Source: Aciduliprofundum sp. MAR08-339 (GTDB lineage: Archaea; Thermoplasmatota; Thermoplasmata; Thermoplasmatales; Aciduliprofundaceae). From it: a DNA stretch of 64,000 nucleotides. Below the pieces are notes generated by a model. The model saw only the letters and a list, made by a program, of their open reading frames with translations. It made no database searches and was not told the DNA's origin. The stretch spans positions 806,001 to 870,000 of the forward strand of contig NC_019942.1 of assembly GCF_000327505.1 (NCBI RefSeq), read 5' to 3'. The position numbers and the translations under genes are program-made. This document shows positions 1 to 64,000 of this stretch, piece after piece; position 1 is the first letter of the stretch; every line of letters begins with the position of its first letter.

Positions 1-1445
1 ATAGGATAATTGAAAGCAATGAAAGCAACAATTTCATGGTTGGGAGAGTTTATGTAAAGCACTACTCTTTTAATTTGACAGTAAATCCCGTTTATGAGGC
101 TCCTGCTGGAAGGTGGATAAATTTAAGTGCACTCGTCGAAAATACTGGAAACTGGCAGGATAATTACACGCTCAGATTGAGGTACAACCGCACACTTTTC
201 AGGGTATCTCCCTCAATGCTTGTTTTGCATCTTGAAAGCGGGGAGAGCGAAATTGTGAATTTCACACTTTACACATTCAGGACGACAATAGTTGGAAATT
301 ATACCCTTAATTTAAGTGCCACATCCCTCACCACAGGGTGCGTTGAATACAGAAACGTGACGGTAAAGGTACTTCCCTACGTGAATTTCAAACTTGAGTA
401 TGTGCCCGTTTACTATGTTGTCCCGGGAAACAAAATTTCAATGGATTTTATAATTCAGAATACTGGCAACTGCAATGATACGTACATTATTCGGGTGGAT
501 GAGAGTAAGAACTGGCCAATGGTTTATGGTAATATGCAGGTTAATGTGAGTTATCGCTCTTCAGGGCATCTCAATTTGACTCTTCTTGTACCCAATGGAA
601 CCTATGGCTACACAAGGAACTTTGTGAATCTAACTGTAAAATCATCCAAATTGAACATAAGTATGAACGCCTCGGTGCTTGTGGTTGTTAAGCCTGTGCA
701 CAAGGCATCCGCCTACGTTGTTAGTATGGTGAGAAATGGAACCTATTACTACAGCATAAGGATAAAGGTTGTCAATACGGGCAATATGAAGGATTTATTC
801 AACATAGTGCTTGGAGGCCAGGCATCCAAGAGAGCGTATGCATCACCCTCATCTCTGCTTCTGGCCCCTATGGAGAGTGCCATTGTTACAGTCAATTCCT
901 ATCTGCCCCCATATATGCCTGCGGGAAGCTATAAACTACTGGTACAGGTTTACTATCAAAACAGGTCCCTCGCGTCTGTGCCCATTCTCCTCACAGTTGA
1001 AGGGAACCATCAGTTTATAGTGAAGGTTCAGAAACTCTCAGAAGGTAAGAAAGTTGTCCTCTTTGCTACGGTTAGAAACGTTGGAAACACTCCGGAACTT
1101 GTGGAGATATTACCTCAACTGATGAAGAAAATAAATGCAACATGGGTGCTTGAGTACAAGGGTAAGAATTATACCAACATCACCACGGTCTACGTACCCC
1201 AAAATGCCACGGTGAATGTTACAATAACCCTGCATACGAAACTTCCAAATGGTATTTACAGGGTTGAGATCATATTCAGGTCTGCTTCCCATATAACCAA
1301 GAACGTCACCGTTGAATTCAGGGTTGGGGAGAAAAGTATCTGGGAAAAGATGAGTGATTTCATTATGGAGTACCTCACATACATAGTAATCGCAGTTGTG
1401 GTCATCGTGGGCATTGTGGTTTATATGATCAAGTTCCGTGAATGA
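1..1445 (+). CDS. Membrane-anchored surface protein with repeated NEW3/CARDB-like beta domains (5' partial)
   Basis: The reading frame is open to the left edge, and the first internal ATG (36) has no ribosome-binding site, so the true start probably lies outside the window. The visible 480 residues contain at least four immunoglobulin-like units, each marked by an NTGN or NVGN turn (NTGNWQDN, NTGNCNDT, NTGNMKDL, NVGNTPEL), as in the CARDB and NEW3 families of archaeal surface proteins. There are many N-glycosylation sequons (NVT, NLT, NYT). A single C-terminal membrane helix (YLTYIVIAVVVIVGIVVYM) followed by KFRE would leave the repeats outside the cell. It precedes archaellin but has its own stop and a 149-bp gap. 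The specific function is unknown. Confidence 0.75.
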   Translation, partial: RIIESNESNNFMVGRVYVKHYSFNLTVNPVYEAPAGRWINLSALVENTGNWQDNYTLRLRYNRTLFRVSPSMLVLHLESGESEIVNFTLYTFRTTIVGNYTLNLSATSLTTGCVEYRNVTVKVLPYVNFKLEYVPVYYVVPGNKISMDFIIQNTGNCNDTYIIRVDESKNWPMVYGNMQVNVSYRSSGHLNLTLLVPNGTYGYTRNFVNLTVKSSKLNISMNASVLVVVKPVHKASAYVVSMVRNGTYYYSIRIKVVNTGNMKDLFNIVLGGQASKRAYASPSSLLLAPMESAIVTVNSYLPPYMPAGSYKLLVQVYYQNRSLASVPILLTVEGNHQFIVKVQKLSEGKKVVLFATVRNVGNTPELVEILPQLMKKINATWVLEYKGKNYTNITTVYVPQNATVNVTITLHTKLPNGIYRVEIIFRSASHITKNVTVEFRVGEKSIWEKMSDFIMEYLTYIVIAVVVIVGIVVYMIKFRE

Positions 1446-1503
1446 TCCTCCTATGATTTTCTTGGGTGAGAATTAAAAATTTTAATCATTTTTATAGAAT
1501 TAC

Positions 1504-1594
1504 AACTAAATATTTTTAAACCCCTTGAGGCATGTTTTCCCTGGAGCCTAAAAAAGGGCTCCACCGAAGAATAAGAGACCCGAGGTGATGGAGA
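1504..1594 (+). promoter_or_regulatory. Archaellin promoter and 5' leader with a hairpin
   Basis: An AT-rich TATA-like element (about 1509-1518) lies roughly 80 bp before the archaellin start. Between it and the Shine-Dalgarno GAGGTGAT (1582-1589) is a perfect 7-bp inverted repeat, TGGAGCC (1542-1548) and GGCTCCA (1557-1563), with an 8-nt A-rich loop. The leader is longer than for most genes here, which look leaderless. Whether the hairpin is a terminator of the upstream gene, a stabiliser or a control element cannot be told from sequence. Confidence 0.45.
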
Positions 1595-2215
1595 ATGAAG
1601 AAGGTATGGAATAAGAAAGAAAAAGGAGAAATGGGCATCGGCACCCTGATAATCTTCATAGCGATGATTATCGTGGCTGCCGTTGCCGCAACCGTACTCA
1701 TACAGACAGCGTACCAGCTGCAGCAGCAGGCAGAGGAGACGGGCAACATAGCCATTCAGGATGTTGCCACAGGATTCAAGATAATACACATGGGCGGACA
1801 GGTTAATCTGAACTCAAACCCACCAAAGCTGAGTACTATTGAGATAAAGGTAGGCCTACTGGCAGGTAGTCCAGCGATAGACATGAAGAACGTGCTGATT
1901 GAAATAACCGATGGAAGCACGGATGTGACCTTGAATTACACGGCAAGAGATGTTCTTGTTGCCAATGCTACCTATGCTGCAACAGAATTCACAGCCAAAG
2001 TTCTCAGGGATATGCCTCCAACAAACTGGGCAACCCAGCACGTGATGACCCAGGGTGACATAGTGAAGATAATAATCAATGCCACGGCAGTTGGATTGAA
2101 TTTGACCCCGCAGTCGCAGGTTACCCTGCAAATAATACCCAAGCATGGTGTGCCCACGTATGCCGCATTCATGGTTCCTGCAACACTGACCACAAAGTAC
2201 GTTGACCTCTACTGA
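1595..2215 (+). CDS. flaB: Archaellin (archaellum filament protein)
   Basis: This 206-residue protein is the structural subunit of the archaellum. Its N-terminus is a classic class III signal peptide: a basic leader ending in KEKG, then [20 protein letters not shown]. The prepilin peptidase (FlaK/PibD) is expected to cut after Gly11, leaving a mature protein of about 195 residues whose hydrophobic helix packs in the filament core. The rest is the beta-rich outer domain with sequons NYT, NAT and NLT, consistent with N-glycosylation. The start is fixed by a strong ribosome-binding site (GAGGTGAT) and the family-typical leader length. Only one archaellin gene is present, whereas many archaea carry several in tandem. 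A FlaC/FlaD-type gene follows. Confidence 0.95.
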
Positions 2216-2284
2216 TCTTCTTTATTTCTTTGTACCAGTGAACCAGGGTACTAGGAAACCTTGATGATCTAGGAGGTGATGAAG

Positions 2285-3304
2285 ATGGCAGTGTTTGGAA
2301 AAAAGAAGAAAAAGGAGAAAAAGGCAAAGAACACCAAGAAGGCGAAGAAGACAGAGGAGGCAGAGGTTCCAGAGGTTCCGGAGTTACCGGAGGTAACCAT
2401 AAATGAGGGAGAGCTGGAGAATGTGCTTGGAAATGTGCTTCAGGGATCCAATCTGGATGAGATAACCACCAAACTTGACGACATCGCTCGAAAGATGGAC
2501 GAGTTCCAGGCTAAATTGGAGCGCCACGATTCAATAATCGGCTCTCTGGAGAATGAAATCAGTGAGATAAGAAAGGTGAACGAAGAGGTTCAGGATAACA
2601 TCAAGCGCCTACTTGACATATACGAGGTTGTGTCCCAGAGAATCAATCCCTTCATAGACATGAGCGAGAAAAGGGAGATGCCAATAACACCCGATGCGGT
2701 GATACCCCCAGAGGAGCCCAGTGCTGTTCCACCGCCGGTGTTTGAGGAGTTCCCAAAGTCCATGCCAAAGGAAGAGATCCCAAGCGAGCCTATAATCCAC
2801 GAAGAGGAACGTAGAGAACCCAGACATCCTGAGACAAAAGAAAAAGCAATGAGGACTGAAGAAGGGCCAATACTAAAGCACATAAAGAAGGATTACTACA
2901 CCATCGTACTGCTCATGCGCTGGATAGAGTTCCTATTTGAACGTGTGAAGAGGGACAGAATCACACTGTTGCTGGACTACTACGTTGATATTGGCTGGAT
3001 CAGCAAGGAAGTGAAATCTGAAATAATGGCATACGCAAGGGGTGAGGTGCAGGATGTCACCAAGTACTTCCCCGAAGAGGAACTCGAGGCGGAGATAGAG
3101 ACTCCTGCAGGAACCATAAGGGCTCCCAAGCCCAGAATATATAAGAAAGTGGAAGATTGGAGATTGAGCGCAGAGGATCATCTGAAATCGCTGCTCTTCA
3201 TAATGAAGATTGCAGGTGTAGAGGTGAACAAGGATCGGCTGAATTCCCTGGAACAGGAGATTGAAAAGTTCAAGAAATCCCTGTGGGAGTACCACGGGGT
3301 TTAA
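2285..3304 (+). CDS. flaD: Archaellum accessory protein with FlaC-like and FlaD/E domains
   Basis: The ATG at 2285 is preferred because the Shine-Dalgarno GGAGGTGAT (2272-2280) ends five bases before it; in-frame GTG and ATG codons at 2276 and 2279 lie inside that site. The protein (339 residues) starts with a very lysine-rich segment (KKKKKEKK) and an acidic/proline linker. A coiled-coil FlaC-like domain follows (about residues 55-125, LDDIARKMDEFQAKLERHD), then a second proline/glutamate-rich linker. The C-terminal FlaD/E domain is at about 200-335 (MRWIEFLFERVKRDRITLLL). In euryarchaea FlaC, FlaD and FlaE form the cytoplasmic ring that links the motor to chemotaxis. Here the two domains are in one chain. 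FlaF, FlaG, FlaH, FlaI and FlaJ do not follow. Confidence 0.88.
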   Translation: MAVFGKKKKKEKKAKNTKKAKKTEEAEVPEVPELPEVTINEGELENVLGNVLQGSNLDEITTKLDDIARKMDEFQAKLERHDSIIGSLENEISEIRKVNEEVQDNIKRLLDIYEVVSQRINPFIDMSEKREMPITPDAVIPPEEPSAVPPPVFEEFPKSMPKEEIPSEPIIHEEERREPRHPETKEKAMRTEEGPILKHIKKDYYTIVLLMRWIEFLFERVKRDRITLLLDYYVDIGWISKEVKSEIMAYARGEVQDVTKYFPEEELEAEIETPAGTIRAPKPRIYKKVEDWRLSAEDHLKSLLFIMKIAGVEVNKDRLNSLEQEIEKFKKSLWEYHGV

Positions 3305-3319
3305 TACTTTATCCTTTTT

Positions 3320-3598
3320 TTAGGGTTCAAAGCCGTACATTTCCATAAGCCTCTTGAATTTGCGCCATTCCTTGAGAAAATCTCTCCCGTTCTTCGTGAT
3401 GCTGTATATGTTTTTCCCATTTCCATTTGTTTTTATGGATATCAAATCTTTCTTGAGTAGATTCTCCTCTATCTCCTTGAATGTGGAATAAGAAACGTTG
3501 GCCCTTCTGAGAATTACCGAGACTGTGCAGTGTTCCTCCTCAGATATTATTGAGAGAACGTCGAATACGACCCTGCTCTTAGATCTCTTCCTTTTCAT
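3320..3598 (-). CDS. Small winged-helix DNA-binding protein
   Basis: This 92-residue protein has the helix-turn-helix and wing pattern of small archaeal winged-helix regulators (HTH_45-like). The helices span about residues 10-60 (VSVILRRANVSYSTFKEIEE), followed by a beta wing (KTNGNGKNIYSITKNGRDFL). A basic N-terminus (MKRKRSKSR) precedes the domain. The start overlaps the end of the upstream membrane-protein gene by 20 bases, so the two are probably co-transcribed. It lies tail-to-tail with the archaellum gene and shares a promoter region, via its partner, with the S-layer gene. It could regulate either, but there is no direct evidence for a target. Confidence 0.7.
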   Translation of the reverse strand: MKRKRSKSRVVFDVLSIISEEEHCTVSVILRRANVSYSTFKEIEENLLKKDLISIKTNGNGKNIYSITKNGRDFLKEWRKFKRLMEMYGFEP

Positions 3599-4121
3599 AG
3601 GCTACCCTCAGTCCGGGGATGATGAACAGCAGAGTGCCTGCAACGAAAAATGCAATGAACCATATGCTAAGGTAGGTGTGATTGAACACTATTCCAAGAA
3701 TCTGAATTATCACTCCCGCTTCAAAAAGGGCGGTGGATGAGAGCACAAGGGGAGAGGTTTTTTTCCTGTGTTTTATATCTTTAACGAGTTCAAAGAGATT
3801 GAAGGTGATGAAGTAAAAGGTGAACAGCACCGCAAGGGCATTTACTAGCACGGTGAGCATGGATAATCCCATAAAGAGTTCCTTCTGGATGTAGGCCCTG
3901 TACATGTTCAGGAAAAAAAGCATCTGAAAGATATACACAGTTATGAGAAAGTATTCTGTTGGATGCATAATGTAGACGATTATTGATGCGTAGAATAGGA
4001 ACTGAAATAGATAAAGGGGTATGTACCTGCTCATACCGGTTCTTATCCTTATTGGAATAAGCAAGAGTGGTAGTGCGGATATTGCGGCTCCAATGCTGCT
4101 GGCCAGCAACAGATAATTCAT
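3579..4121 (-). CDS. Multi-pass membrane protein of unknown function
   Basis: The 180-residue protein is almost wholly hydrophobic and contains about six predicted membrane helices (for example LLLASSIGAAISALPLLLIP and VIIQILGIVFNHTYLSIWF). I see no catalytic motif. The start is an ATG at 4121 placed about 26 bases after a TATA-like CTTTAAACATA read on the minus strand, which fits a leaderless transcript. It overlaps the winged-helix gene by 20 bases. Pairs of a small membrane protein and a small winged-helix protein are common in archaea and may act as a sensor-regulator unit; that is inference. Confidence 0.65.
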   Translation of the reverse strand: MNYLLLASSIGAAISALPLLLIPIRIRTGMSRYIPLYLFQFLFYASIIVYIMHPTEYFLITVYIFQMLFFLNMYRAYIQKELFMGLSMLTVLVNALAVLFTFYFITFNLFELVKDIKHRKKTSPLVLSSTALFEAGVIIQILGIVFNHTYLSIWFIAFFVAGTLLFIIPGLRVAYEKEEI

Positions 4122-4220
4122 CGGAACAATAATGGCTCTTATGTTTAAAGATTTTTCTCATTTTGCTTTATAATATTTCTGACATTGTGAATTGCTTGTA
4201 TTTAAAACACCACCTTTTTT

Positions 4221-4244
4221 TGTCATACATAATGTCATACATAA
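4221..4244. repeat. Perfect 12-bp tandem repeat upstream of the S-layer gene
   Basis: TGTCATACATAA occurs twice head-to-tail with no gap (4221-4232 and 4233-4244). It sits between the divergent membrane-protein promoter and the S-layer promoter, about 100 bp upstream of the S-layer TATA box. A repeat of this size in an intergenic region is a plausible regulator-binding site. Confidence 0.5.
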
Positions 4245-4330
4245 ATCCTGTGCGTACATTGAATAAGTATTTTTCTGCGTCTATTTGTAATTTTTAACAT
4301 TATTGTATTTAAATGTTGTGGATGACAGAA

Positions 4331-4427
4331 CCGAAAATGATTTATATGTATATCTACATATGGCCTATGTCAGGCATTCCCCTATAAGCCAATAGGAGGA
4401 GTGTAAACAAAAAAGGAGGATGGAAAT
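4331..4427 (+). promoter_or_regulatory. Strong S-layer promoter and leader with two Shine-Dalgarno sequences
   Basis: A BRE-like CCGAAAAT (4331-4338) directly precedes the TATA box TTTATATG (4341-4348), giving a predicted transcription start near 4368-4371. The roughly 57-base leader holds two purine-rich Shine-Dalgarno sequences, AGGAGGAG (4394-4401) and AAAGGAGGA (4412-4420). The second is seven bases before the ATG. A near-ideal promoter and doubled ribosome-binding site fit a very abundant surface protein. Confidence 0.7.
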
Positions 4428-7400
4428 ATGAAAGACGAAAAAAAGAAAATTATGATGGCAAGTATAGTGACTCTTCTAGTGTTGCTTAGTATATTCGCAA
4501 TAGTTCCGGCTAGTGTTTCTGCTGCTTCACAGTCTCCTACAGTGAAGGCAGGGACCACTGTGGGTACAGTAACACTGAGTCCTTCTAACGGGGCATTTCC
4601 AGGACAGATTGTGTATTATAAGTGGACAGGGGTGCCTACTGATCTCGTTCCGCCTGTATATGTGACTGTGTATATGAATGGTGCTGCGTATTCTACTCAG
4701 GTTGCGAGCTATGATAGTGTAAATGGTATTTTGACAGGCACTTTTACAATGCCCAATGATCAGCCCGGTACAACATTTGATGTATCATTCTCATATACAG
4801 ATAGTGCTGGAAATTATGCAACCTCTACGGTGACGGGAACTGGGACTATGTATGTTGGTATGTCGCCTCAATCTAATGTCACAGCGAGTTCTGTATATCC
4901 TCAGGAGGGTAGTGCACAGTTTTCTGGTACTACTTCCCTTGGTGGTTGGACAGAGGGTACAATATCATCCAGCAGTAGTAATAGCATGGGCTGTTCTATG
5001 TGGGACTTTAATGTAACCAATCAGCTTTATCCTCACTACACGAACCTTTACAACTCTACTATGGCCCCAGATCAGTCTGTTGATATAAATGCTCAGGCAG
5101 CCTATGTAACTCCTGCAAATTTCACCCAGAATGTTGCTAGTCACAAGACAGTTGTAAATGTGACAACGGTTGACAAAGGTACTGCAATACTTTCCCTTCC
5201 TGCAACAGATGTGATCCCTTCTACATTTACGTTCAATAACGCAGGGAACCAGATAACTAAAATAAAAACAAGCTTCTATGTAAATTCTACAGTATCTGGA
5301 GTTTTGGTATCCTTCAAATTTACAGGGATTTATGCCTCTACTATTACGGCTCCGGGAACTTACACTATGCCAGGAACATTTGTTACTGTGTCTCCTGCTT
5401 CTCTTACTGAGCTTACCGGTCAGTTCTCGGCAAGCTATGATATTCATGACTTTGGGATATCAGGCAGTACTTATTATGTGAATTATACTCTGAGTATAAC
5501 CTTTAGTGGTTCTTGGAGCTACGTAAGTGTTAACGCACAGTATCTCACTTCAACATATGTAAACAATACTGGGACTTCATCCACGTTTACGAACACAACC
5601 ACTGTAAATCTTCAAGCAGGATATTCATTTGAAAGTAAATATGTAGGTCTCGAGAATCCAGGTATTACAGGGACTTATGTATTTTCCTTCTACAATAACA
5701 CGCTGAACACATGGGTAAATGGAACCCAGTTTAGTTTCTCAAATAACACTACTGCACAAATTATAAATGGATTGGCGCCAATATATTTCAACAATACTAT
5801 AAATATGATTGGTTTCAACAGAACTGTAACTGGTGCTATAAATATAAGCCTGACTACAAACTATTTTATCCAGGGAGTTTATGCAATAGCACCTGCAGTG
5901 TGGGATTTCAATATGACCTTGAATTTCTCTTTGATGTCTGATGATGGACTTATAATGGTCGATGGATATCTAATAAATGATACATATTGGGTTAAAACTC
6001 AGCAGTTAACATTGCAGGCAGTTGTTACACCCACTCATGATTTCGGTAACTGGAATCAGGAGTTCTATCCGTTGATTAATGCTACTTTGTCTACTTATCT
6101 TGGATATCCAAAGATTAACTATTTTGGCGTTGGGAAAGTTATGCCTACCTTTACCTATGAGGGTCAGCAGGCCACTCTTACTTTGGGTGCTACTGATGTG
6201 GTTGCTAATTTTGTAGCTCTACCGTCTACTGTGGGAACACCAAATTATTTCTATGGAGAGAGGGCGATCACTGGTCTTAATGAGACCTTGGAATATGGCT
6301 CTTATGTGGGTGCAGCAGATGTTAATGTTACTGTGACTGTGAATGCAGTATCTCCAGTGATATATGGTGTTACAAACACTGGTGTTTTGAATATAACATA
6401 CAATGTAACAACGGCAGCCAACAATACGGGTATGGAAATAGTGCTAAATGAGAGTACTGCCCCCGCAGTTAATTTTGAATTTACAGTGGGTAGTGTGCCT
6501 ATGGATTACACAAACATTCTGATGGCTAACTACTATAAACTATCACTCTATGAAATTGCTTGGTACCTTCATGATGCGAAGTTTATGGCATGTCTGTATG
6601 CAGTCTTCCCAGGGTACTCTGGAATGCTTGTATTTAATGGAACAGGTTCCAATAATGCGGTCAATACCCTCCTAACCATAGGGACATCTATTTCTGTGCC
6701 CGGAATTGTTAGTGGGTTAAGCGGATTCGCCAACAACTCCATGGGTGGCTGGTACAATGCGTCTCTCTATGTGAGTAGTAATAGTTACTATGCTCTCTAT
6801 GGAGGAGTGTTTAAGGGTAATTATTATATCTATGCAGATTTCGGTGACATAAAGAAAAATTCAACGGAGTATCCATTCTTTGAGGGTTATCTCTATACAG
6901 ATATTTCTACTGCACCAGTAGAACCAGCTCTTCCAGTAAATGAGATCTATGCTTTGGACGGAATGTACTATTCCTCAGGAATGGATATAACCGATTATAT
7001 GCAGTATGTGAATATAACAAATGCTAATGTCTCAGGAATGCAGACTATAACTTGGAATGCCTATGGAATATCTAATACATACAGATGGTACACTGGTAAC
7101 TTTGATATAATAATGACCACCTCGACATCTTGGTCCAATACCTTCTACAATGTGCCTCTTAACGTTACAGGTACTCTGCCCCTTGGTGCTGGATCTTCAG
7201 GAGCTACGGTAGATGTGTACTATAGTATTACAGTTGGTAGACCTTTGCAGAATGTTTCACTAACACCCATAATAAATAGTATCACAGGTGTTACAACTAT
7301 GGCATCCATTGGGAATACTACTACCAGTGTGTATTATAACTTGTATTCTGTGATCAGCAATAGCACTTCACTGCTCCTCAATCTGCAAAACGGCGGAATG

Positions 7401-8654
7401 AATTCTTACAGTATGGCTCTTTCAGGATCTGCCCAACAGGAGATAAAACTACAGAATTATCAGCTGACTTTCTATGGTAATATAAATGGAGTGACATTCG
7501 TCACTGGGTCTGTACTGGTGAACAATGTGGGCTCCTACTTTGTAATGGGTACGGCCAACTCCATGTATGGCTCAGGAACTCTCACTGGATATGTAAATAT
7601 CCTGCAACATACTCCATATGTTAGCTCATATGGAAATGGATACAACGATTTCAGGATGGTAGGATATTTCAATGTGCATCTGTATGCGGCTAATGGAACA
7701 CAGGCGTACTTCCAGGTTGAATTGCCAGTTATAAATAACTTTGTCTATTCTCCGAGCAATCAGTATTATGTGTGGAGTGTGCCTTCAGAGTTCTCTTATA
7801 CAACGGTTAAGGAATCCTCTAACTATGGAATGGTGGATTATGGAAATTACAAACTAGAGCAGGGCTCTGGTGCTATGGTTGTAACCCTTTCCAATGATCA
7901 GATAGCTACCATAGTTACTCAGCTGGGAGACGTGGTTAACGTATCCATATCACAGCTTAACGCCAAGATTGTGGGTCTCTGGAATACTGCTAACGAAACC
8001 TATGCACTATTGAATACTGCATATGGCCAGATGAGTGCCAAGCTAAGTGCGATTGATGCCAAGATCACAGACATAAGCAATGGAATGGCGACGATACAGA
8101 CAGATATAGGCAACATACAGACCTCCTTGAGCAATCTGGATGCGAAGGTCACAGACATAAGCAATGGAATGGCGACGATACAGACAGATATAGGCAACAT
8201 ACAGACCTCCTTGAGCAATCTGGATGCGAAGATAACCAAGCTCCAGGGAGATGTTGCAACCATACAGACCACGCTTGGAACCGTGCAGGTTAAACTCAAT
8301 GCCATAAATGCAACAGTGGTGAGCAACGCAAAGGGCATAAGCGATCTCAAAGGCAGCGTTGTTGAGATACAGACCACACTCGGTACCATAAAGGGTACGG
8401 TCACTGACATAAAGGATGGAGTTGCAACCATACAGACCAACTTGGGCACAGTGCAGACCGATGTGAACAGCATCAAGACCAACACTGCAAACACTGCAAA
8501 CAGCGTGAACACCACACTCTACTGGGAGATCGGCGTGCTGATACTGGTCATCATAACCCTTGCACTGGTGGCCTACGTCATCGTACAGGTGAACAAGATA
8601 GCCAAGAAGAAAGAGAGCGTGGAAGAGGAAACAACTGAAGAAACAGAGGAGTAA
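4428..8654 (+). CDS. S-layer protein with coiled-coil stalk and C-terminal membrane anchor
   Basis: This 1408-residue protein begins with an export signal (basic start, hydrophobic stretch MMASIVTLLVLLSIFAIV, then SVSAAS). About 1100 residues of Thr/Ser/Asn/Tyr-rich beta sequence follow, with a very high density of NXS/T sequons, as expected of a glycosylated S-layer canopy. From about residue 1160 it changes to a long heptad-patterned coiled coil (IQTDIGNIQTSLSNLDAK and variants). It ends in one membrane helix (IGVLILVIITLALVAYVIVQ) and a charged tail (EEETTEETEE). One chain thus carries canopy, stalk and anchor, roles split between SlaA and SlaB in Sulfolobus. Codon use changes near 7900: the canopy prefers AT-ending codons, and the stalk and anchor prefer codons like those of neighbouring genes. 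The neighbouring GT-C-like enzyme may serve its glycosylation. Confidence 0.85.
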   Translation: MKDEKKKIMMASIVTLLVLLSIFAIVPASVSAASQSPTVKAGTTVGTVTLSPSNGAFPGQIVYYKWTGVPTDLVPPVYVTVYMNGAAYSTQVASYDSVNGILTGTFTMPNDQPGTTFDVSFSYTDSAGNYATSTVTGTGTMYVGMSPQSNVTASSVYPQEGSAQFSGTTSLGGWTEGTISSSSSNSMGCSMWDFNVTNQLYPHYTNLYNSTMAPDQSVDINAQAAYVTPANFTQNVASHKTVVNVTTVDKGTAILSLPATDVIPSTFTFNNAGNQITKIKTSFYVNSTVSGVLVSFKFTGIYASTITAPGTYTMPGTFVTVSPASLTELTGQFSASYDIHDFGISGSTYYVNYTLSITFSGSWSYVSVNAQYLTSTYVNNTGTSSTFTNTTTVNLQAGYSFESKYVGLENPGITGTYVFSFYNNTLNTWVNGTQFSFSNNTTAQIINGLAPIYFNNTINMIGFNRTVTGAINISLTTNYFIQGVYAIAPAVWDFNMTLNFSLMSDDGLIMVDGYLINDTYWVKTQQLTLQAVVTPTHDFGNWNQEFYPLINATLSTYLGYPKINYFGVGKVMPTFTYEGQQATLTLGATDVVANFVALPSTVGTPNYFYGERAITGLNETLEYGSYVGAADVNVTVTVNAVSPVIYGVTNTGVLNITYNVTTAANNTGMEIVLNESTAPAVNFEFTVGSVPMDYTNILMANYYKLSLYEIAWYLHDAKFMACLYAVFPGYSGMLVFNGTGSNNAVNTLLTIGTSISVPGIVSGLSGFANNSMGGWYNASLYVSSNSYYALYGGVFKGNYYIYADFGDIKKNSTEYPFFEGYLYTDISTAPVEPALPVNEIYALDGMYYSSGMDITDYMQYVNITNANVSGMQTITWNAYGISNTYRWYTGNFDIIMTTSTSWSNTFYNVPLNVTGTLPLGAGSSGATVDVYYSITVGRPLQNVSLTPIINSITGVTTMASIGNTTTSVYYNLYSVISNSTSLLLNLQNGGMNSYSMALSGSAQQEIKLQNYQLTFYGNINGVTFVTGSVLVNNVGSYFVMGTANSMYGSGTLTGYVNILQHTPYVSSYGNGYNDFRMVGYFNVHLYAANGTQAYFQVELPVINNFVYSPSNQYYVWSVPSEFSYTTVKESSNYGMVDYGNYKLEQGSGAMVVTLSNDQIATIVTQLGDVVNVSISQLNAKIVGLWNTANETYALLNTAYGQMSAKLSAIDAKITDISNGMATIQTDIGNIQTSLSNLDAKVTDISNGMATIQTDIGNIQTSLSNLDAKITKLQGDVATIQTTLGTVQVKLNAINATVVSNAKGISDLKGSVVEIQTTLGTIKGTVTDIKDGVATIQTNLGTVQTDVNSIKTNTANTANSVNTTLYWEIGVLILVIITLALVAYVIVQVNKIAKKKESVEEETTEETEE
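8065..8231 (+). repeat. 84-bp tandem repeat encoding one 28-residue coiled-coil unit
   Basis: Bases 8065-8147 recur without mismatch at 8149-8231, a period of 84 bp. The unit encodes 28 residues, exactly four heptads, so gain or loss of a copy lengthens the stalk without breaking the coiled-coil register. More diverged copies follow (IQTTLGTVQVKL, IQTTLGTIKGTV, IQTNLGTVQTDV), so the stalk appears to have grown by duplication. The perfect identity points to a recent event or ongoing homogenisation. Confidence 0.9.
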
Positions 8655-8698
8655 TCCTCTCTAACCTCTTTTTAATTTTTGTTTTGTGCATTTGAAAT

Positions 8699-10660
8699 TT
8701 ATTCAGTTTTTGTGGATATATTATTTGTATTATGAGGAATATGTGAATCTATGTAGGCCCAATCAACCACATACACTTCAACCCAGTCCGTGTTGTCTGC
8801 TGTAGCGTTTCTGAATATAAGTTTGAATGGTTCGTGGTGGAATTTCTCGTATCCTGCACGGCCCATGAATACTGGAGGTTGCAGAGGATTTTGAGAGTTG
8901 TTGTATCCAAATACGCCATTTTCGTACATCTCCTTGGTTATCACAACGTAGCCTATTTTTGGATAAGTGCCGTTCAATCCTTCCAGTTCATCAAGACAGT
9001 CGGTCCATTTGGTGGCATTCCATATCTTGTAATCGTACTCAAAGCTGGAAGGGAATCCGTATGCTTCCAGTATGGTGCCAAGCATATGGTTTGTCGCAAC
9101 AGTGTAGTTTCTGTTTCCATTTTCAACTAGCCAGTTAATCCCACTCATGACAACTGAGGATACCCCTTCAGAGGTGGAGCGTTCTACCTTGTTTATGAAT
9201 GAAAAAGCGGTTATTCCACTCATAACCAAAATAAAGGATAAAATGAACACGAATATTATCTGAAATACCCTGCCCATTGGCACCCTCTCCTCGTAAGTTA
9301 TTGGCTCACTCACTGATTTTACTATTCCTGCAGGCATGGGAGTTGCAAGTTCAAGGGTATTCTCTCCAAACAGGCGGTGTGGTGTGTAAAACTGATTTTC
9401 CACAGATAGTTTTACTCTTCTCCTTACAGAAACCTTCTTGAACACTTTACTCTGAAGAATTGTCACGATCCCTATTGCTCCGACAATTGAAAGGGGTTCC
9501 ATGAGATACTCTATGTGCCTCCAAGGCTCCAGAGAGGACCAGGTGATCAGTCCGAAGAGCAGTGAGGATACTATGGAAATCATCCATCCACCCACTATAT
9601 GAAAAAGTTTTGGATATCTGTGCAGTCTTGTAAATCCGACACCTATAAATCCTATGGTTAGCATGAAGGGTATGGAGTAAAAAATGGCCACCATCGGGAT
9701 CCAGTAGCCCCTAAGTCCAATCAGGGCGAGTGCCAGAAATATTGAGAATGATACGGTTAGGGAAATTGAGAACACCTTCAATATTTTCAGTGAATCCAGG
9801 CTATTTAGGATATTGCCTCTGTATTCGGCGTGGAATTTCGTAGAAATGAAGTACAATGCAATTATAATTGCGATACCAAGAGATGCAGTACCGTACCATG
9901 GAATTAGGTAATGGAAAGGAGAGGTCATGAAATATTTCATTCCCGGAACACGGAGAATCCAGTAGGCAATTGTTGTTATCGTGAAAAACACTATGAAGAG
10001 GAATGATTTTTTAACATCTCTTTTTTGAATGAATCCGTACATTCCCCCTAATGATGTTATGCCCGTGATGGATATTATGTATATGTAATTGGTTAGGTGA
10101 TGGGACAGAAGCAGGGCTATTGAAAATGGTACCAAGTACAATATGTATTTATCCTCCTTGAGCCATTTTATGAAAAAATATAGGGAGAAGAGCATGAAGA
10201 AATGACCCACTGTGAGTAAATAGGGCATTGAGGTCTGGTACACATGTATCGGGTTGATTGCAAGCAATGCTGCAGATATTATACCTATCTTCCTGCTTCC
10301 TGTGAGTTCATATGCTATTAGGTACAGGGGAACCACACAGAGTCCTCCGATCACCGGCGGTACTTTAAGAAGGAGTTCCTGAGGAGGAAGACCTGTGAAA
10401 AGGTGAACCAGAAGTATTATGGAGTAGAGCATGGGAAATGACCCATATCCTGAAGAACCCCAGACTGCAGGATACTCGTAGAATGGATTCTTCTTTATTA
10501 GAAACTCAATTGTTATTGAGTAATAAATTCCAAAATCGGTACCCCATGCCGAATATATCCAGGCGGGAATTGAGCGAATTATTATGGCAAATGCGGTGAT
10601 AAGCGCAAGATAAAACTTCCACCCACCCAGATACTTTTTTATATTCATCTCTCCCACCAT
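8699..10660 (-). CDS. GT-C fold membrane glycosyltransferase-like protein
   Basis: The 653-residue protein has about a dozen membrane helices and a soluble C-terminal domain of about 170 residues. Near the N-terminus, in what should be the first extracytoplasmic loop, lies GTDFGIYY, matching the acidic motif placed there in GT39/PMT and related GT-C enzymes. The STT3/AglB signature WWDYG is not seen, so it is more likely a dolichol-sugar-dependent glycosyltransferase than the oligosaccharyltransferase. The ATG at 10660 lies close to a TATA-like element; an in-frame ATG at 10648 has a purine-rich GGTGGGAGAG before it and is an equally good start. Its position beside a sequon-rich S-layer gene suggests a part in surface glycosylation (inference). 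Confidence 0.7.
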   Translation of the reverse strand: MVGEMNIKKYLGGWKFYLALITAFAIIIRSIPAWIYSAWGTDFGIYYSITIEFLIKKNPFYEYPAVWGSSGYGSFPMLYSIILLVHLFTGLPPQELLLKVPPVIGGLCVVPLYLIAYELTGSRKIGIISAALLAINPIHVYQTSMPYLLTVGHFFMLFSLYFFIKWLKEDKYILYLVPFSIALLLSHHLTNYIYIISITGITSLGGMYGFIQKRDVKKSFLFIVFFTITTIAYWILRVPGMKYFMTSPFHYLIPWYGTASLGIAIIIALYFISTKFHAEYRGNILNSLDSLKILKVFSISLTVSFSIFLALALIGLRGYWIPMVAIFYSIPFMLTIGFIGVGFTRLHRYPKLFHIVGGWMISIVSSLLFGLITWSSLEPWRHIEYLMEPLSIVGAIGIVTILQSKVFKKVSVRRRVKLSVENQFYTPHRLFGENTLELATPMPAGIVKSVSEPITYEERVPMGRVFQIIFVFILSFILVMSGITAFSFINKVERSTSEGVSSVVMSGINWLVENGNRNYTVATNHMLGTILEAYGFPSSFEYDYKIWNATKWTDCLDELEGLNGTYPKIGYVVITKEMYENGVFGYNNSQNPLQPPVFMGRAGYEKFHHEPFKLIFRNATADNTDWVEVYVVDWAYIDSHIPHNTNNISTKTE

Positions 10661-10695
10661 TGCACTGGCATTATTTAAATATTTTTAAAATTGGA

Positions 10696-10836
10696 TCACC
10701 TTTTATTTTGTTCCTCTTCAAATTCTCTTAGCTCTCTAATGAATTTTTTGATTCGTATTCTCATAATCTCGGCAAGGTACTCTTCTTCCAGATAAAGCGA
10801 GATGAATTTCACCTTGCTTTTTATTATCCTGCTCAT
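10696..10836 (-). CDS. Small charged protein, 46 residues
   Basis: An uninterrupted frame of 46 codons starts at ATG 10836 and ends with TGA at 10696-10698. The product is rich in Lys, Arg and Glu with an amphipathic helical pattern (SLYLEEEYLAEIMRIRIKKF). A TATA-like GCTTAAATA on the minus strand ends about 20 bases before the ATG, consistent with a leaderless mRNA. Codon choice matches neighbouring genes. It fills an otherwise empty gap between divergent genes. No family is recognised, and short length keeps confidence modest. Confidence 0.45.
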   Translation of the reverse strand: MSRIIKSKVKFISLYLEEEYLAEIMRIRIKKFIRELREFEEEQNKR

Positions 10837-10919
10837 CGTATTTTTTATAATTTCCACCTATTTAAGCTTTGTCCGGATAATTACAAAGTTTTAAATGTGA
10901 TGATTTAATTGAGTTTACC

Positions 10920-11498
10920 GTGAATTCGGTAAAAATTGCTGTGCTTCTTGTATTTGTGTTGGGGATGACACTTGTGGTGCTGGGCGGCGTGTTTAATCCC
11001 TATACAGAGGTGGTAAATCTTCCGGAGGGAGGATTCAGGGGTATAGGATTTAGAATGTACGGAGGGGAGGTGGTGAGCTACAACCTCACATCATTTCATA
11101 CATTCACCGTATACATAATGAGTAAATCCGAGTTTTACAAACTGCTTAACAATGGCACGTTTAACGGAAGTTATTACACTCAAACTGGGAGGGCTATGGA
11201 ATTGAGTTTTTCTGTTCCCAAGACTGGAATATACTATATCGTAATAGCGAATTTCAATTCAAAAACTGCCATAGAAGTTGACCTAACGTTCAAGAAGACC
11301 CTGAACTGGCCTCTGGCTATTGCGGGCAGCTTAATTGTGATACTTTCTACGATTTCTCTTTTATTTGTGATTCATTTGGATACCAAGAAACCACCAAGGG
11401 ATTCACAATGTCCAAACTGTAAGCGTGAGGTAAGCTCCCGATGGAGATTCTGCCCCTACTGCAGATACGAACTTGGGGGAGAGAAGGATGAAAATTAA
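10920..11498 (+). CDS. Membrane protein with external domain and cytoplasmic zinc ribbon
   Basis: The 192-residue protein has an N-terminal hydrophobic helix, an extracytoplasmic domain with sequons (NLTSF, NGTF), a second membrane helix (NWPLAIAGSLIVILSTISLL) and a C-terminal zinc ribbon (CPNCKREV, CPYCRYEL). The GTG start fits a leaderless transcript, since TTTTAAAT (10889-10896) lies about 27 bases upstream. The next gene starts inside its last codons, so the two are co-translated. The partner has the same membrane-plus-zinc-ribbon C-terminus, suggesting that they work together. The function is unknown. Confidence 0.7.
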   Translation: MNSVKIAVLLVFVLGMTLVVLGGVFNPYTEVVNLPEGGFRGIGFRMYGGEVVSYNLTSFHTFTVYIMSKSEFYKLLNNGTFNGSYYTQTGRAMELSFSVPKTGIYYIVIANFNSKTAIEVDLTFKKTLNWPLAIAGSLIVILSTISLLFVIHLDTKKPPRDSQCPNCKREVSSRWRFCPYCRYELGGEKDEN

Positions 11499-12528
11499 GG
11501 CTGTATTACTCATCCTGCTTACCTTGCTCACCTCACTCACACCCATGATACACGCCGAGGGTTCAAATGTTCTTGGCTACCAGTGGGATTTCTATGGACA
11601 GCATTTTTCTCTTAGCATATTCATAAACGGTACTTCAAAGCCGGAGATAACCCACGAGGGCAATGTATGGAGTATTAGTATGTCCATCCCCTACTCCGAT
11701 TACTCTTTTTATCACAGATATCCTGCTGGATACAGGATTGGAGATAATTATACTTACCTTGCCTATTTCCTCACACCAAATGATACCTATATGAAAGAAC
11801 TGGCCAGCATGCTGGATTCCATAGCAAGGGAAAACGGATGGAACAGGTTAACAGAGGCAAATTTCATACTCTCCTTTGTGCAGAATGTTCCATATGTAAG
11901 TGATTTCAAGTCTACAGGATTTCTTGATTACTACAAGTTTCCCATTGAAACTCTTCTGGAAAGAGGTGGTGATTGTGAGGATAAGTCCCTGCTTCTGGCC
12001 ACGATAATGTACATTCTTGACTACGATGTTGTGCTATTTGTTATGAAGGTTATATATGGGGGTGTTTATGGGCATGTGGCAGTTGGTCTCAATGTACGCG
12101 ATCCATCAGGACCATTTAGGGTGTACCTGAGAGATTATTTTGTTTACAAAGAAACGAGGTACTACTATATGGAGTCCACAGGGTCAAACACCATGCTGCT
12201 GGATGGAGGTTCCATAAAATACGTTCATTACTGGACTGGCATATCGCCTGCAGAGGCGGGCGCTAAAATTGAAAATTTGACAGTCGTTCCTCTAAACACC
12301 AGGCATTATGATGGTTATTTTCCAAAGTATGGGTACGTGAAGGAGGTAAGAGAGCACTCTGGATTTGGATGGTATTTCTTATACGCTTCACTTCTCGCAC
12401 TTTCGTTTTTAACTCTCTTTGCATATGCCCTCAGGAAAGAGAAAAAAAGGTGTCCTGTTTGTAATTACGAACTTGAACCCGATTTTGAGTACTGTCCAAA
12501 CTGTGGTTACTGGCTGAGAAAACCCTAA
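11488..12528 (+). CDS. Exported transglutaminase-like protein with TM helix and zinc ribbon
   Basis: The ATG at 11488 is chosen because GGGGGAGAGAAGG precedes it and the signal peptide (MKIKAVLLILLTLLTSLTP) begins there; it overlaps the previous gene by 11 bases. The 346-residue protein carries a transglutaminase-like (papain-fold) domain at about residues 110-215. The expected nucleophile is in GGDCEDKSLL and the expected histidine in YGHVAVGLN. A membrane helix follows (YFLYASLLALSFLTLFAYAL), then a cytoplasmic zinc ribbon (CPVCNYEL, CPNCGYWL). Such domains act as peptidases or cross-linking enzymes on the cell surface. The gene stops one base before the convergent tRNA. Confidence 0.75.
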   Translation: MKIKAVLLILLTLLTSLTPMIHAEGSNVLGYQWDFYGQHFSLSIFINGTSKPEITHEGNVWSISMSIPYSDYSFYHRYPAGYRIGDNYTYLAYFLTPNDTYMKELASMLDSIARENGWNRLTEANFILSFVQNVPYVSDFKSTGFLDYYKFPIETLLERGGDCEDKSLLLATIMYILDYDVVLFVMKVIYGGVYGHVAVGLNVRDPSGPFRVYLRDYFVYKETRYYYMESTGSNTMLLDGGSIKYVHYWTGISPAEAGAKIENLTVVPLNTRHYDGYFPKYGYVKEVREHSGFGWYFLYASLLALSFLTLFAYALRKEKKRCPVCNYELEPDFEYCPNCGYWLRKP

Positions 12529-12529
12529 A

Positions 12530-12614
12530 TGCGGGGGGAGGGATTCGAACCCTCGAACCCCTACGGGACGGGACCCTAAATCCCGCACCTTTGACCTGGC
12601 TCGGTAACCCCCGC
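12530..12614 (-). tRNA. tRNA-Leu (anticodon TAG)
   Basis: On the minus strand the sequence folds as a class II tRNA. The acceptor GCGGGGG pairs with CCCCCGC and the discriminator is A. The anticodon stem CGGGA/TCCCG encloses the loop TTTAGGG, giving anticodon TAG. There is a long variable arm, and the T arm is GAGGG-TTCGAAT-CCCTC. CCA is not encoded. A TATA-like ATTAAATTATT about 25 bases upstream (near 12636-12648) is a likely promoter. The 3' end is one base from the convergent upstream gene. Confidence 0.95.
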
Positions 12615-12700
12615 TTCCTAGGTATATCTCCCAAAATAATTTAATTCTTTTCTTTCTATGCCTTCATCAATAAAACAAAGGGAATGTGGAATTTTTAAAT

Positions 12701-12740
12701 TTTTCCAAAATTGGAAAAGGTTTTGGAAGATTTTCCAAAA
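12701..12740. repeat. Nested TTTTCCAA palindromes
   Basis: TTTTCCAA (12701-12708) and TTGGAAAA (12711-12718) form a perfect 8-bp dyad with a 2-bp centre. TTTTGGAA (12721-12728) pairs with TTCCAAAA (12733-12740) as a second dyad. TTTTCCAAAA occurs a third time at 12867-12876. The motifs look like binding sites for a dimeric protein. Confidence 0.7.
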
Positions 12741-12922
12741 ATGCCTTATTTTTTCTGTATTTTAATTGTTTTTATTCGGGAAATAGCTAAGATATGATCC
12801 TGCTGCAAAGTTAAAAAATATTATGTATTTAACTTATTTTTCAACGCATTATTTTTATTTCCAGTTTTTTCCAAAACATGGGTAAAACTCAGAGAAGCAT
12901 GGAATTTTATCGTGGCTGGATA

Positions 12923-13120
12923 ATATATAAAAATTCCCTCAAAAATCATTGGGTTGAGAGCGGTTGGAAGTAGTGTTTTACAGGGGTTGGAAATGGTTGA
13001 GAAAGGTTGAGAAAAAGTTGAGAAGAGTTGAGAAAAGTTGAGAAATTGGTTGGAACCGGTATTTTACAGAGGTTGAGAGCGGTTGAGAAAAGTTGAGAAA
13101 AAGTTGGAGTTCCAACCACA
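12923..13120 (+). ncRNA. Possible non-coding transcript across the phased array
   Basis: A TATA box (about 12923-12931) lies 26 bases before GGG at 12951-12953, the first base of the array, as if transcription begins there. The predicted RNA would be purine-rich. It contains a 9-bp inverted repeat GGTTGGAAC (13048-13056) and GTTCCAACC (13109-13117) that could close a stem near its 3' part. There is no homology to a known RNA class that I can recognise, and the TATA box could instead be part of a protein-DNA element. Confidence 0.25.
12953..13108. repeat. Helically phased array of 13 GTTGRG motifs
   Basis: GTTGAG or GTTGGA units begin at 12953, 12963, 12986, 12996, 13006, 13017, 13027, 13037, 13049, 13072, 13082, 13092 and 13103. 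Successive steps are 10, 23, 10, 10, 11, 10, 10, 12, 23, 10, 10 and 11 bp, so nearly all fall on one face of the helix. The two 23-bp gaps both contain TTTTACAG (12976-12983 and 13062-13069), dividing the array into blocks of 2, 7 and 4 units. GTTGG variants occur mainly at block edges. The frame is broken by stops in all translations, so this is not a coding repeat. Confidence 0.9.
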
Positions 13121-13170
13121 TATTATACCCCTATATGTTCCATGATTTCCACCCATGGAAAAACACGTGC

Positions 13171-13224
13171 ATTCTCATGTATAATACATGAGAATATACA
13201 TGAGAAAAACCCAATTTTCTCATG
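13171..13224. repeat. Two adjacent CATGAGAA palindromes
   Basis: ATTCTCATGTA (13171-13181) and TACATGAGAAT (13185-13195) are perfect 11-bp arms around three bases. Directly after, CATGAGAAAA (13199-13208) and TTTTCTCATG (13215-13224) are perfect 10-bp arms around a 6-base loop. The same octamer therefore occurs four times within 54 bp. Use as a regulator-binding site or as hairpins is possible. Confidence 0.8.
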
Positions 13225-13305
13225 GTGACATCGCCCAAGAAGTTGCGTGAAAAATTTCCGAGATATTTTTAATTCTCTCAACTTTTTTCATAACTTTCTC
13301 AACTT

Positions 13306-13770
13306 TCATCTTCTCTTTCCCGATTTTCTTACTCTATTCAACTCTCCTCCGCATACAGGGCATGAGGAGTAGTATTTTGAATAGTACCTTCCGCAGGATG
13401 TGCATCTCCACTTCCACCTGCGAATCTCTTTTATCTCATCCTGATGAATGCCCATAAATTCCAGGTTCAAATGAGAGGCAACATTCTGCATTGCGTAATC
13501 ATCCGTAATCAGGGTTGCGTTAAGTTGCAGAGCAAGTGCTATGAGTTCAATGTCCACATTGCTCAAGGAATGAAAATCTCCTGTTTCCTTGGCGGCCTTG
13601 ACCGCTAGTTTTGTGTTGTACCTTGAGGGTGAAACAACCTTTATTATGGGAAAATACACACCCTTGCTCTTGACTTCACTTTCAACACCTGGCGTGGTGT
13701 AGATCTCAACATCTCCAGGCGGAATGAATCCTTCGATCAGGGCGGAGGAGTCAATCACATATCTCTTCAC
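13306..13770 (-). CDS. nob1: Nob1 endonuclease (PIN domain plus zinc ribbon)
   Basis: This 154-residue protein matches archaeal Nob1, which makes the final cut at the 3' end of 16S rRNA during small-subunit maturation. A PIN domain occupies about residues 1-115, with acidic residues of the active site in YVIDSSALIEG, NVDIELIAL and LITDDYAM. A C-terminal zinc ribbon (CTSCGRYY, CPVCGGEL) and a basic tail (RKSGKRR) follow. The start at 13770 gives the family-typical first strand. It diverges from the dehydratase genes and converges on the repeat region. Confidence 0.9.
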   Translation of the reverse strand: MKRYVIDSSALIEGFIPPGDVEIYTTPGVESEVKSKGVYFPIIKVVSPSRYNTKLAVKAAKETGDFHSLSNVDIELIALALQLNATLITDDYAMQNVASHLNLEFMGIHQDEIKEIRRWKWRCTSCGRYYSKYYSSCPVCGGELNRVRKSGKRR

Positions 13771-13854
13771 ACCCCTTTCAATGAGCCATGGGATTTAAGT
13801 TTTGTGAAATTTAAAATACATCATCTCCATATTGAATACGGTGATAGAATGGGG

Positions 13855-15105
13855 ATGACACTCACCGAGAAGATTCTGGCAAAAAAGGCGGGAAAGAGAG
13901 AGGTCCGAGCAGGAGAGATTGTAACTGTGGAACCCACATGGGTCATGAGCCATGACAACTCCGCTGCAATTTTGCTTAAATTCAAGAAGACAGGTGTTGA
14001 TAAAGTATGGGATCCGAGAAAAATCGTTATAATCCTTGACCACACAGTTCCTGCGCCAACCGCCGATTACGCGAACAACCACAAAAGCATACGGGGATTT
14101 GTGAAGGAGCAGGGCATTGAGAACTTCTGGGATATAAACACCGGAATCTGTCATCAGGTCATGGCAGAGAAGGGCTACGATCTCCCGGGAAGTGTCATAG
14201 TGGGTGCGGATTCACACACCACCACGCCCGGAGCATTCGGCGCCTTCGCCGCAGGCATCGGGAGAAGTGAGGTCGCTGCAATATGGGCAACGGGCAAAAT
14301 ATGGCTCCGCGTTCCAGAATCTTATGAAATCATCGTTAATGGAGAGATGCCAAAGGGCGTGTTTGCGAAGGATCTGGCTCTGCACATAATTGGAGATGTA
14401 ACTGCAAGCGGAGCAGTTTACAAAGCAGTGGAATTCAAGGGCGAAACGATAAGAAATATGAGCATTGCATCGCGCATGGTTCTCACAAATATGAGCGCTG
14501 AGATGGGTGCAAAGAACGGAATAATAGAAGCAGATGAAAAAACTGAGAGGTATCTGCAGGGAAGAGCGAGGGGAGATTACGAGATAATGCATCCGGATGA
14601 GGATGCGGAATATGAAAGGAGATACGAGTACGACGCCTCCGATTTAGTTCCAAAAATCGCGTTTCCCCACACAGTGGATAATGTTCGTGACATAGATAAG
14701 GCGGAGGATATAGAGATAAATCAGGTATTTCTGGGCACCTGCACAAATGGCCGAGTGGAGGACTTGGAGATTGCGGCTAAGATTCTCAAGGGAAAGAGGG
14801 TCAATCCAAATGTGAGAATGCTCGTATTTCCCGCATCATGGGAGGTGTGGAAAGAGGCGGATGAGCGTGGAATTCTGAGGATTCTGGCCGATGCAGGCGC
14901 TGTGGTTATGAATCCCGGTTGCGGTCCGTGCCTCGGTGCGCATGCTGGCGTTCTTGCCGATGGAGAGAAATGCCTCAGCACAGCCAACAGGAATTTCAAG
15001 GGCAGAATGGGCAATCCAAATGCGGAGATTTATCTCGGCTCTCCTGCCACTGCCGCAGCAACGGCTCTTAAAGGCCGAATCACAGACCCAAGGGAGGTGT
15101 TGTGA
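13855..15105 (+). CDS. leuC: Isopropylmalate/homoaconitate-type dehydratase, large subunit
   Basis: The family start MTLTEKILAKKAG at 13855, with GGTGAT (13840-13845) nine bases upstream, is preferred over upstream in-frame codons. The 416-residue protein has the [4Fe-4S] cysteines of the aconitase superfamily (FLGTCTNG and NPGCGPCLGAH) and the substrate-binding STANRNFKGRMG segment. The small subunit follows directly. LeuC/HacA-type enzymes isomerise 2-isopropylmalate, homocitrate or related acids by dehydration-hydration. No leuA, leuB or lysine-pathway gene is nearby, so the substrate cannot be assigned from context; leucine synthesis is the default guess. Confidence 0.85.
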   Translation: MTLTEKILAKKAGKREVRAGEIVTVEPTWVMSHDNSAAILLKFKKTGVDKVWDPRKIVIILDHTVPAPTADYANNHKSIRGFVKEQGIENFWDINTGICHQVMAEKGYDLPGSVIVGADSHTTTPGAFGAFAAGIGRSEVAAIWATGKIWLRVPESYEIIVNGEMPKGVFAKDLALHIIGDVTASGAVYKAVEFKGETIRNMSIASRMVLTNMSAEMGAKNGIIEADEKTERYLQGRARGDYEIMHPDEDAEYERRYEYDASDLVPKIAFPHTVDNVRDIDKAEDIEINQVFLGTCTNGRVEDLEIAAKILKGKRVNPNVRMLVFPASWEVWKEADERGILRILADAGAVVMNPGCGPCLGAHAGVLADGEKCLSTANRNFKGRMGNPNAEIYLGSPATAAATALKGRITDPREVL

Positions 15106-15594
15106 ATGGGAAGAGTGTGGAAATATGGAGATGATGTGAACACCGATGTGATATTCCCCGGCAAGTACACTTACAAGATAATGAGCGACGAGGAGATGGC
15201 CTCGCACGCGCTGGAGGATCTGGACCCCGATTTTGCCGAGAATGTTAAGCCTGGAGACGTTATCGTCGCGGGCAAGAACTGGGGATACGGATCCTCCAGA
15301 GAGCAGGCGGTGAAGTGCCTGAAAGCGGCAGGAATAAAGGCGATAATCGCCGAAAGTTTCGCAAGGATATACTACAGAAACTGCATCAATCTGGGGCTTC
15401 CGGCGATAACACTAAAAAAAGAGGACATTGAAAGATTCGATGCCGGCGATGAGGTTGAGTTGGACATAGAGAGGGGAATTATTGAGAACAAGACAAAGGA
15501 CTTTGTAATTCATTTCCCACCCTTTGAAGGATACGTCATGGACATAATCCGTGCAGGAGGCATAATTGAGTACATAAGAAAACAGGGAAAATGA
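15106..15594 (+). CDS. leuD: Isopropylmalate/homoaconitate-type dehydratase, small subunit
   Basis: This 162-residue swivelling-domain subunit pairs with the preceding gene; its ATG directly follows that gene's stop and has GGGAGGTG upstream. It shows the family's GKNWGYGSSREQAV and ESFARIYYRNCINLGLP motifs. The substrate-specificity loop early in the chain reads KYTYKIMSDEEMAS. It does not clearly match the YLRT type described for homoaconitase or the YLV type described for isopropylmalate isomerase, so specificity stays open. Confidence 0.85.
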   Translation: MGRVWKYGDDVNTDVIFPGKYTYKIMSDEEMASHALEDLDPDFAENVKPGDVIVAGKNWGYGSSREQAVKCLKAAGIKAIIAESFARIYYRNCINLGLPAITLKKEDIERFDAGDEVELDIERGIIENKTKDFVIHFPPFEGYVMDIIRAGGIIEYIRKQGK

Positions 15595-15598
15595 AACC

Positions 15599-17050
15599 TC
15601 ATTTTCCTCTCTTTTTCCACACCGCCATGAGTATGAGCATTAGTGGGAGGATATAGGTGCTGAATTCTGGAACAGGCTCTCCTTGCACGTTCACGGTTAT
15701 GTACATGGTGTAGTTTATGTGATGGTACTTTGAGTAGAAAGTTATGGCCACAATGTAGTTTCCGGATTCGTTGTTCAGCACGTGTATGTGCAGGTTTTCG
15801 GCTTTCCAGTCGTATACTGAACTTCTATTCCAGGAAGGATGCTGGTAGATTGAAGTGTTGAGTTTGCTTCTTGTCTGTATGTAAAAGGATGTATCGTTTA
15901 TGTACCCACCATTGGCAAGATATACTGTGAGATTTACATCCTTCCCAGCCTGAGTCTCAATTTTCCAGTTATCCACAAAACCGTCTGGAATGTAGTAGGG
16001 AGCGTCTCCGTATTTCTTTATTGTTAGGAAGTATCCCGCAAAGAAGTTTGCCACCGATGCATTGTGGATTATTATTCCAACAGTGTGAGTCTCGTTATCC
16101 AAATATTCATAATCCCAGTTTGCATCTCCCACGTACACGGAATCATCTGCGATGACCAGTTTAAGATGTGTTGTGACAGACTTCGAATCGTACATTACGT
16201 CCACACCTTTATCTTTCAGATAGTTGTACGCATTCTCACTATCATGGTTATCAAGTATGACAGATGCAATATTCCTTTTGCTCACAATCCCATTGACCAG
16301 GGTATCAACCCGCTCCTCCGTGCTGTTGGGGTTTGAGTAATAGGCCATGGTGTACATGGCCACGTAGAGTCTCTGGCTTGCAGAATCTATGAGATTCCTT
16401 AACTCGTTGTAGGTGTACCCATCGTAGGTTGTCTCTATGCTCAATCCCTGAACGCTTTCATACACATGTCCAGCGCTGGGAGTTGAAGATGCATCGTTCC
16501 AGATGGACTGAAAATACCTCTCGTAAACATTGGCAATGCTCTGGTTGAATATCACAATTCCGTACTCGTTGTTCTTTCCAAGAGCGTTTGGACTCCAGTT
16601 GTGGGAGCCAAGATAAACCACCTCATCGTCTATGACAACAAGTTTTGTATGCAGAAATTTTGAAGAGCCATCTTCCTTTACGGCCACACCTCTTGATGAT
16701 AGATAATTCGCCCCGTAATGGTTGGAGGAAATGTCTCCCTCATATACGACTTTCACGTCCACCCCTCTATTTTTTGCTTCTACAAGTGAATTAAGAAGTG
16801 TTTTCACTGGCTCGTAATCGCTTAGGAGGAGCATTGATATGTGCACGCTTTTCTTTGCGTTATCAATCAGGTGCTTTATTATGGGTGCGTATCCGTAGTT
16901 CTCAATGGGCACGACGAAAATACCTCCCTGGCTTCTTGTGTTTGCAGCATAATCCTGTTGAGTGTTCGTGGTGGGGGTAACTGCAACGTATGTGAGAGAG
17001 AGAAGCAGAACTACAACGTAGATGGCTGCAATTTTGTAAGATTTTCTCAT
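15599..17050 (-). CDS. Secreted phospholipase D-like protein with PEF-type C-terminal tail
   Basis: The 483-residue protein has an N-terminal signal or anchor helix (AAIYVVVLLLSLTYVAV) and two phospholipase D domains with intact HKD motifs: HTKLVVIDDEVVYLGSHNWS and HLKLVIADDSVYVGDANW. A beta-rich region of about 100 residues with sequons follows. The C-terminus is PEFST, a hydrophobic helix (YILPLMLILMAVW) and KKRGK, the tripartite pattern of PEF-CTERM proteins processed by archaeosortases. It is likely an extracellular phosphodiesterase acting on nucleic acid or phospholipid. A TATA-like GTTTATATGG read on the minus strand lies about 27 bases before the ATG. Confidence 0.8.
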   Translation of the reverse strand: MRKSYKIAAIYVVVLLLSLTYVAVTPTTNTQQDYAANTRSQGGIFVVPIENYGYAPIIKHLIDNAKKSVHISMLLLSDYEPVKTLLNSLVEAKNRGVDVKVVYEGDISSNHYGANYLSSRGVAVKEDGSSKFLHTKLVVIDDEVVYLGSHNWSPNALGKNNEYGIVIFNQSIANVYERYFQSIWNDASSTPSAGHVYESVQGLSIETTYDGYTYNELRNLIDSASQRLYVAMYTMAYYSNPNSTEERVDTLVNGIVSKRNIASVILDNHDSENAYNYLKDKGVDVMYDSKSVTTHLKLVIADDSVYVGDANWDYEYLDNETHTVGIIIHNASVANFFAGYFLTIKKYGDAPYYIPDGFVDNWKIETQAGKDVNLTVYLANGGYINDTSFYIQTRSKLNTSIYQHPSWNRSSVYDWKAENLHIHVLNNESGNYIVAITFYSKYHHINYTMYITVNVQGEPVPEFSTYILPLMLILMAVWKKRGK

Positions 17051-17093
17051 TCTGCAGAGTATTTATGGATGCCATATAAACGTTTTCTTAAAA

Positions 17094-17122
17094 TTTATAA
17101 ACTCGTTAGGCATTACCTAACC
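17094..17122 (+). promoter_or_regulatory. Leaderless promoter with DtxR/MntR-type operator
   Basis: TTTATAAA (17094-17101) is the TATA box and the GTG start is at 17123, so transcription should begin at or next to the start codon. Between them lies the 17-bp palindrome GTTAGG-N5-CCTAAC (17105-17121). This closely matches the TTAGG...CCTAA operators of DtxR/MntR/SirR-family repressors. A bound repressor would cover the start site, so the operon is probably autorepressed by metal. Confidence 0.8.
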
Positions 17123-17527
17123 GTGCTCACGGAGGCTGAATCAAGGTATATAATGGCGATTTACGACTCCTATAACAGGGGTGTGTGCGAGTTCGGGCCA
17201 AAGTACATTGCGAATATCATGAATGTCAAGAGGCCAACGGCCTATGAGATGCTTAACAGACTGAAGAACAAGGGAATTATAGCGAAGTGTGGAAAGAAGT
17301 ACAAATTTACGGAGGAGGGCCTATCCATGGCCAGAAAGATCATAAGGACTCATAGAATAATTGAAACGATGCTCTATCGGGCTGGCGTGGAACTTGAGCG
17401 TGCCTGCAGTGTTGCATCCAGAATTCAAATGGGCGTTGATGAGGATGTGGTGGACACACTTTGCCATTATCTAGGTGATCCCAAAAGATGCCCCCATGGC
17501 AGGCCAATCCCTGAGGTGGATAAATGA
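17123..17527 (+). CDS. DtxR/MntR-family metal-dependent repressor
   Basis: The GTG at 17123 is chosen because it lies just after the promoter and operator and begins the family motif (LTEAESRYIMAIYD). The 134-residue protein has the winged-helix domain (about 1-65, IANIMNVKRPTAYEMLNRLK) and the dimerisation/metal domain (about 66-134), ending with the family's LGDPKRCPHGRPIP. It lacks the SH3-like third domain of bacterial DtxR. Where many relatives have an E-H pair after the conserved cysteine, this one reads ERACSVASRIQM, so the metal site may differ. It overlaps the ABC ATPase gene by four bases and probably senses Mn, Fe or Zn. Confidence 0.88.
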   Translation: MLTEAESRYIMAIYDSYNRGVCEFGPKYIANIMNVKRPTAYEMLNRLKNKGIIAKCGKKYKFTEEGLSMARKIIRTHRIIETMLYRAGVELERACSVASRIQMGVDEDVVDTLCHYLGDPKRCPHGRPIPEVDK

Positions 17528-18273
17528 TTGAGGTGCAAAATCTTACCGTGAGATACGGAGAAAATGTGGCCGTTGAAAATGTGAGTTTCAGATTGAAGCA
17601 CCCGTCTCTGCTTGCGATAATCGGACCCAACGGGGCAGGGAAGACCACGCTTCTCCGTGCTCTTCTTGGGCTTGTGGATTATGAGGGACACATAGAAATA
17701 TTTGGAAAAAATCCAAAAGAGGCCAGGGAAATTGTGGGATATATGCCGCAGAGGGACAATGTGAATACAAATATTCCTCTCCGTGTGAAGGATGTGGTTC
17801 TGATGCCCCTTCTATCCAGACACCATTTTAAGGTGCTGCGGGAGAGCGTTAAAAAGGCAAAAAGGGCCCTAGAGGTGGTTGGTCTTGAAGATCTCTGGAA
17901 TGAGAAGTTCTCATCTCTGAGTGGGGGACAGCAGCAGAGAGTTTTCCTTGCCCGCGCCCTTGCCAGGGATGCAAAGGTTCTGATCCTTGATGAACCTTTT
18001 TCGGCAACGGACGTGGCCACTAAGATGAGAATGACTGAGATCCTGCATCAATTGAAAAGGGACAAAACGATAATTCTCGTAACTCATGATTTGAATCCTC
18101 TTGCGGATTGCACCGATAATGTCCTCCTACTCAACAGGAGGATGGTGGCCTATGGCAGGGTTATGGATGTTGTCACGGAGGAGAATATGGAGAAACTCTA
18201 TGGTGTGGCCGTGCCTGTGATTCGCGGGGAGAAGGTTTGCTATGTTATGGGGAGTGATGTGCATGTTCGTTGA
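17524..18273 (+). CDS. Zn/Mn/Fe-type ABC transporter ATPase
   Basis: This 249-residue ATPase has the Walker A (GPNGAGKTT), Q-loop, signature (LSGGQQQR) and Walker B (VLILDEPF) motifs, and the switch histidine in VTHDLNPL. It groups by sequence with ZnuC/MntB-type ATPases of the cluster 9 metal importers. It is translationally coupled to the repressor (ATGA overlap) and to the permease. Regulation through the upstream operator is likely. Confidence 0.9.
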   Translation: MIEVQNLTVRYGENVAVENVSFRLKHPSLLAIIGPNGAGKTTLLRALLGLVDYEGHIEIFGKNPKEAREIVGYMPQRDNVNTNIPLRVKDVVLMPLLSRHHFKVLRESVKKAKRALEVVGLEDLWNEKFSSLSGGQQQRVFLARALARDAKVLILDEPFSATDVATKMRMTEILHQLKRDKTIILVTHDLNPLADCTDNVLLLNRRMVAYGRVMDVVTEENMEKLYGVAVPVIRGEKVCYVMGSDVHVR

Positions 18274-19057
18274 TATCTGGCTCCTTCGTGCTGTAATAGC
18301 GGTTTTCCTCATTGCCATTGTTTCGTCACTCATAGGAAGTTACTCTGTTTTTAGGGGCAGCACATTTCTTGTAAGTGGCATAGCCCATGGTGCACTTGCA
18401 GGGGCATCCCTTGGCATATTCCTCACCCTTTACCTGTTTCAGGCGAATTATCTCATAGTTGCTCTCTTATTTTCCATACTCTTTGCCCTTGCAATAGGAT
18501 ATGCATCCCACAGGAAGGAAAGCGTAGATGTTGCTGTGGGTGTGATGTTCGCTCTTTCTATGAGTCTCGCTATTCTCTTTCTCTCTCTCATAAAGGAATA
18601 TGCTTCCATCGCCTGGGGACTCATCGTTGGGGATCTGCTTCTACTTTCCCAGGAGGATATTGAGATAATGACCGTCACCGTACTGGTAATAATCATTCTC
18701 TTTCTTCTATTTCACCGGAGAATAATCTTCTCCATATTTGATCCCGAGGGGGCACAGGCCATGGGATTGAGGCCCTTTCTCTATGAGAGTCTTCTCTTTG
18801 TGATGGTTGCCATGGGTGTAGTTGTGCTTCTCAAGGGCGTTGGAGCCATACTGGTTTACGCACTTCTCATTATCCCTGCTGCCGCTTCAAAGCGCATATC
18901 TTCAAGTGTATCCTCCACGCTTTTCTTTGCCTTTCTTATCTCGCTGGTTTCCGGATTGGGTGGTCTCGCTCTTTCCGTTTATACTCCTGTATCTCCAAGT
19001 GCGTATTCTGGCTTGATCGCAACAACCATATATTTCCTCACGATGTTCAGGAGGTAA
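18263..19057 (+). CDS. Zn/Mn/Fe-type ABC transporter permease
   Basis: The start at 18263 (MFVDIWLLRAV) is favoured by GGGGAGTGA just upstream. The 264-residue protein has eight to nine membrane helices and the ZnuB/MntC-family motifs (HGALAGASLG, DPEGAQAMGL, LLIIPAAASKR). It overlaps the ATPase by 11 bases. No periplasmic-type metal-binding lipoprotein is encoded in this operon, so the binding protein must be elsewhere or the system works without one. Confidence 0.9.
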   Translation: MFVDIWLLRAVIAVFLIAIVSSLIGSYSVFRGSTFLVSGIAHGALAGASLGIFLTLYLFQANYLIVALLFSILFALAIGYASHRKESVDVAVGVMFALSMSLAILFLSLIKEYASIAWGLIVGDLLLLSQEDIEIMTVTVLVIIILFLLFHRRIIFSIFDPEGAQAMGLRPFLYESLLFVMVAMGVVVLLKGVGAILVYALLIIPAAASKRISSSVSSTLFFAFLISLVSGLGGLALSVYTPVSPSAYSGLIATTIYFLTMFRR

Positions 19058-19067
19058 TGCTAAAAAG

Positions 19068-19114
19068 TTTTATATATGCCAAGGGAATTATACCCCCGTA
19101 AAATTTTGAAGGTG
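19068..19114 (+). promoter_or_regulatory. psmB promoter and ribosome-binding site
   Basis: TTTATATAT (about 19069-19077) is a TATA box predicting transcription from near 19098-19100. The Shine-Dalgarno AAGGTG (19109-19114) is six bases before the ATG at 19121. The TATA box overlaps an earlier in-frame ATG at 19076, which is therefore unlikely to be the start. Confidence 0.65.
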
Positions 19115-19120
19115 TTAGAG

Positions 19121-19753
19121 ATGGAGAACGCTAAAACTGGAACTACCACGGTGGGAATTGTCACGAAGGATGGCGTTGTGCTTGGGACAGAGCACAGGGC
19201 CAGTATGGAAACATTCATTGCGCACAAGACAGCCCAGAAACTCTACAGGTTGGATTACAACATAGGTATGACGACCGCAGGGCTTGTTGGAGATCTGCAG
19301 GTGCTGGTGCGCTACATGAGGGCTGAGATCAACCTTTACCGCATAAGGAGAAAGATGTACATGCCTGTTGGAGCCGCTGCCACCTTGCTCTCAAACATTT
19401 TGAACGAGCGCAAGTTCTTCCCGTATTATGTTGGTCTCCTGGTTGGGGGCTTTGACGATAGAGGTTATCATGTTTATGCCATAGATGCTGCAGGAGGGGC
19501 CATAGAGGATAAGTATGCAAGCGTGGGTTCTGGCTCTCTCTTTGTTTATGGCGTGCTTGAGGACAGGTGGCATGATGACATAGGGCTGGATGAGGGAATT
19601 GAGCTCGTAATAAGGGGTATAAACGCTGCCATGCGCAGGGATGCGGCCAGTGGAGATGGCATATCCGTTGCCACCATAACCAAGGAGCGGGGCTTTGTTG
19701 AACTCAACCCTGAGGATATTGAGTCTCGAATGAAGGGGCTTGGATTGAAGTGA
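19121..19753 (+). CDS. psmB: Proteasome beta subunit
   Basis: The 210-residue protein is the catalytic subunit of the archaeal 20S proteasome. Starting at 19121, a seven-residue propeptide (MENAKTG) precedes the nucleophile Thr in TTTVGIV. In mature numbering Glu17 and Lys33 of the active site are present (GTEHRAS and HKTAQK). Similarity to the Thermoplasma subunit is strong throughout ([30 protein letters not shown]). fttA follows four bases after the stop, so the two are probably in one transcript. Confidence 0.96.
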
Positions 19754-19757
19754 TTTT

Positions 19758-21701
19758 ATGCAGTGGGAGGATGTGCTAAAACAGGTTAAGGAGGCTGTTG
19801 GTGAACTCGCTCCCCAGGTTGAGATAACGGATATTGACCTTGAGGGGCCCCTGGTTGTTGTTTATACCAGGGATATGGAGTTCTTTGCGGACCATCCGGA
19901 TATTGTAAAAAAAATTGCCCAGACTGTGAGAAGGAGGATATTCATCAGGCCCGATCCTGTTCTGTTGATGGATGAGGCCCAGGCTAGGGAGGAAATAAGA
20001 AGCATAGTGCCCGAAGAGGCGGGAATAAAGGATATATACTTTGAGCCCGAAACGGGAGAGGTTATAATTGAAGCGGATGCTCCCGGGGTTGTTATTGGTA
20101 AGGATGGTCAGCTTCTGAATGAAATAAAAAAGAGGGTTAAATGGGCTCCCCGGGTGGTTCGTGCCCCTCCCCTTGAATCCCGCATTGTGAAGGAGATGCG
20201 CGAGTACCTGAAACTCGTTCGCGAGGAGAGGCGCGAGATTCTTAGAAATATCGGTAAGAGAATAAACAGACCTCCATTGAGTGGAGAGCAATGGGTTAGG
20301 GTGGAGGCTCTTGGAGGATATCGGGAAGTGGGGCGCAGTGCCACACTGCTCATGACCCGTACCAGCAGAGTGCTTGTGGACTGTGGCCTTGATGTGGCTG
20401 CTGTGAATCAGGAAGGGCCGTGGAGCGGGGCTCCGTACCTCTACGTGCCTGAGGTTTGGGACCAGAGCGATCCTGAAAATCCGTTCAAGCACATTGATGC
20501 TGTTGTTGTCACCCATGCCCATCTTGACCATGTTGGACTGGTGCCCCTTCTCTTCAAGTACAACTACGATGGGGCAGTTTACATGACCGCTCCCACAAGG
20601 GATCTTGCGGCAATGCTTCTCATAGATTACGTGAAGGTGGCACAGTCTGAGGGGAAGAAGGTACCCTATGAATCAAAGCACATAAAGGAGATGATAAAGC
20701 ACACGATAACTCTCAAATATGGGGAAACAACGGATATTGCGCCAGATATAAGACTCACCTTTCACAATGCAGGCCATATACTTGGCTCTGCAATTTCACA
20801 TTTTCACATAGGTAACGGGCTTTACAACGTGGTTATAACGGGAGATATAAAATTCGAGCGTTCCTGGCTTTTCAACGCTGCCCACAACAGGTTTCCGAGG
20901 GTCGAGACCGTTATCATGGAGAGCACTTACGGAGGAAGGGAGGATTATCAGCCATCTAGAAGGGAGGCTGCTGAACGTTTGAAGGATATTGTTTCGCGCA
21001 CCTTCGAACGCGGTGGAAAGATTTTAATTCCCGTCTTTGCTGTGGGACGCTCCCAGGAGGTCATGCTCGTTCTTGAGAGTTTTATGAGAAATGGAGAACT
21101 TCCGGAGATTCCCATATATCTGGATGGAATGATATGGGAGGCCACAACAATACACGCTGCGTATCCCGAGTACTTAAACAAGGATCTACGCGAACTCATA
21201 TTCCAGAAGAAGGAGAATCCATTCCTGTCTCCAATATTCCACAGGGTTGAATCCTCGGAACGCAGGGAGGAGGTCATAAGTTCCTCGGATCCTGCTATTG
21301 TGCTATCCACTTCTGGTATGATGAATGGCGGTCCCGTTTTGGAGTACTTCAAGCACTGGGCAGACGATCCACGCAATACTCTGATCTTTGTGGGTTATCA
21401 GGCAGTTGGAACGTTGGGTAGAAGAATACAGAATGGCCTGAGCGAGGTTCTAATGAGCCTTGGAGGTAAGCCCATAACCATAAAGGTTGAGATGAATATC
21501 GAGACCATTGACGGGTTCTCAGGGCACTCGGACCGCAGGCAACTTGTGCAGTTTATTGGCTCAATGAACCCTAAGCCAGAGCGGATAATAACATGTCACG
21601 GGGAGGAAAGCAAATGCATAGATCTGGCCATTGGTCTGCATAAGAGGTATGGAATGGAAACAATGGCTCTCAAGAACCTTGAAGTTGTGCGACTCAAATG
21701 A
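19758..21701 (+). CDS. fttA: FttA/aCPSF1, archaeal transcription-termination ribonuclease
   Basis: This 647-residue protein is the archaeal CPSF73 homolog that cleaves nascent RNA at U-rich sites and drives termination. It has the full architecture: N-terminal KH domains (about 1-150, with GVVIGKDGQLLNEIKK), a metallo-beta-lactamase domain and an inserted beta-CASP domain. Metal ligands lie in THAHLDHVG, NAGHILGSA and TGDIKFE. Beta-CASP motifs appear as ESTYGGRED, FAVGRSQE and GFSGHSDRRQ. It sits four bases after psmB and its last codons overlap the convergent trm5 gene by eight bases. Confidence 0.95.
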   Translation: MQWEDVLKQVKEAVGELAPQVEITDIDLEGPLVVVYTRDMEFFADHPDIVKKIAQTVRRRIFIRPDPVLLMDEAQAREEIRSIVPEEAGIKDIYFEPETGEVIIEADAPGVVIGKDGQLLNEIKKRVKWAPRVVRAPPLESRIVKEMREYLKLVREERREILRNIGKRINRPPLSGEQWVRVEALGGYREVGRSATLLMTRTSRVLVDCGLDVAAVNQEGPWSGAPYLYVPEVWDQSDPENPFKHIDAVVVTHAHLDHVGLVPLLFKYNYDGAVYMTAPTRDLAAMLLIDYVKVAQSEGKKVPYESKHIKEMIKHTITLKYGETTDIAPDIRLTFHNAGHILGSAISHFHIGNGLYNVVITGDIKFERSWLFNAAHNRFPRVETVIMESTYGGREDYQPSRREAAERLKDIVSRTFERGGKILIPVFAVGRSQEVMLVLESFMRNGELPEIPIYLDGMIWEATTIHAAYPEYLNKDLRELIFQKKENPFLSPIFHRVESSERREEVISSSDPAIVLSTSGMMNGGPVLEYFKHWADDPRNTLIFVGYQAVGTLGRRIQNGLSEVLMSLGGKPITIKVEMNIETIDGFSGHSDRRQLVQFIGSMNPKPERIITCHGEESKCIDLAIGLHKRYGMETMALKNLEVVRLK

Positions 21702-22617
21702 TTTTGATAATGAAAGCGAACATATCCTTGCTCGGAGAGTAGGCATGTACCCTTCTTTTTTCCTTTATTTTCAGTTTCACTCCCTCTTCTTCTGCCAGTT
21801 CCATGATCTCGTTCTCCCGTGAATTTTCCTTGGGCAGAATCTCGTAGTAGTGCACGATGGTGCCTGATTTTGATGCTTTGAATGCATCGGGCAGAAAATT
21901 GAAGGATGAGTGGGGCAGATTCATTATTATTCTGTCCGCCTCAATTTTCTTTGCAACCTCCCTTGCATCGCCTAAAATGGGTTCAATACCCTTAACCCTG
22001 TTGATTTTTATGTTCTCCCTTAGATAAGCAATGGCGTATGGATTTATGTCTGTGGCGTATATTTTCACATCCCTGTACTTGGCAATCATCACAGAAAACG
22101 GTCCACATCCTGCGAACATATCAAATATGGTCTCTCCATTTTTCACCATATGTACAACTCTCCACCTCTCCATTGCAAGGCGTGGGGAGAAATACACCTT
22201 AGACAGATCCGTTTTCAGGCGAATCCCGTATTCCCTGTGGATGGTGATCAGGTCATCTCCTTCAACTAGGTGCAGATCTCTTATCCTCTCCTCGCCCTTG
22301 ACCCCGTAATCAATTGCTATCTTCCTTATGTTTTTCATATTTTTTATTTCCTCTATGATTTCCTGCAGATTTCCATCTCTGTGCTTTACGATGGCAACAT
22401 CCCCAACAATGTCAAACGAGCCTATTTTTCTCCTTTTTTCGCGCTCTTCAAAATCGTCCTCGCATGGTTCAAAACCCTCAACCATGTCCTTTACAGGGAT
22501 GATTACGAAATCTCCCTCCCTCTTCCATCTGAGTTCCTGGAGTAGGCCTTTTTTTGCCAGTATTTTCTTCGTCTCTTCCGCCTTGGATTTTGGCACTTTT
22601 ATGCAGGGAGATCTCAT
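21694..22617 (-). CDS. trm5: Trm5-type tRNA (guanine-N1)-methyltransferase
   Basis: The 307-residue protein has the Trm5/Tyw2-family layout: an N-terminal recognition region, then VYFSPRLAMER, the SAM-binding loop FDMFAGCGPFSV and the catalytic NLPHSSFNFL. The NLP form is typical of Trm5, which methylates G37 of tRNA, rather than of Tyw2. It lacks much extra N-terminal sequence, fitting the archaeal Trm5b/c types. The 5' end is two bases from the stop of the histidine-kinase gene and the 3' end overlaps fttA. Confidence 0.88.
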   Translation of the reverse strand: MRSPCIKVPKSKAEETKKILAKKGLLQELRWKREGDFVIIPVKDMVEGFEPCEDDFEEREKRRKIGSFDIVGDVAIVKHRDGNLQEIIEEIKNMKNIRKIAIDYGVKGEERIRDLHLVEGDDLITIHREYGIRLKTDLSKVYFSPRLAMERWRVVHMVKNGETIFDMFAGCGPFSVMIAKYRDVKIYATDINPYAIAYLRENIKINRVKGIEPILGDAREVAKKIEADRIIMNLPHSSFNFLPDAFKASKSGTIVHYYEILPKENSRENEIMELAEEEGVKLKIKEKRRVHAYSPSKDMFAFIIKII

Positions 22618-22619
22618 TG

Positions 22620-25600
22620 TTAATCCTTAGGCAAACGTATTACAAAAACGCTTCCCTTTGGTTTGTTATCCTCCACATGTATGCTCCCATCGTGAAGATC
22701 AGTGATCATTTTCACAATGCTCAGCCCCAGGCCACTTCCCTTGTTTTGTGATAGTGTTTCAAAGGCGTTGAATATGATCTCCTTCTTCTCGTCAGGTATT
22801 CCCGGACCGTTGTCCTTCACCCGTATTTCCACGTACTCTCCAAGGTCCCTTGAGCTCACATCAACCGCTGTGGCTCCGTACTTGAATGCGTTGTCTATAA
22901 GATTAACAAAGACCTCGCGAATCAGGGGAAACGCCTTGATCTCAACCCTGTTCATGCTGATATTTATCTTTCCATTTGGGTATTTCTGGGAGAGCAGAGA
23001 TGCCACATCCTCAATTTCCTTCTTTATGTCCATAACCACCTTTTCCTGTTCTATCTTTCCCGCACCCAACTTTGAGAATAGGCGCGCCTTTTCAATGATT
23101 CTTGAGGCCTCATCAAGGGCGTTTTGCATGGCATCAAGGTACGCATCGTTGAAATTCTCACGCAGAAGGTCAATGTAGCCGTTGAGCACTGCGAGAGGGT
23201 TCTTAAGATCATGGCTCACTATGTGAAGCATCAGTTCCTGCAAGTTCTTTGCCCTCTCAAGTTCCATTTGGTTTTCCAAACCCTTCAGAGCCACGGCCAT
23301 GTTGTTGGCCAGCAGGTCTATGAGTTTTATCTCGTCCTCGGAAATTGAGTAGGGTTCATCTTTCTGCACATCGAGCACTCCGTATATGCGATCATCTATG
23401 GATATTGGTGTGGCATACTCACATTTTGCACCCTTGACCCCCTCAACGTAGAGATCATCCTCATCGGTGTTGGGCGAGTAGTAGGGTAAATTTTTTCTTG
23501 CAACCCAGGCGGTTATACCCCTCTTGCTATCCACCTCAATTCTGAATTTCGGGTTAATGTACCCCCTGCTCTTCACCATGACGAGTTCATTTCCCCTCAA
23601 TTCCAATATTGCGGCATTGTAAAATCTCAGGATTTTGTATAGATTTTCAATTGCTATCTCGTATATCTCATCCCGTGTCTTTGCCATCTTTAGTTCTCTT
23701 GCCATCTCATCAAGTGCTATGAGCCTGTCTTCCATCTCCTTCATGTACGTTATGTCAATCATACTCACAAGATCTGCTCTTCCGCCTTCCCAGTTAATGA
23801 GTGAGGCGTGTATGTCCATCCATATTTCTCTTCCGTCCTTTGCCACGAGTTTTATGACATAGTGGTCGGGCGCGTCTCCATTCCTTATCCTTCTCTTGTA
23901 ATTGTTGAGCACAATGTCCCTTGTATCGGGGTGTACAAATTCTAAGAAATCTCTGCCTATGACATCCTCTCTCCTGTATCCTGTGGATGCTTCAAATTCC
24001 TTGTTTATGTACATTATTTTCCTGTTCTGAATAACGAGCACCACATTAGCCATCTTATTGAATAGTTCTTTGTACCTTTCCTTCTCCCTGCGAAGTTGAT
24101 CTTCCATCTCCTTGCGTTTCGTTATGTCCAAGATTATGCCTATGGAACCCTCTATATTGCCATTCTCGTCTCTTAGAGGAGAGGCGTTTATGAGCACATG
24201 GATTTTCTTTCCGTTCTTCCTTATGAGTTCCATCTCGTAATAATCGCTCAGGCCCTTTCCCCTTCTCTCCAACTTCTCCCTGAATATCCTTTTTCCATCC
24301 TCGGTTGTGAGGTCCATGACGCTCTTTCCTATGAGTTCTTCCTTGGAATAGCCCAGGATCTCAGCGAATTTATCATTCACAAAGTTTATGGTTCCATCCA
24401 GGGTGGTTGTGGATATGCCAACAATTGAGGTGTTTATGATGGCCTCAAATCTATCCTTTGCATTTTTCACCTCATGGAAAAGCTGGATGTTTTTGATCAA
24501 TATTGCAAGGGCGTTGGAAATCGTGGACAAGTACTTCAAATCCTCCTCGCTGTACTTTTCGGCATCCATGTGCTGTAGGCTGATCACTCCAAATACCTCT
24601 TTCTCATATCGGAGAGGAAGCATGATAATTGATCTGGGGGGTTTCTCCTCAAGATCCTTTATTAGTTTGAACCCTGCTGGAAGTTTCTCCCTATCCAGAT
24701 TTTTAATCACTATGGGCTTGCCTGTTTTTATTACCCATGAGGAGAGAGAATTTTTCGGGTCGTATTTGATCACGTAATCCTTTATGTTTTCATCTCCGTA
24801 TCTCAAAATTTCGTATCTGATCTCTTCCCGTTTTTTGTCGTACAGGCCAATGTAGAACCACCTAAAATCAAATATGCCCTTTATTTCCTGATAAACGCTC
24901 TCCACAAGTTCACTTAACGTAGGAACTTTTCCTATGGTGGTGGATATGTTGTAAAGAGCGTTCAGCACAGCGTTTTTCTTACGAAGTTCGTTTTCCTCCC
25001 TCTTTTTATTTGTGATGTCAATCACAATGGCAATTGAGCCAATGGTTTTGCCTCTTTCGTCATGGAGGGGTACGGCGTTTATAAGGACATTAATCACTTT
25101 TCCATCCTTCTTCACAAGTTCATTCTCGTAATAGGATTTCTCACCCATTGACCTCTTTTTCAACTGCTCTTTGAATATCCTTTTACCGCGCTCTGTGGTG
25201 AGTTCTATGATGTTCTTGCTCTTCAACTCCTCCAGGGTGTATCCCAGCATTTGGGCCATTCTTTCATTTGCAAATATCAGATCTCCCTTTAAAGAAACTA
25301 TTGCCACACCAACAAGGGCAGACTCAATAATACCCCTGTACCTCTCCATTGTGGATTTAAGTGTGGTGTAGAGTTGTGAGTTTATTATGGCGAGGGAGAG
25401 AGGTGCTCCAAGAATGCTCAGAAATTCAAGATCTCTCTGATCATATGTGTGGGGTTTGAAACTCTGGAGTATGAGTACCCCCACAACCCTGTCCCTGTAG
25501 GTTAGGGGTACTCCCAGCCAGGACTTTGGCATCTCCCCGATCTTGAACCACATTGCTGGGAGTCTGTCCTTTTCCTCATCCATGTTTCTTATGAGCAGTG

Positions 25601-27323
25601 GTGTTTTGTGAGAAATTATCCAGCCGGAAAGGGAGTTCTCATCGTCCATATCTATCTCTATGGGACCAAGGTCCTTGCCCCTGTGGAGCATTATCTCGTA
25701 CCTTATTTTCTTCCTTTCCCAGTCCACAAATCCAATTGTGAAATCATCAAAATTCATTATTTTTTTCAGTTCATCCCTCACCCTGAGGGATAAGTCCTTG
25801 AGATCCGTAACATACCCCAAATTCAGGGAGAATCTGTGAACGGCAGCCAATTCTTCCATGTGTCTCTTTATGCGCTCCTCCATCTCCCTTCTCTCGGTCA
25901 TATCCCTTATGATGGATAGGGCGTATTTTTTGCCCCCTATGTTGAACATGGTTATTCCAAGCTCAACAGGTATGATTTTTCCGTCCTTTCTCATAGCCTC
26001 AACTTCCATCTTCCTGTTGGAAAAATTGCCCCTTTCAAAACCTCTCTTTATCATGTTTGAGAACCCCTTTCCGGGCAGGTATTTTGGAGGAACGATGAGT
26101 TTCCAGAAGGGTTTATTTATGGTTTCGCTCATTTTGTACCCGAATATTCTCTCCGCAGCGGGATTCCAGTATTCAATCCTGCCCTCCTCATTTATCAGTA
26201 TAACGGCATCAAAGGCCATCTCGCTTAGAATTCTGTACTTCTGCTCTTCCTCTACCCTGTGGGACAGATCCCTGGCTATGGCAATCACCCTCTCCTTTCC
26301 ATCTATTTTGAGGAGCCCAAGGCTCAGCTCTATGGGCACAAGATACCCATTTTTGTGCCTGTTGAGGACTTCCAGCCTTGTTTCTCCCCTCTCCTTTAAC
26401 TCTTTCACTATCTTCGGGAACCTGCCCATCTCCTCCTCGGGCACAATTGCCCTAATCCCCAGCTTTAGCAACTCCTCACGTGTGTATCCGAGCATGGAGG
26501 CTCCCGCCTCGTTAACATCAAGGAGCTTTCCATCAAGGGTCTCAATGAATATTCCGTCTCTGCTCATATCAAAGATCTTGCGGTAGTACTCTTCCCTTTT
26601 CTTTAGTTTATCCTCCAACCTTTTGCGCTCAGTCACATCCCTCTTTACAGCCACAAAATGCGTTATTTTTCCCTGCCCATTTTTTATGGGTACTATTGTC
26701 ATCTCCTCCCAGTACAGGGTACCGTCTTTGCGCTTGTTGATCAGATTTCCCCTCCAGACCTTGCCGGAGAGGATTGTGTCCCACATCTCCTTGTAGAATT
26801 CTTTTGGGTGCTTTCCGCTTTTCAGGATCCTCGGATTCTTTCCGATTGCCTCCTCGTATTTGTATCCCGTTATCCTTGTGAATGCCGGATTCACATAGAT
26901 TATCGTGCCATCTACATCCGTAACAACAAGCCCCTCATCCATGTGCAGCACGGCAGATTCCACAACCTTCAACCTGTCCAGGGTCTCGTAAAGCCAGCTC
27001 TTATCGATTAGCGTGACCACTATATTGTCTTTAACCCTTCGAGCCCTCAGATCTACGACAAGGTTCTTTTTAAATTTCTTTGAAAAAAGTAGGAAGGTGC
27101 CACGTCCCCAATCCACATTTCCGTCCTTCACATCTCCGAGTATTTTTTTGAGTTCTTCCAGTGAATCCTCTGGGAACCATGAGAGAAAATTTGAGCCTAT
27201 GAGCCTCTCTTTATCCACCCCTCCTTTAAAGATTATCTCTCTATTCACATCTAAAATCTTGAAATTCTCATCCAGAATCACGATGCCGACCTTAACGGCA
27301 TCGGCTAGTTGACCACATTTCAT
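22620..27323 (-). CDS. Giant cytoplasmic PAS/GAF sensor histidine kinase
   Basis: The ATG at 27323 is favoured because TTTAATAA on the minus strand lies about 26 bases upstream. The 1567-residue protein has no membrane helix. In order I see four PAS domains (about 1-490), GAF (495-665), PAS (668-790), GAF (795-965), two PAS (968-1215) and GAF (1220-1350). Then come a HisKA domain with the phospho-accepting His near 1371 (VSHDLKNPLAV) and an HATPase domain (NLIDNAFKYG, DNGPGIPDEK, GSGLGLSIVK). The GAF-PAS pairs at 495-790 and 795-1090 resemble each other closely and look like a module duplication. No response regulator is adjacent, so the output partner is unknown. Signals are probably intracellular. 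Confidence 0.9.
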   Translation of the reverse strand: MKCGQLADAVKVGIVILDENFKILDVNREIIFKGGVDKERLIGSNFLSWFPEDSLEELKKILGDVKDGNVDWGRGTFLLFSKKFKKNLVVDLRARRVKDNIVVTLIDKSWLYETLDRLKVVESAVLHMDEGLVVTDVDGTIIYVNPAFTRITGYKYEEAIGKNPRILKSGKHPKEFYKEMWDTILSGKVWRGNLINKRKDGTLYWEEMTIVPIKNGQGKITHFVAVKRDVTERKRLEDKLKKREEYYRKIFDMSRDGIFIETLDGKLLDVNEAGASMLGYTREELLKLGIRAIVPEEEMGRFPKIVKELKERGETRLEVLNRHKNGYLVPIELSLGLLKIDGKERVIAIARDLSHRVEEEQKYRILSEMAFDAVILINEEGRIEYWNPAAERIFGYKMSETINKPFWKLIVPPKYLPGKGFSNMIKRGFERGNFSNRKMEVEAMRKDGKIIPVELGITMFNIGGKKYALSIIRDMTERREMEERIKRHMEELAAVHRFSLNLGYVTDLKDLSLRVRDELKKIMNFDDFTIGFVDWERKKIRYEIMLHRGKDLGPIEIDMDDENSLSGWIISHKTPLLIRNMDEEKDRLPAMWFKIGEMPKSWLGVPLTYRDRVVGVLILQSFKPHTYDQRDLEFLSILGAPLSLAIINSQLYTTLKSTMERYRGIIESALVGVAIVSLKGDLIFANERMAQMLGYTLEELKSKNIIELTTERGKRIFKEQLKKRSMGEKSYYENELVKKDGKVINVLINAVPLHDERGKTIGSIAIVIDITNKKREENELRKKNAVLNALYNISTTIGKVPTLSELVESVYQEIKGIFDFRWFYIGLYDKKREEIRYEILRYGDENIKDYVIKYDPKNSLSSWVIKTGKPIVIKNLDREKLPAGFKLIKDLEEKPPRSIIMLPLRYEKEVFGVISLQHMDAEKYSEEDLKYLSTISNALAILIKNIQLFHEVKNAKDRFEAIINTSIVGISTTTLDGTINFVNDKFAEILGYSKEELIGKSVMDLTTEDGKRIFREKLERRGKGLSDYYEMELIRKNGKKIHVLINASPLRDENGNIEGSIGIILDITKRKEMEDQLRREKERYKELFNKMANVVLVIQNRKIMYINKEFEASTGYRREDVIGRDFLEFVHPDTRDIVLNNYKRRIRNGDAPDHYVIKLVAKDGREIWMDIHASLINWEGGRADLVSMIDITYMKEMEDRLIALDEMARELKMAKTRDEIYEIAIENLYKILRFYNAAILELRGNELVMVKSRGYINPKFRIEVDSKRGITAWVARKNLPYYSPNTDEDDLYVEGVKGAKCEYATPISIDDRIYGVLDVQKDEPYSISEDEIKLIDLLANNMAVALKGLENQMELERAKNLQELMLHIVSHDLKNPLAVLNGYIDLLRENFNDAYLDAMQNALDEASRIIEKARLFSKLGAGKIEQEKVVMDIKKEIEDVASLLSQKYPNGKINISMNRVEIKAFPLIREVFVNLIDNAFKYGATAVDVSSRDLGEYVEIRVKDNGPGIPDEKKEIIFNAFETLSQNKGSGLGLSIVKMITDLHDGSIHVEDNKPKGSVFVIRLPKD

Positions 27324-27385
27324 AATTACGGATTGCACAAAGATGTTATTAAATTTTTTGTATCTTTCTCTTTGGGGATAATTAA

Positions 27386-27967
27386 TTATTGCCCGACTAT
27401 CTCCTTTAAAATCTGAAAACTTCTGTACAGATCCTTTTTCAACTCCTGGTGGTAGAGGGCAGCAGCCGGGTGGTACATGGGCAGTATGAGAATCTTTCCC
27501 TCAAAGAGTCTTCCCTGAATCCTGGATATGGGCTGCATCTCAAACCCGAATTTTTCAAGTATGTACCTTGTGGCAAACCTGCCCAGGGGACAGATTATTC
27601 TCGGCTTCATGATCTCAATTTGCCTGTCCAGGTACGGTCCGCACATTCTTATCTCAAGATCAGTGGGATCCCTGTTGTTTGGGGGCCTGCACTTCACTAT
27701 GTTTGTTATGTACACATCCCCCCTATCTAGCCCCACATTATTTAGGAGTTCGTCCAGGAATTTTCCGGCGGCACCCACAAAGGGTCTTCCCATCTCGTCC
27801 TCCCTTCTTCCCGGCGCCTCACCCACAAACATTATTTTCCTTTTGAATCCCCCCTCACCCGGAACGGCATGTTTTCTGGTTTTATGAAGTGGACATTTAC
27901 TGCATTCCCTTATCTCCGCCTCTATTTTTTCAAGGGAATCTCCAAAACTGTCCAGGGTACTCTGCAT
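27386..27967 (-). CDS. udg: Family 4 uracil-DNA glycosylase
   Basis: The start at 27967 (MQSTLDSFGDSL) follows a TATA-like GTTTTAATAGG by about 25 bases. The 193-residue protein has the Fe-S cysteines of thermophilic UDGa (CSKCPLHKTR, plus cysteines in the middle part), motif A (GEAPGRREDEMGRPFVG) and motif B (HPAAALY). It removes uracil from DNA, which matters at high temperature because cytosine deaminates faster. It is followed on the minus strand by the histidine-kinase gene but with a separate promoter. Confidence 0.92.
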   Translation of the reverse strand: MQSTLDSFGDSLEKIEAEIRECSKCPLHKTRKHAVPGEGGFKRKIMFVGEAPGRREDEMGRPFVGAAGKFLDELLNNVGLDRGDVYITNIVKCRPPNNRDPTDLEIRMCGPYLDRQIEIMKPRIICPLGRFATRYILEKFGFEMQPISRIQGRLFEGKILILPMYHPAAALYHQELKKDLYRSFQILKEIVGQ

Positions 27968-28006
27968 CAAAAATAGGATTGTAAAGCGCCTATTAAAACT
28001 TTGCAA

Positions 28007-28306
28007 TTACCAGCCGTAGATCTCTCGCAATTCCTTGCTCATCCTGTCCGGACTCCATGGCGGATCGAATGTGAGTTGCACTGTTATCTTTCCAACACCT
28101 TCAAGGTGCTTCAATCTCTCCTCCACCTGTGCTGGAAGCACGTTCATAAGGGGACATCCAGGCACGGTGAGGGTCATCTTAACGTAAACATCCTTGCCGT
28201 TATCCACGCGAACCTCGTAGATAAGTCCAAGATCAACCAAATTTGCGCCTATCTCGGGATCAACAATGTCCCGTAGTGCGTTCCATACTTCCTGTTCGGA
28301 TACCAT
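28007..28306 (-). CDS. MIP18/DUF59-family Fe-S assembly protein
   Basis: The 99-residue protein has the MIP18 (PaaD/SufT-related) fold pattern: DIVDPEIGANLVDLGLIYEV, then LTVPGCPLMNVL and a C-terminal FDPPWSPDRMS. The conserved cysteine in PGCPL is thought to be involved in Fe-S cluster handling. Such proteins assist maturation of Fe-S proteins, of which this window has many. It is the gene next to family 4 uracil-DNA glycosylase, itself an Fe-S protein, but lies in a separate unit. Confidence 0.88.
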   Translation of the reverse strand: MVSEQEVWNALRDIVDPEIGANLVDLGLIYEVRVDNGKDVYVKMTLTVPGCPLMNVLPAQVEERLKHLEGVGKITVQLTFDPPWSPDRMSKELREIYGW

Positions 28307-28363
28307 AATGCCACCATGGATGAATCATATTAAAGTATTTCTGGACAAATGTGTTTACTCTTA

Positions 28364-29110
28364 TCAGATGGTGTTTGCGAGGATGTATGCAGCCAGGATG
28401 AAGACGAGGGCTGAGAATGAGTATTTCAATGTCTTTGTGGACAGTGATAGTGCTATCTTTGAGCCAGCAACTCCCCCGATGAGTCCACCTATTACAAATA
28501 TCAGGGTCACATAATAATCTACAGGTCTTCCCTGGATATGGTAACTCAGCATTCCAGCCACTCCGTTTATGAATATTATAAACAGGGAAGTTCCTATCGC
28601 GTCGTGCATTTTCATATTTGCACCCCAGAGTAGGGCAGGTACTATAAGAAACCCTCCACCCACTCCGAGAAATCCCGAGAGCAGGCCAACAACTGTACCC
28701 AGGGTTAAAATGAGCCATACCTCGGTTCGATGCTCTCCCTCGTGCTGCACTTTGGCTGTTCTGAGCATGTTTATTCCTATGGCAATCATGAGGATTGCAA
28801 ATAGAATGAGAAGCACGTTTCCGCTAACCAATCTATTCAGGCAGCTTCCAGCATACACGCCTGGTATGCTCGCTGCGCTCATGAGCAACGCAGTTCTGAA
28901 AATGACATGGCCCTCCCTCATATGGTGCAGGGAACTCACTAGGGCAGCTATTCCAACAGCGATAAGCGATGTGCCTATTGCAAGGTGCATCTCCATGCCA
29001 ACCAGATACACAAGCAGCGGCACTCCGAGAACCGAGCCACCACCTCCCGTGAGCCCCAAGGCAACTCCGGATATGAGCCCAGCTATGAGCGCGGCAATAG
29101 ATGTCTCCAT
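28364..29110 (-). CDS. TauE/SafE-family membrane permease
   Basis: The 248-residue protein has about eight membrane helices in two similar halves. Family signatures appear as LTGGGGSVLGVPLLV in the first half and LGVGGGFLIVPALL in the second. Members export sulfite, sulfonates or other anions. The ATG at 29110 is chosen over an upstream TTG because a TATA-like CATATTTATCA sits about 27 bases before it, consistent with a leaderless mRNA. The substrate cannot be inferred. Confidence 0.85.
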   Translation of the reverse strand: METSIAALIAGLISGVALGLTGGGGSVLGVPLLVYLVGMEMHLAIGTSLIAVGIAALVSSLHHMREGHVIFRTALLMSAASIPGVYAGSCLNRLVSGNVLLILFAILMIAIGINMLRTAKVQHEGEHRTEVWLILTLGTVVGLLSGFLGVGGGFLIVPALLWGANMKMHDAIGTSLFIIFINGVAGMLSYHIQGRPVDYYVTLIFVIGGLIGGVAGSKIALSLSTKTLKYSFSALVFILAAYILANTI

Positions 29111-29315
29111 GGGCAACTTCAAGGTGTGATTTGATAAATATGTTTGCGATGGACGTTTGCATCAATTCAACATCCTATCACAAGGGGGATCAAATGGTGA
29201 CCTCTTCGCATTTCACATATCCAATTTTTCACCATGGAAACCTGGGGATAAATACTCATTATTGTCCAGAAAGATTTAAAAATGAGTAAAAAATCTCAAA
29301 TCAAGGTGATTGAAA

Positions 29316-30632
29316 ATGTCAGAGTTACTGGATAATAGAGAAACAAAAAAAGAAAAGCTCAAGGAGATGCTCCGCAAACTGCACGGCGGCGAGGATGAGG
29401 AGAAGGTGAAGGAGGAATTCAAGGACGTTTTGCGCTCCATCTCACCGCTGGAAATTCCGCTCATTGAGCAGGAGCTGGTTAAGGAGGGCATATCGCCGAG
29501 GGAGATTGCGAGGATGTGCGACATACACGTGGAGATATTCCGCGAGAGCGTGAGCGGTGCGGAGAGAGAGATAAAAGAGATGCCCGAGGGACATCCGCTC
29601 CGCAATCTCTACGAGGAGAACGTTGAGATAATAAAAGATGCGGAGATTCTCAACCTCTACGCCACATCGCTCGGCAATGTGGAAGGCAACGCTAAAGATA
29701 GCACTTTGAATATGCTTGAGGGCATTGCTCGCGGGTTGAAAGCCATTGGCTACACCCATTACGAGCGGGAGGAGATGATCGTATTTCCGTATCTGGAGAG
29801 AAGAGGCTTAACGGCGGTGCCCGCAGTGCTGTGGCGCAAGCACGATGAAATCCGCGGAGAGATGAACAAACTTCTGAGAGGCATAGCCGAGAAGAAGTAT
29901 GAGGAGATAAGCGAGATTGCACAGGACCTGGCAAATCGGCTCATTGACATGGTGTTCAGGGAGAACAATATCCTTTATCCGACACTCAAGGTGCTGCTCA
30001 GCGAGGGAGAGTTCAAGGCGATAAGGATGCAGGACGACGAAATAGGGTATTACAAAATCAAGCCAAAGGAGTGGAACCCTGATGTGCGGGAGATAATGCC
30101 CTACGAGGTGCGCGATGAAATCACGGCGGAGCAATTAATGAACCTGCCCCAGCACCTGATTCAGGAGATGAAGAAGAACATGGGCGCCATAGCCTTCAAA
30201 CCCGATAAAAAAGAGCTGATTCGTGATGGAGATGTGAAACTTGAGGACGGATACATGCTTCCGAAGGAGATTTCAGCGATGCTCGCGACCATGCCCGCGG
30301 ATATCACATTCATTGACGCCGAGGACCGTGTGAGGTTCTTCTCTGGCGGGGAGAGAATATTCACTCGCACCAAGAGCGTTCTTGGAAGGCACGTGCAGCT
30401 GTGTCACCCGCCAAAGAGCGTGCATATAGTGAACAAAATCCTGCAGGCGTTCAAAAAAGGAGAGAGAAATAAAGCGGAATTCTGGATTGACATGCGCGGA
30501 AGGAAAATATTAATACAGTACTTTGCCGTTAGAGATGGAGAGGGAAAATACATGGGCACTCTGGAATTCACTCAGGACATAACAGACATTAGAGAAATAG
30601 AAGGAGAGAAAAGGTTGCTGGACTGGAAGTGA
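29316..30632 (+). CDS. DUF438-hemerythrin-PAS protein
   Basis: The ATG at 29316 follows the Shine-Dalgarno AAGGTGAT (29303-29310). The 438-residue protein has an N-terminal DUF438 helical domain (about 1-80) and a hemerythrin-like HHE domain (about 90-225) with HYEREEMIVFPYLE and KHDEIRG. The C-terminal PAS domain (about 315-430) carries the family motif CHPPKSVHIV. Hemerythrin domains bind a di-iron centre and sense O2, NO or related species, and this family is thought to sense redox signals. No transmitter domain is present. Many arginines are CGC, unlike the AGA/AGG preference of most neighbours. It overlaps the next gene at TGATG. Confidence 0.85.
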   Translation: MSELLDNRETKKEKLKEMLRKLHGGEDEEKVKEEFKDVLRSISPLEIPLIEQELVKEGISPREIARMCDIHVEIFRESVSGAEREIKEMPEGHPLRNLYEENVEIIKDAEILNLYATSLGNVEGNAKDSTLNMLEGIARGLKAIGYTHYEREEMIVFPYLERRGLTAVPAVLWRKHDEIRGEMNKLLRGIAEKKYEEISEIAQDLANRLIDMVFRENNILYPTLKVLLSEGEFKAIRMQDDEIGYYKIKPKEWNPDVREIMPYEVRDEITAEQLMNLPQHLIQEMKKNMGAIAFKPDKKELIRDGDVKLEDGYMLPKEISAMLATMPADITFIDAEDRVRFFSGGERIFTRTKSVLGRHVQLCHPPKSVHIVNKILQAFKKGERNKAEFWIDMRGRKILIQYFAVRDGEGKYMGTLEFTQDITDIREIEGEKRLLDWK

Positions 30633-31714
30633 TGAAAATGCGCGGGCCGAAGGATATGTTTGAGAGGAGATTGCGAAAGTTTCAGGAATTGCTCAGGAAG
30701 AACAATATTGGCGGTGCGGTGATTCGTGCGCTATCTACATTCACCTACTTCACGGGCACAAGATGGCTTAGGCCCTCGCTCCTCATTCCCGCGGAGGGTG
30801 AGCCCATGGTCTTCGTGGTCGAGGGCGAGGCGGAGGAATTCAAAAGAAGGTCATGGATAGAGGATGTGCAGGAATATCAGGATGCAGAATCTCTCATGGG
30901 CGGGGTGGTCTCGTGGATTCGCGGAAACGGATACAAGCGCGTAGGTTTGGAGTTTTCCGTGGAGAGGGATGCGTATTTACTATTTCTCAAAGTGTTTCAG
31001 AGATTGAACCCGGAGGTTGAAGTTGTGGACATTCTTGACCTCACCTTCCAGCTTAGAATGATAAAGGACCAGTGGGAACTGAATAACATAAAAAAGGCTG
31101 GAAAAATAGCTGAGAAAGGAATGGATTTCGCCTCGGAGCTAATCGCTCCGGGGATGAGCGAATTGCAAATTGCCTCGGAGATTTCGCATCTCCTGATGAA
31201 GGAGGGCAGCGAGGACCCGAAGGTCTATGTTTCCACCACGCCCAGAGTGCACGCGGAGCCGTTCAGAGATGCGTACGTGAAAGATAATGGAGTGGTCACC
31301 GTTGTTATCGGTGCCGATTACAACAACTACTACGCGAACATGGCCAGAACATTTTTGGTGGGCGAAGTGAAAAATGAGGTAAAAAGGGCGATGGAAGTGA
31401 AAAAAATTGCCTATGATGTTGCGATAAAGAGCACAAAGCCCGGAATTACGTTCAGCGCGGTGGAAAAGAAGATTTACGAAGTGTATCGCCACGAGCGTCT
31501 GGACGATTACTATGTGAAGGGCTACACGCATGGAGTGGGGCTTCTCATTGAAGAGCCACCCATAACCACAATCGTGGTGGGACACAGATTCTGGAAGATA
31601 GAAGAGGGCATGGTTCTCGCCATAGTGCACCCGCCGCTCATGCTTCTCGAAGGTGCAATAAAGCACGAGGACACGTTTATAGTAGGCAAGAATAATATGG
31701 AGAGAGTGACATAA
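30632..31714 (+). CDS. M24 (Xaa-Pro peptidase) family protein lacking metal ligands
   Basis: The 360-residue protein has the two-domain prolidase/creatinase layout: a creatinase N-domain (about 1-130) and a pita-bread domain. Compared from memory with the prolidase pattern, three of five metal ligands are changed. The two aspartates fall at Val and Asn in VVIGADYNNYYANMART, and the first glutamate falls at Val in GMVLAIVHPP. The histidine in THGVGL and the last glutamate in KHEDTF remain. It may have a metal-free activity as creatinase does, or serve a non-catalytic role. It is translationally coupled to the DUF438 gene and shares its CGC-rich codon use. Confidence 0.8.
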   Translation: MKMRGPKDMFERRLRKFQELLRKNNIGGAVIRALSTFTYFTGTRWLRPSLLIPAEGEPMVFVVEGEAEEFKRRSWIEDVQEYQDAESLMGGVVSWIRGNGYKRVGLEFSVERDAYLLFLKVFQRLNPEVEVVDILDLTFQLRMIKDQWELNNIKKAGKIAEKGMDFASELIAPGMSELQIASEISHLLMKEGSEDPKVYVSTTPRVHAEPFRDAYVKDNGVVTVVIGADYNNYYANMARTFLVGEVKNEVKRAMEVKKIAYDVAIKSTKPGITFSAVEKKIYEVYRHERLDDYYVKGYTHGVGLLIEEPPITTIVVGHRFWKIEEGMVLAIVHPPLMLLEGAIKHEDTFIVGKNNMERVT

Positions 31715-33697
31715 ATGGAAGGTATGAAAGAGAATGATATGGAACATAAACACACACACAGCCAACATCACAGGCGTATGATGGAGGATTTCAAAATAAG
31801 GTTTGTTGTATCAACCATTCTCACATTGCCCATTCTTTTGCTTTCTCCACTCATTCAGAGCTTTCTGGGATTTACTTTTACCTTTCCAGGGGACATGTAT
31901 ATACTGTTCTTATTCTCGGCAATAGTTTACTTTTACGGTGGAAAACCGTTTCTTGTGGGAATGTGGAAAGAGACAAAACAAAAAAATCCCGGGATGATGA
32001 CTCTTATTGCCATTGCCATCTCTGTTGCTTTCTTTTACAGTGCTACCGTGACCTTCGGTCTCCGTGGAAAAACATTTTATTGGGAGCTTGCAACACTAAT
32101 AGACATAATGCTTCTCGGACATTACATTGAAATGCGCTCGGTTATTGGAGCATCCAGAGCATTAGAAGAACTCGTGAAACTTATGCCCACCATAGCCCAT
32201 CTTGTGGTGGATGGAGAAGTAATGGACATACCTGTTGAGAAACTCCAGAAGGGGGACATAGTAATAGTAAAGCCCGGAGAGAAGGTACCCTCTGATGGAA
32301 AAATTGTGGAGGGGGAAACGAGTATTGATGAGTCAATGCTCACAGGTGAATCCAAGCCCGTATACAGAAAAGAGGGAGACATGGTAATAGGAGCCTCAAT
32401 AAATCTGGATGGAGTAATAAAGGTACGAATTGAAAAGACTGGAAAGGATACATATCTTATGCAGGTTCTAAAGCTGGTTAAAGATGCTCAGGAAACGAGA
32501 TCAAAAACGCAGAATCTTGCAAACAGAGCTGCAAGATGGCTTACATTCATAGCAGTAACTGCGGGTTTTATCACTTTGGGTATATGGCTATATCTTGGCT
32601 ATTCATTTGAGTTTGCTCTGGAAAGGATGGTGACGGTAATGGTCATCACGTGTCCCCATGCACTTGGTCTTGCTGTACCACTTGTTGTCGCTGTATCAAC
32701 CGCAATATCCGCCAAAAAGGGCATACTTATAAGGGACAGAGACGCATTCGAGAAGAGCAGAGAAGTAGATGCGGTAGTGTTTGATAAAACAGGAACTCTG
32801 ACTGAGGGAAAATTTGAGGTAACGGATATTATACCCATAAACTCCACAGAAGTGAGCATATTATCATACGCCGCATCTCTTGAATCTGGCTCAACGCACC
32901 CAATTGCAACAGGGATAGTTAATGAGGCAAGAAAAAGAGGGATTGTAATTCCTGAGGCCTCAGAATCAAAGATAATCCCCGGAAAGGGTGTTTCTGGAAA
33001 AATAGGGGAACTGGATGTAATTATTGCAAGTCCAAATTACGCAAAATCAATGTTTGAATGGCATGAAACCCCAGAATTGAAAAGGGTGTTGAGTCAGGGT
33101 AAAACAGTTGTGATTGTTACAGTTGAAAAAAAGGTAATTGGAGCCATAGCTCTTGCGGATAAGGTGAGAGAAGAATCGAAGGAAGCGGTTAAAAATCTTC
33201 AAAATATGGGTATCAAGGTGTACATGCTCACCGGAGACAACGAGAAGGTTGCAAAGTGGGTTTCAGAAGAGCTTGGTCTGGATGGTTATTTTGCAGAGGT
33301 GCTGCCCCATGAAAAATCAGAGAAGATAAAAGAGTTACAAAAGAATCACATTGTGGCAATGGTGGGTGATGGTATCAACGATGCACCTGCATTAATACAG
33401 GCGAATGTAGGCCTGGCTATAGGTGCAGGTACAGATGTGGCTGTTGAAAGCGCAGATGTTGTGCTTGTGAAAAATGACCCAAGAGATGTAAAAACCACCA
33501 TTGGTCTGGCAAGAAAAACGTACAAGAAGATGTTGCAGAACCTTGCATGGGCCACAGGGTACAATACATTTGCGATTCCTCTGGCGGCGGGTGTGCTTTA
33601 TGGATATGGTGTACTATTAAGCCCAGCTGCTGGCGCACTGCTAATGAGTCTGAGCACGGTTATAGTAGCCATCAATGCGAGGCTCTTAAAGGCCTAA
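31715..33697 (+). CDS. copB: CopB-type copper-exporting P1B ATPase
   Basis: This 660-residue heavy-metal pump has a His-rich N-terminus (HKHTHSQHH) and the CPH intramembrane motif (ITCPHALGL) of the P1B-3 group, which exports copper (often Cu2+). It also has the standard motifs LTGESKPV, FDKTGTLTEG, GSTHPIATG and GDGINDAPAL. About eight membrane helices are present. The ATG directly follows the stop of the M24 gene. Its DNA is clearly more AT-rich and uses fewer CGC codons than the two genes before it, so it may have a different history. Confidence 0.93.
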   Translation: MEGMKENDMEHKHTHSQHHRRMMEDFKIRFVVSTILTLPILLLSPLIQSFLGFTFTFPGDMYILFLFSAIVYFYGGKPFLVGMWKETKQKNPGMMTLIAIAISVAFFYSATVTFGLRGKTFYWELATLIDIMLLGHYIEMRSVIGASRALEELVKLMPTIAHLVVDGEVMDIPVEKLQKGDIVIVKPGEKVPSDGKIVEGETSIDESMLTGESKPVYRKEGDMVIGASINLDGVIKVRIEKTGKDTYLMQVLKLVKDAQETRSKTQNLANRAARWLTFIAVTAGFITLGIWLYLGYSFEFALERMVTVMVITCPHALGLAVPLVVAVSTAISAKKGILIRDRDAFEKSREVDAVVFDKTGTLTEGKFEVTDIIPINSTEVSILSYAASLESGSTHPIATGIVNEARKRGIVIPEASESKIIPGKGVSGKIGELDVIIASPNYAKSMFEWHETPELKRVLSQGKTVVIVTVEKKVIGAIALADKVREESKEAVKNLQNMGIKVYMLTGDNEKVAKWVSEELGLDGYFAEVLPHEKSEKIKELQKNHIVAMVGDGINDAPALIQANVGLAIGAGTDVAVESADVVLVKNDPRDVKTTIGLARKTYKKMLQNLAWATGYNTFAIPLAAGVLYGYGVLLSPAAGALLMSLSTVIVAINARLLKA

Positions 33698-34700
33698 ACA
33701 AAAATTCTTTTACTATTTTTGCCAGCGCATTAAGAAACACAAAAATTCCTATTGTAGTTCCAGTTGCCCATGCAACTACCACAAGAGAAATTGAACGGGG
33801 AAGAGCATATGCAAATACTGCAACCAACGGTCCAAATAATATAAATGATACCCATGGAAAATGGAACGATTGTACATACCTCTCATAGGAAGGGGTCCGT
33901 AGCTCCAGATATATTAGCAACCCAAATATCAGATACGCAATCCACATTCCAAACTGTCCATCAACTGGAGGCAATCCTTCTGGATAAAGTTTAGTTGTGA
34001 GTGTGACATACAGAATAGAAAACAATACAAAGACCACAAACAACTCTCTTTTTGTAAGCATCATTTCACGAAGGTTTCTTTTGTTCCTGTGTTTCCAAGA
34101 TACACCCAAAAGAAGAACAATGACCCCCCATGATCCTATAACGGAAACAAGAGAGTCAATACGTGATGGAGAATTTACTGCTTCATTTATACCGCAGAAC
34201 AGTGCAAATAGGACAAACAATGGATAGAAAAGTTTTCTTTTTCCAAGATATATAATTCTCTCGGAGATTGAAGATATTATTTCTCTGGATCCAGTAAGGG
34301 TGGTCTCTCCAATTAGAATTGGTAGAGTTAGTGAAAGAAGAGGGTGCCACAGGAAAATAAGCAGAGCAAATGGAATAATCGATATACCAAGAATCTTTGG
34401 TTCCACACCCCATCCAGGACTCCATAGCATCTTTGTCACGTATGATTCCTCAAAAAGTCCCATCAACTGACCGGATATATAAAGTGTAGGCAAATCCACA
34501 GGGGATTTTTTGAGCGCAATATGTGAAAATATCACAACGCTTAGAGTGTAAAATGGGTAGGTGAAAAGAAGACCACTAATAGTGAAAAAAGGATATGGTG
34601 TAGATGCAGTGACCACCTCGGCAAAGAAAGTTGATATTGCCCCAACTATGAGCCAGAAAGAGTATTTTTCCCACTTTGAAGCAAAATCTGCGGTCGACAT
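33672..34700 (-). CDS. Multi-pass membrane protein of unknown function
   Basis: The 342-residue protein is a polytopic membrane protein with about nine to ten predicted helices (examples FWLIVGAISTFFAEVVTAS and WIAYLIFGLLIYLEL). No transporter or enzyme motif is recognised. Its 3' end overlaps the end of copB by 26 bases on the opposite strand. It lies between a copper pump and a CDF exporter and shares their AT-rich composition, so a metal-related role is possible but unproven. Confidence 0.65.
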   Translation of the reverse strand: MSTADFASKWEKYSFWLIVGAISTFFAEVVTASTPYPFFTISGLLFTYPFYTLSVVIFSHIALKKSPVDLPTLYISGQLMGLFEESYVTKMLWSPGWGVEPKILGISIIPFALLIFLWHPLLSLTLPILIGETTLTGSREIISSISERIIYLGKRKLFYPLFVLFALFCGINEAVNSPSRIDSLVSVIGSWGVIVLLLGVSWKHRNKRNLREMMLTKRELFVVFVLFSILYVTLTTKLYPEGLPPVDGQFGMWIAYLIFGLLIYLELRTPSYERYVQSFHFPWVSFILFGPLVAVFAYALPRSISLVVVAWATGTTIGIFVFLNALAKIVKEFLFRPLRASH

Positions 34701-34750
34701 ACATTAGGTATCGGCTTTAGAATTTATTAACATTTTCCAAAAATAGAAGT

Positions 34751-35656
34751 TTAAGAATTATCATAGCAATAAACACTAGGCTCGTGCATGCTTGATGATA
34801 GCGGCTCCATATGGATCACAACATGCGAATTAGGGATCTCTTTTTTTATTTCCAATTCTACTTTTGAAGCAATTTCATGAGCGTGATTTAAAGTTATATT
34901 AGAACCGAGGTAAATGTGCAGGGTTATGTAAAACATGTTACCATAGTCATGAACCACCACATTGTGAACATTCAGCACACCTTCAATTCTGCTTGCTATA
35001 TTTACGATAATTTTAGACATATCCTTTCTACTCTTCCCAACTATATTCTCTCCACTTTTCCATGCTATTTTCGACCCAATATAAATCAAAAGAATCGCTA
35101 TTCCCCCACCCACCACAGTATCAGCATACTGATATCCATAATCAGCCAGTACTACTGCAATTATCACCGCCACTGTAGATAGAGCATCGGTATGATGATG
35201 CCATGCATCTGCCTCAAGAGACAGGCTATCTATGTTCTTTGCGATTTTCCATGCAAATATTGCCATCGCTTCTTTTGTAACTATTGTTAACACCATAACA
35301 AATATCATTAAAAACCCTACATCCACAGCAACTGGATGAATAAAACGTTCATAGGATTCAATTAACATATCTACACCTGCAAAAATCAGTATTATTGCTA
35401 CCACAAATGATGCAAGATACTCCGCCCGCCCAAGTCCAAAGGGATAATTTTTCCTATCTACCCGTGAGGAGAGGTAGAAACCCACCATTACTGCAATTGA
35501 AGTGCTCAAATCGGATAAGGTATGAAAAGCATCAGACATAATTGAGACACTATTGGTTAAAGTAGCAATGTACAACTTCACCAGAAATATACCCAGGTTT
35601 CCAAATATTCCCACCAATGCGCCCGTATATCCCTTTTTCAATCGATATTCCATCAT
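34751..35656 (-). CDS. Cation diffusion facilitator (CDF) metal exporter
   Basis: The 301-residue protein has six membrane helices followed by a cytoplasmic CDF dimerisation domain. Metal-binding positions are seen in SDAFHTLSD (helix 2) and DAWHHHTD (helix 5), the latter of a Zn/Fe/Mn-type. Cytoplasmic histidines appear near the end (VVIHMEP). The ATG comes directly after the MoaD stop; the GGGGGTTGA ribosome-binding site lies in MoaD's final Gly-Gly codons, so the genes are translationally coupled. An in-frame ATG at 35653 is an alternative. Confidence 0.9.
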   Translation of the reverse strand: MMEYRLKKGYTGALVGIFGNLGIFLVKLYIATLTNSVSIMSDAFHTLSDLSTSIAVMVGFYLSSRVDRKNYPFGLGRAEYLASFVVAIILIFAGVDMLIESYERFIHPVAVDVGFLMIFVMVLTIVTKEAMAIFAWKIAKNIDSLSLEADAWHHHTDALSTVAVIIAVVLADYGYQYADTVVGGGIAILLIYIGSKIAWKSGENIVGKSRKDMSKIIVNIASRIEGVLNVHNVVVHDYGNMFYITLHIYLGSNITLNHAHEIASKVELEIKKEIPNSHVVIHMEPLSSSMHEPSVYCYDNS

Positions 35657-35890
35657 TCAACCCCCGCTTATCATGGGATACACAGAAACCTCGTGGGCAA
35701 TGGGCATGTCCTCTTGGGCGTATTTACCATCAATTGAAACTTCAATTTCCTCGTTTTTGAGCACAGGATATTTATTGCGAAGCATTTTGATGAGCTCTTT
35801 CACCGTCGCCCCATCACGAATTTCAATTTCCTCGGAGAACTTGCCAATCTCCATCGCAAATCTGCCGAAGTATCGTATGCGCACCTTCAC
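35657..35890 (-). CDS. MoaD/SAMP-type ubiquitin-like sulfur carrier
   Basis: This 77-residue beta-grasp protein ends in Gly-Gly (SVYPMISGG), the tail that E1-like enzymes adenylate. It is most like MoaD, the small subunit of molybdopterin synthase, but archaeal members may also act as protein modifiers (SAMPs) or in tRNA thiolation. It overlaps the E1-like gene upstream by four bases, while MoaE is encoded about 2 kb away. Confidence 0.88.
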   Translation of the reverse strand: MKVRIRYFGRFAMEIGKFSEEIEIRDGATVKELIKMLRNKYPVLKNEEIEVSIDGKYAQEDMPIAHEVSVYPMISGG

Positions 35891-36537
35891 AGTTTCACCT
35901 CCAGGAAATTGGTGCTCAGAGCATCGTAGATGAGCAGACGATTGCGAAGAAGATCTCCCTTGCCTGATAGGTATTTTATGACCTCCAGAGCCTGAAGAGA
36001 AGCCGTAAAAGCGGCCGTTGCAGCGAGAACCTGCGGCTCTCTCTGTGGAAAATTTGAAATAAAATCCTCAAGCCTTTTTGTGGTGGAATCTATAAAGGTG
36101 AGCATGCCCATATAACCTTCCACGGCACCGAAAACAAATGGTGCGTTATGGGATAACGCGAATTCCTGAGCAATTAATCGGGATTCAATGTTATCAAGGC
36201 CGTCCACCAAGATATCCACCCTATGGGGTATATCTACCTCCCCTATTTTCCCATCCAGAGGAACCACATCCACTTGGGGATTCAGTTCTCTCAGCCTTCT
36301 TGCGGCCACATACACTTTTTTCTTTCCAAGATCATCCATACGATATAAAACCTGTCTGTTCAGATTGCTCTCCTCAACATTGTCATGATCCACGAGTATT
36401 ATTTTTCCCACACCTGCCAGGGCGAGATTCAGGGATGAGAACCCTCCAAGTCCCCCAACACCTGCAATAAGGATGCTTGCCCTACCTAAATTCTCCTGTG
36501 GGATGAGTTCACTCTGCCTGGAATATCTATCCTTCAT
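35887..36537 (-). CDS. E1-like (MoeB/ThiF/UbaA) adenylyltransferase without cysteines
   Basis: The 216-residue protein has the ATP-binding AGVGGLGGFSS, the DNVEESNLNRQVLY motif and LVDGLDNIESR, so adenylation of a Gly-Gly tail is expected. It contains no cysteine at all. The two CxxC zinc pairs and the catalytic cysteine found in many MoeB/UbaA proteins are missing; the usual Cys region reads FPQREPQVLAATAAF. Transfer by a thioester is therefore impossible; it would be an adenylation-only enzyme. It is shorter than most relatives. The MoaD-like partner follows with a 4-base overlap. Confidence 0.87.
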   Translation of the reverse strand: MKDRYSRQSELIPQENLGRASILIAGVGGLGGFSSLNLALAGVGKIILVDHDNVEESNLNRQVLYRMDDLGKKKVYVAARRLRELNPQVDVVPLDGKIGEVDIPHRVDILVDGLDNIESRLIAQEFALSHNAPFVFGAVEGYMGMLTFIDSTTKRLEDFISNFPQREPQVLAATAAFTASLQALEVIKYLSGKGDLLRNRLLIYDALSTNFLEVKL

Positions 36538-36587
36538 ATCGCTTCATAGGGAAATTATTAATTAATGTTTTTCATAATCTCCTGTAG

Positions 36588-37214
36588 ATGGTTGTGCGCT
36601 GGAGGGATAAACTGAAATTGTACGTCATCACCGATGCCCGTTTTGCAGATGAGATAAGGGGCACAGAGCTTGCTCTGGAAGGGGGAGCCACAGCCATACA
36701 GTTGAGAATGAAAAATGCCACCACAAGAAGGATGGTTGAGGTTGGGGAAAAAATAAGGAAATTGACGGATGAATACGATGCTCTTTTCATTGTGAATGAT
36801 CGTGTGGATGTTGCCCTAGCCACCGGGGCAGATGGAGTGCATCTTGGAAGAGAGGATATGCCCGTTGAAGTTGCACGTGAAATTGTGGGGGATATGATAA
36901 TAGGGGTGTCTGCCTCAACTGTGGAAGAGGCTGTGGGGGCAGAAAAGATGGGTGCCGATTACATAGGTGCGGGAAGCGTTTTTCCCACCAAGACAAAGGA
37001 GAATGCCAGATACATCGGTCTTGACGGACTTTCTAAGATTGTTAAGAGCGTAAACGTACCTGTGGTGGCCATTGGTGGCATAACCATTGAGAACTTGCCC
37101 ATGGTACTTGATAGGGGTGTTCAGGGGGTGGCCATCGTATCGGCCATAATGGGTGACGAGAATATTGAGAGGGCTGCGAGGGAATTCAGAAAAGTTATAG
37201 ATGAGAGGATATGA
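36588..37214 (+). CDS. thiE: Thiamine-phosphate synthase
   Basis: The 208-residue TIM-barrel protein joins the thiazole and pyrimidine halves of thiamine. Family motifs are visible: LYVITDARF, AIQLRMKN, FIVNDRVDVALATGADGVHLG, YIGAGSVFPTKTKE and VAIGGI. A TATA-like ATTAATTAAT about 28 bases upstream suggests a short or absent leader. No other thiamine gene is adjacent. It diverges from the E1-like gene. Confidence 0.93.
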   Translation: MVVRWRDKLKLYVITDARFADEIRGTELALEGGATAIQLRMKNATTRRMVEVGEKIRKLTDEYDALFIVNDRVDVALATGADGVHLGREDMPVEVAREIVGDMIIGVSASTVEEAVGAEKMGADYIGAGSVFPTKTKENARYIGLDGLSKIVKSVNVPVVAIGGITIENLPMVLDRGVQGVAIVSAIMGDENIERAAREFRKVIDERI

Positions 37215-37215
37215 T

Positions 37216-37620
37216 TTATTCAATATCCCCTATTATTTCGTAACTTCTAGTAATTTCCGTGCTCTTTGAAAGCATTGCACTTATGGAGCAGTACTTCTCT
37301 TCTGACAATTTTATGGCCCTCTTAACACTCTCCTCTCTAACATCTCCAACAACAACGTATTTTATGTGGATTTTTGTGTATATTTTAGGATAGTCCTTTG
37401 CTCTTTCGTAGTCAATGTACACGTTCACTTCCTTAACTTTCTCACGCATCTTCTGAAGAATCATAAGAACGTCAATTCCTGTGCAACCACCAAGGCTTGC
37501 GAGGAGGGCCTTCATAGGGGTCATTGCCTTTTCATTTCCGGAGAGGATAAGGGCGTTGCTCTCATCTTCGGCGGTTATAAGCAAATCGTTATGAACCCTA
37601 ACACGCATCTCATTTGCCAT
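37216..37620 (-). CDS. OsmC-family peroxiredoxin-like protein
   Basis: The 134-residue protein has the two OsmC active-site cysteines, in LGGCTGIDV and EKYCSISAML, spaced as in the YhfA/OsmC group. Members reduce organic hydroperoxides through these thiols. It ends one base from the convergent thiE stop. No regulator is adjacent. Confidence 0.88.
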   Translation of the reverse strand: MANEMRVRVHNDLLITAEDESNALILSGNEKAMTPMKALLASLGGCTGIDVLMILQKMREKVKEVNVYIDYERAKDYPKIYTKIHIKYVVVGDVREESVKRAIKLSEEKYCSISAMLSKSTEITRSYEIIGDIE

Positions 37621-37657
37621 GGGTTAAAATGCAATGAATATTAAATAATTGCCATGC

Positions 37658-38020
37658 TCAGAACTCTTTACGTCTCACAGGCTCAAGTTCCTTTATCCTG
37701 TCTATTCCATACCTGCAGGCCTCAAACCCCTCCTTCCTGTGCACTGAGGATATGACAACAGCAGCCAGAAGATCTCCCACCCTTAAATCTCCAACGCTGT
37801 GATACAGCACCACATTCTCTATGGGAAATTTTGTTTTTATTTCATTCTCAATTTTTTTCATAATTTTCTCACTCTCTTGAGTTTTCTCCGCAGTCATACC
37901 ATGTACCGTTTTTCCGTGGGCAAATTCGCGTACGTATCCAAAATAGACCACAATGCTCCCCATTCGTTTTCCTGCGAGATTCAGAATCTCATCTTCTCTT
38001 TTGTTTCCTATGAGAATCAT
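37658..38020 (-). CDS. moaE: Molybdopterin synthase catalytic subunit
   Basis: This 120-residue protein has MoaE motifs: VYFGYVREFAHGKTVHGM, LYHSVGDLRVGD, VISSVHRKEGFEACRYGIDRIK and a basic end. With MoaD it inserts the dithiolene sulfurs into precursor Z. It begins inside the last codons of nop5 (32-base overlap), so it is probably expressed from that operon. The MoaD and E1-like genes lie near 35.7-36.5 kb. Confidence 0.92.
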   Translation of the reverse strand: MILIGNKREDEILNLAGKRMGSIVVYFGYVREFAHGKTVHGMTAEKTQESEKIMKKIENEIKTKFPIENVVLYHSVGDLRVGDLLAAVVISSVHRKEGFEACRYGIDRIKELEPVRRKEF

Positions 38021-38816
38021 TCTTTATCTCCTCCACGCGTACCTGCAGTTCTTCTTTGAGCACATCTCCAACGAATTTGCCCCCATAGTAATCCACCCTG
38101 GCTGCTATGGCGATCTTGGATGCCAGGGTTCTGGAGATTTTGCCCCTCACTTTCTTTGGAGAGTTCCTCACAATTGGAACGCGAAATATTATGCCATGCT
38201 TTGGACATTTTGTACCTGATTTAAGATGCCTGAAAAAAGCCTCTTCAGCACCCAAAACCTGTATCGTGCTTGCCGGCAGTTTTGAGAGTCTTTCAAGTCC
38301 TCCCGCAGATGCTATGAGCCTTGCAGCCGTTATTGTGCCCACGAGATGGGAGAGGTTTGGGCATAGGGAATTTGCAAGGAACTCAATATTCTTTGAAATC
38401 TCATCTCTCAGAATTTCCAGTCTCTTTATTTCTTCCTGCAGAATGTTGGCAACCTCTTGATCCTCTCCCTTTATCTCTCTTATCTTATCCCATTCAATAA
38501 GCCGCTCGGTTAACAGATTGAGAGTTGAAACGATATCGTCGTAGGTGTTGAGCATCTCTATGAGTATGTAATCCTCACCCAGGGAGTTCTTCATCTCCAT
38601 CCTTGCCAGTTCTATGGCTGTATCTATCATCTCTCTTCTGGATTTTATCTCACCCTCAAACCTTACTTCTCCATCGTCCAATTCCTTTATATCTGAGAGG
38701 TCACCCATTCTGATTCTTTTTAGAATTTCAGCCCTTTTATCCTTCGGAAAAAGGATTTTTGCGACTGTTTTTCCATTTTCAATTTTGAACGCCCCGTACC
38801 ATTTAATCACTATCAA
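37989..38816 (-). CDS. nop5: Nop5 (Nop56/58), C/D-box RNP core protein
   Basis: The 275-residue protein has the Nop domain that binds L7Ae and C/D guide RNA: GAEEAFFRHLKSGT, PKHGIIFRVPIV and KVRGKISRTLASKIAIAARVDYYGG. A coiled-coil segment precedes it and a basic tail (KNDSHRKQKRR) follows. At 275 residues it is well below the usual 370-420 for archaeal Nop5; the N-terminal fibrillarin-binding domain seems very small. Fibrillarin, often the next gene, is not here. It overlaps the upstream zinc-ribbon gene by 14 bases. Confidence 0.88.
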   Translation of the reverse strand: MIVIKWYGAFKIENGKTVAKILFPKDKRAEILKRIRMGDLSDIKELDDGEVRFEGEIKSRREMIDTAIELARMEMKNSLGEDYILIEMLNTYDDIVSTLNLLTERLIEWDKIREIKGEDQEVANILQEEIKRLEILRDEISKNIEFLANSLCPNLSHLVGTITAARLIASAGGLERLSKLPASTIQVLGAEEAFFRHLKSGTKCPKHGIIFRVPIVRNSPKKVRGKISRTLASKIAIAARVDYYGGKFVGDVLKEELQVRVEEIKNDSHRKQKRR

Positions 38817-39330
38817 TGAGCCTCACCCCGAACCAGAGAAATTCGTCGTTGAGTTCTTCAATGTAGCTCCTCACCACACCCTCCTCTATCAGGTAAACAA
38901 GTGCATCTCTTATTATGCCAATATCATATTCTTTCAAATCTTCGTGGAGATACCTTGCCATCTCTGTGAGCCCCTCATCATCAAGGTTCTTACCCTTCTT
39001 AATCGTGACCCTCAGATGTCCGCGCATTCTTATCTCTGCCTTTATTATCCTTCCTATTTTGAGGTGCAGGGAATCATAATATATCGCCTTTCCAGTTCCC
39101 AGGAAATCCCCGTAGTACCAGCCGCAGTGGGGACACATGTAAAGGGGAATATCGCTCTCGGCATCTACAAGCATGAGTTTACCCTTGCCGCAGTGCCTGC
39201 AGGTCAGATCCTCTGAAATCTCCACCTTTGGTTTCTCAAAAACCACATAATCCTCAAGTTTAGCACCGCAAAAGGGACAGAAATTCGCATTATCGCTTAA
39301 CTTGGCACCGCAGTTCGGGCAGTACTTCAT
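38803..39330 (-). CDS. Double zinc-ribbon protein of unknown function
   Basis: The 175-residue protein has an N-terminal zinc ribbon (CPNCGAKL, CPFCGAKL), a second one (CRHCGKGK, CPHCGWYY) and an alpha/beta C-terminal half (about 95-175) that I do not recognise. It overlaps nop5 by 14 bases, so it may have a role in RNA or RNP biology. It is the first gene of the zinc-ribbon/nop5/moaE operon. Confidence 0.75.
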   Translation of the reverse strand: MKYCPNCGAKLSDNANFCPFCGAKLEDYVVFEKPKVEISEDLTCRHCGKGKLMLVDAESDIPLYMCPHCGWYYGDFLGTGKAIYYDSLHLKIGRIIKAEIRMRGHLRVTIKKGKNLDDEGLTEMARYLHEDLKEYDIGIIRDALVYLIEEGVVRSYIEELNDEFLWFGVRLIDSD

Positions 39331-39793
39331 AATCGCCTTATGAAGTGCGGGGATTTAATTCTATCGGCGAGAAATATTCTTCGAAAAATAGGGGGATGAA
39401 AGCCGACAATCTTATGTGGTATTGTGCATTGTTATTATATGTGTCTAAGTAATATATATCAATAAGTAGTACAAAAGAATTGAGAGAGTTCTTTATAAGA
39501 TGGAGAAAAATGAGACATACGGGAATAAATAAGGAGGTTGGGAAGGAAATAGGGATATGATTATTGAGAAGTTAGAAGTTCAGGCTCTATCTGAATAAAG
39601 AAATTGAAAAATATTTTTAGTAGCCTATACCTGTTAGGCTGATACTAATTTTTTTGCTCTAGTATTGTAAAGAATAATTGTAAAGAATAGTATAAACTCT
39701 TAGAACTTATGGAATTGTTAGGGATAATATATTACAAAAATATTGTAATTCCTGCTCAAAACCTATAAATATAGAGATCACTATAGAAGATAT
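39331..39793. other. AT-rich spacer with possible gene relic and operator-like repeats
   Basis: No intact gene is seen. A 26-codon open stretch at 39480-39560 (ending GINKEVGKEIGI) looks like the end of a decayed gene. ATTGTAAAGAATA occurs twice in a row (39664-39676 and 39677-39689). Next to the downstream TATA box is a 19-bp palindrome. The composition is much more AT-rich than the flanks. This could be the scar of a lost element, but no terminal repeats or integrase are visible. Confidence 0.5.
39731..39775 (+). promoter_or_regulatory. Palindromic operator and leaderless promoter of the regulator operon
   Basis: ATTACAA-N5-TTGTAAT (39731-39749) is a perfect 7-bp-arm palindrome. The TATA box CTATAAATA (39762-39770) follows, about 27 bases before the GTG start at 39794. 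The half-site ATTGTAA also occurs at 39664 and 39677. The layout suggests that the winged-helix protein encoded next binds its own promoter. Confidence 0.6.
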
Positions 39794-40237
39794 GTGGATG
39801 ATATTGAGAGAAGAATTGAGAGGATTGAAGATCTTATATCTCGTTACCTTGATAATGAATATTTTCAATATATAAGGCATATTTTAGCATCCTATATACG
39901 ATTGATAAATATTTATATGGAGTATGGTAAAATTAGCCCTTCCATAATTTTTCCTGAGCTTAAAGATCCGATTTCACGGGAAATAATAGAAATTTTATTT
40001 TCGTATGGAAAGTTGAACACTTCTCAGATAACAGAAGAACTGAGAAAAACTAGAGGAAAAGCCTCTCGTCGTGTTGTGAGGCAGAAACTCAACGAGCTTT
40101 TAGAGCTTGCTATGGTTGAATGTGAGGAAAGAAAGAATGAGAGATTATATTCCATCTCTGAATATGCCATAAGGAAATGGTTAAAAGTGCTCGGAATAAA
40201 TATAAAGGAGGAGAAGGATAGAGATAATATGAGGTGA
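39794..40237 (+). CDS. Winged-helix transcriptional regulator
   Basis: The GTG start lies about 27 bases after the TATA box. The 147-residue protein has an N-terminal helical segment with a coiled-coil look (about 1-55) and a MarR/ArsR-like winged helix at about 60-130 (KLNTSQITEELRKTRGKAS, then VRQKLNELLELAMVEC and a wing ERLYSISEYA). It heads a three-gene operon with two small proteins. Autoregulation through the upstream palindrome is likely. The target system is unknown. Confidence 0.75.
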   Translation: MDDIERRIERIEDLISRYLDNEYFQYIRHILASYIRLINIYMEYGKISPSIIFPELKDPISREIIEILFSYGKLNTSQITEELRKTRGKASRRVVRQKLNELLELAMVECEERKNERLYSISEYAIRKWLKVLGINIKEEKDRDNMR

Positions 40238-40242
40238 TAGGT

Positions 40243-40593
40243 ATGGAAGGGAAAAAATATGAAGAGGAAAACGACGAGCGAGATGTGGAGGAATTTAAGG
40301 AGGTTATGAATACCCTGAGAGAAACACTCCCTGCGCTTATAAAAGAGATAGTGGAGGCCCTGTACTCATCCCAGAATGCGGAGGAATTTGGCAAACAAGT
40401 TGCCAATTTCTACAAGAGCATGGTTGAGGCTGGAATGAGCGAGGATCAGGCGTTTCAACTAACTCAGGAATATATGAGAAGTAGGGATGTTAGTACACTG
40501 ATAAACAAGGTTATGGGCGAAGGGAAATACTTCTCCCATCGAAAGGAGAAAAATGTTGAAATAGAAGAAGAGGATGTGAAAAGAGAGGAATGA
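40243..40593 (+). CDS. Small acidic protein of unknown function
   Basis: The ATG at 40243 follows GAGGTGAT (40231-40238). The 116-residue protein is helical and highly charged, with acidic ends (EEENDERDVEE, EEEDVKREE) and a central segment (YSSQNAEEFGKQVANFYKS, AGMSEDQAFQLTQEYMRS). I see no enzyme motif. It lies between a regulator and a small membrane protein in a tight operon and may couple them. The family is not recognised. Confidence 0.65.
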   Translation: MEGKKYEEENDERDVEEFKEVMNTLRETLPALIKEIVEALYSSQNAEEFGKQVANFYKSMVEAGMSEDQAFQLTQEYMRSRDVSTLINKVMGEGKYFSHRKEKNVEIEEEDVKREE

Positions 40594-40594
40594 G

Positions 40595-40828
40595 ATGGGA
40601 CGTCGCGAAATCCTCCTTTTAATTGCGTATATTCCAATTTTAGTCCTCTCCCTCATTTTTTCTTATTTTGGATACAGTTTAGCCATTAAAAGATACCGCA
40701 AAGAGTTTTACAGGGCTCTAAGAAGGAATGGAATTTCGCGAAAAATTGCCACGAGGATAGTCAGAGAGTTGAAATTTATGACGATAAAGGAATTTCTCAG
40801 GCATGGAAATATGCGAAATATCTGGTGA
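40595..40828 (+). CDS. Small single-pass membrane protein with basic tail
   Basis: The 77-residue protein has one N-terminal membrane helix (ILLLIAYIPILVLSLIFSYFG) and a strongly basic cytoplasmic helix region (KRYRKEFYRALRRNGISRK). It begins one base after the previous stop and has AGAGGAA upstream. The acidic protein before it and this basic tail would suit each other electrostatically, which is only a suggestion. Its 3' end overlaps the convergent methyltransferase gene by 32 bases. Confidence 0.65.
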   Translation: MGRREILLLIAYIPILVLSLIFSYFGYSLAIKRYRKEFYRALRRNGISRKIATRIVRELKFMTIKEFLRHGNMRNIW

Positions 40829-41720
40829 GAGACCTATGAACCCGGTAAGGATATAATTCTTTTAAATCAAAAAATCTCTGCCCGATTTTTATGGCTCTTT
40901 CATCTGGAAGGGCGATAACAACCTTATTAGTCACCCTGGAAAAGGACTCAAAGGCCCTGCTGTAAAGTTCGTATATCTCTTCGCCTCCTGTGGATGATGA
41001 TCTACCATAGGGTGGATCGGTAACGATGGCATCGTAATGTCCATTTATATTTCCAACATCCTTAATCTCCAGTTCTGCATGCAATCCAAATTTCCCTAGA
41101 TTGGTTCTCGCAGCCTCTATCATCCTCAACTCTATATCCGAGCCATAAATTTTCATGCCCACCAGTCCAGCTTCTATGAGAATGCTTCCAGTTCCGCAGA
41201 AGGGATCGAGAATTTTATCCCCCTTTTTCACCCTCGCTAGGTTCACCATAAACCTTGCCAGGCGTGGATGCATGGTGATGGGATAGGATATAGGAAGGTT
41301 TTTACTTCTCCTTGACTCAAAATTTTCGCTCTCAAGGTGTATTATTTCCAACCCAACGTGCAATTTTTCTCCCCTGTAAACCACAACCAAATTTTTCGGA
41401 TTTTTAAGATTTACCCTTCCCTTTATTCCCCTGGCAAGGACGGGAATGATCTCTTCACTTCCCCCACCCCTGACTCTTATGGCGTAATTCTCCAATTGCA
41501 TTTTCAGATTTGGAATCTCCTTGCCGGAGTAAATGTGTTTTGAGACCCTTCTCAATAGTCCGGCACGATGCATGGGGGAAAAATCCTCCGCGTCCACTAT
41601 TCCAACTGGGTAATCCACATTAAGTATTCTGTAATCCTTCCCCTCACCTTCCATTATCCCCCTGAACTCGGCCATGGGAAGATCATCCCTATCTCCCCAG
41701 AACTCAAGGATGAGTTTCAT
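40797..41720 (-). CDS. Trm-G10 tRNA guanosine-N2 methyltransferase (Trm11 family)
   Basis: The 307-residue protein has an N-terminal THUMP-like region and a Rossmann methyltransferase domain with LDPFCGTGSILIEAGLVG, the SAM-binding GSDIE and the catalytic TDPPYGRSSST. This matches archaeal Trm-G10, which makes m2(2)G at position 10 of tRNA. It overlaps folD by four bases, indicating co-transcription. The N-terminal part seems a little short for a full THUMP module. Confidence 0.87.
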   Translation of the reverse strand: MKLILEFWGDRDDLPMAEFRGIMEGEGKDYRILNVDYPVGIVDAEDFSPMHRAGLLRRVSKHIYSGKEIPNLKMQLENYAIRVRGGGSEEIIPVLARGIKGRVNLKNPKNLVVVYRGEKLHVGLEIIHLESENFESRRSKNLPISYPITMHPRLARFMVNLARVKKGDKILDPFCGTGSILIEAGLVGMKIYGSDIELRMIEAARTNLGKFGLHAELEIKDVGNINGHYDAIVTDPPYGRSSSTGGEEIYELYSRAFESFSRVTNKVVIALPDERAIKIGQRFFDLKELYPYRVHRSLTRYFAYFHA

Positions 41721-42535
41721 ATTGCTCCCTGCAGTTTCGCTGCTTTAACCAGATTTTCCACCAGGCAGGCGTTGGTGACCGTGCCCACACCTCCAGGGAC
41801 AGGAGTTATATGGGCTTTATCTTTCAGGGCGTCAAAATCCGCATCTCCAACGATTTTTCCATTCACAACGTTTATGCCTACATCAATTACTATGGCATCC
41901 TCTTTCACCATATCCTCCTTCAGGAATCCCGGCCTTCCCACAGCAACCACCACGATATCCGCGTTTCTTGCCTTCTCCTTTAGATTCTTCGTTTTTGAAT
42001 GGGCAATGGTGGGTGTTGCATCCCTGTTGAGGAGCATGAGAGCAAGAGGCTTGCCCACCACTGGAGTTCTGTTTATTATGAGAACATCCTTGCCTCGGAG
42101 TTCTGTGATTTTTTCGAGAATTCTGATAACTGCCCGTGGGGTGTTGGGCACAAGCACCTCTTCTCCCAGTAGGAGTTTCCCGTAGTTCACCGGGCTTATT
42201 CCATCCACATCCTTAACCGGTGAAATGGCGCTTCTGACATTCATCTCGCTAATCTCCTTTGGAAGGGGAAAATTCACCATTATCCCGTGTACATCTCTCT
42301 CGCCGTTCAGATCCTCAATTAAGGACAGGACATCTCTCTCGGAGGCATCCTGCAAATGGTGAATCTTTCCGTCAAATCCAAGTTTGCGGAGAAGTTTCAG
42401 ATTAGATCTCGCATACACAAGCGAGGCATCATCATTTCCAACAACTATGTTATGGAGCCAGAGTTTCTTACCTCCTGCCTCCTCCTTTGCTCTCTCTCTA
42501 ATCTCCTTGGCTATGGATTTACATTCTATGATCAT
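41717..42535 (-). CDS. folD: FolD-like methylene-tetrahydrofolate dehydrogenase with altered active site
   Basis: The 272-residue protein aligns with FolD over its length, including KDVDGISPVN, PNTPRAVI and ITPVPGGVGTVTNACL. The catalytic lysine of the YxxxK motif is replaced: ASLVYARSNLK has Asn where E. coli has the Lys of ASQIYVASKRK. The nearby glutamine of VQLPLP is also Asn (VNFPLP). The aspartate of DVDG is kept. In the bifunctional enzyme the lysine is required for cyclohydrolase, so this protein may be only a dehydrogenase or may use a different pterin. It is coupled to the Trm-G10 gene. Confidence 0.85.
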   Translation of the reverse strand: MIIECKSIAKEIRERAKEEAGGKKLWLHNIVVGNDDASLVYARSNLKLLRKLGFDGKIHHLQDASERDVLSLIEDLNGERDVHGIMVNFPLPKEISEMNVRSAISPVKDVDGISPVNYGKLLLGEEVLVPNTPRAVIRILEKITELRGKDVLIINRTPVVGKPLALMLLNRDATPTIAHSKTKNLKEKARNADIVVVAVGRPGFLKEDMVKEDAIVIDVGINVVNGKIVGDADFDALKDKAHITPVPGGVGTVTNACLVENLVKAAKLQGAI

Positions 42536-42574
42536 GGGTTCCTTTAAACATTGAAAGGATTAAAATTTTTTGAA

Positions 42575-43315
42575 CTATGAAAGCAGGGATCTCATTCTCT
42601 CCACATCGTCTGTTATCACTATATCCACGAGGGGGGCTATTTTCAGAATGTTATTGTCCTTGTAGAAAAGTGCGTCCCTGTCTGCCCAGATAACAATGTG
42701 AAGTCCGAGTGCTTTGAATTGCAGGATTGCCTGCTTAAATTGCTCCATAGTAAATATCTCAAGTGCATCGATGGGTATGTTTACCGAGTAAAGGTTCAGT
42801 TCCCTTGCAAGTTCGGGGACCCTTGGTATTGTTTTTTCGTCCTCAATGAGCAACCCCAGGATTATATTTTTATTAATCTCCCGAGCCTTCCTCAATGCAT
42901 CAATGTTGAAGGAAGAAACCATAACTCTATCCTCAATTCCGTATTTTTCTATAAGGGCTATGACTTTTTCAACGGTGTCAATATCCTTTATCTCAACGTT
43001 TATAAGCGTTTTTTCAGGCATTGAATCGAATATCTCACCCAGGGTTGGCACGTTCTGCCCCATTCCCAGATCTATTTTTTTCAGATCGGCAAGGGTGCTA
43101 TCTTTGATTTTTTTTGCAACATCTGCAACTCTTTTGAAATCCTCATCATGCGCCACAACCAGTTTTTCATCCTTTGTGAGCCAGACATCAAGTTCAATTC
43201 CATCTGCCCCATGCATCACGGCCTCCAAAAAGGAAAGTACGGTGTTCTCTGGATACTTCTGTCTGAATCCCCTGTGCCCAAGAATCAGGATTTTTTCAGA
43301 TTCCCATCTGCTCAT
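42575..43315 (-). CDS. Glycerophosphodiester phosphodiesterase
   Basis: The ATG at 43315 (MSRWESEKILILGHRG) with GGTGAG before it is preferred over a 44-codon upstream extension. The 246-residue TIM-barrel enzyme has the GDPD signature: LGHRGFRQKYPENT, ELDVWLTKDEKLVVAHD, and NVEIK on a later strand. It hydrolyses glycerophosphodiesters, perhaps from ether-lipid turnover. Its promoter region is shared with the divergent TPR gene. Confidence 0.9.
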   Translation of the reverse strand: MSRWESEKILILGHRGFRQKYPENTVLSFLEAVMHGADGIELDVWLTKDEKLVVAHDEDFKRVADVAKKIKDSTLADLKKIDLGMGQNVPTLGEIFDSMPEKTLINVEIKDIDTVEKVIALIEKYGIEDRVMVSSFNIDALRKAREINKNIILGLLIEDEKTIPRVPELARELNLYSVNIPIDALEIFTMEQFKQAILQFKALGLHIVIWADRDALFYKDNNILKIAPLVDIVITDDVERMRSLLS

Positions 43316-43403
43316 GTTCTCACCGGATGTGAATGCATCTTGTATCCTTAAATTTTTGCGTGCTGGCGAAAATTTAAATAATGATTCTGCAATCCATTTT
43401 CGT

Positions 43404-44537
43404 ATGGATCGAAATTTACTTGCTTTGTTGATCCTTGATACCCTCACGGTGGTGATAGGGTGGGCAATATACCTGTCGAATGTTCCTCCCGATACGGCTT
43501 TATTCCTATTTTCATCTCAGACCATTCTCATACTGGGTTTCATATCCCTGGGCATGACCTTCTTTTACTCCTTCTTTGCTGGAGGTAGAAGTATATACTT
43601 CTGGCCCGCAGTTGCGGTGATTGTTATAGGCGCGGTGGTTGTATTTTTCAACTGGTTTGCCGGGGGAATTTTGATACTTGCAGCGATTCTACTTCTGATT
43701 TTCAGCAGAGCGGAGGGTGTTGGAAATCGTTTGGGCATTTTTCTCGTGTTCCTGGGATTTTCAATATTGGCTCTCCTTCCCCCAATTGAGGCCATGCTAA
43801 ATCTCTCATTTTCCTCACTTGATATTGTGGTAATTGTCATATCTGCAGCATTGATTCTCGTAGGGCTCATGATATCCCTCAGAAGGGGAATTGCCATAGA
43901 ATCGTACCTAGGTTACATAGCCCTATCCCTTGCTTTTTTTCTGCTTCCGCCATACCATGAGGTTTTAAGGATAAAGAGCAACGGTGCCTACGGTATTTAC
44001 GACATGGCAATAATAGTGATTTCCACGATCCTGTTCTCCATATTCCTATTTGCGTCCCTCTATGCCCTGAAGAAGCAGGATTGGGTGAGTAAGGAGATTG
44101 AAAGGGGATATGATGAGTTGAGGAGGGGTAACTGGGAGAGGGCATATTCTGTGTTCAAAACTCTTCACAAGAGGGGTCAGATATATTCATCGGTGTTCAA
44201 CGGTATGGGCGTTGCACTTATGCATATGAAGAGATTTGATGAAAGCGAAAAATACTTAAGAGAGGCGCTGAGAATCAGGGAAAGTGATGAGTATAGAACT
44301 AATCTTGGAAATCTTTATTACAGGAAGGGAGATATAAATAAAGCCATGGAAGTTTATAAATCAGTACTCAAGAGGAACCCCGACTGCTACCTTGCCCTCA
44401 ACAATCTTGGCAGGTGCCTCATGCGCAAAGGGAAAATAGACGAGGCGAGACGCTACCTGGAGAGGGCAATGGAGGTAAATCCAAATGGAACACAGGCAAA
44501 GCGGAACTATTCAATGCTGGAAAATAATGAGGAATAA
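43404..44537 (+). CDS. Membrane protein with C-terminal TPR domain
   Basis: The ATG at 43404 lies about 26 bases after TTTAAATAAT (43374-43383), so the mRNA is leaderless. The frame is open far upstream, but that part is antisense to the phosphodiesterase gene. The 377-residue protein has seven to eight membrane helices (about 1-225) and a cytoplasmic tail of three to four TPR units (about 230-370), such as SSVFNGMGVALMHMKRFDES and YLALNNLGRCLMRKGKIDEA. TPRs bind other proteins, so it may be a membrane scaffold. The function is unknown. Confidence 0.75.
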   Translation: MDRNLLALLILDTLTVVIGWAIYLSNVPPDTALFLFSSQTILILGFISLGMTFFYSFFAGGRSIYFWPAVAVIVIGAVVVFFNWFAGGILILAAILLLIFSRAEGVGNRLGIFLVFLGFSILALLPPIEAMLNLSFSSLDIVVIVISAALILVGLMISLRRGIAIESYLGYIALSLAFFLLPPYHEVLRIKSNGAYGIYDMAIIVISTILFSIFLFASLYALKKQDWVSKEIERGYDELRRGNWERAYSVFKTLHKRGQIYSSVFNGMGVALMHMKRFDESEKYLREALRIRESDEYRTNLGNLYYRKGDINKAMEVYKSVLKRNPDCYLALNNLGRCLMRKGKIDEARRYLERAMEVNPNGTQAKRNYSMLENNEE

Positions 44538-44538
44538 A

Positions 44539-45045
44539 TCAATCCTTGGTTATTCTGTACCACTTTAGCACCTTTCTGAACTGGATTATTAAGCTCTTTA
44601 TGGTGATCTCTCCAATGAGGTTTCCATGTTCGTCAATCACTGGCAATCTTCTGAGCCGATAAGAGCGCATCTTATCAAGTACGTCTTCAATCTTATCCTT
44701 TGGATGTGCCACTATGAGTTTCTTGCACATCAGATCTTCCGCACTTTTAACGTTTCCTAGAAGAAGGGAGGAAAGGTCTATGCCTCCTATCACGTATGGC
44801 TGTATCCTCTTTGGTGCCATTATGTTAAGCAGGTCTTTTTCAGTTATTACCCCCACAACCTTGGTGCTTCCCTTTTTTTCCATAATCCAGACATGTCTTC
44901 TGGCGGACATGATGGAGAGTACCTCCTCAATGGATGCATCCTTTGGAAGCATTGGCATGTTCCATAGGTCCTTGGTCATAATATGCTCCACGGGAACACG
45001 ATAGAAATTTTTCAAAACGTACTGGAGGTCTCTGTGATCATCCAT
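44539..45045 (-). CDS. CBS-domain pair protein
   Basis: The 168-residue protein consists of two CBS domains (about 18-75 and 98-160; VEHIMTKDLWNMPML, AEDLMCKKLIVAHP), which usually bind adenine nucleotides and act as energy sensors. The ATG at 45045 follows a TATA-like CTTTATATACC by about 26 bases. It ends two bases from the convergent TPR gene. The target is unknown. Confidence 0.85.
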   Translation of the reverse strand: MDDHRDLQYVLKNFYRVPVEHIMTKDLWNMPMLPKDASIEEVLSIMSARRHVWIMEKKGSTKVVGVITEKDLLNIMAPKRIQPYVIGGIDLSSLLLGNVKSAEDLMCKKLIVAHPKDKIEDVLDKMRSYRLRRLPVIDEHGNLIGEITIKSLIIQFRKVLKWYRITKD

Positions 45046-45115
45046 GGTCAATCATCGCTAAACAGGTATATAAAGTTATGGTAAAAAATCTTTTTATTCT
45101 TTTTGCAGATTGGGT

Positions 45116-45649
45116 ATGGGTGATTCTTTGGGTAAAAAAGGCTCCATATACGAGCGCGAGTTGAAGGGTATACTCTCAGGCGATAGTAAGTACATATTTA
45201 AATTCAGTAGATCTCTGAGTGAGGATGAGTTCAGATGGTATAGAAGTTCAATTGAAAGACCATTCATGGTAATTCGTGCTGCCGGCTCTCTTGGGGTGGA
45301 TCTCATAGCCATAAGGGATGATTATTCCTTTCCAATAGAGGTAAAATCCGCATCCTCCCGAAAGATAGTGTTCACCCACTCAAGTGCGAGGGCCCAGGAA
45401 CAGGCGGAAATATTTCTCAAGGAATGCGAAAGAGCCAGGATACTTGGTATATATGCATACCGACTCAAAGGTTTCAGAGGAGATCCATGGCGTGTGTTCT
45501 CTCTCCCTGTGAATGGACTAACCGGCAGGATGAGGTTACTGTCCGAAACGGTGCCCACTATACCGCTAACTCGTGGGGGCAATTTTGTGCTCAGATGGGA
45601 CGAGGGTATGCCTCTAAGCAAGTTTCTATCCTATGTGAATCAGGGATAG
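45116..45649 (+). CDS. hjc: Hjc-like Holliday junction resolvase
   Basis: The protein (about 177 residues from ATG 45116) has the archaeal resolvase nuclease core: the Glu in IYERELKGIL, the Asp in AGSLGVDLIAI and the EVK motif FPIEVKSAS. Between the first two lies an insertion of about 25 residues (KYIFKFSRSLSEDEFRWYRS) not typical of Hjc, so it is longer than the usual 120-140. It cuts four-way junctions during recombination. The 3' end overlaps the convergent exchanger gene by 10 bases. Confidence 0.82.
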   Translation: MGDSLGKKGSIYERELKGILSGDSKYIFKFSRSLSEDEFRWYRSSIERPFMVIRAAGSLGVDLIAIRDDYSFPIEVKSASSRKIVFTHSSARAQEQAEIFLKECERARILGIYAYRLKGFRGDPWRVFSLPVNGLTGRMRLLSETVPTIPLTRGGNFVLRWDEGMPLSKFLSYVNQG

Positions 45650-46644
45650 AGTATGAGAAAAGAGAAGAATACTGCATAGAGAATGATGAGAATTGCCCCC
45701 TCTAATCTTCTTATTTTTTTCTTCATGCACATGAGCGCTGCGGCGATCGTGAATATTACAAGGAAAATGAGATTGTTTATGATATCTGAGTTGGGCACCC
45801 TTATTGGGTTTAAAAGGGAAGATCCTCCCAGAACTATCAGGGTATTGAATATATTGCTTCCAATAACGTTTCCCACTGCTATTCCGTACTTTTTCTTTAA
45901 GGATGCTGCTATGCTTGTTGCCATTTCTGGAAGAGATGTGCCTATTGCAATTGCGGTGATTGCTATTATTATTTCAGGTATGTGCATTACCACGGCTATG
46001 TTCACAGCGGATTTTATGACCACCTCCGCACCCCATACTATTCCAGCAGCACCGGAGAGCACGTAGATCCACGACCACAGCCATGAATGCTCAATTTTGA
46101 CCTCCCCAATCTCTTCATTGCGTCCTTTTATTTCCCAGATGTAGAGTGCGTAAATTGCGATAAATAGAATTCCCATCCACCAGAGAAGGGCATGAAATAG
46201 GAGTACGAGGAAGGCGAGAATGCCTGTAACAAGTACAAGAACACCGGCATCCTTCTTTATGTGCTTTGAAAGGGACAGGGGCATCATTATTGCAGCCAGA
46301 CCTAGCACTAGGCCTATGTTGGCTATATTGCTTCCCACGGCGTTTCCCCAGGATGTTATGGGATGTCCGGTATAGGATGCGATTGTTGAAACTGCGAATT
46401 CTGGTAGGGAGGTTGCCAGAGCCACTAGGGTCAGTCCGATTGTGTGCTCGCTCACATTTTTGTGTGCTGCTATGCTTGCAGCCCCATCCACAAAATAGTC
46501 ACTTCCCTTAACGAGCAGGTATATCCCTATGATGAAATTTACCGTGAGAATAGGTATAGACTTCAAATTGCCAAGCATAATGAGGTAGGCAGGTAATGAG
46601 AGGAGAATGATGGATATGTACACCAACGCTCCGGTATTTTTCAT
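45640..46644 (-). CDS. CaxA-type Na+/Ca2+ exchanger
   Basis: The 334-residue membrane protein has ten to eleven helices and the two inverted alpha repeats of the CaCA family: LVALATSLPEFAVST with WGNAVGSNIANIG, and IAIGTSLPEMATS with VGNVIGSNIFNTL. The acidic residues in both SLPE motifs bind the cation. It likely exports Ca2+ in exchange for Na+ or H+. The start at 46644 has a TATA-like element nearby. Confidence 0.92.
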   Translation of the reverse strand: MKNTGALVYISIILLSLPAYLIMLGNLKSIPILTVNFIIGIYLLVKGSDYFVDGAASIAAHKNVSEHTIGLTLVALATSLPEFAVSTIASYTGHPITSWGNAVGSNIANIGLVLGLAAIMMPLSLSKHIKKDAGVLVLVTGILAFLVLLFHALLWWMGILFIAIYALYIWEIKGRNEEIGEVKIEHSWLWSWIYVLSGAAGIVWGAEVVIKSAVNIAVVMHIPEIIIAITAIAIGTSLPEMATSIAASLKKKYGIAVGNVIGSNIFNTLIVLGGSSLLNPIRVPNSDIINNLIFLVIFTIAAALMCMKKKIRRLEGAILIILYAVFFSFLILYP

Positions 46645-46742
46645 TTTGGTACCTTAAATTCCATTATGTATATTAAATTTGATACTCTCTGGGCGTAAAT
46701 TTCTCAGAAAAATATTTATATCTAAGAGTATATGGCATCCTA

Positions 46743-47075
46743 ATGGTACGTACGAGAAAGGAGCTTCTTGATGAAATCAGAAGTATGGGGGGCGTTGAGA
46801 AGGTGGCGCTTATAAGTAGAACAGGTATGTTTATTGATGGTGATAATTTTGAGGAATCAGATACCTTCTCCGCAATGAGCGCTATAATTCTCGGGGCTGC
46901 AGAAACAGCCTCTGTGGGAGTGGGTTTGGTTAAGAGGGTGGTAGCCCATTTTGAGGATGGAAAAAAGTTTATCGTAGTACCGGCAGGTAAGAAGGGCGTA
47001 CTTGTTATACTTGCCAGCGAGGATGTTTATGAGAATTTGAAGGGAATAGTGAGGGAATTTGATAACTTGATCTAA
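46743..47075 (+). CDS. Roadblock/LC7-domain protein
   Basis: The 110-residue protein is a single Roadblock/LC7 domain (LLDEIRSMGGVEKVALISRTG, HFEDGKKFIVVPAG, GVLVILAS). In bacteria and archaea such proteins form dimers that regulate small Ras-like GTPases (MglB type), but no GTPase gene of that kind is adjacent. The ATG lies about 26 bases after ATATTTATAT (46712-46721), a leaderless promoter. Its end overlaps the PHP gene by four bases. Confidence 0.87.
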   Translation: MVRTRKELLDEIRSMGGVEKVALISRTGMFIDGDNFEESDTFSAMSAIILGAAETASVGVGLVKRVVAHFEDGKKFIVVPAGKKGVLVILASEDVYENLKGIVREFDNLI

Positions 47076-47722
47076 ATTCTTTTGAATCCCCTGCCCATCC
47101 ACTCGCCAACCGCCTTCTTCACGTACCTAACGGTCTCCCATGCACTTCTTGATCTTCCAAAGATTTTCACCCTCTTCTTCAGTATGGCCTCTATCACATC
47201 CTCCTCGTCTGCGGCATCCACGATTATCCCTGCCTTTCCTATCTCATCTGGAAAGTGGGCATCACTTCCAGCGGTGTATGGCTTTTTCAAACACTCCACC
47301 AGATTTTTTGCTCTTTCATTTGACTTCCTTTTGCATCGTCCATTGAATATTTCAATGGCATCAAATTCGAAATTCCTCGCATTCTCATCCCCGATTCCGG
47401 ACCAGAAACGGTATGGGTGCGCTGCCACAGCTATTCCCCCGCAATCGTGTATCCTATCTATCGTTTCCTCAATGCCCATATCCCTTGGAATCTTGCAATC
47501 CAGCCCGTAGGCGAGAACGTGACCTTCTGTGGTTGAAATTTCAATTCCGCGAACAACAGGCAGGATTCCAATTTTTTTTGCTTCGATTGCGCCCCTTATC
47601 TCGTTATGATCCGTTATGGCTATGCCTCCCAGCCCAATCTTTTTTGCTATTTTTAGAACATCCTTTATGGGCACCTTTCCATCGGGGGAGTATATGGTGT
47701 GAATATGCATGTCTATCCTCAT
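47072..47722 (-). CDS. PHP-domain phosphoesterase
   Basis: The 216-residue protein has the four PHP motifs: DMHIHTIYSPDG, ITDHNEIRGA, AAHPYRF and GSDAHFPDE. These histidines and aspartates bind two or three metals, as in histidinol phosphatase and related phosphoesterases. It overlaps metG by four bases, so the two are co-transcribed. The substrate is unknown. Confidence 0.88.
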   Translation of the reverse strand: MRIDMHIHTIYSPDGKVPIKDVLKIAKKIGLGGIAITDHNEIRGAIEAKKIGILPVVRGIEISTTEGHVLAYGLDCKIPRDMGIEETIDRIHDCGGIAVAAHPYRFWSGIGDENARNFEFDAIEIFNGRCKRKSNERAKNLVECLKKPYTAGSDAHFPDEIGKAGIIVDAADEEDVIEAILKKRVKIFGRSRSAWETVRYVKKAVGEWMGRGFKRI

Positions 47723-49923
47723 CTTATTTTTCCTCCGGGCTTAACATACCTCACCGGGCCTATGGGTACATCACCCACATGCAGGATCAGCGGTTTCTTG
47801 TCGTGGAACACAACGCCTTGCTTTCCTGCCCAGCTCTCCGCCGGTCTGTAATCTATGGGATACTCGCCCTTGCCCACAGCCACGACTTTTCCATCCCTCT
47901 TTATGATGTCCGCTACCTCCATCTTCATCTTCTGAAACTTCTTGAACTTCAAAATGCCCTTGGGATTCGAATGAACACCGTTTGCCTGCACCCTCGCTCC
48001 AGGCTCCACATCTCCCAGGGGTGTCAGAAAGCCCACGGTGTTATCATCCTCTCCCGCGAGAAGCATACCCTCGCTCCTTACTCCTCTGAAGTTTGCAGGC
48101 TCAAGATTGCACACAACGATGAGTTTCTTTCCCAGAAGTTCCTCCTTTTTGTAAAATCTCTTCAACCCTGCTATCAGCGTTCTCTTCTCATCGCCCAGGT
48201 CTATACGAAGTACGTACAATTTATCCGCATTTGGATGGTCCTCCACGCTTTCCACAAGAGCAACGCGCAGGTCAATCTGCTCCCACTTCTCGTATCTTTC
48301 CTCATCTCTCTTTATCTTCTCAAATAGCACCTCTGGCTTGTTCAACTTTCTTCCCTCCTGCATATTTTTTATGGCCTCAACGTATTTATGCTCAAATATG
48401 GAGTCCTCATTGCCCAAATAGTGCCAGATTTTCTCTGCGGTGAACGGCAAGAAGGGTGCTCCAAGAATTGCCAGAGCCTGTACGATCTGCAACGAGATGT
48501 TTATGGCAGTGGCGCACCTCTCCTTGTTTTCCTTGCATAGGGCCCATGGTGCCTTGCGATCAAAGTACACATTTCCAAATCTGGCGAGGTTCATCCACTC
48601 CTTGAACGCCTTCTTGAGTTCCACGTTCTCAAGGTATTTTTGCATATTTTTCAGGGTCTGCATTATGGTCTTTATGGCCTCCCTATCAACTTCATCCACC
48701 TCGCCCCTGGGTGGTACCTCTCCAAAATTGCGATATGCGAAAATCAAGGCACGATGCACGAAGTTTGCAAATTTATCAATTAACTCCTCATTCACCTTCT
48801 GCACAAAATCGTCCCAGGTGAAGTCTGAGTCACGATTCTCAGGCATATTTATTATGCCGTAGAATCTTATGATATCTGGATGGAATGCATCAAGCAGTTC
48901 CGGCATCCATACACCGATACCACGGCTCTTTGAGAACTTCTCTCCTGAGAAGCGCAGGTATTCGTTGGCCACCACGTTATATGGCAGGTTCAGCTCTCCA
49001 TGGGCCATGAGCATCGCGGGCCATATTATTGTGTGAAACGGAATGTTGTCCTTGCCGAGGAAGTAATAGTGTCGTACGTCCCTATCCATCCAGAAGGCAC
49101 GCCAGCTCTTGCCCGTGCGCTTGGCCCACTCAACGCTTGCGGATAGATACCCTATCACAGCATCAAACCACACATAAATGCGCTTGTTCTCAAATCCCTT
49201 AAGTGGAACCTCAACGCCCCATTCTATGTCCCTAGTTATGGCTCTGTCCTTGAGCCCTCCCTTTATGAAATTTCTGGTGAAATTAAGAACATTGCTTCTC
49301 CAGTAGGTTTTATCGGCAAGCCAGCCGAGAAGCCTTTTTTCCAGTTTGGAAAGTGAGAAAAATACATGCTCAGTTTCGCGAAATTCTGGGGTGGTCCCGC
49401 ATATTGCACATCTTGGATTTATCAGATCCTTTGGATCCAGGGTTCGACCGCAGTTATCACACTGATCGCCCCTGGCGTTCTCGTAACCGCAGTAGGGGCA
49501 TGTGCCTACCACATACCTGTCAGGTAGGAATCTGTGGCATGAGGGGCAGTAGGGAAGGAGCATCTTACCCCTGTACAGATATCCATTTTCGTACAGTCTA
49601 AGGAAGAATCTCTTCACCACATCCCTGTGAGCAGGATCCGATGTGCGGAAGAAGAGATCAAAGGATATGCCCATCCTCTCCATAACCTCTGAATTTATTT
49701 TGTGATACCTGTCGGCCACCTCCTGAGGGCTCACACCCTCCTTCTCCGCAGTTAGGGTTATGGGCGTGCCATGCTGGTCGCTTCCGGAGACCATGAGGAC
49801 TTCGTTACCCTGCATTCTCTGGTACCTCGCAAATATGTCCGCAGGTAGATACGCTCCGACAATATGGCCAAGATGAACGGGACCGTTGGCGTAGGGCCAG
49901 GCAACTCCTATGAATATTCGCAT
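47719..49923 (-). CDS. metG: Methionyl-tRNA synthetase with C-terminal EMAPII domain
   Basis: The 734-residue enzyme has the class I signatures GPVHLGHIVGA (HIGH) and EKFSKSRGIG (KMSKS). The zinc-binding knuckles CPSCHRFL, CPYCGYEN, CDNCGRTL and CAICGTTP lie at about residues 127-180. The alpha-helical anticodon domain is next, and a C-terminal tRNA-binding (EMAPII-like) domain lies at about 630-734 (VEDHPNADKLYVLRIDLG). In some archaea that domain is a separate protein; here it is fused. The start at 49923 gives MRIFIGVAWPYANGP, the family N-terminus. Confidence 0.96.
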   Translation of the reverse strand: MRIFIGVAWPYANGPVHLGHIVGAYLPADIFARYQRMQGNEVLMVSGSDQHGTPITLTAEKEGVSPQEVADRYHKINSEVMERMGISFDLFFRTSDPAHRDVVKRFFLRLYENGYLYRGKMLLPYCPSCHRFLPDRYVVGTCPYCGYENARGDQCDNCGRTLDPKDLINPRCAICGTTPEFRETEHVFFSLSKLEKRLLGWLADKTYWRSNVLNFTRNFIKGGLKDRAITRDIEWGVEVPLKGFENKRIYVWFDAVIGYLSASVEWAKRTGKSWRAFWMDRDVRHYYFLGKDNIPFHTIIWPAMLMAHGELNLPYNVVANEYLRFSGEKFSKSRGIGVWMPELLDAFHPDIIRFYGIINMPENRDSDFTWDDFVQKVNEELIDKFANFVHRALIFAYRNFGEVPPRGEVDEVDREAIKTIMQTLKNMQKYLENVELKKAFKEWMNLARFGNVYFDRKAPWALCKENKERCATAINISLQIVQALAILGAPFLPFTAEKIWHYLGNEDSIFEHKYVEAIKNMQEGRKLNKPEVLFEKIKRDEERYEKWEQIDLRVALVESVEDHPNADKLYVLRIDLGDEKRTLIAGLKRFYKKEELLGKKLIVVCNLEPANFRGVRSEGMLLAGEDDNTVGFLTPLGDVEPGARVQANGVHSNPKGILKFKKFQKMKMEVADIIKRDGKVVAVGKGEYPIDYRPAESWAGKQGVVFHDKKPLILHVGDVPIGPVRYVKPGGKIR

Positions 49924-49992
49924 AGGGCTGTATAACCTCTCAAATATTTAATTTTTCCATATGCTATTTATACTTGAACCCTATGCCATATT

Positions 49993-50946
49993 GTGTATCG
50001 GGACATACCCACAGTCCTCACAGCGGAGGAGATAATTGACAAGATGTTTCGGCGTGCAAAGAAGGTAGAAGTTCCCTTAATCCGCAACAGGCTCAGGTTT
50101 CACAAGAATCTGAGCATTGCCAAGATTTATACGGCCAGGGATGTTGCAGTAAGCACGCTTGGCAGATATGTGGAGGCATTTCCGTACATAAACAAGATGC
50201 ATCCATTTTATCGCACCCTTCTGGATCTTCTCGTGGACAAGAACCAGTACAAGAAATCTCTGGCATCTCTCGTTTGGGCCATTGATAGGATAAACTCCTT
50301 CGCGGATAAGTACGCCCGTAAGATAAAGGGTGTTGGCAAGGTGGAAGATGCCATAAAGTTCCGCAAGGATTTTTATGGGAGAGCCACCTCCATAATAAAG
50401 CAAATTGCCCCAAAATTGAGGTATCTCTCTGAGGTAAGGGAGATAATGAAGAAACTGCCTGATGTAAACCCAGAGATGCCCACGGTGGTCATCGCCGGCT
50501 ATCCCAATGTGGGAAAATCCATGCTTGTGGAGAAACTCAGCACCGCAAAGCCGGAGATAGCGGCGTATCCGTTCACAACCAAGGGAATTGTGGTGGGTCA
50601 TATGGATTTGAGTGGCAGAAGGATACAGATAATTGATACTCCCGGCGTTTTGGACAGGCCCTTGGAAAGGAGGAATAAAATAGAGAGGCAGGCCATCCTG
50701 GCCCTGGAGCATCTCGCTGATATCATCGTTTTCGTTCTTGACCCTTCTGAGACCTGCGGGTACAAACTTGAGGAGCAGGAAAATCTCCTGAATGAGGTGC
50801 GCATGAGTTTTTCCGTACCCGTAATCGTGGTGGAGAACAAAAGGGATATTTACGAGAGGGAAACCGAGAACTTGAAGATATCTGCCAGTACGGGGGAGGG
50901 GCTGGATGCATTAGTTGATAGGATGCTGGGGATTTTGAAGGGGTGA
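49993..50946 (+). CDS. nog1: Nog1-type GTPase, 50S ribosome assembly
   Basis: The GTG start lies about 26 bases after CTATTTATACT (49962-49972), so the mRNA is probably leaderless. The 317-residue protein has the helical N-terminal NOG1 domain (about 1-155) and a G domain: P-loop AGYPNVGKSM, G2/switch region AAYPFTTKGI, G3 IDTPGVLD and G4 ENKRD. Nog1 (OBG/NOG family) acts in large-subunit maturation. Members with extra C-terminal sequence are eukaryotic; the archaeal length fits. Confidence 0.93.
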   Translation: MYRDIPTVLTAEEIIDKMFRRAKKVEVPLIRNRLRFHKNLSIAKIYTARDVAVSTLGRYVEAFPYINKMHPFYRTLLDLLVDKNQYKKSLASLVWAIDRINSFADKYARKIKGVGKVEDAIKFRKDFYGRATSIIKQIAPKLRYLSEVREIMKKLPDVNPEMPTVVIAGYPNVGKSMLVEKLSTAKPEIAAYPFTTKGIVVGHMDLSGRRIQIIDTPGVLDRPLERRNKIERQAILALEHLADIIVFVLDPSETCGYKLEEQENLLNEVRMSFSVPVIVVENKRDIYERETENLKISASTGEGLDALVDRMLGILKG

Positions 50947-51120
50947 TGTTGATAACGAAGTTTTTATTCGCATAACCCCCTACATCAGAGTTATTCGGAA
51001 GTTTTGCCTCATATACCCACATTGAAAAAAGTTATGGGATTTGAAAATAAAAATCTTACTTCAGAGAATAATAACTGAGTGTTTCGCAAACCTTTATACC
51101 CTTCTCCCATATCCTCTTTT

Positions 51121-52794
51121 ATGGATTTGCGCGAACTCATACTCAAATACGCCCTGCAGAATGCCATACTTCACGATGGCAGGGCAAATTACAAGGCCGT
51201 GATGGGAAAGATAATGGCTGAGAATTCAGAACTGCGAAAGAGGGCAAAGGAACTAATTCCAGAGGTTCAGAGAATAGTGGCAGAGGTAAATTCATTAGAT
51301 ATTGAGGAGCAGCACAGGAAACTGGAGGAGATCGCTCCTGAACTGCTGGAGAGGAAAAAGAAGGAGGAGAAGAAGGAACTTGAGGATCTACCATATGTGA
51401 ATGGTCCTGTGAGGATGCGCCTGGCACCAAGCCCCTCTGGTCCGATGCATCTCGGGCAATCAAGGATGGCGATACTGAACGATGAGTATGTGAAGAGATA
51501 TGGAGGCACACTATTCTTGAGAATTGAGGACACAAATCCCCACAACATATTGCCGGAAGCGTACGATATGATCCCCGAGGATCTGGAATGGCTTGGGGTG
51601 AATATTCATGAAATTGTCATCCAGAGTGACAGGTTTGAGATGTATTACGATTACGCGAGAAAACTGCTTGAAATGGGTAAAGCGTACATTACCACCGTGC
51701 CTGCGGATGAATGGAGAAAACTGAAAGTGGAGGGAAAACCCACACCTGATAGGGAGCTGAGCGTGGAGGAGCAACTTGAGAGATGGGAGATGATGCTTGG
51801 CGGCGAGTACGACGAGGGTGAAGCGGTTTATGTTGTTAAGACCGATTTGCAGCATCCCAATCCTGCCATAAGGGATTGGGCCGCGTTCAGAATAGTGAAG
51901 GATGTGGAGCATCCCAGAATAGGAAATAAATACATCGTGTATCCGCTCATGAACTTCTCCGTGGCAGTTGATGACCATGAACTTGCGCTCACCCATGTGC
52001 TACGGGGTAAGGACCACCTGAACAACACATATCGCCAGGCATATCTCTATGATTATTTCGGATGGAAGAAACCCGTGTACATTCATTACGGATGGGTAAC
52101 AATGAAGGATACCATCCTCAAAACCTCCCTGATAAAGGAGGGGATAAAAAAAGGGGAGTTTTCGGGCTGGGACGATCCACGCCTCGGAACCCTGAGGGCC
52201 CTGGCAAAGCGCGGAATTCGGCCTGAGGCAATACGCAGGTACTGGATCCAGGTTGGCCTCAAGGAGGTGGATATTGAGTTTTCCTGGGACACGCTCTACG
52301 CTTACAATCGTGAGATAGTTGATCCTCTGGCCAAGAGGTACTTCTTTGTTTGGGCTCCTCTGAAGGTTGAGATCAAGGGGGTTGAGGCTCTGCGGGGAAA
52401 GGCACCATTGCATCCTAGCAAGGATTTTGGATTTCGTCATTATCATTTGACCTCCCCAATCAAAATTTTCATCACAAAGATTGATTGGGACAGGATTGAG
52501 GATGGGGAGAGTTTCCGACTTAAGGATCTATGCAATGTTAGAAAGGAGGGAAATTTCTTGGCATATGTGGGCAATGATCTGAGCATTGTAAAGAAAGGCG
52601 CAAGGATCATACACTGGGTCCCTGCGGATTCACCACCTTGCAGGGTGTATATGCCAAATGGCACTGTTATGAAGGGTTACGTGGAAAAGGATGCTAAAAA
52701 TGCGGTGGGAGAGGTTGTGCAGTTTGAAAGATTTGGATTCACCAAAATTTACGAAGAAAATGGAGAAATTGTGGGCTATTTTGCCCACAGGTGA
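51121..52794 (+). CDS. gltX: Archaeal-type glutamyl-tRNA synthetase
   Basis: The ATG at 51121 (MDLRELILKYALQNA) is placed about 26 bases after the TATA box CTTTATACC (51090-51098). The 557-residue protein is of the archaeal/eukaryotic GluRS-GlnRS type. The HIGH motif reads PSGPMHLGQSRM, and GWDDPRLGTLRALAKRGI and the beta-barrel anticodon domain are present. The second class I motif, usually LSKSK, reads LKTSLIKEG, with the key lysine changed to Thr. Catalysis may rely on neighbouring residues, or the alignment could be shifted by one or two positions. Confidence 0.92.
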   Translation: MDLRELILKYALQNAILHDGRANYKAVMGKIMAENSELRKRAKELIPEVQRIVAEVNSLDIEEQHRKLEEIAPELLERKKKEEKKELEDLPYVNGPVRMRLAPSPSGPMHLGQSRMAILNDEYVKRYGGTLFLRIEDTNPHNILPEAYDMIPEDLEWLGVNIHEIVIQSDRFEMYYDYARKLLEMGKAYITTVPADEWRKLKVEGKPTPDRELSVEEQLERWEMMLGGEYDEGEAVYVVKTDLQHPNPAIRDWAAFRIVKDVEHPRIGNKYIVYPLMNFSVAVDDHELALTHVLRGKDHLNNTYRQAYLYDYFGWKKPVYIHYGWVTMKDTILKTSLIKEGIKKGEFSGWDDPRLGTLRALAKRGIRPEAIRRYWIQVGLKEVDIEFSWDTLYAYNREIVDPLAKRYFFVWAPLKVEIKGVEALRGKAPLHPSKDFGFRHYHLTSPIKIFITKIDWDRIEDGESFRLKDLCNVRKEGNFLAYVGNDLSIVKKGARIIHWVPADSPPCRVYMPNGTVMKGYVEKDAKNAVGEVVQFERFGFTKIYEENGEIVGYFAHR

Positions 52795-53040
52795 TCATGT
52801 CACATTTATGTATGATGGAAACTTCTTCAGAAGAATAACATCACCCACTGCCTTTACCCAGCGGTAGGGCACCACAACGGGTACACCATCCTCAACAAGA
52901 AGTGGGTTGCTCTTTTCCACATATAGCCCGTATATGATCTGGTCGTTCACATCCAGCAGGACATCCTTTATCGTGCCGAGAAGATAACCCTTATCCGTGT
53001 AGATTTCCAGACCTATAAGTTCAGTTGCCTCCGTCATCAT
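52795..53040 (-). CDS. PRC-barrel domain protein
   Basis: The protein (81 residues from ATG 53040; 53037 also possible) is a single PRC barrel: ELIGLEIYTDKGYLLGTIKDVLLD and VPVVVPYRWVKAVGDVILLKK. Archaeal stand-alone PRC barrels are common. Some have recently been linked to cell division (CdpB-like), others to RNA processing. The gene converges on gltX directly after its stop. The exact role is unknown. Confidence 0.85.
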   Translation of the reverse strand: MMTEATELIGLEIYTDKGYLLGTIKDVLLDVNDQIIYGLYVEKSNPLLVEDGVPVVVPYRWVKAVGDVILLKKFPSYINVT

Positions 53041-53152
53041 TTTAATCCCCAAGGAGTATTATCTTGCTATTATTTAAATCTTCTCACCTCCTATTTTTAG
53101 GAGAACAAAAAACTAAATAAATGGAAACTATCCCCATTTCATAGGTGATCAA

Positions 53153-54589
53153 ATGAGACTCGAAGAGCATCCAGTTTTAGATTTTAGCAGAAGAAGAGGC
53201 AAAAAGGTCACAATTTATTTTGAGGGACAGCCAATAGAAGCCTATGAGGGCGAGCCCATTGCTGAGGCCCTGCATGCTGCGGGTATAAGGGTTCTGAACT
53301 ACAGCACCGAAAAACTCAGACCCAGGGGACTATTCTGTGCCATCGGAAAATGCTCTTCATGCCTTATGGTGGTTGATGGGATACCCAATGTGCGCACCTG
53401 CATTACCCTTGTCAGGGACGGAATGCGCGTGGAAAGGCAGCGTGGGAGACAGCCTTTGCCCAGGGACTACAAGCCACCCATGTGGAAGGATGCAGAGAAG
53501 CATGAGGCAGATATTGTGATAATTGGAGGTGGCCCCGCCGGACTGATGGCAGCCATAAAGGCTGCTGAAAATGGGGCAAAGGTATCCCTGCTGGATGAGA
53601 ATCCGGTTCTTGGTGGGCAGCTGGTGAAGCAGACCCACAAATTCTTTGGAAAACGTGCCCAGTTTGCTGGAGTGCGCGGTGTGAAGATTGCGGAGATTCT
53701 TGAAAGGGAAGCGAGAGAGAAGGGTGTGGATATACATCTTGAGACCTCCGCAATAGGCATATTTCAGGATGGTAATCGCAGATTAGTTGCAGCCATAAAG
53801 GATAACAAGAAACTCATGGAGTTTTCCGGCAGGGCAGTTATCGTTGCCACCGGTGCCATGGAGAAGATGATTCCATTTGAGAACAACGATTTGCCCGGTG
53901 TTTACGGTGCGGGTGCAATTCAAACCCTGATGAACACCTATGGCATCGAACCGGGCAAAAAGGTGCTCATTGTGGGTGCTGGTAATGTGGGTGTGATTCT
54001 TGCCTACCAGTTGAAGCAGGCGGGCGTGGATGTGGTTGCCATAGTGGAGGCCATGCCCCGGGTTGGTGCGTATTTTGTTCATGCGGCTAAGGTTCGCAGA
54101 TTGGGAATACCGATTTACACCCGTCATACGATTCTTCGTGCTGAGGGCAACGAGAAGGTTGAGCGTGCTGTCATAGCGCAGATAGATGACCACTGGCAGC
54201 CCATACCGGGTACAGAGAAGGTTTACGATGTGGATGTCATTGCCCTTTCTGTTGGATTGAGACCCAGCATTGAACTTCTGCATCAGGCTGGAGCTCAGAT
54301 AACATACGCAAGGGAACTTGGAGGCTATGTTGTACGCCACGATGAGCGCATGGAGACCACTGTTCGTGGCATATTTGTTGCGGGAGATTCCTCTGGCATA
54401 GAAGAGGCCACAACGGCAATGCTTGAGGGCAAGATTGCAGGTCTATCTGCGGCGCTCCTTGTAGGTAAAGCATCTCCAAAAATTTACGAGGAGATAGAGA
54501 AAGCCCATGCGGATCTTGAAGAATTCCGCAGCGGTCCGTTTGGAAAGCATATTCTTGAGGGATTGAAGAAGGTGATGATAAATGAGTGA
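53153..54589 (+). CDS. Dye-linked amino-acid dehydrogenase, alpha subunit ([2Fe-2S] plus FAD/NAD domains)
   Basis: The 478-residue flavoprotein has an N-terminal [2Fe-2S] segment (CAIGKCSSC and a later Cys in VRTC) and two Rossmann motifs (IIGGGPAGLMAAI, IVGAGNVGVILAY). It resembles the alpha subunit of archaeal dye-linked L-proline dehydrogenase and sarcosine oxidase. The three next genes supply the expected small Fe-S subunits and the DAO-type catalytic subunit, each with overlapping ends. The SD AGGTGATC is directly upstream. The complex would oxidise an amino acid, most likely proline, and pass electrons through Fe-S centres. Other imino or amino acids are possible. Confidence 0.83.
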   Translation: MRLEEHPVLDFSRRRGKKVTIYFEGQPIEAYEGEPIAEALHAAGIRVLNYSTEKLRPRGLFCAIGKCSSCLMVVDGIPNVRTCITLVRDGMRVERQRGRQPLPRDYKPPMWKDAEKHEADIVIIGGGPAGLMAAIKAAENGAKVSLLDENPVLGGQLVKQTHKFFGKRAQFAGVRGVKIAEILEREAREKGVDIHLETSAIGIFQDGNRRLVAAIKDNKKLMEFSGRAVIVATGAMEKMIPFENNDLPGVYGAGAIQTLMNTYGIEPGKKVLIVGAGNVGVILAYQLKQAGVDVVAIVEAMPRVGAYFVHAAKVRRLGIPIYTRHTILRAEGNEKVERAVIAQIDDHWQPIPGTEKVYDVDVIALSVGLRPSIELLHQAGAQITYARELGGYVVRHDERMETTVRGIFVAGDSSGIEEATTAMLEGKIAGLSAALLVGKASPKIYEEIEKAHADLEEFRSGPFGKHILEGLKKVMINE

Positions 54590-55085
54590 AGAGTATCTTG
54601 AAAGGGGTTATTTAACCCTTGAAGAGTTGAAGAATTATGTTGAGTTGCCAAGCGAAGAGAGACTTGAGGGAAAGCGTCCCGTGGCGGTGCCAGAATGTCC
54701 TCAGAGAATACCATGCACGCCCTGCAAGGAAATATGCCCGGTGAATGCCATAAGGATGGACAATCCCAACGATGTTCCCGTAGTGAATTACGATAAGTGC
54801 ATAGGATGTTCTCTCTGTGTTCAGATATGCCCGGGACTCGCATTCTTCATGATCCAGTACAGGGGCGACAGGGCCCGCGTTACCATGCCTCACGAGATGC
54901 TCCCCATGCCAAAAAGAGGTGATGAGGTCATACTTCTAAACCGCAGGGGTGAGGAAGTAGGCAAGGGTAAGGTTGTTCTTGTTATTCCGCGGGAGAAGAG
55001 TGTTGGGGATACATCTGTTGTAACCGTTGAGATGCCCAGGGAACTTGCCTGGGAGGTTCGGGCCATAAAGGTGGTGGTGGAATGA
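54582..55085 (+). CDS. Dye-linked dehydrogenase ferredoxin-like subunit
   Basis: This 167-residue protein has two [4Fe-4S] motifs, CTPCKEICPVNAI and CIGCSLCVQICPG, preceded by another Cys (PECPQRIPC). A beta domain at about 100-167 ends it. It fits the ferredoxin-like subunit of the four-subunit L-proline dehydrogenase. It overlaps both neighbours (eight and four bases), so the four genes are translated as a unit. Confidence 0.82.
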   Translation: MSEEYLERGYLTLEELKNYVELPSEERLEGKRPVAVPECPQRIPCTPCKEICPVNAIRMDNPNDVPVVNYDKCIGCSLCVQICPGLAFFMIQYRGDRARVTMPHEMLPMPKRGDEVILLNRRGEEVGKGKVVLVIPREKSVGDTSVVTVEMPRELAWEVRAIKVVVE

Positions 55086-55363
55086 GTGATAAAAGCAAGA
55101 TCATAATTTGCAGATGCAACGATGTTACTCAAAAGGATATAGAGGACCTGATAGACCAGGGCATCACAGACATAGAGCTTATAAAGAGAATAACCCACAT
55201 AGGGATGGGTCCATGTCAGGGACGCACATGTTTGCCCCTGGTGGCTGCAATAATTGCCAGAAAAACTGGTAAGAGCTATGATGAGATAGGTATACCTGCA
55301 ACGCGCATACCTGTAAGGCCCGTGGCCATGGGAGTACTGGTGGGTGATGATGATGAAGAGTAA
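55082..55363 (+). CDS. BFD-like [2Fe-2S] subunit
   Basis: The 93-residue protein is a BFD-like [2Fe-2S] protein: ICRCNDVTQ and, after a helix, GMGPCQGRTCLP give the four cysteines. In proline dehydrogenase complexes such a small subunit sits between the flavin subunits. It overlaps both neighbours. Its C-terminal tail is acidic (VGDDDEE). Confidence 0.85.
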   Translation: MSDKSKIIICRCNDVTQKDIEDLIDQGITDIELIKRITHIGMGPCQGRTCLPLVAAIIARKTGKSYDEIGIPATRIPVRPVAMGVLVGDDDEE

Positions 55364-56504
55364 GGCTGAAATTGTCATAGTGGGCGGGGGAATCATTGGT
55401 CTATACACGGCCTTCGAACTTACGAAATTGGGTGTAACGGACATTGTCATATTTGAGAAAAATTACATTGGCTCGGGATCAACATTCCGTTGTGGTACGG
55501 GAATAAGACAGCAGTTCGGGGATGAGGTGAACATCCAGATGATGAAGAGAAGTGTGGAAAAATGGGTTTCTCTGGGAGAAGAGATGGAGTTCCCAAAATT
55601 CAAGATGGCCCAGACTGGGTACCTGTTCCTGCTCTACGATGAGGATGAGGTTAGGAGATTTAAAAAGAATGTCCAACTTCAAAATTCATTTGGAGTACCT
55701 TCCAAAATAATCACACCGGAGGAGGCAAGGGAAATCGTGCCTGGTCTTGATATAAGTGAGGTTATAGCCGCTTCATGGAACCCCACTGATGGTAAGGCAA
55801 ACCCATTCTTGGCAGTTTACGGACTTGCCAGAGCCCTTAGGAAAAGGGGAGTTGAAATTCACGAGTACACTGAGGTTAAGGACATACTCGTTAAGGATTC
55901 TCAGATAGAGGGTGTTAAAACGAGCAGGGGAGAAGTCAAGACCAATGTGGTGATAAATGCCACCAATGCATGGGCAAAGATTCTCAATGAGAAATTAGGA
56001 GTAAGAATACCCATTGAACCCTACAAGCATCAGGGCATAGTTAGTGAACCTTTCAAACAAGGAGAGATAAAGCCCATGGTGGTATCGTTCAAGTATGGTG
56101 GTGCATATCTCACGCAGAAGGCCAACGGTGGAATAATTGGAGGAATAGCCCTAAAGTATGGTCCAATGTGGGACTTGACACCCACCTATGAGTTTTTGAG
56201 AGAAGTGTCTAAGAATTTCACCCGCATAATTCCAGCGCTGAAACACATATCAATAATAAGGCAGTGGGGCGGGTACTATGCGGAAACTCCAGATCACAAT
56301 GCAGTGATTGGCAGGATAAAAGGGGTTGATGGGTACTATCTTGCAGCAGGATTTTCGGGCCATGGATTTATGCTTGCTCCATCGGTGGCTGAGGGTATGG
56401 CCGAGCTTGTGGTGAAGGGAACTACGAGCAAACCCTTCTGGTTCTACGATCCCTACAGGTTTGAGCGTGGAGAGCTCAGAGAGCAGGCAGTTCAGATGGG
56501 GTAG
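55353..56504 (+). CDS. DAO-family FAD dehydrogenase, catalytic beta subunit
   Basis: The start at 55353 (MKSKAEIVIVGGG) follows GGTGGGTGAT. The 383-residue protein has the FAD-binding IVGGGIIGLYTAFEL and a DAO/sarcosine-oxidase-like barrel (SGSTFRCGTGIRQQF, NATNAWAK, GYYLAAGFSGHGFMLAP). It is the expected catalytic subunit that oxidises the amino acid. Similarity is to L-proline dehydrogenase PDH2/PDH1 beta, though glycine/sarcosine oxidases look alike. The C-terminal region is intact. Confidence 0.82.
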   Translation: MKSKAEIVIVGGGIIGLYTAFELTKLGVTDIVIFEKNYIGSGSTFRCGTGIRQQFGDEVNIQMMKRSVEKWVSLGEEMEFPKFKMAQTGYLFLLYDEDEVRRFKKNVQLQNSFGVPSKIITPEEAREIVPGLDISEVIAASWNPTDGKANPFLAVYGLARALRKRGVEIHEYTEVKDILVKDSQIEGVKTSRGEVKTNVVINATNAWAKILNEKLGVRIPIEPYKHQGIVSEPFKQGEIKPMVVSFKYGGAYLTQKANGGIIGGIALKYGPMWDLTPTYEFLREVSKNFTRIIPALKHISIIRQWGGYYAETPDHNAVIGRIKGVDGYYLAAGFSGHGFMLAPSVAEGMAELVVKGTTSKPFWFYDPYRFERGELREQAVQMG

Positions 56505-56615
56505 GTATTTTTATAATATTACCTCTTTTCCCTTTTATCCTATATGGGTGGTTGTTGTGGATTGAAATTTCTAAAATGGTAAAGTATATTTATGTGTGTG
56601 ATGTATTCTCCATCT

Positions 56616-57473
56616 ATGACAAGGCATATAGAGGATATAAGGGATGTTTTTCTTATTATGGCAGTATTTTCCATGCTTTTCCTTTATATGGCTCCCGGGG
56701 TACATGGCAGTGCAATGGCTGGTTATGATGTAAAATCCACTTACTCTCTTACCCCCCAGGCCCATGGGGATGCAAAGGAGATAGGTTATAAGGTGGTATT
56801 TCTATCTGATAAGTATGGCAACAATCTTGCCATATATATTCACGCATACCTGTTACCCACAGAAGGACCACTAAATTACAGTTATCCAAATCAGCATGAG
56901 GCGGCTATTATATACACAATCACCGTGCGGCAATCTCCTGCAGGAAATGATGGTTGGGGTTTGAAGGATGGAAATTCTGATCATCATACTGTCATTATAG
57001 AATTTAATAATCCAAAAAGTGGTGATAGGGTAGTTGATTTTTCAGAGGGAAAAATACCCGCAAATCCAATAAAAGAAGATAATGAGGGCACGATCACCTA
57101 TGGATTTGCACTTTCCTGGAGCGAATCTGCCCTAGTACCTGGCGTAGAGGCACATCTTGACGAGAATGCATATGTTTCATGGAGCATACCTGTGTATCGG
57201 TATGTTCTCAAGCCTCTTAAATTAACAGCTCATGATCTTGTTGCAGCGGGTGATGTGAACTCTGCCAGTCTCTTTAATCATAAAACATACTTTGCTGCCA
57301 GAACCTACACAGCAGGGGTATCTGTTGAATATCCATACTTGGACTCTGAGTCACAGAGTGTTCATATTTATGTGAAAGGAAACTTCCATCAATGGGTATG
57401 GTTTGGTAAAGATAGCAGTGTATCTTGGTCTTACACCTGGGTGGTCATTCATGGAGGTCATACCCTAACATAA
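56616..57473 (+). CDS. Exported protein of unknown function
   Basis: The TATA box TATATTTAT (56585-56593) overlaps an earlier in-frame ATG, so the ATG at 56616 is the likely start. The 285-residue product has a signal peptide (VFLIMAVFSMLFLYMAPGVHGSA) and a beta-rich, aromatic-rich external domain with no membrane anchor (YKVVFLSDKYGNNLAIYIHA, YFAARTYTAGVSVEYPYL). No family is recognised. The end (WTYVV-type strands with HGGH) may include metal-binding histidines. It separates the dehydrogenase operon from another exported gene. Confidence 0.65.
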   Translation: MTRHIEDIRDVFLIMAVFSMLFLYMAPGVHGSAMAGYDVKSTYSLTPQAHGDAKEIGYKVVFLSDKYGNNLAIYIHAYLLPTEGPLNYSYPNQHEAAIIYTITVRQSPAGNDGWGLKDGNSDHHTVIIEFNNPKSGDRVVDFSEGKIPANPIKEDNEGTITYGFALSWSESALVPGVEAHLDENAYVSWSIPVYRYVLKPLKLTAHDLVAAGDVNSASLFNHKTYFAARTYTAGVSVEYPYLDSESQSVHIYVKGNFHQWVWFGKDSSVSWSYTWVVIHGGHTLT

Positions 57474-57511
57474 TCTTTATATCTTCTTTTGGTATTATAA
57501 GGGTGATATAA

Positions 57512-57946
57512 ATGGGAATGAAAATAAAGCATGTAATAGTCATAGGCATAGTGGTTGCAGTCCTCCTGGCTGGATACCTCCTTTATCCCAGAAATTCATC
57601 ACCGAATAAACCTCCCCCTTTGGAAAACATAGGAAATCTCTACAAGAGTTACAATGTAACGGGATCTGGGGAAATCAAGGTGAACATAAGCGGAAAATGG
57701 CGTCTTGCTGGAATACTTGTAACTTACATTCCGGAGGAGATTGACTCTGGATATGTAAAACTTATCAGTCCAACGGGTGTTGATATTATAGATATTGGTC
57801 TTAAGCATCGTGAAGGGATAACAATTCCAGAGAAAAATGGAACTTTTTATAATGTGAACTTTTATCATTTTGCTGGATTGTGCACCATAGAATACCACAT
57901 AGTTGGAAGTGGGGTGGTAGACATAGAGGTTAGGTATATGTTGTAG
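57512..57946 (+). CDS. Membrane-anchored small exported protein
   Basis: The 144-residue protein has an N-terminal helix (VIVIGIVVAVLLAGYLLY) that may be an uncleaved anchor, followed by a beta-sandwich-like domain of about 110 residues with sequons (NVT, NIS). A TATA-like CTTTATATC (57475-57483) lies upstream. It follows the previous exported protein in the same direction and may work with it. The family is not recognised. Confidence 0.6.
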   Translation: MGMKIKHVIVIGIVVAVLLAGYLLYPRNSSPNKPPPLENIGNLYKSYNVTGSGEIKVNISGKWRLAGILVTYIPEEIDSGYVKLISPTGVDIIDIGLKHREGITIPEKNGTFYNVNFYHFAGLCTIEYHIVGSGVVDIEVRYML

Positions 57947-58029
57947 GGAACTCTTAGTAAATTTTTTCATATTTATGTCCAATTTAGGAAATTATTAAAT
58001 CCCCCATTGCAATTCTCCCACGATGCCCT

Positions 58030-58860
58030 ATGTTTGAGATAGTGGATAAGAAGGTACTGGCTCCAAATATAAAGTGGATTCGCGTGAAGGCTCCACTGGT
58101 TGTTGAGAATGCCCGGGCCGGGCAGTTCATAGTGCTCAGATTGCACGAGAGGGGGGAGCGTATTCCCCTTACCCTGTTCAAATGGCATAAGGAGGATGGC
58201 ACGATTGAACTCGTATTTCAGGAGGTTGGAAAGACCACATATGAACTCGGTTCATACGAGCCCGGAGATAAGATAATGGACATTGTCGGACCCCTTGGAA
58301 AACCCACTCACATAGAGAATTACGGTACCGCTGTCGTGGTTAGTGGTGGTGTGGGTGCACCCATTGGCTATGCTGTAACCCGTGCGCTGAAAGAGGCAGG
58401 AAACCATGTGGTCAGCATAATAGGATTCAGGAACAGGCAGTACGTCATTCTTGAGGATGAGTTCAAGAAGGTAAGTGATGAACTGCTAATCACCACTGAT
58501 GATGGTAGTTATGTTCGCAAGGGCTTCACCACGGATGTTCTTAAGGAATATCTTGAAAATGGTGGCAGGGCAGATTACGTTTTCACAGTTGGGCCGGTCA
58601 TAATGATGAAACTCATTGCCAAGATCACGAAGGAATACGGGATAAAGACGGATGCGAGTTTGAACCCCATAATGGTTGATGGAACCGGGATGTGCGGTGC
58701 ATGCCGTGTCACAGTGGGCGGTGAGATCAAATTTGCCTGTGTGGATGGCCCGGATTTCGATGCACATCAGGTTGATTTTGACGAACTCTTGATGCGTCTC
58801 ACCGAGTACAAGAGGGAGGAGAGGGAGGCACTTGATAGATACGTGAAGGGGGTGCATTAA
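58030..58860 (+). CDS. Nfn/sulfide-dehydrogenase small flavoprotein subunit
   Basis: The 276-residue protein has a ferredoxin-reductase-like FAD domain (FIVLRLHERGERIPLTL), an NAD-binding domain (VVSGGVGAPIGYAV) and a C-terminal [2Fe-2S] loop (GTGMCGACRVTVGG, later Cys in FACVDGP). It matches NfnA/SudB, which bifurcates electrons between NADH, NADPH and ferredoxin or reduces polysulfide. A TATA-like element (AAATTATTAAAT) is about 35 bases upstream. The large subunit follows at once. Confidence 0.88.
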   Translation: MFEIVDKKVLAPNIKWIRVKAPLVVENARAGQFIVLRLHERGERIPLTLFKWHKEDGTIELVFQEVGKTTYELGSYEPGDKIMDIVGPLGKPTHIENYGTAVVVSGGVGAPIGYAVTRALKEAGNHVVSIIGFRNRQYVILEDEFKKVSDELLITTDDGSYVRKGFTTDVLKEYLENGGRADYVFTVGPVIMMKLIAKITKEYGIKTDASLNPIMVDGTGMCGACRVTVGGEIKFACVDGPDFDAHQVDFDELLMRLTEYKREEREALDRYVKGVH

Positions 58861-60291
<1,431 letters not shown>

Positions 60292-60424
60292 TATTTTTGT
60301 TTGACTTTATTTTAACCCTTTTTGATTTTGTTTTCCATGCTTTTTTAGGTGAATGAAAGAATAGGTAAACTTTATTAAGAAAAAGGGGATAATCTTAACT
60401 AAATTAGTAAAAATGGTGACGATT

Positions 60425-61444
60425 ATGTTGATAAAAATTGCGAAAAATAAAATAAACGATCTTCTGGGCTCTTTTATGAGGGAGTATGCTCTATATGCGC
60501 CTGTTGAAGATGGTGTGAGTAAATTTGAAAAAATAAGTGATATATTGCAGATATGCTTCTCTCCAAATCGTACAGATATATCGTTGAAACCAATATTTTT
60601 TCCGCCAGAGCAGAAATTTTTCCGATGGGAAAAGAGAAATGATAAATACGAGATTTATGATGTACTTGATGGTTTTGAGAAAAAGGTAATATTCGGTGCA
60701 AGGGGATGTGATGTTGCATCATTGCGCATCCTTGATATGTACATGAAGGGTGAGTTTTCTGATCCCTATTATTCTAGGAGAAGGGAAGGTACGATTATTA
60801 TTGGTATAACTTGCGATTATCCCCGCGAATCCTGTTTCTGCACAGCCTTTGGTGGTATGATACCCCGAGATTATGATCTATGGCTCACAGATATCGGTGC
60901 ATATTATTATGTGGATGTTGGCAGTGAAATGGGTAGAAAACTGGCAAAACTTGAATTCTTTGAGGAGGCAACTCCGAAGGACGAAATGAAGAAAAGGAGA
61001 AAAATAGAGAGGGTAGAAATGGAGATAGAGCGAAGAACAAGGATAAATCTGTGCGAGATAAAAAGATGCTCCCAAGAGATAAAGAAAAAGGCATATGATG
61101 ATATATGGAAGGAGCTGGCGGATATATGTGTTGCATGTGGAAGATGCAATTTTATATGTCCCACTTGCCACTGTTTTGATGTGCGGGATATAACGAATTT
61201 GGATGGAAGTATGGGAGAGAGAATCCGTGTATGGGATTCCTGTCACCTTTTTGAATATGCCCGCACCTCTGCGGAAAATTTCAGGAGGGAGAGGCATGCC
61301 CGTGTCCGATATAGGGTTTACGATAAATTTGTTTTTCCTGTGATGAGATATGGCACTTATGCATGCACAGGATGTGGAAGATGCACAGATGCCTGTCATG
61401 CTGGGATAAATATTAGGGATATTCTGAGGAGGCTGGTTGAATGA
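60425..61444 (+). CDS. hydB: Sulfhydrogenase beta subunit (Fe-S)
   Basis: The 339-residue protein has two [4Fe-4S] ferredoxin motifs near its end (CVACGRCNFICPTCHCFDV, CTGCGRCTDACHAGI) and an N-terminal half like AsrA of anaerobic sulfite reductase, with CDYPRESCFC. It matches the beta subunit of the Pyrococcus sulfhydrogenase. A start at ATG 60425 with GGTGACG upstream is preferred; ATG 60413 is possible. It starts the order beta-gamma-delta-alpha, identical to that operon. Confidence 0.88.
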   Translation: MLIKIAKNKINDLLGSFMREYALYAPVEDGVSKFEKISDILQICFSPNRTDISLKPIFFPPEQKFFRWEKRNDKYEIYDVLDGFEKKVIFGARGCDVASLRILDMYMKGEFSDPYYSRRREGTIIIGITCDYPRESCFCTAFGGMIPRDYDLWLTDIGAYYYVDVGSEMGRKLAKLEFFEEATPKDEMKKRRKIERVEMEIERRTRINLCEIKRCSQEIKKKAYDDIWKELADICVACGRCNFICPTCHCFDVRDITNLDGSMGERIRVWDSCHLFEYARTSAENFRRERHARVRYRVYDKFVFPVMRYGTYACTGCGRCTDACHAGINIRDILRRLVE

Positions 61445-62256
61445 GCAATCCATATATCCCGAAGGTTGTACCCATTCTGGATGTTAAGAACGAAACTCCA
61501 AATACCAAGACATTTACAGTCAATGCAGGTATCTCCTATACCCCGGGACAATTTGTGGAATTAAGTGTATTCGGCTATGGTGAGGCACCTATATCAATAT
61601 CTGGTGGGAGGGACGGAAAAATAGATCTCACAATAAGGGCAGTTGGAAATGTGACAAATAAAATTCATAGGATGCATCCTGGAAACTATATTGGTATCCG
61701 CGGACCCTTTGGAAATGGATGGCCTGTGAATAAGGCAAAGGGTAAGAACCTGCTTATCGTAGCTGGAGGCATAGGACTTGCACCTTTGAAACCCGTGGTG
61801 GAATATGTTTGCTTACATCGTGATGAGTTCAAGGATGTCACATTGCTATATGGAGCGAGAAGACCCTCCCTCATGCTCTTCAAGTATAAATTTGAGGAGT
61901 TAAAAAAATGGATGGATCTTCTTTTGACCGTGGATGAGGCAGAACCTGGCTGGAAAGGGCATGTGGGTGTGGTCACAACGCTCTGTGATAAGATCAGACA
62001 TGTGGCGGGCACCGTAACGTTCATGTGTGGCCCGCCCATAATGATGAAATACACCTCCATGGTCCTTATTGAACTGGGTTTTCCACCAAGTGAGATGTAT
62101 TTATCCTTGGAGAGAAATATGAAATGTGGCATAGGTATCTGCGGTCACTGTGCCGTTGGAGGTGTCTACGTGTGTCGTGATGGACCTGTGTTCTCTCTGA
62201 ATAAGGCTTTGAGATTCATTGAGAAACCACATGAGGTTCAGGGGGTGTTAGATTGA
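61441..62256 (+). CDS. hydG: Sulfhydrogenase gamma subunit (FAD/NAD(P))
   Basis: The 271-residue flavoprotein has a FAD domain (EAPISISGGRDGK, GIRGPFGNGW), an NAD(P) domain (LLIVAGGIGLAPLKPV, MCGPPIMMKY) and a [2Fe-2S] motif (CGIGICGHCAVGGVYVC). It connects the hydrogenase to NADP(H). It overlaps both neighbours by four bases (ATGA and a TTG start for the next gene). Confidence 0.92.
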   Translation: MSNPYIPKVVPILDVKNETPNTKTFTVNAGISYTPGQFVELSVFGYGEAPISISGGRDGKIDLTIRAVGNVTNKIHRMHPGNYIGIRGPFGNGWPVNKAKGKNLLIVAGGIGLAPLKPVVEYVCLHRDEFKDVTLLYGARRPSLMLFKYKFEELKKWMDLLLTVDEAEPGWKGHVGVVTTLCDKIRHVAGTVTFMCGPPIMMKYTSMVLIELGFPPSEMYLSLERNMKCGIGICGHCAVGGVYVCRDGPVFSLNKALRFIEKPHEVQGVLD

Positions 62257-62999
62257 AAATAGGAATATTCTCCCTTTCATGCTGTGAGGGCTGTTCTGTG
62301 CAATTTTTGAATCTTGAAAATGAGATTCTGGAGATTCTTAAGTACATGGGGATAGGGAATTTCAGACTTGCAAAGGAGATAAATGAATGGCCTGTGGATA
62401 TAGCATTTATAGAGGGCACACCTACAAACGGTGAGGAGATAAGTAAACTGCTAAGGATAAGAAGAGATAGTAAAATTCTCGTAGCTTTAGGAGTTTGTGC
62501 CGCTACAGGAGGTGTGCCTGCACTTGTGAATACAATGGAGAAGAGAGATGCAATAATGGTTTACGATGGAATGCCACCCAAGATGCCTGTGGATCCAAAG
62601 CCTCTTGAGTATTATGTGGATGTTGATTACACATTGTATGGATGTCCATTCTCTATAGATGAATTGAAGGCCCTTTTAACATCTGTGATCATGGGTAAAA
62701 GATTCAGAAACAAGAGATACAGTGTGTGCGTGGAATGCTCTTTAAGGGAAAATGGGTGTCTTCTGGAGGAGGGATATTTATGTATGGGTCCAATAACCAG
62801 GGCGGGGTGTAACGCGTTGTGTACCTCTAATGGTACCGTTTGTTTGGGATGTCGTGGTCCATACGAGGATGCAAATATAAAGGGGCATATAAAAATTCTC
62901 AGGGATATGGGATTTTCAAAGGACGAGATTATTGAGGCCTATTCCATTTTTTCCTATGAGAAATTGAAGGAGGTAATTGGATGGCTGAAAGAAGAATAA
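62253..62999 (+). CDS. hydD: Sulfhydrogenase delta subunit (small [NiFe]-hydrogenase subunit)
   Basis: The TTG start at 62253 overlaps the gamma stop and follows GGGGGTGTT. The 248-residue protein has the proximal-cluster motif SCCEGCSVQF, further cysteines (GVCAATGG, YGCPFS) and a C-terminal ferredoxin-like set (CVECSLRENGC, CMGPITRAGCNALC, CLGCRGPYE). It is the electron-transferring small subunit of the hydrogenase. The large-subunit gene starts inside its last codons. Confidence 0.92.
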   Translation: MKIGIFSLSCCEGCSVQFLNLENEILEILKYMGIGNFRLAKEINEWPVDIAFIEGTPTNGEEISKLLRIRRDSKILVALGVCAATGGVPALVNTMEKRDAIMVYDGMPPKMPVDPKPLEYYVDVDYTLYGCPFSIDELKALLTSVIMGKRFRNKRYSVCVECSLRENGCLLEEGYLCMGPITRAGCNALCTSNGTVCLGCRGPYEDANIKGHIKILRDMGFSKDEIIEAYSIFSYEKLKEVIGWLKEE

Positions 63000-64000
63000 A
63001 AATTGAAGAGATAACGAAAATTGAAGGACATGCAAATCTGACTGTTGAGATTGAGAATGATGAATTGAAACGTGTTATATTCGGTGTCCATGAGGGTTCC
63101 CGTTATTTTGAAGCATTTATGATCGGTAGAACCTATCGTTATCTGCCTGAGTTATCTGGTAGGATATGCGGAATATGCACGGTGGCTCATGAAATTGCAA
63201 GTGTCCGTGCTGTTGAAGATGCTTTGGGGATTGAAGTTTCTGAAGAGGTTAAAAAGATAAGAAAACTCATGCTTATAAGCTCCCATATTCAGAGCCACAT
63301 TCTGCATCTGTATTTCCTTGCGCTTCCCGATTATGTAGGTGTTGAGAGTGTCATAGAGCTTGCTGGCAAGGATTTGGATCTTGTTAAAAAAGCATTTGAA
63401 CTTAAAGAGGCAAGCAATTATATGACCTCCTTACTGGGAGGCCGTGCTGTACAACCATGTACAGTTATTCCGGGAAGGATGCCAAAGAGAATAGATAGGG
63501 GTACAATTGAAAGATATTTGAGAAAGATGAAGGAAATTTATCCATATCTGATGGAGACCGCAGAGTTATTCCTCTCGCTGGAGTATCCTTCCTATGACGG
63601 GGAGAGTGAATACTTGACACTATGGAATGGGAAAAATATACCTCTTTACGAGGGAAAATTGAAAACAATGGAAAATGTATTCGATGCCCATGAGTATGGC
63701 GAACATCTTAAGGAATATGTGGTGGATTACTCCACTGCCAAGAGATCCCTTTTGGATGGAAGGGATTACATGGTGGGTGCCCTTGCAAGATTGAACCTGA
63801 ATCCATATCTCAGAGACGAATCAAGGGAAATTGCGGATAAATACGGGTACAAATTCCCATCAAATAGGGTGGCATGGATAAACGCTGCCCAGGCTTTGGA
63901 GAATGTGCATTATGCCCTTGAAGCCATAGAAATTGCAGAGGATTTGAGGGAATATGAACCATCTAGGGTGGAAATACCACGCATGGATGGTGAGGGTGTG
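62981..64000 (+). CDS. hydA: Sulfhydrogenase alpha subunit, large [NiFe] subunit (3' partial)
   Basis: The ATG at 62981 is preceded by GAAGGAGG and overlaps hydD by 19 bases. The 340 visible codons are open to the window edge. The N-terminal RICGICTVAHEIASVRAVE is the first CxxC motif that holds the Ni-Fe centre in [NiFe]-hydrogenases; EGHANLTVEI and SSHIQSHILHLYF are also family-typical. The second CxxC motif lies beyond the edge. The gene order marks group 3b cytosolic enzymes that use NADP(H) and may also reduce sulfur. Confidence 0.93.
   Translation, partial: MAERRIKIEEITKIEGHANLTVEIENDELKRVIFGVHEGSRYFEAFMIGRTYRYLPELSGRICGICTVAHEIASVRAVEDALGIEVSEEVKKIRKLMLISSHIQSHILHLYFLALPDYVGVESVIELAGKDLDLVKKAFELKEASNYMTSLLGGRAVQPCTVIPGRMPKRIDRGTIERYLRKMKEIYPYLMETAELFLSLEYPSYDGESEYLTLWNGKNIPLYEGKLKTMENVFDAHEYGEHLKEYVVDYSTAKRSLLDGRDYMVGALARLNLNPYLRDESREIADKYGYKFPSNRVAWINAAQALENVHYALEAIEIAEDLREYEPSRVEIPRMDGEGV

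Follow-up and report, generated by a model that had tools for sequence, protein, structure and literature searches.

The window (the whole 64,000-nucleotide stretch analysed, positions 806001-870000 of the single 1,437,090-bp chromosome of the archaeon Aciduliprofundum sp. MAR08-339, here G000) carries, in the interval between nob1 and a tRNA-Leu gene, an array of thirteen GTTGRR hexamers at 12953-13108, nine of them GTTGAG and four GTTGGA. These hexamers, referred to here as iterons, start at 12953, 12963, 12986, 12996, 13006, 13017, 13027, 13037, 13049, 13072, 13082, 13092 and 13103, with steps of 10, 23, 10, 10, 11, 10, 10, 12, 23, 10, 10 and 11 bp, and form blocks of two (12953-12968), seven (12986-13054) and four (13072-13108) iterons on the forward strand. 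A first-pass annotation of this DNA had reported thirteen GTTGRG motifs in blocks of 2, 7 and 4, with steps of 10-12 bp and two exceptions of 23 bp containing a common sequence, in an intergenic region free of ORFs. The listed starts bear out the steps and the blocks, the sequence common to both exceptions is TTTTACAG (12976-12983 and 13062-13069), and no ORF of at least 60 amino acids covers the array; the count of thirteen is also right, but the label is not, as nine hexamers match GTTGRG and the other four are GTTGGA, so that GTTGRR is the correct form. The first gap contains the motif TAGTGTTTTACAG (12971-12983, forward strand), found in a wider form, AGTAGTnTTACAC, in copies B-D described below and as similar sequences at other loci, and the second gap (13058-13069, forward strand) contains GGTATTTTACAG. 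The view that this is not a CRISPR locus is upheld by the 10-bp units without spacers, as opposed to CRISPR repeats of 20-50 bp with unique spacers, and by the lack of an Rfam match. Elsewhere in the window, at 8055-8233, an 84-bp tandem repeat (2.1 copies, 96%) lies in the coiled-coil end of a 1408-amino-acid surface-protein-like ORF.

The density of GTTGRR in the array, 13 in 156 bp, compares with a maximum of 4 per 156 bp anywhere else in the genome; in 20 first-order Markov genomes the maximum ranged from 3 to 5 over the same length. In an unbiased scan of the whole chromosome for clustering of all 6-mers, the array locus ranked first, tied with a second copy of the element to which it belongs, and GTTTAG arrays at 1.231 Mb and 1.103 Mb were also among the top places. 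It is therefore nearly certain that the array is a real, non-chance feature belonging to a repeated element. The earlier proposal of putative sites for a multimeric DNA-binding protein, phased on one face of the helix and with two inverted copies in the pattern, fits this evidence but falls short in extent: it missed a repeated element of ~620 bp, with a conserved core, an iteron that is specific to each locus and a candidate binding-protein family encoded beside other copies.

The array is the middle part of this ~620-bp intergenic element, which occupies 12691-13310 of the window (forward strand, copy A, delimited by alignment with copies B, C and D) and is present in four recognisable chromosomal copies together with more divergent ones. 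Its parts follow in the order AT-rich arm with palindromes, TATA-like box, iteron blocks, abutting inverted iteron, palindrome-bearing spacer, core and inverted iterons. The left arm (12691-12740) contains the palindromes TTTTCCAAAATTGGAAAA and TTTTGGAAGATTTTCCAAAA and is conserved in copies A-D; TTTAAA directly before these palindromes could be the TATA box of a divergent gene, and in copy C this end of the element is about 12 bp from the start of an ORF of a protein family that we call family 1. The TATA-box-like sequence TAATATATAAAAATT (12921-12935, forward strand), a predicted promoter element ~25-30 bp before the first iteron, is likewise conserved in copies A-D, with identities over 12916-12952 of 95% (A-B), 86% (A-C) and 89% (A-D). 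This conserved box would suit a non-coding RNA gene beginning at the array, an explanation that we consider extremely improbable given that an RNA needs no DNA-helical phasing, that Rfam gives no match, that the promoter is not seen in other loci and that the iteron sequence is wholly different among loci. Behind the last direct iteron, an inverted iteron abuts on the reverse strand (13111-13116; GTTGGA-GT-TCCAAC), which becomes GTTTAG-GT-CTAAAC in copies B and C. The spacer contains a perfect palindrome, ATTCTCATGTATAATACATGAGAAT (13171-13195), behind which lie more half-sites of the forms CATGAGAA and TTCTCATG. The palindrome is kept in B and D and split in C by an extra hairpin, ATAGAGATGCCCCATGGGGCATCTCTAT, inserted at its centre (C1:1102500-1102580). 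The 17-bp core, CCCAAGAAGTTGCGTGA, lies at 13234-13250 on the forward strand and is followed by the two inverted iterons (13277-13282 and 13298-13303), reverse complements of the iteron 21 bp apart on the minus strand, whose spacing had been given correctly in the first-pass annotation and whose positions, 13276 and 13297, were out by one. A minus-strand frame of 29 codons (MKVEKVMKKVERIKN...; 13220-13310) overlaps the nob1 stop codon and spans both inverted iterons, probably by chance.

Copies B (1231311-1230714) and C (1103073-1102410) are 76-82% identical to copy A, copy D (453389-452905) is similar to it in parts and has a much shorter array, and a fifth, divergent copy, E, at 1.2994 Mb combines GTTCCA iterons with the same core and inverted iterons. 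Further copies of the core are found at 604, 705 (K705) and 1374 kb of G000 and also in A. boonei. The core at C1:1373796-1373812 (L253), accompanied by a palindrome, shortly precedes a gene of winged-helix/coiled-coil-like type (family 2, 1373847-1374770), which is near cas1/cas2-like genes; the same core-gene pair is present in A. boonei at 138350/138386. Whereas the iteron differs by locus (GTTGAG, GTTTAG, GTTCCA, TTTCGA, TTTTGCAC, TGTTTACA), the core and the layout are conserved, and each of the 16 loci compared, which come from two families of the phylum, has a version of the core (consensus CCCAwsAAGTTGCGTGA). Between copies B and C, identity is 99% across the array of 162 bp, but 80% in the upstream arm and 89% in the spacer; between A and B it is 71% in the array and 86% upstream. 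The abutting inverted iteron changes together with the array iteron (GTTGGA/TCCAAC in A, GTTTAG/CTAAAC in B and C). In these alignments the array evolves as a unit among copies, which suggests either that iteron identity is under selection or that a functional array is homogenised locally, two causes that are inseparable here.

The layout was also examined mechanically by picking the top phased 6-mer before the core and seeking its reverse complement after it; in most loci an inverted copy was present 25-50 bp past the core; K705 and D did not pass this test. Clean, helically spaced arrays are seen in copies C and E and at loci G002b, G006 and G322 of other genomes. Few iterons, partly in mixed orientation, and no clean array are found at K705 and, next to an archaeosortase gene (artC), in A. 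boonei, G001 and G002; at these three artC loci the phasing is barely above that of shuffled sequences. The core can form a small hairpin in several loci; copies A-D have no clean hairpin and G322 has a weak one, and the idea that the core acts as an essential hairpin was rejected as unsupported in A-D.

Comparison with relatives points to dispersal of the element. In G001, nob1 and tRNA-Leu are 45 bp apart and the element that occupies this interval in G000 as copy A is absent; likewise the mrp-PCNA interval is ~64 bp in A. boonei and 641 bp in G000, where it contains copy D. PCNA keeps its own upstream sequence at the latter site, outside the element, and the ParA-family (Mrp-type) ATPase beside copy D has the same place in A. 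boonei without it. Absence of the element from a relative at two sites indicates that it has dispersed, although on sequence comparison these pairs fit insertion here or loss there alike and the two cannot be told apart. Relatives with the same genes and no array had been named as grounds for doubting the array; G001, with its 45 bp, is literally such a case, but the absence reflects a dispersed element and not a chance array. The nob1-tRNA-Leu interval of A. boonei, a genome about half of which was covered in the comparison, holds 6.2 kb of other genes (L152 7445-13701), including nucleotidyltransferase-like, large repeat-protein and ATPase genes, and is a variable site. Since other copies lie beside unrelated genes and G001 lacks the element here, we rejected a regulatory element of nob1 or tRNA-Leu. 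A role as chromosomal origin was also rejected, as a search allowing up to 3 mismatches gave no core-like site in the neighbourhood of the Orc1/Cdc6 gene (C1:725); GC skew was uninformative on this point.

The dispersed copies and element-free sites in relatives might instead reflect an element that moves by transposition or site-specific integration and whose ends or arm sites are seen here, with gene-less copies as its non-autonomous (MITE-like) forms. A gene-bearing copy in G006 adjoins a tRNA-Leu as copy A does, on the other side, so that tRNA-Leu adjacency recurs in two genera, and the core, with direct iterons before it and inverted ones after it, is reminiscent of attP arms. We nevertheless think this explanation unlikely: inspection by eye showed clear terminal repeats or target duplications neither in the A-D alignment nor at the D site, no transposase or integrase was recognised beside the element in the loci inspected, and the core has no match to the tRNA. 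Two BrxD-like ATPase genes near copy C (C1:1098499-1100502, L239) suggest a defence island.

A search of related genomes for GTTGRG arrays, recommended in the first-pass annotation, recovered an array in G006 and otherwise mostly chance or coding matches; by itself such a search finds almost nothing because the iteron sequence is locus-specific. Similarly, blastn of the element in 40 relatives gave only short, weak matches outside its own genome. The gene-bearing copies C, E and K705 each have a divergently oriented family-1 gene next to them, and one of these three G000 genes occupies 1299576-1300448. Family 1 is a previously undescribed protein family, for which we infer DNA binding and which is the candidate partner of the element; its gene is adjacent to the element in nine loci, none of them the window copy, and it occurs in five of the 117 genomes of the order, namely G000, G001, G002 and A. 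boonei (G003), all of one genus, and G006. Besides G000, only G006 has a multi-copy intergenic GTTGAG array, and both array genomes are among the five carriers (p about 0.0015 by simple counting that ignores relatedness). The family-1 loci of all five genomes have a divergent upstream region with the core and an array or scattered iterons, the repeats being TTTCGA in G006, TTTTGCAC in G002 and TTGTGA in mixed orientation at the artC loci. Four genomes of the genus keep a family-1 gene paired with artC, the G000 repeats being different; family-1 gene, array/core and archaeosortase-like gene form a locus conserved in these four Aciduliprofundum genomes (C1:703371-706100 in G000, 263742-266228 in A. 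boonei), with the A. boonei family-1 gene split by a frameshift.

A profile search with family 1 across 390 genomes of the phylum added one distant carrier, G322, and this genome, found by protein alone, is an independent test in which the predicted array, core and inverted iterons are all present: in its upstream region, TGTTTACA iterons form three blocks of 4, 6 and 3, accompanied by an exact match to the core, CATCAAGTTGCGTGA, and by inverted iterons. Indeed, that exact core occurs in 3 of the 390 genomes, all three being family-1 carriers. Exact cores in viral contigs were taken as chance, as no locus among the matches listed encodes family 1, and so were C-variant cores in G149, G188, G271 and G375, whose surroundings have no array or family-1 gene. 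The family-1 proteins of G002 and G322 are 40% identical and each gene is followed by a second gene, B, whose products are 41% identical; in K705 a B-like region is apparently fused behind family 1 (a weak pairwise similarity, E 3e-5, partly coiled coil). This patchy distribution, together with the 40-41% similarity, suggests horizontal transfer. Family 1 gave no convincing match in Pfam, NCBIfam, PHROGs or PDB sequences, and searches of plasmid, phage and viral collections did not recover it. Neither family 1 nor its operon partner B, a coiled-coil protein that matches no NTPase, has a recognisable domain, whether of an initiator, of replication or of another kind, and no gene for a motor NTPase (ParA/ParM/TubZ) or initiator was found beside family 1; we therefore do not claim membership in a known partition or replication family.

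The position of the array and promoter-like sequences between family 1 and its neighbour (artC) would suit a site whose whole task is to control nearby genes, either the divergent family-1 gene, as its autoregulatory operator, or the neighbouring ones. Such a limited role is very unlikely, given that the gene-less copies A, B, D and J604 exist, that the next gene behind A-D is convergent, which leaves an array promoter without a coding target, and that PCNA beside D retains an upstream sequence of its own.

The array, its blocks and its layout invite comparison with the centromeres of plasmid partition systems, where cooperative binding, wrapping or looping, autoregulation and maintenance of mobile elements may offer a parallel. 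ParR centromeres of R1 and pB171 have direct repeats at 10-11 bp (PMC9426499). As in parC of these type II (ParMRC) systems, the repeats described here are in tandem, one helical turn each, and vary in sequence by family, as do the parC repeats that set specificity; unlike parC, the element has an additional conserved core and inverted iterons, no ParM-like motor was found and family 1 is not recognisably ribbon-helix-helix. In tubC, repeat sites lie upstream of the operon in two or three blocks and the binding protein is also the repressor (PMC5016525). The arrangement of repeats in blocks upstream of an operon is shared with this type III (TubZRC) system, but no TubZ GTPase was found beside the element. 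To our knowledge, no universal core is known for tubC centromeres. The Par system of pSK1 consists of one non-enzymatic coiled-coil protein with upstream direct and inverted repeats. This system, cited in a review as a single-gene partition system, resembles the present one in its coiled coil and upstream repeats, with no sequence relation implied, and differs from it in the second gene (B), which here shares the operon or is perhaps fused, and in the conserved 17-bp core. Archaeal SegAB and pNOB8 AspA-ParBA likewise pair an archaeal cis site with a dedicated DNA-binding protein, here a candidate, but SegB is reported to bind palindromes and both systems have a ParA-type ATPase. Set beside partition modules in general, the element has helically spaced direct repeats near an operon (clean in C, E, G002b, G006 and G322), and no motor NTPase was recognised in that operon.

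Iteron plasmid origins offer another likeness, combining replicon-specific direct repeats with AT-rich DNA and a conserved element of host type. The element could accordingly be the replication origin of integrated plasmids, with iterons binding a replicon-specific initiator and the core serving as host-factor, opening or nick site, an alternative that we regard as possible but rather unlikely. Replicon-specific iterons with a universal core, the AT-rich arm in A-D, the small core hairpin of several loci and small plasmid-like ORFs beyond the core at the G322 locus speak for it. Against it, no cognate initiator, helicase, polymerase or HUH domain was recognised in family 1 or B; the lack of a clean hairpin in A-D and its weakness in G322 also count against this alternative, and at least four idle origins in one chromosome would be odd.

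Our working hypothesis, held with about even confidence, is that the array supplies the iterons of a composite site that acts in cis and belongs to a dispersed maintenance module derived from a mobile element; for protein binding, complex formation and the maintenance role alike we infer function from the arrangement of the parts. The iterons would be bound cooperatively, on one face of the helix, by a DNA-binding protein matched to the locus, either family 1 or a paralogue, whose divergent gene adjoins the gene-bearing copies, and the three blocks, gap sites, core and distal inverted iterons would be joined in one wrapped or looped nucleoprotein complex. By likeness to plasmid maintenance, this complex may act at a centromere (partition) site or an iteron-controlled origin, and the iteron-binding protein may also repress its own divergent promoter. 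The window copy, which has no such gene, would be a site that was acquired or left behind and that is now either served in trans or idle. More tentatively, and with low confidence, we suggest a motor-NTPase-free archaeal class of segregation or maintenance systems, in which a new protein family reads locus-specific phased iterons plus a universal core and specificity diversifies copy by copy, with many sites coexisting in a chromosome.

The features of archaeal centromeres have been listed as an open question (PMC5120986), and the element and family 1 provide a testable candidate protein-DNA pair in a euryarchaeal lineage. The module, scattered in a few archaea, is previously undescribed, and both the boundaries of the element and its meaning are new. 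Its family is missed by searches with the iteron sequence and found by searches with core and protein. With its iterons changing together from copy to copy and its core and layout constant, the element amounts to a natural experiment on the diversification of binding specificity and, perhaps, on incompatibility.
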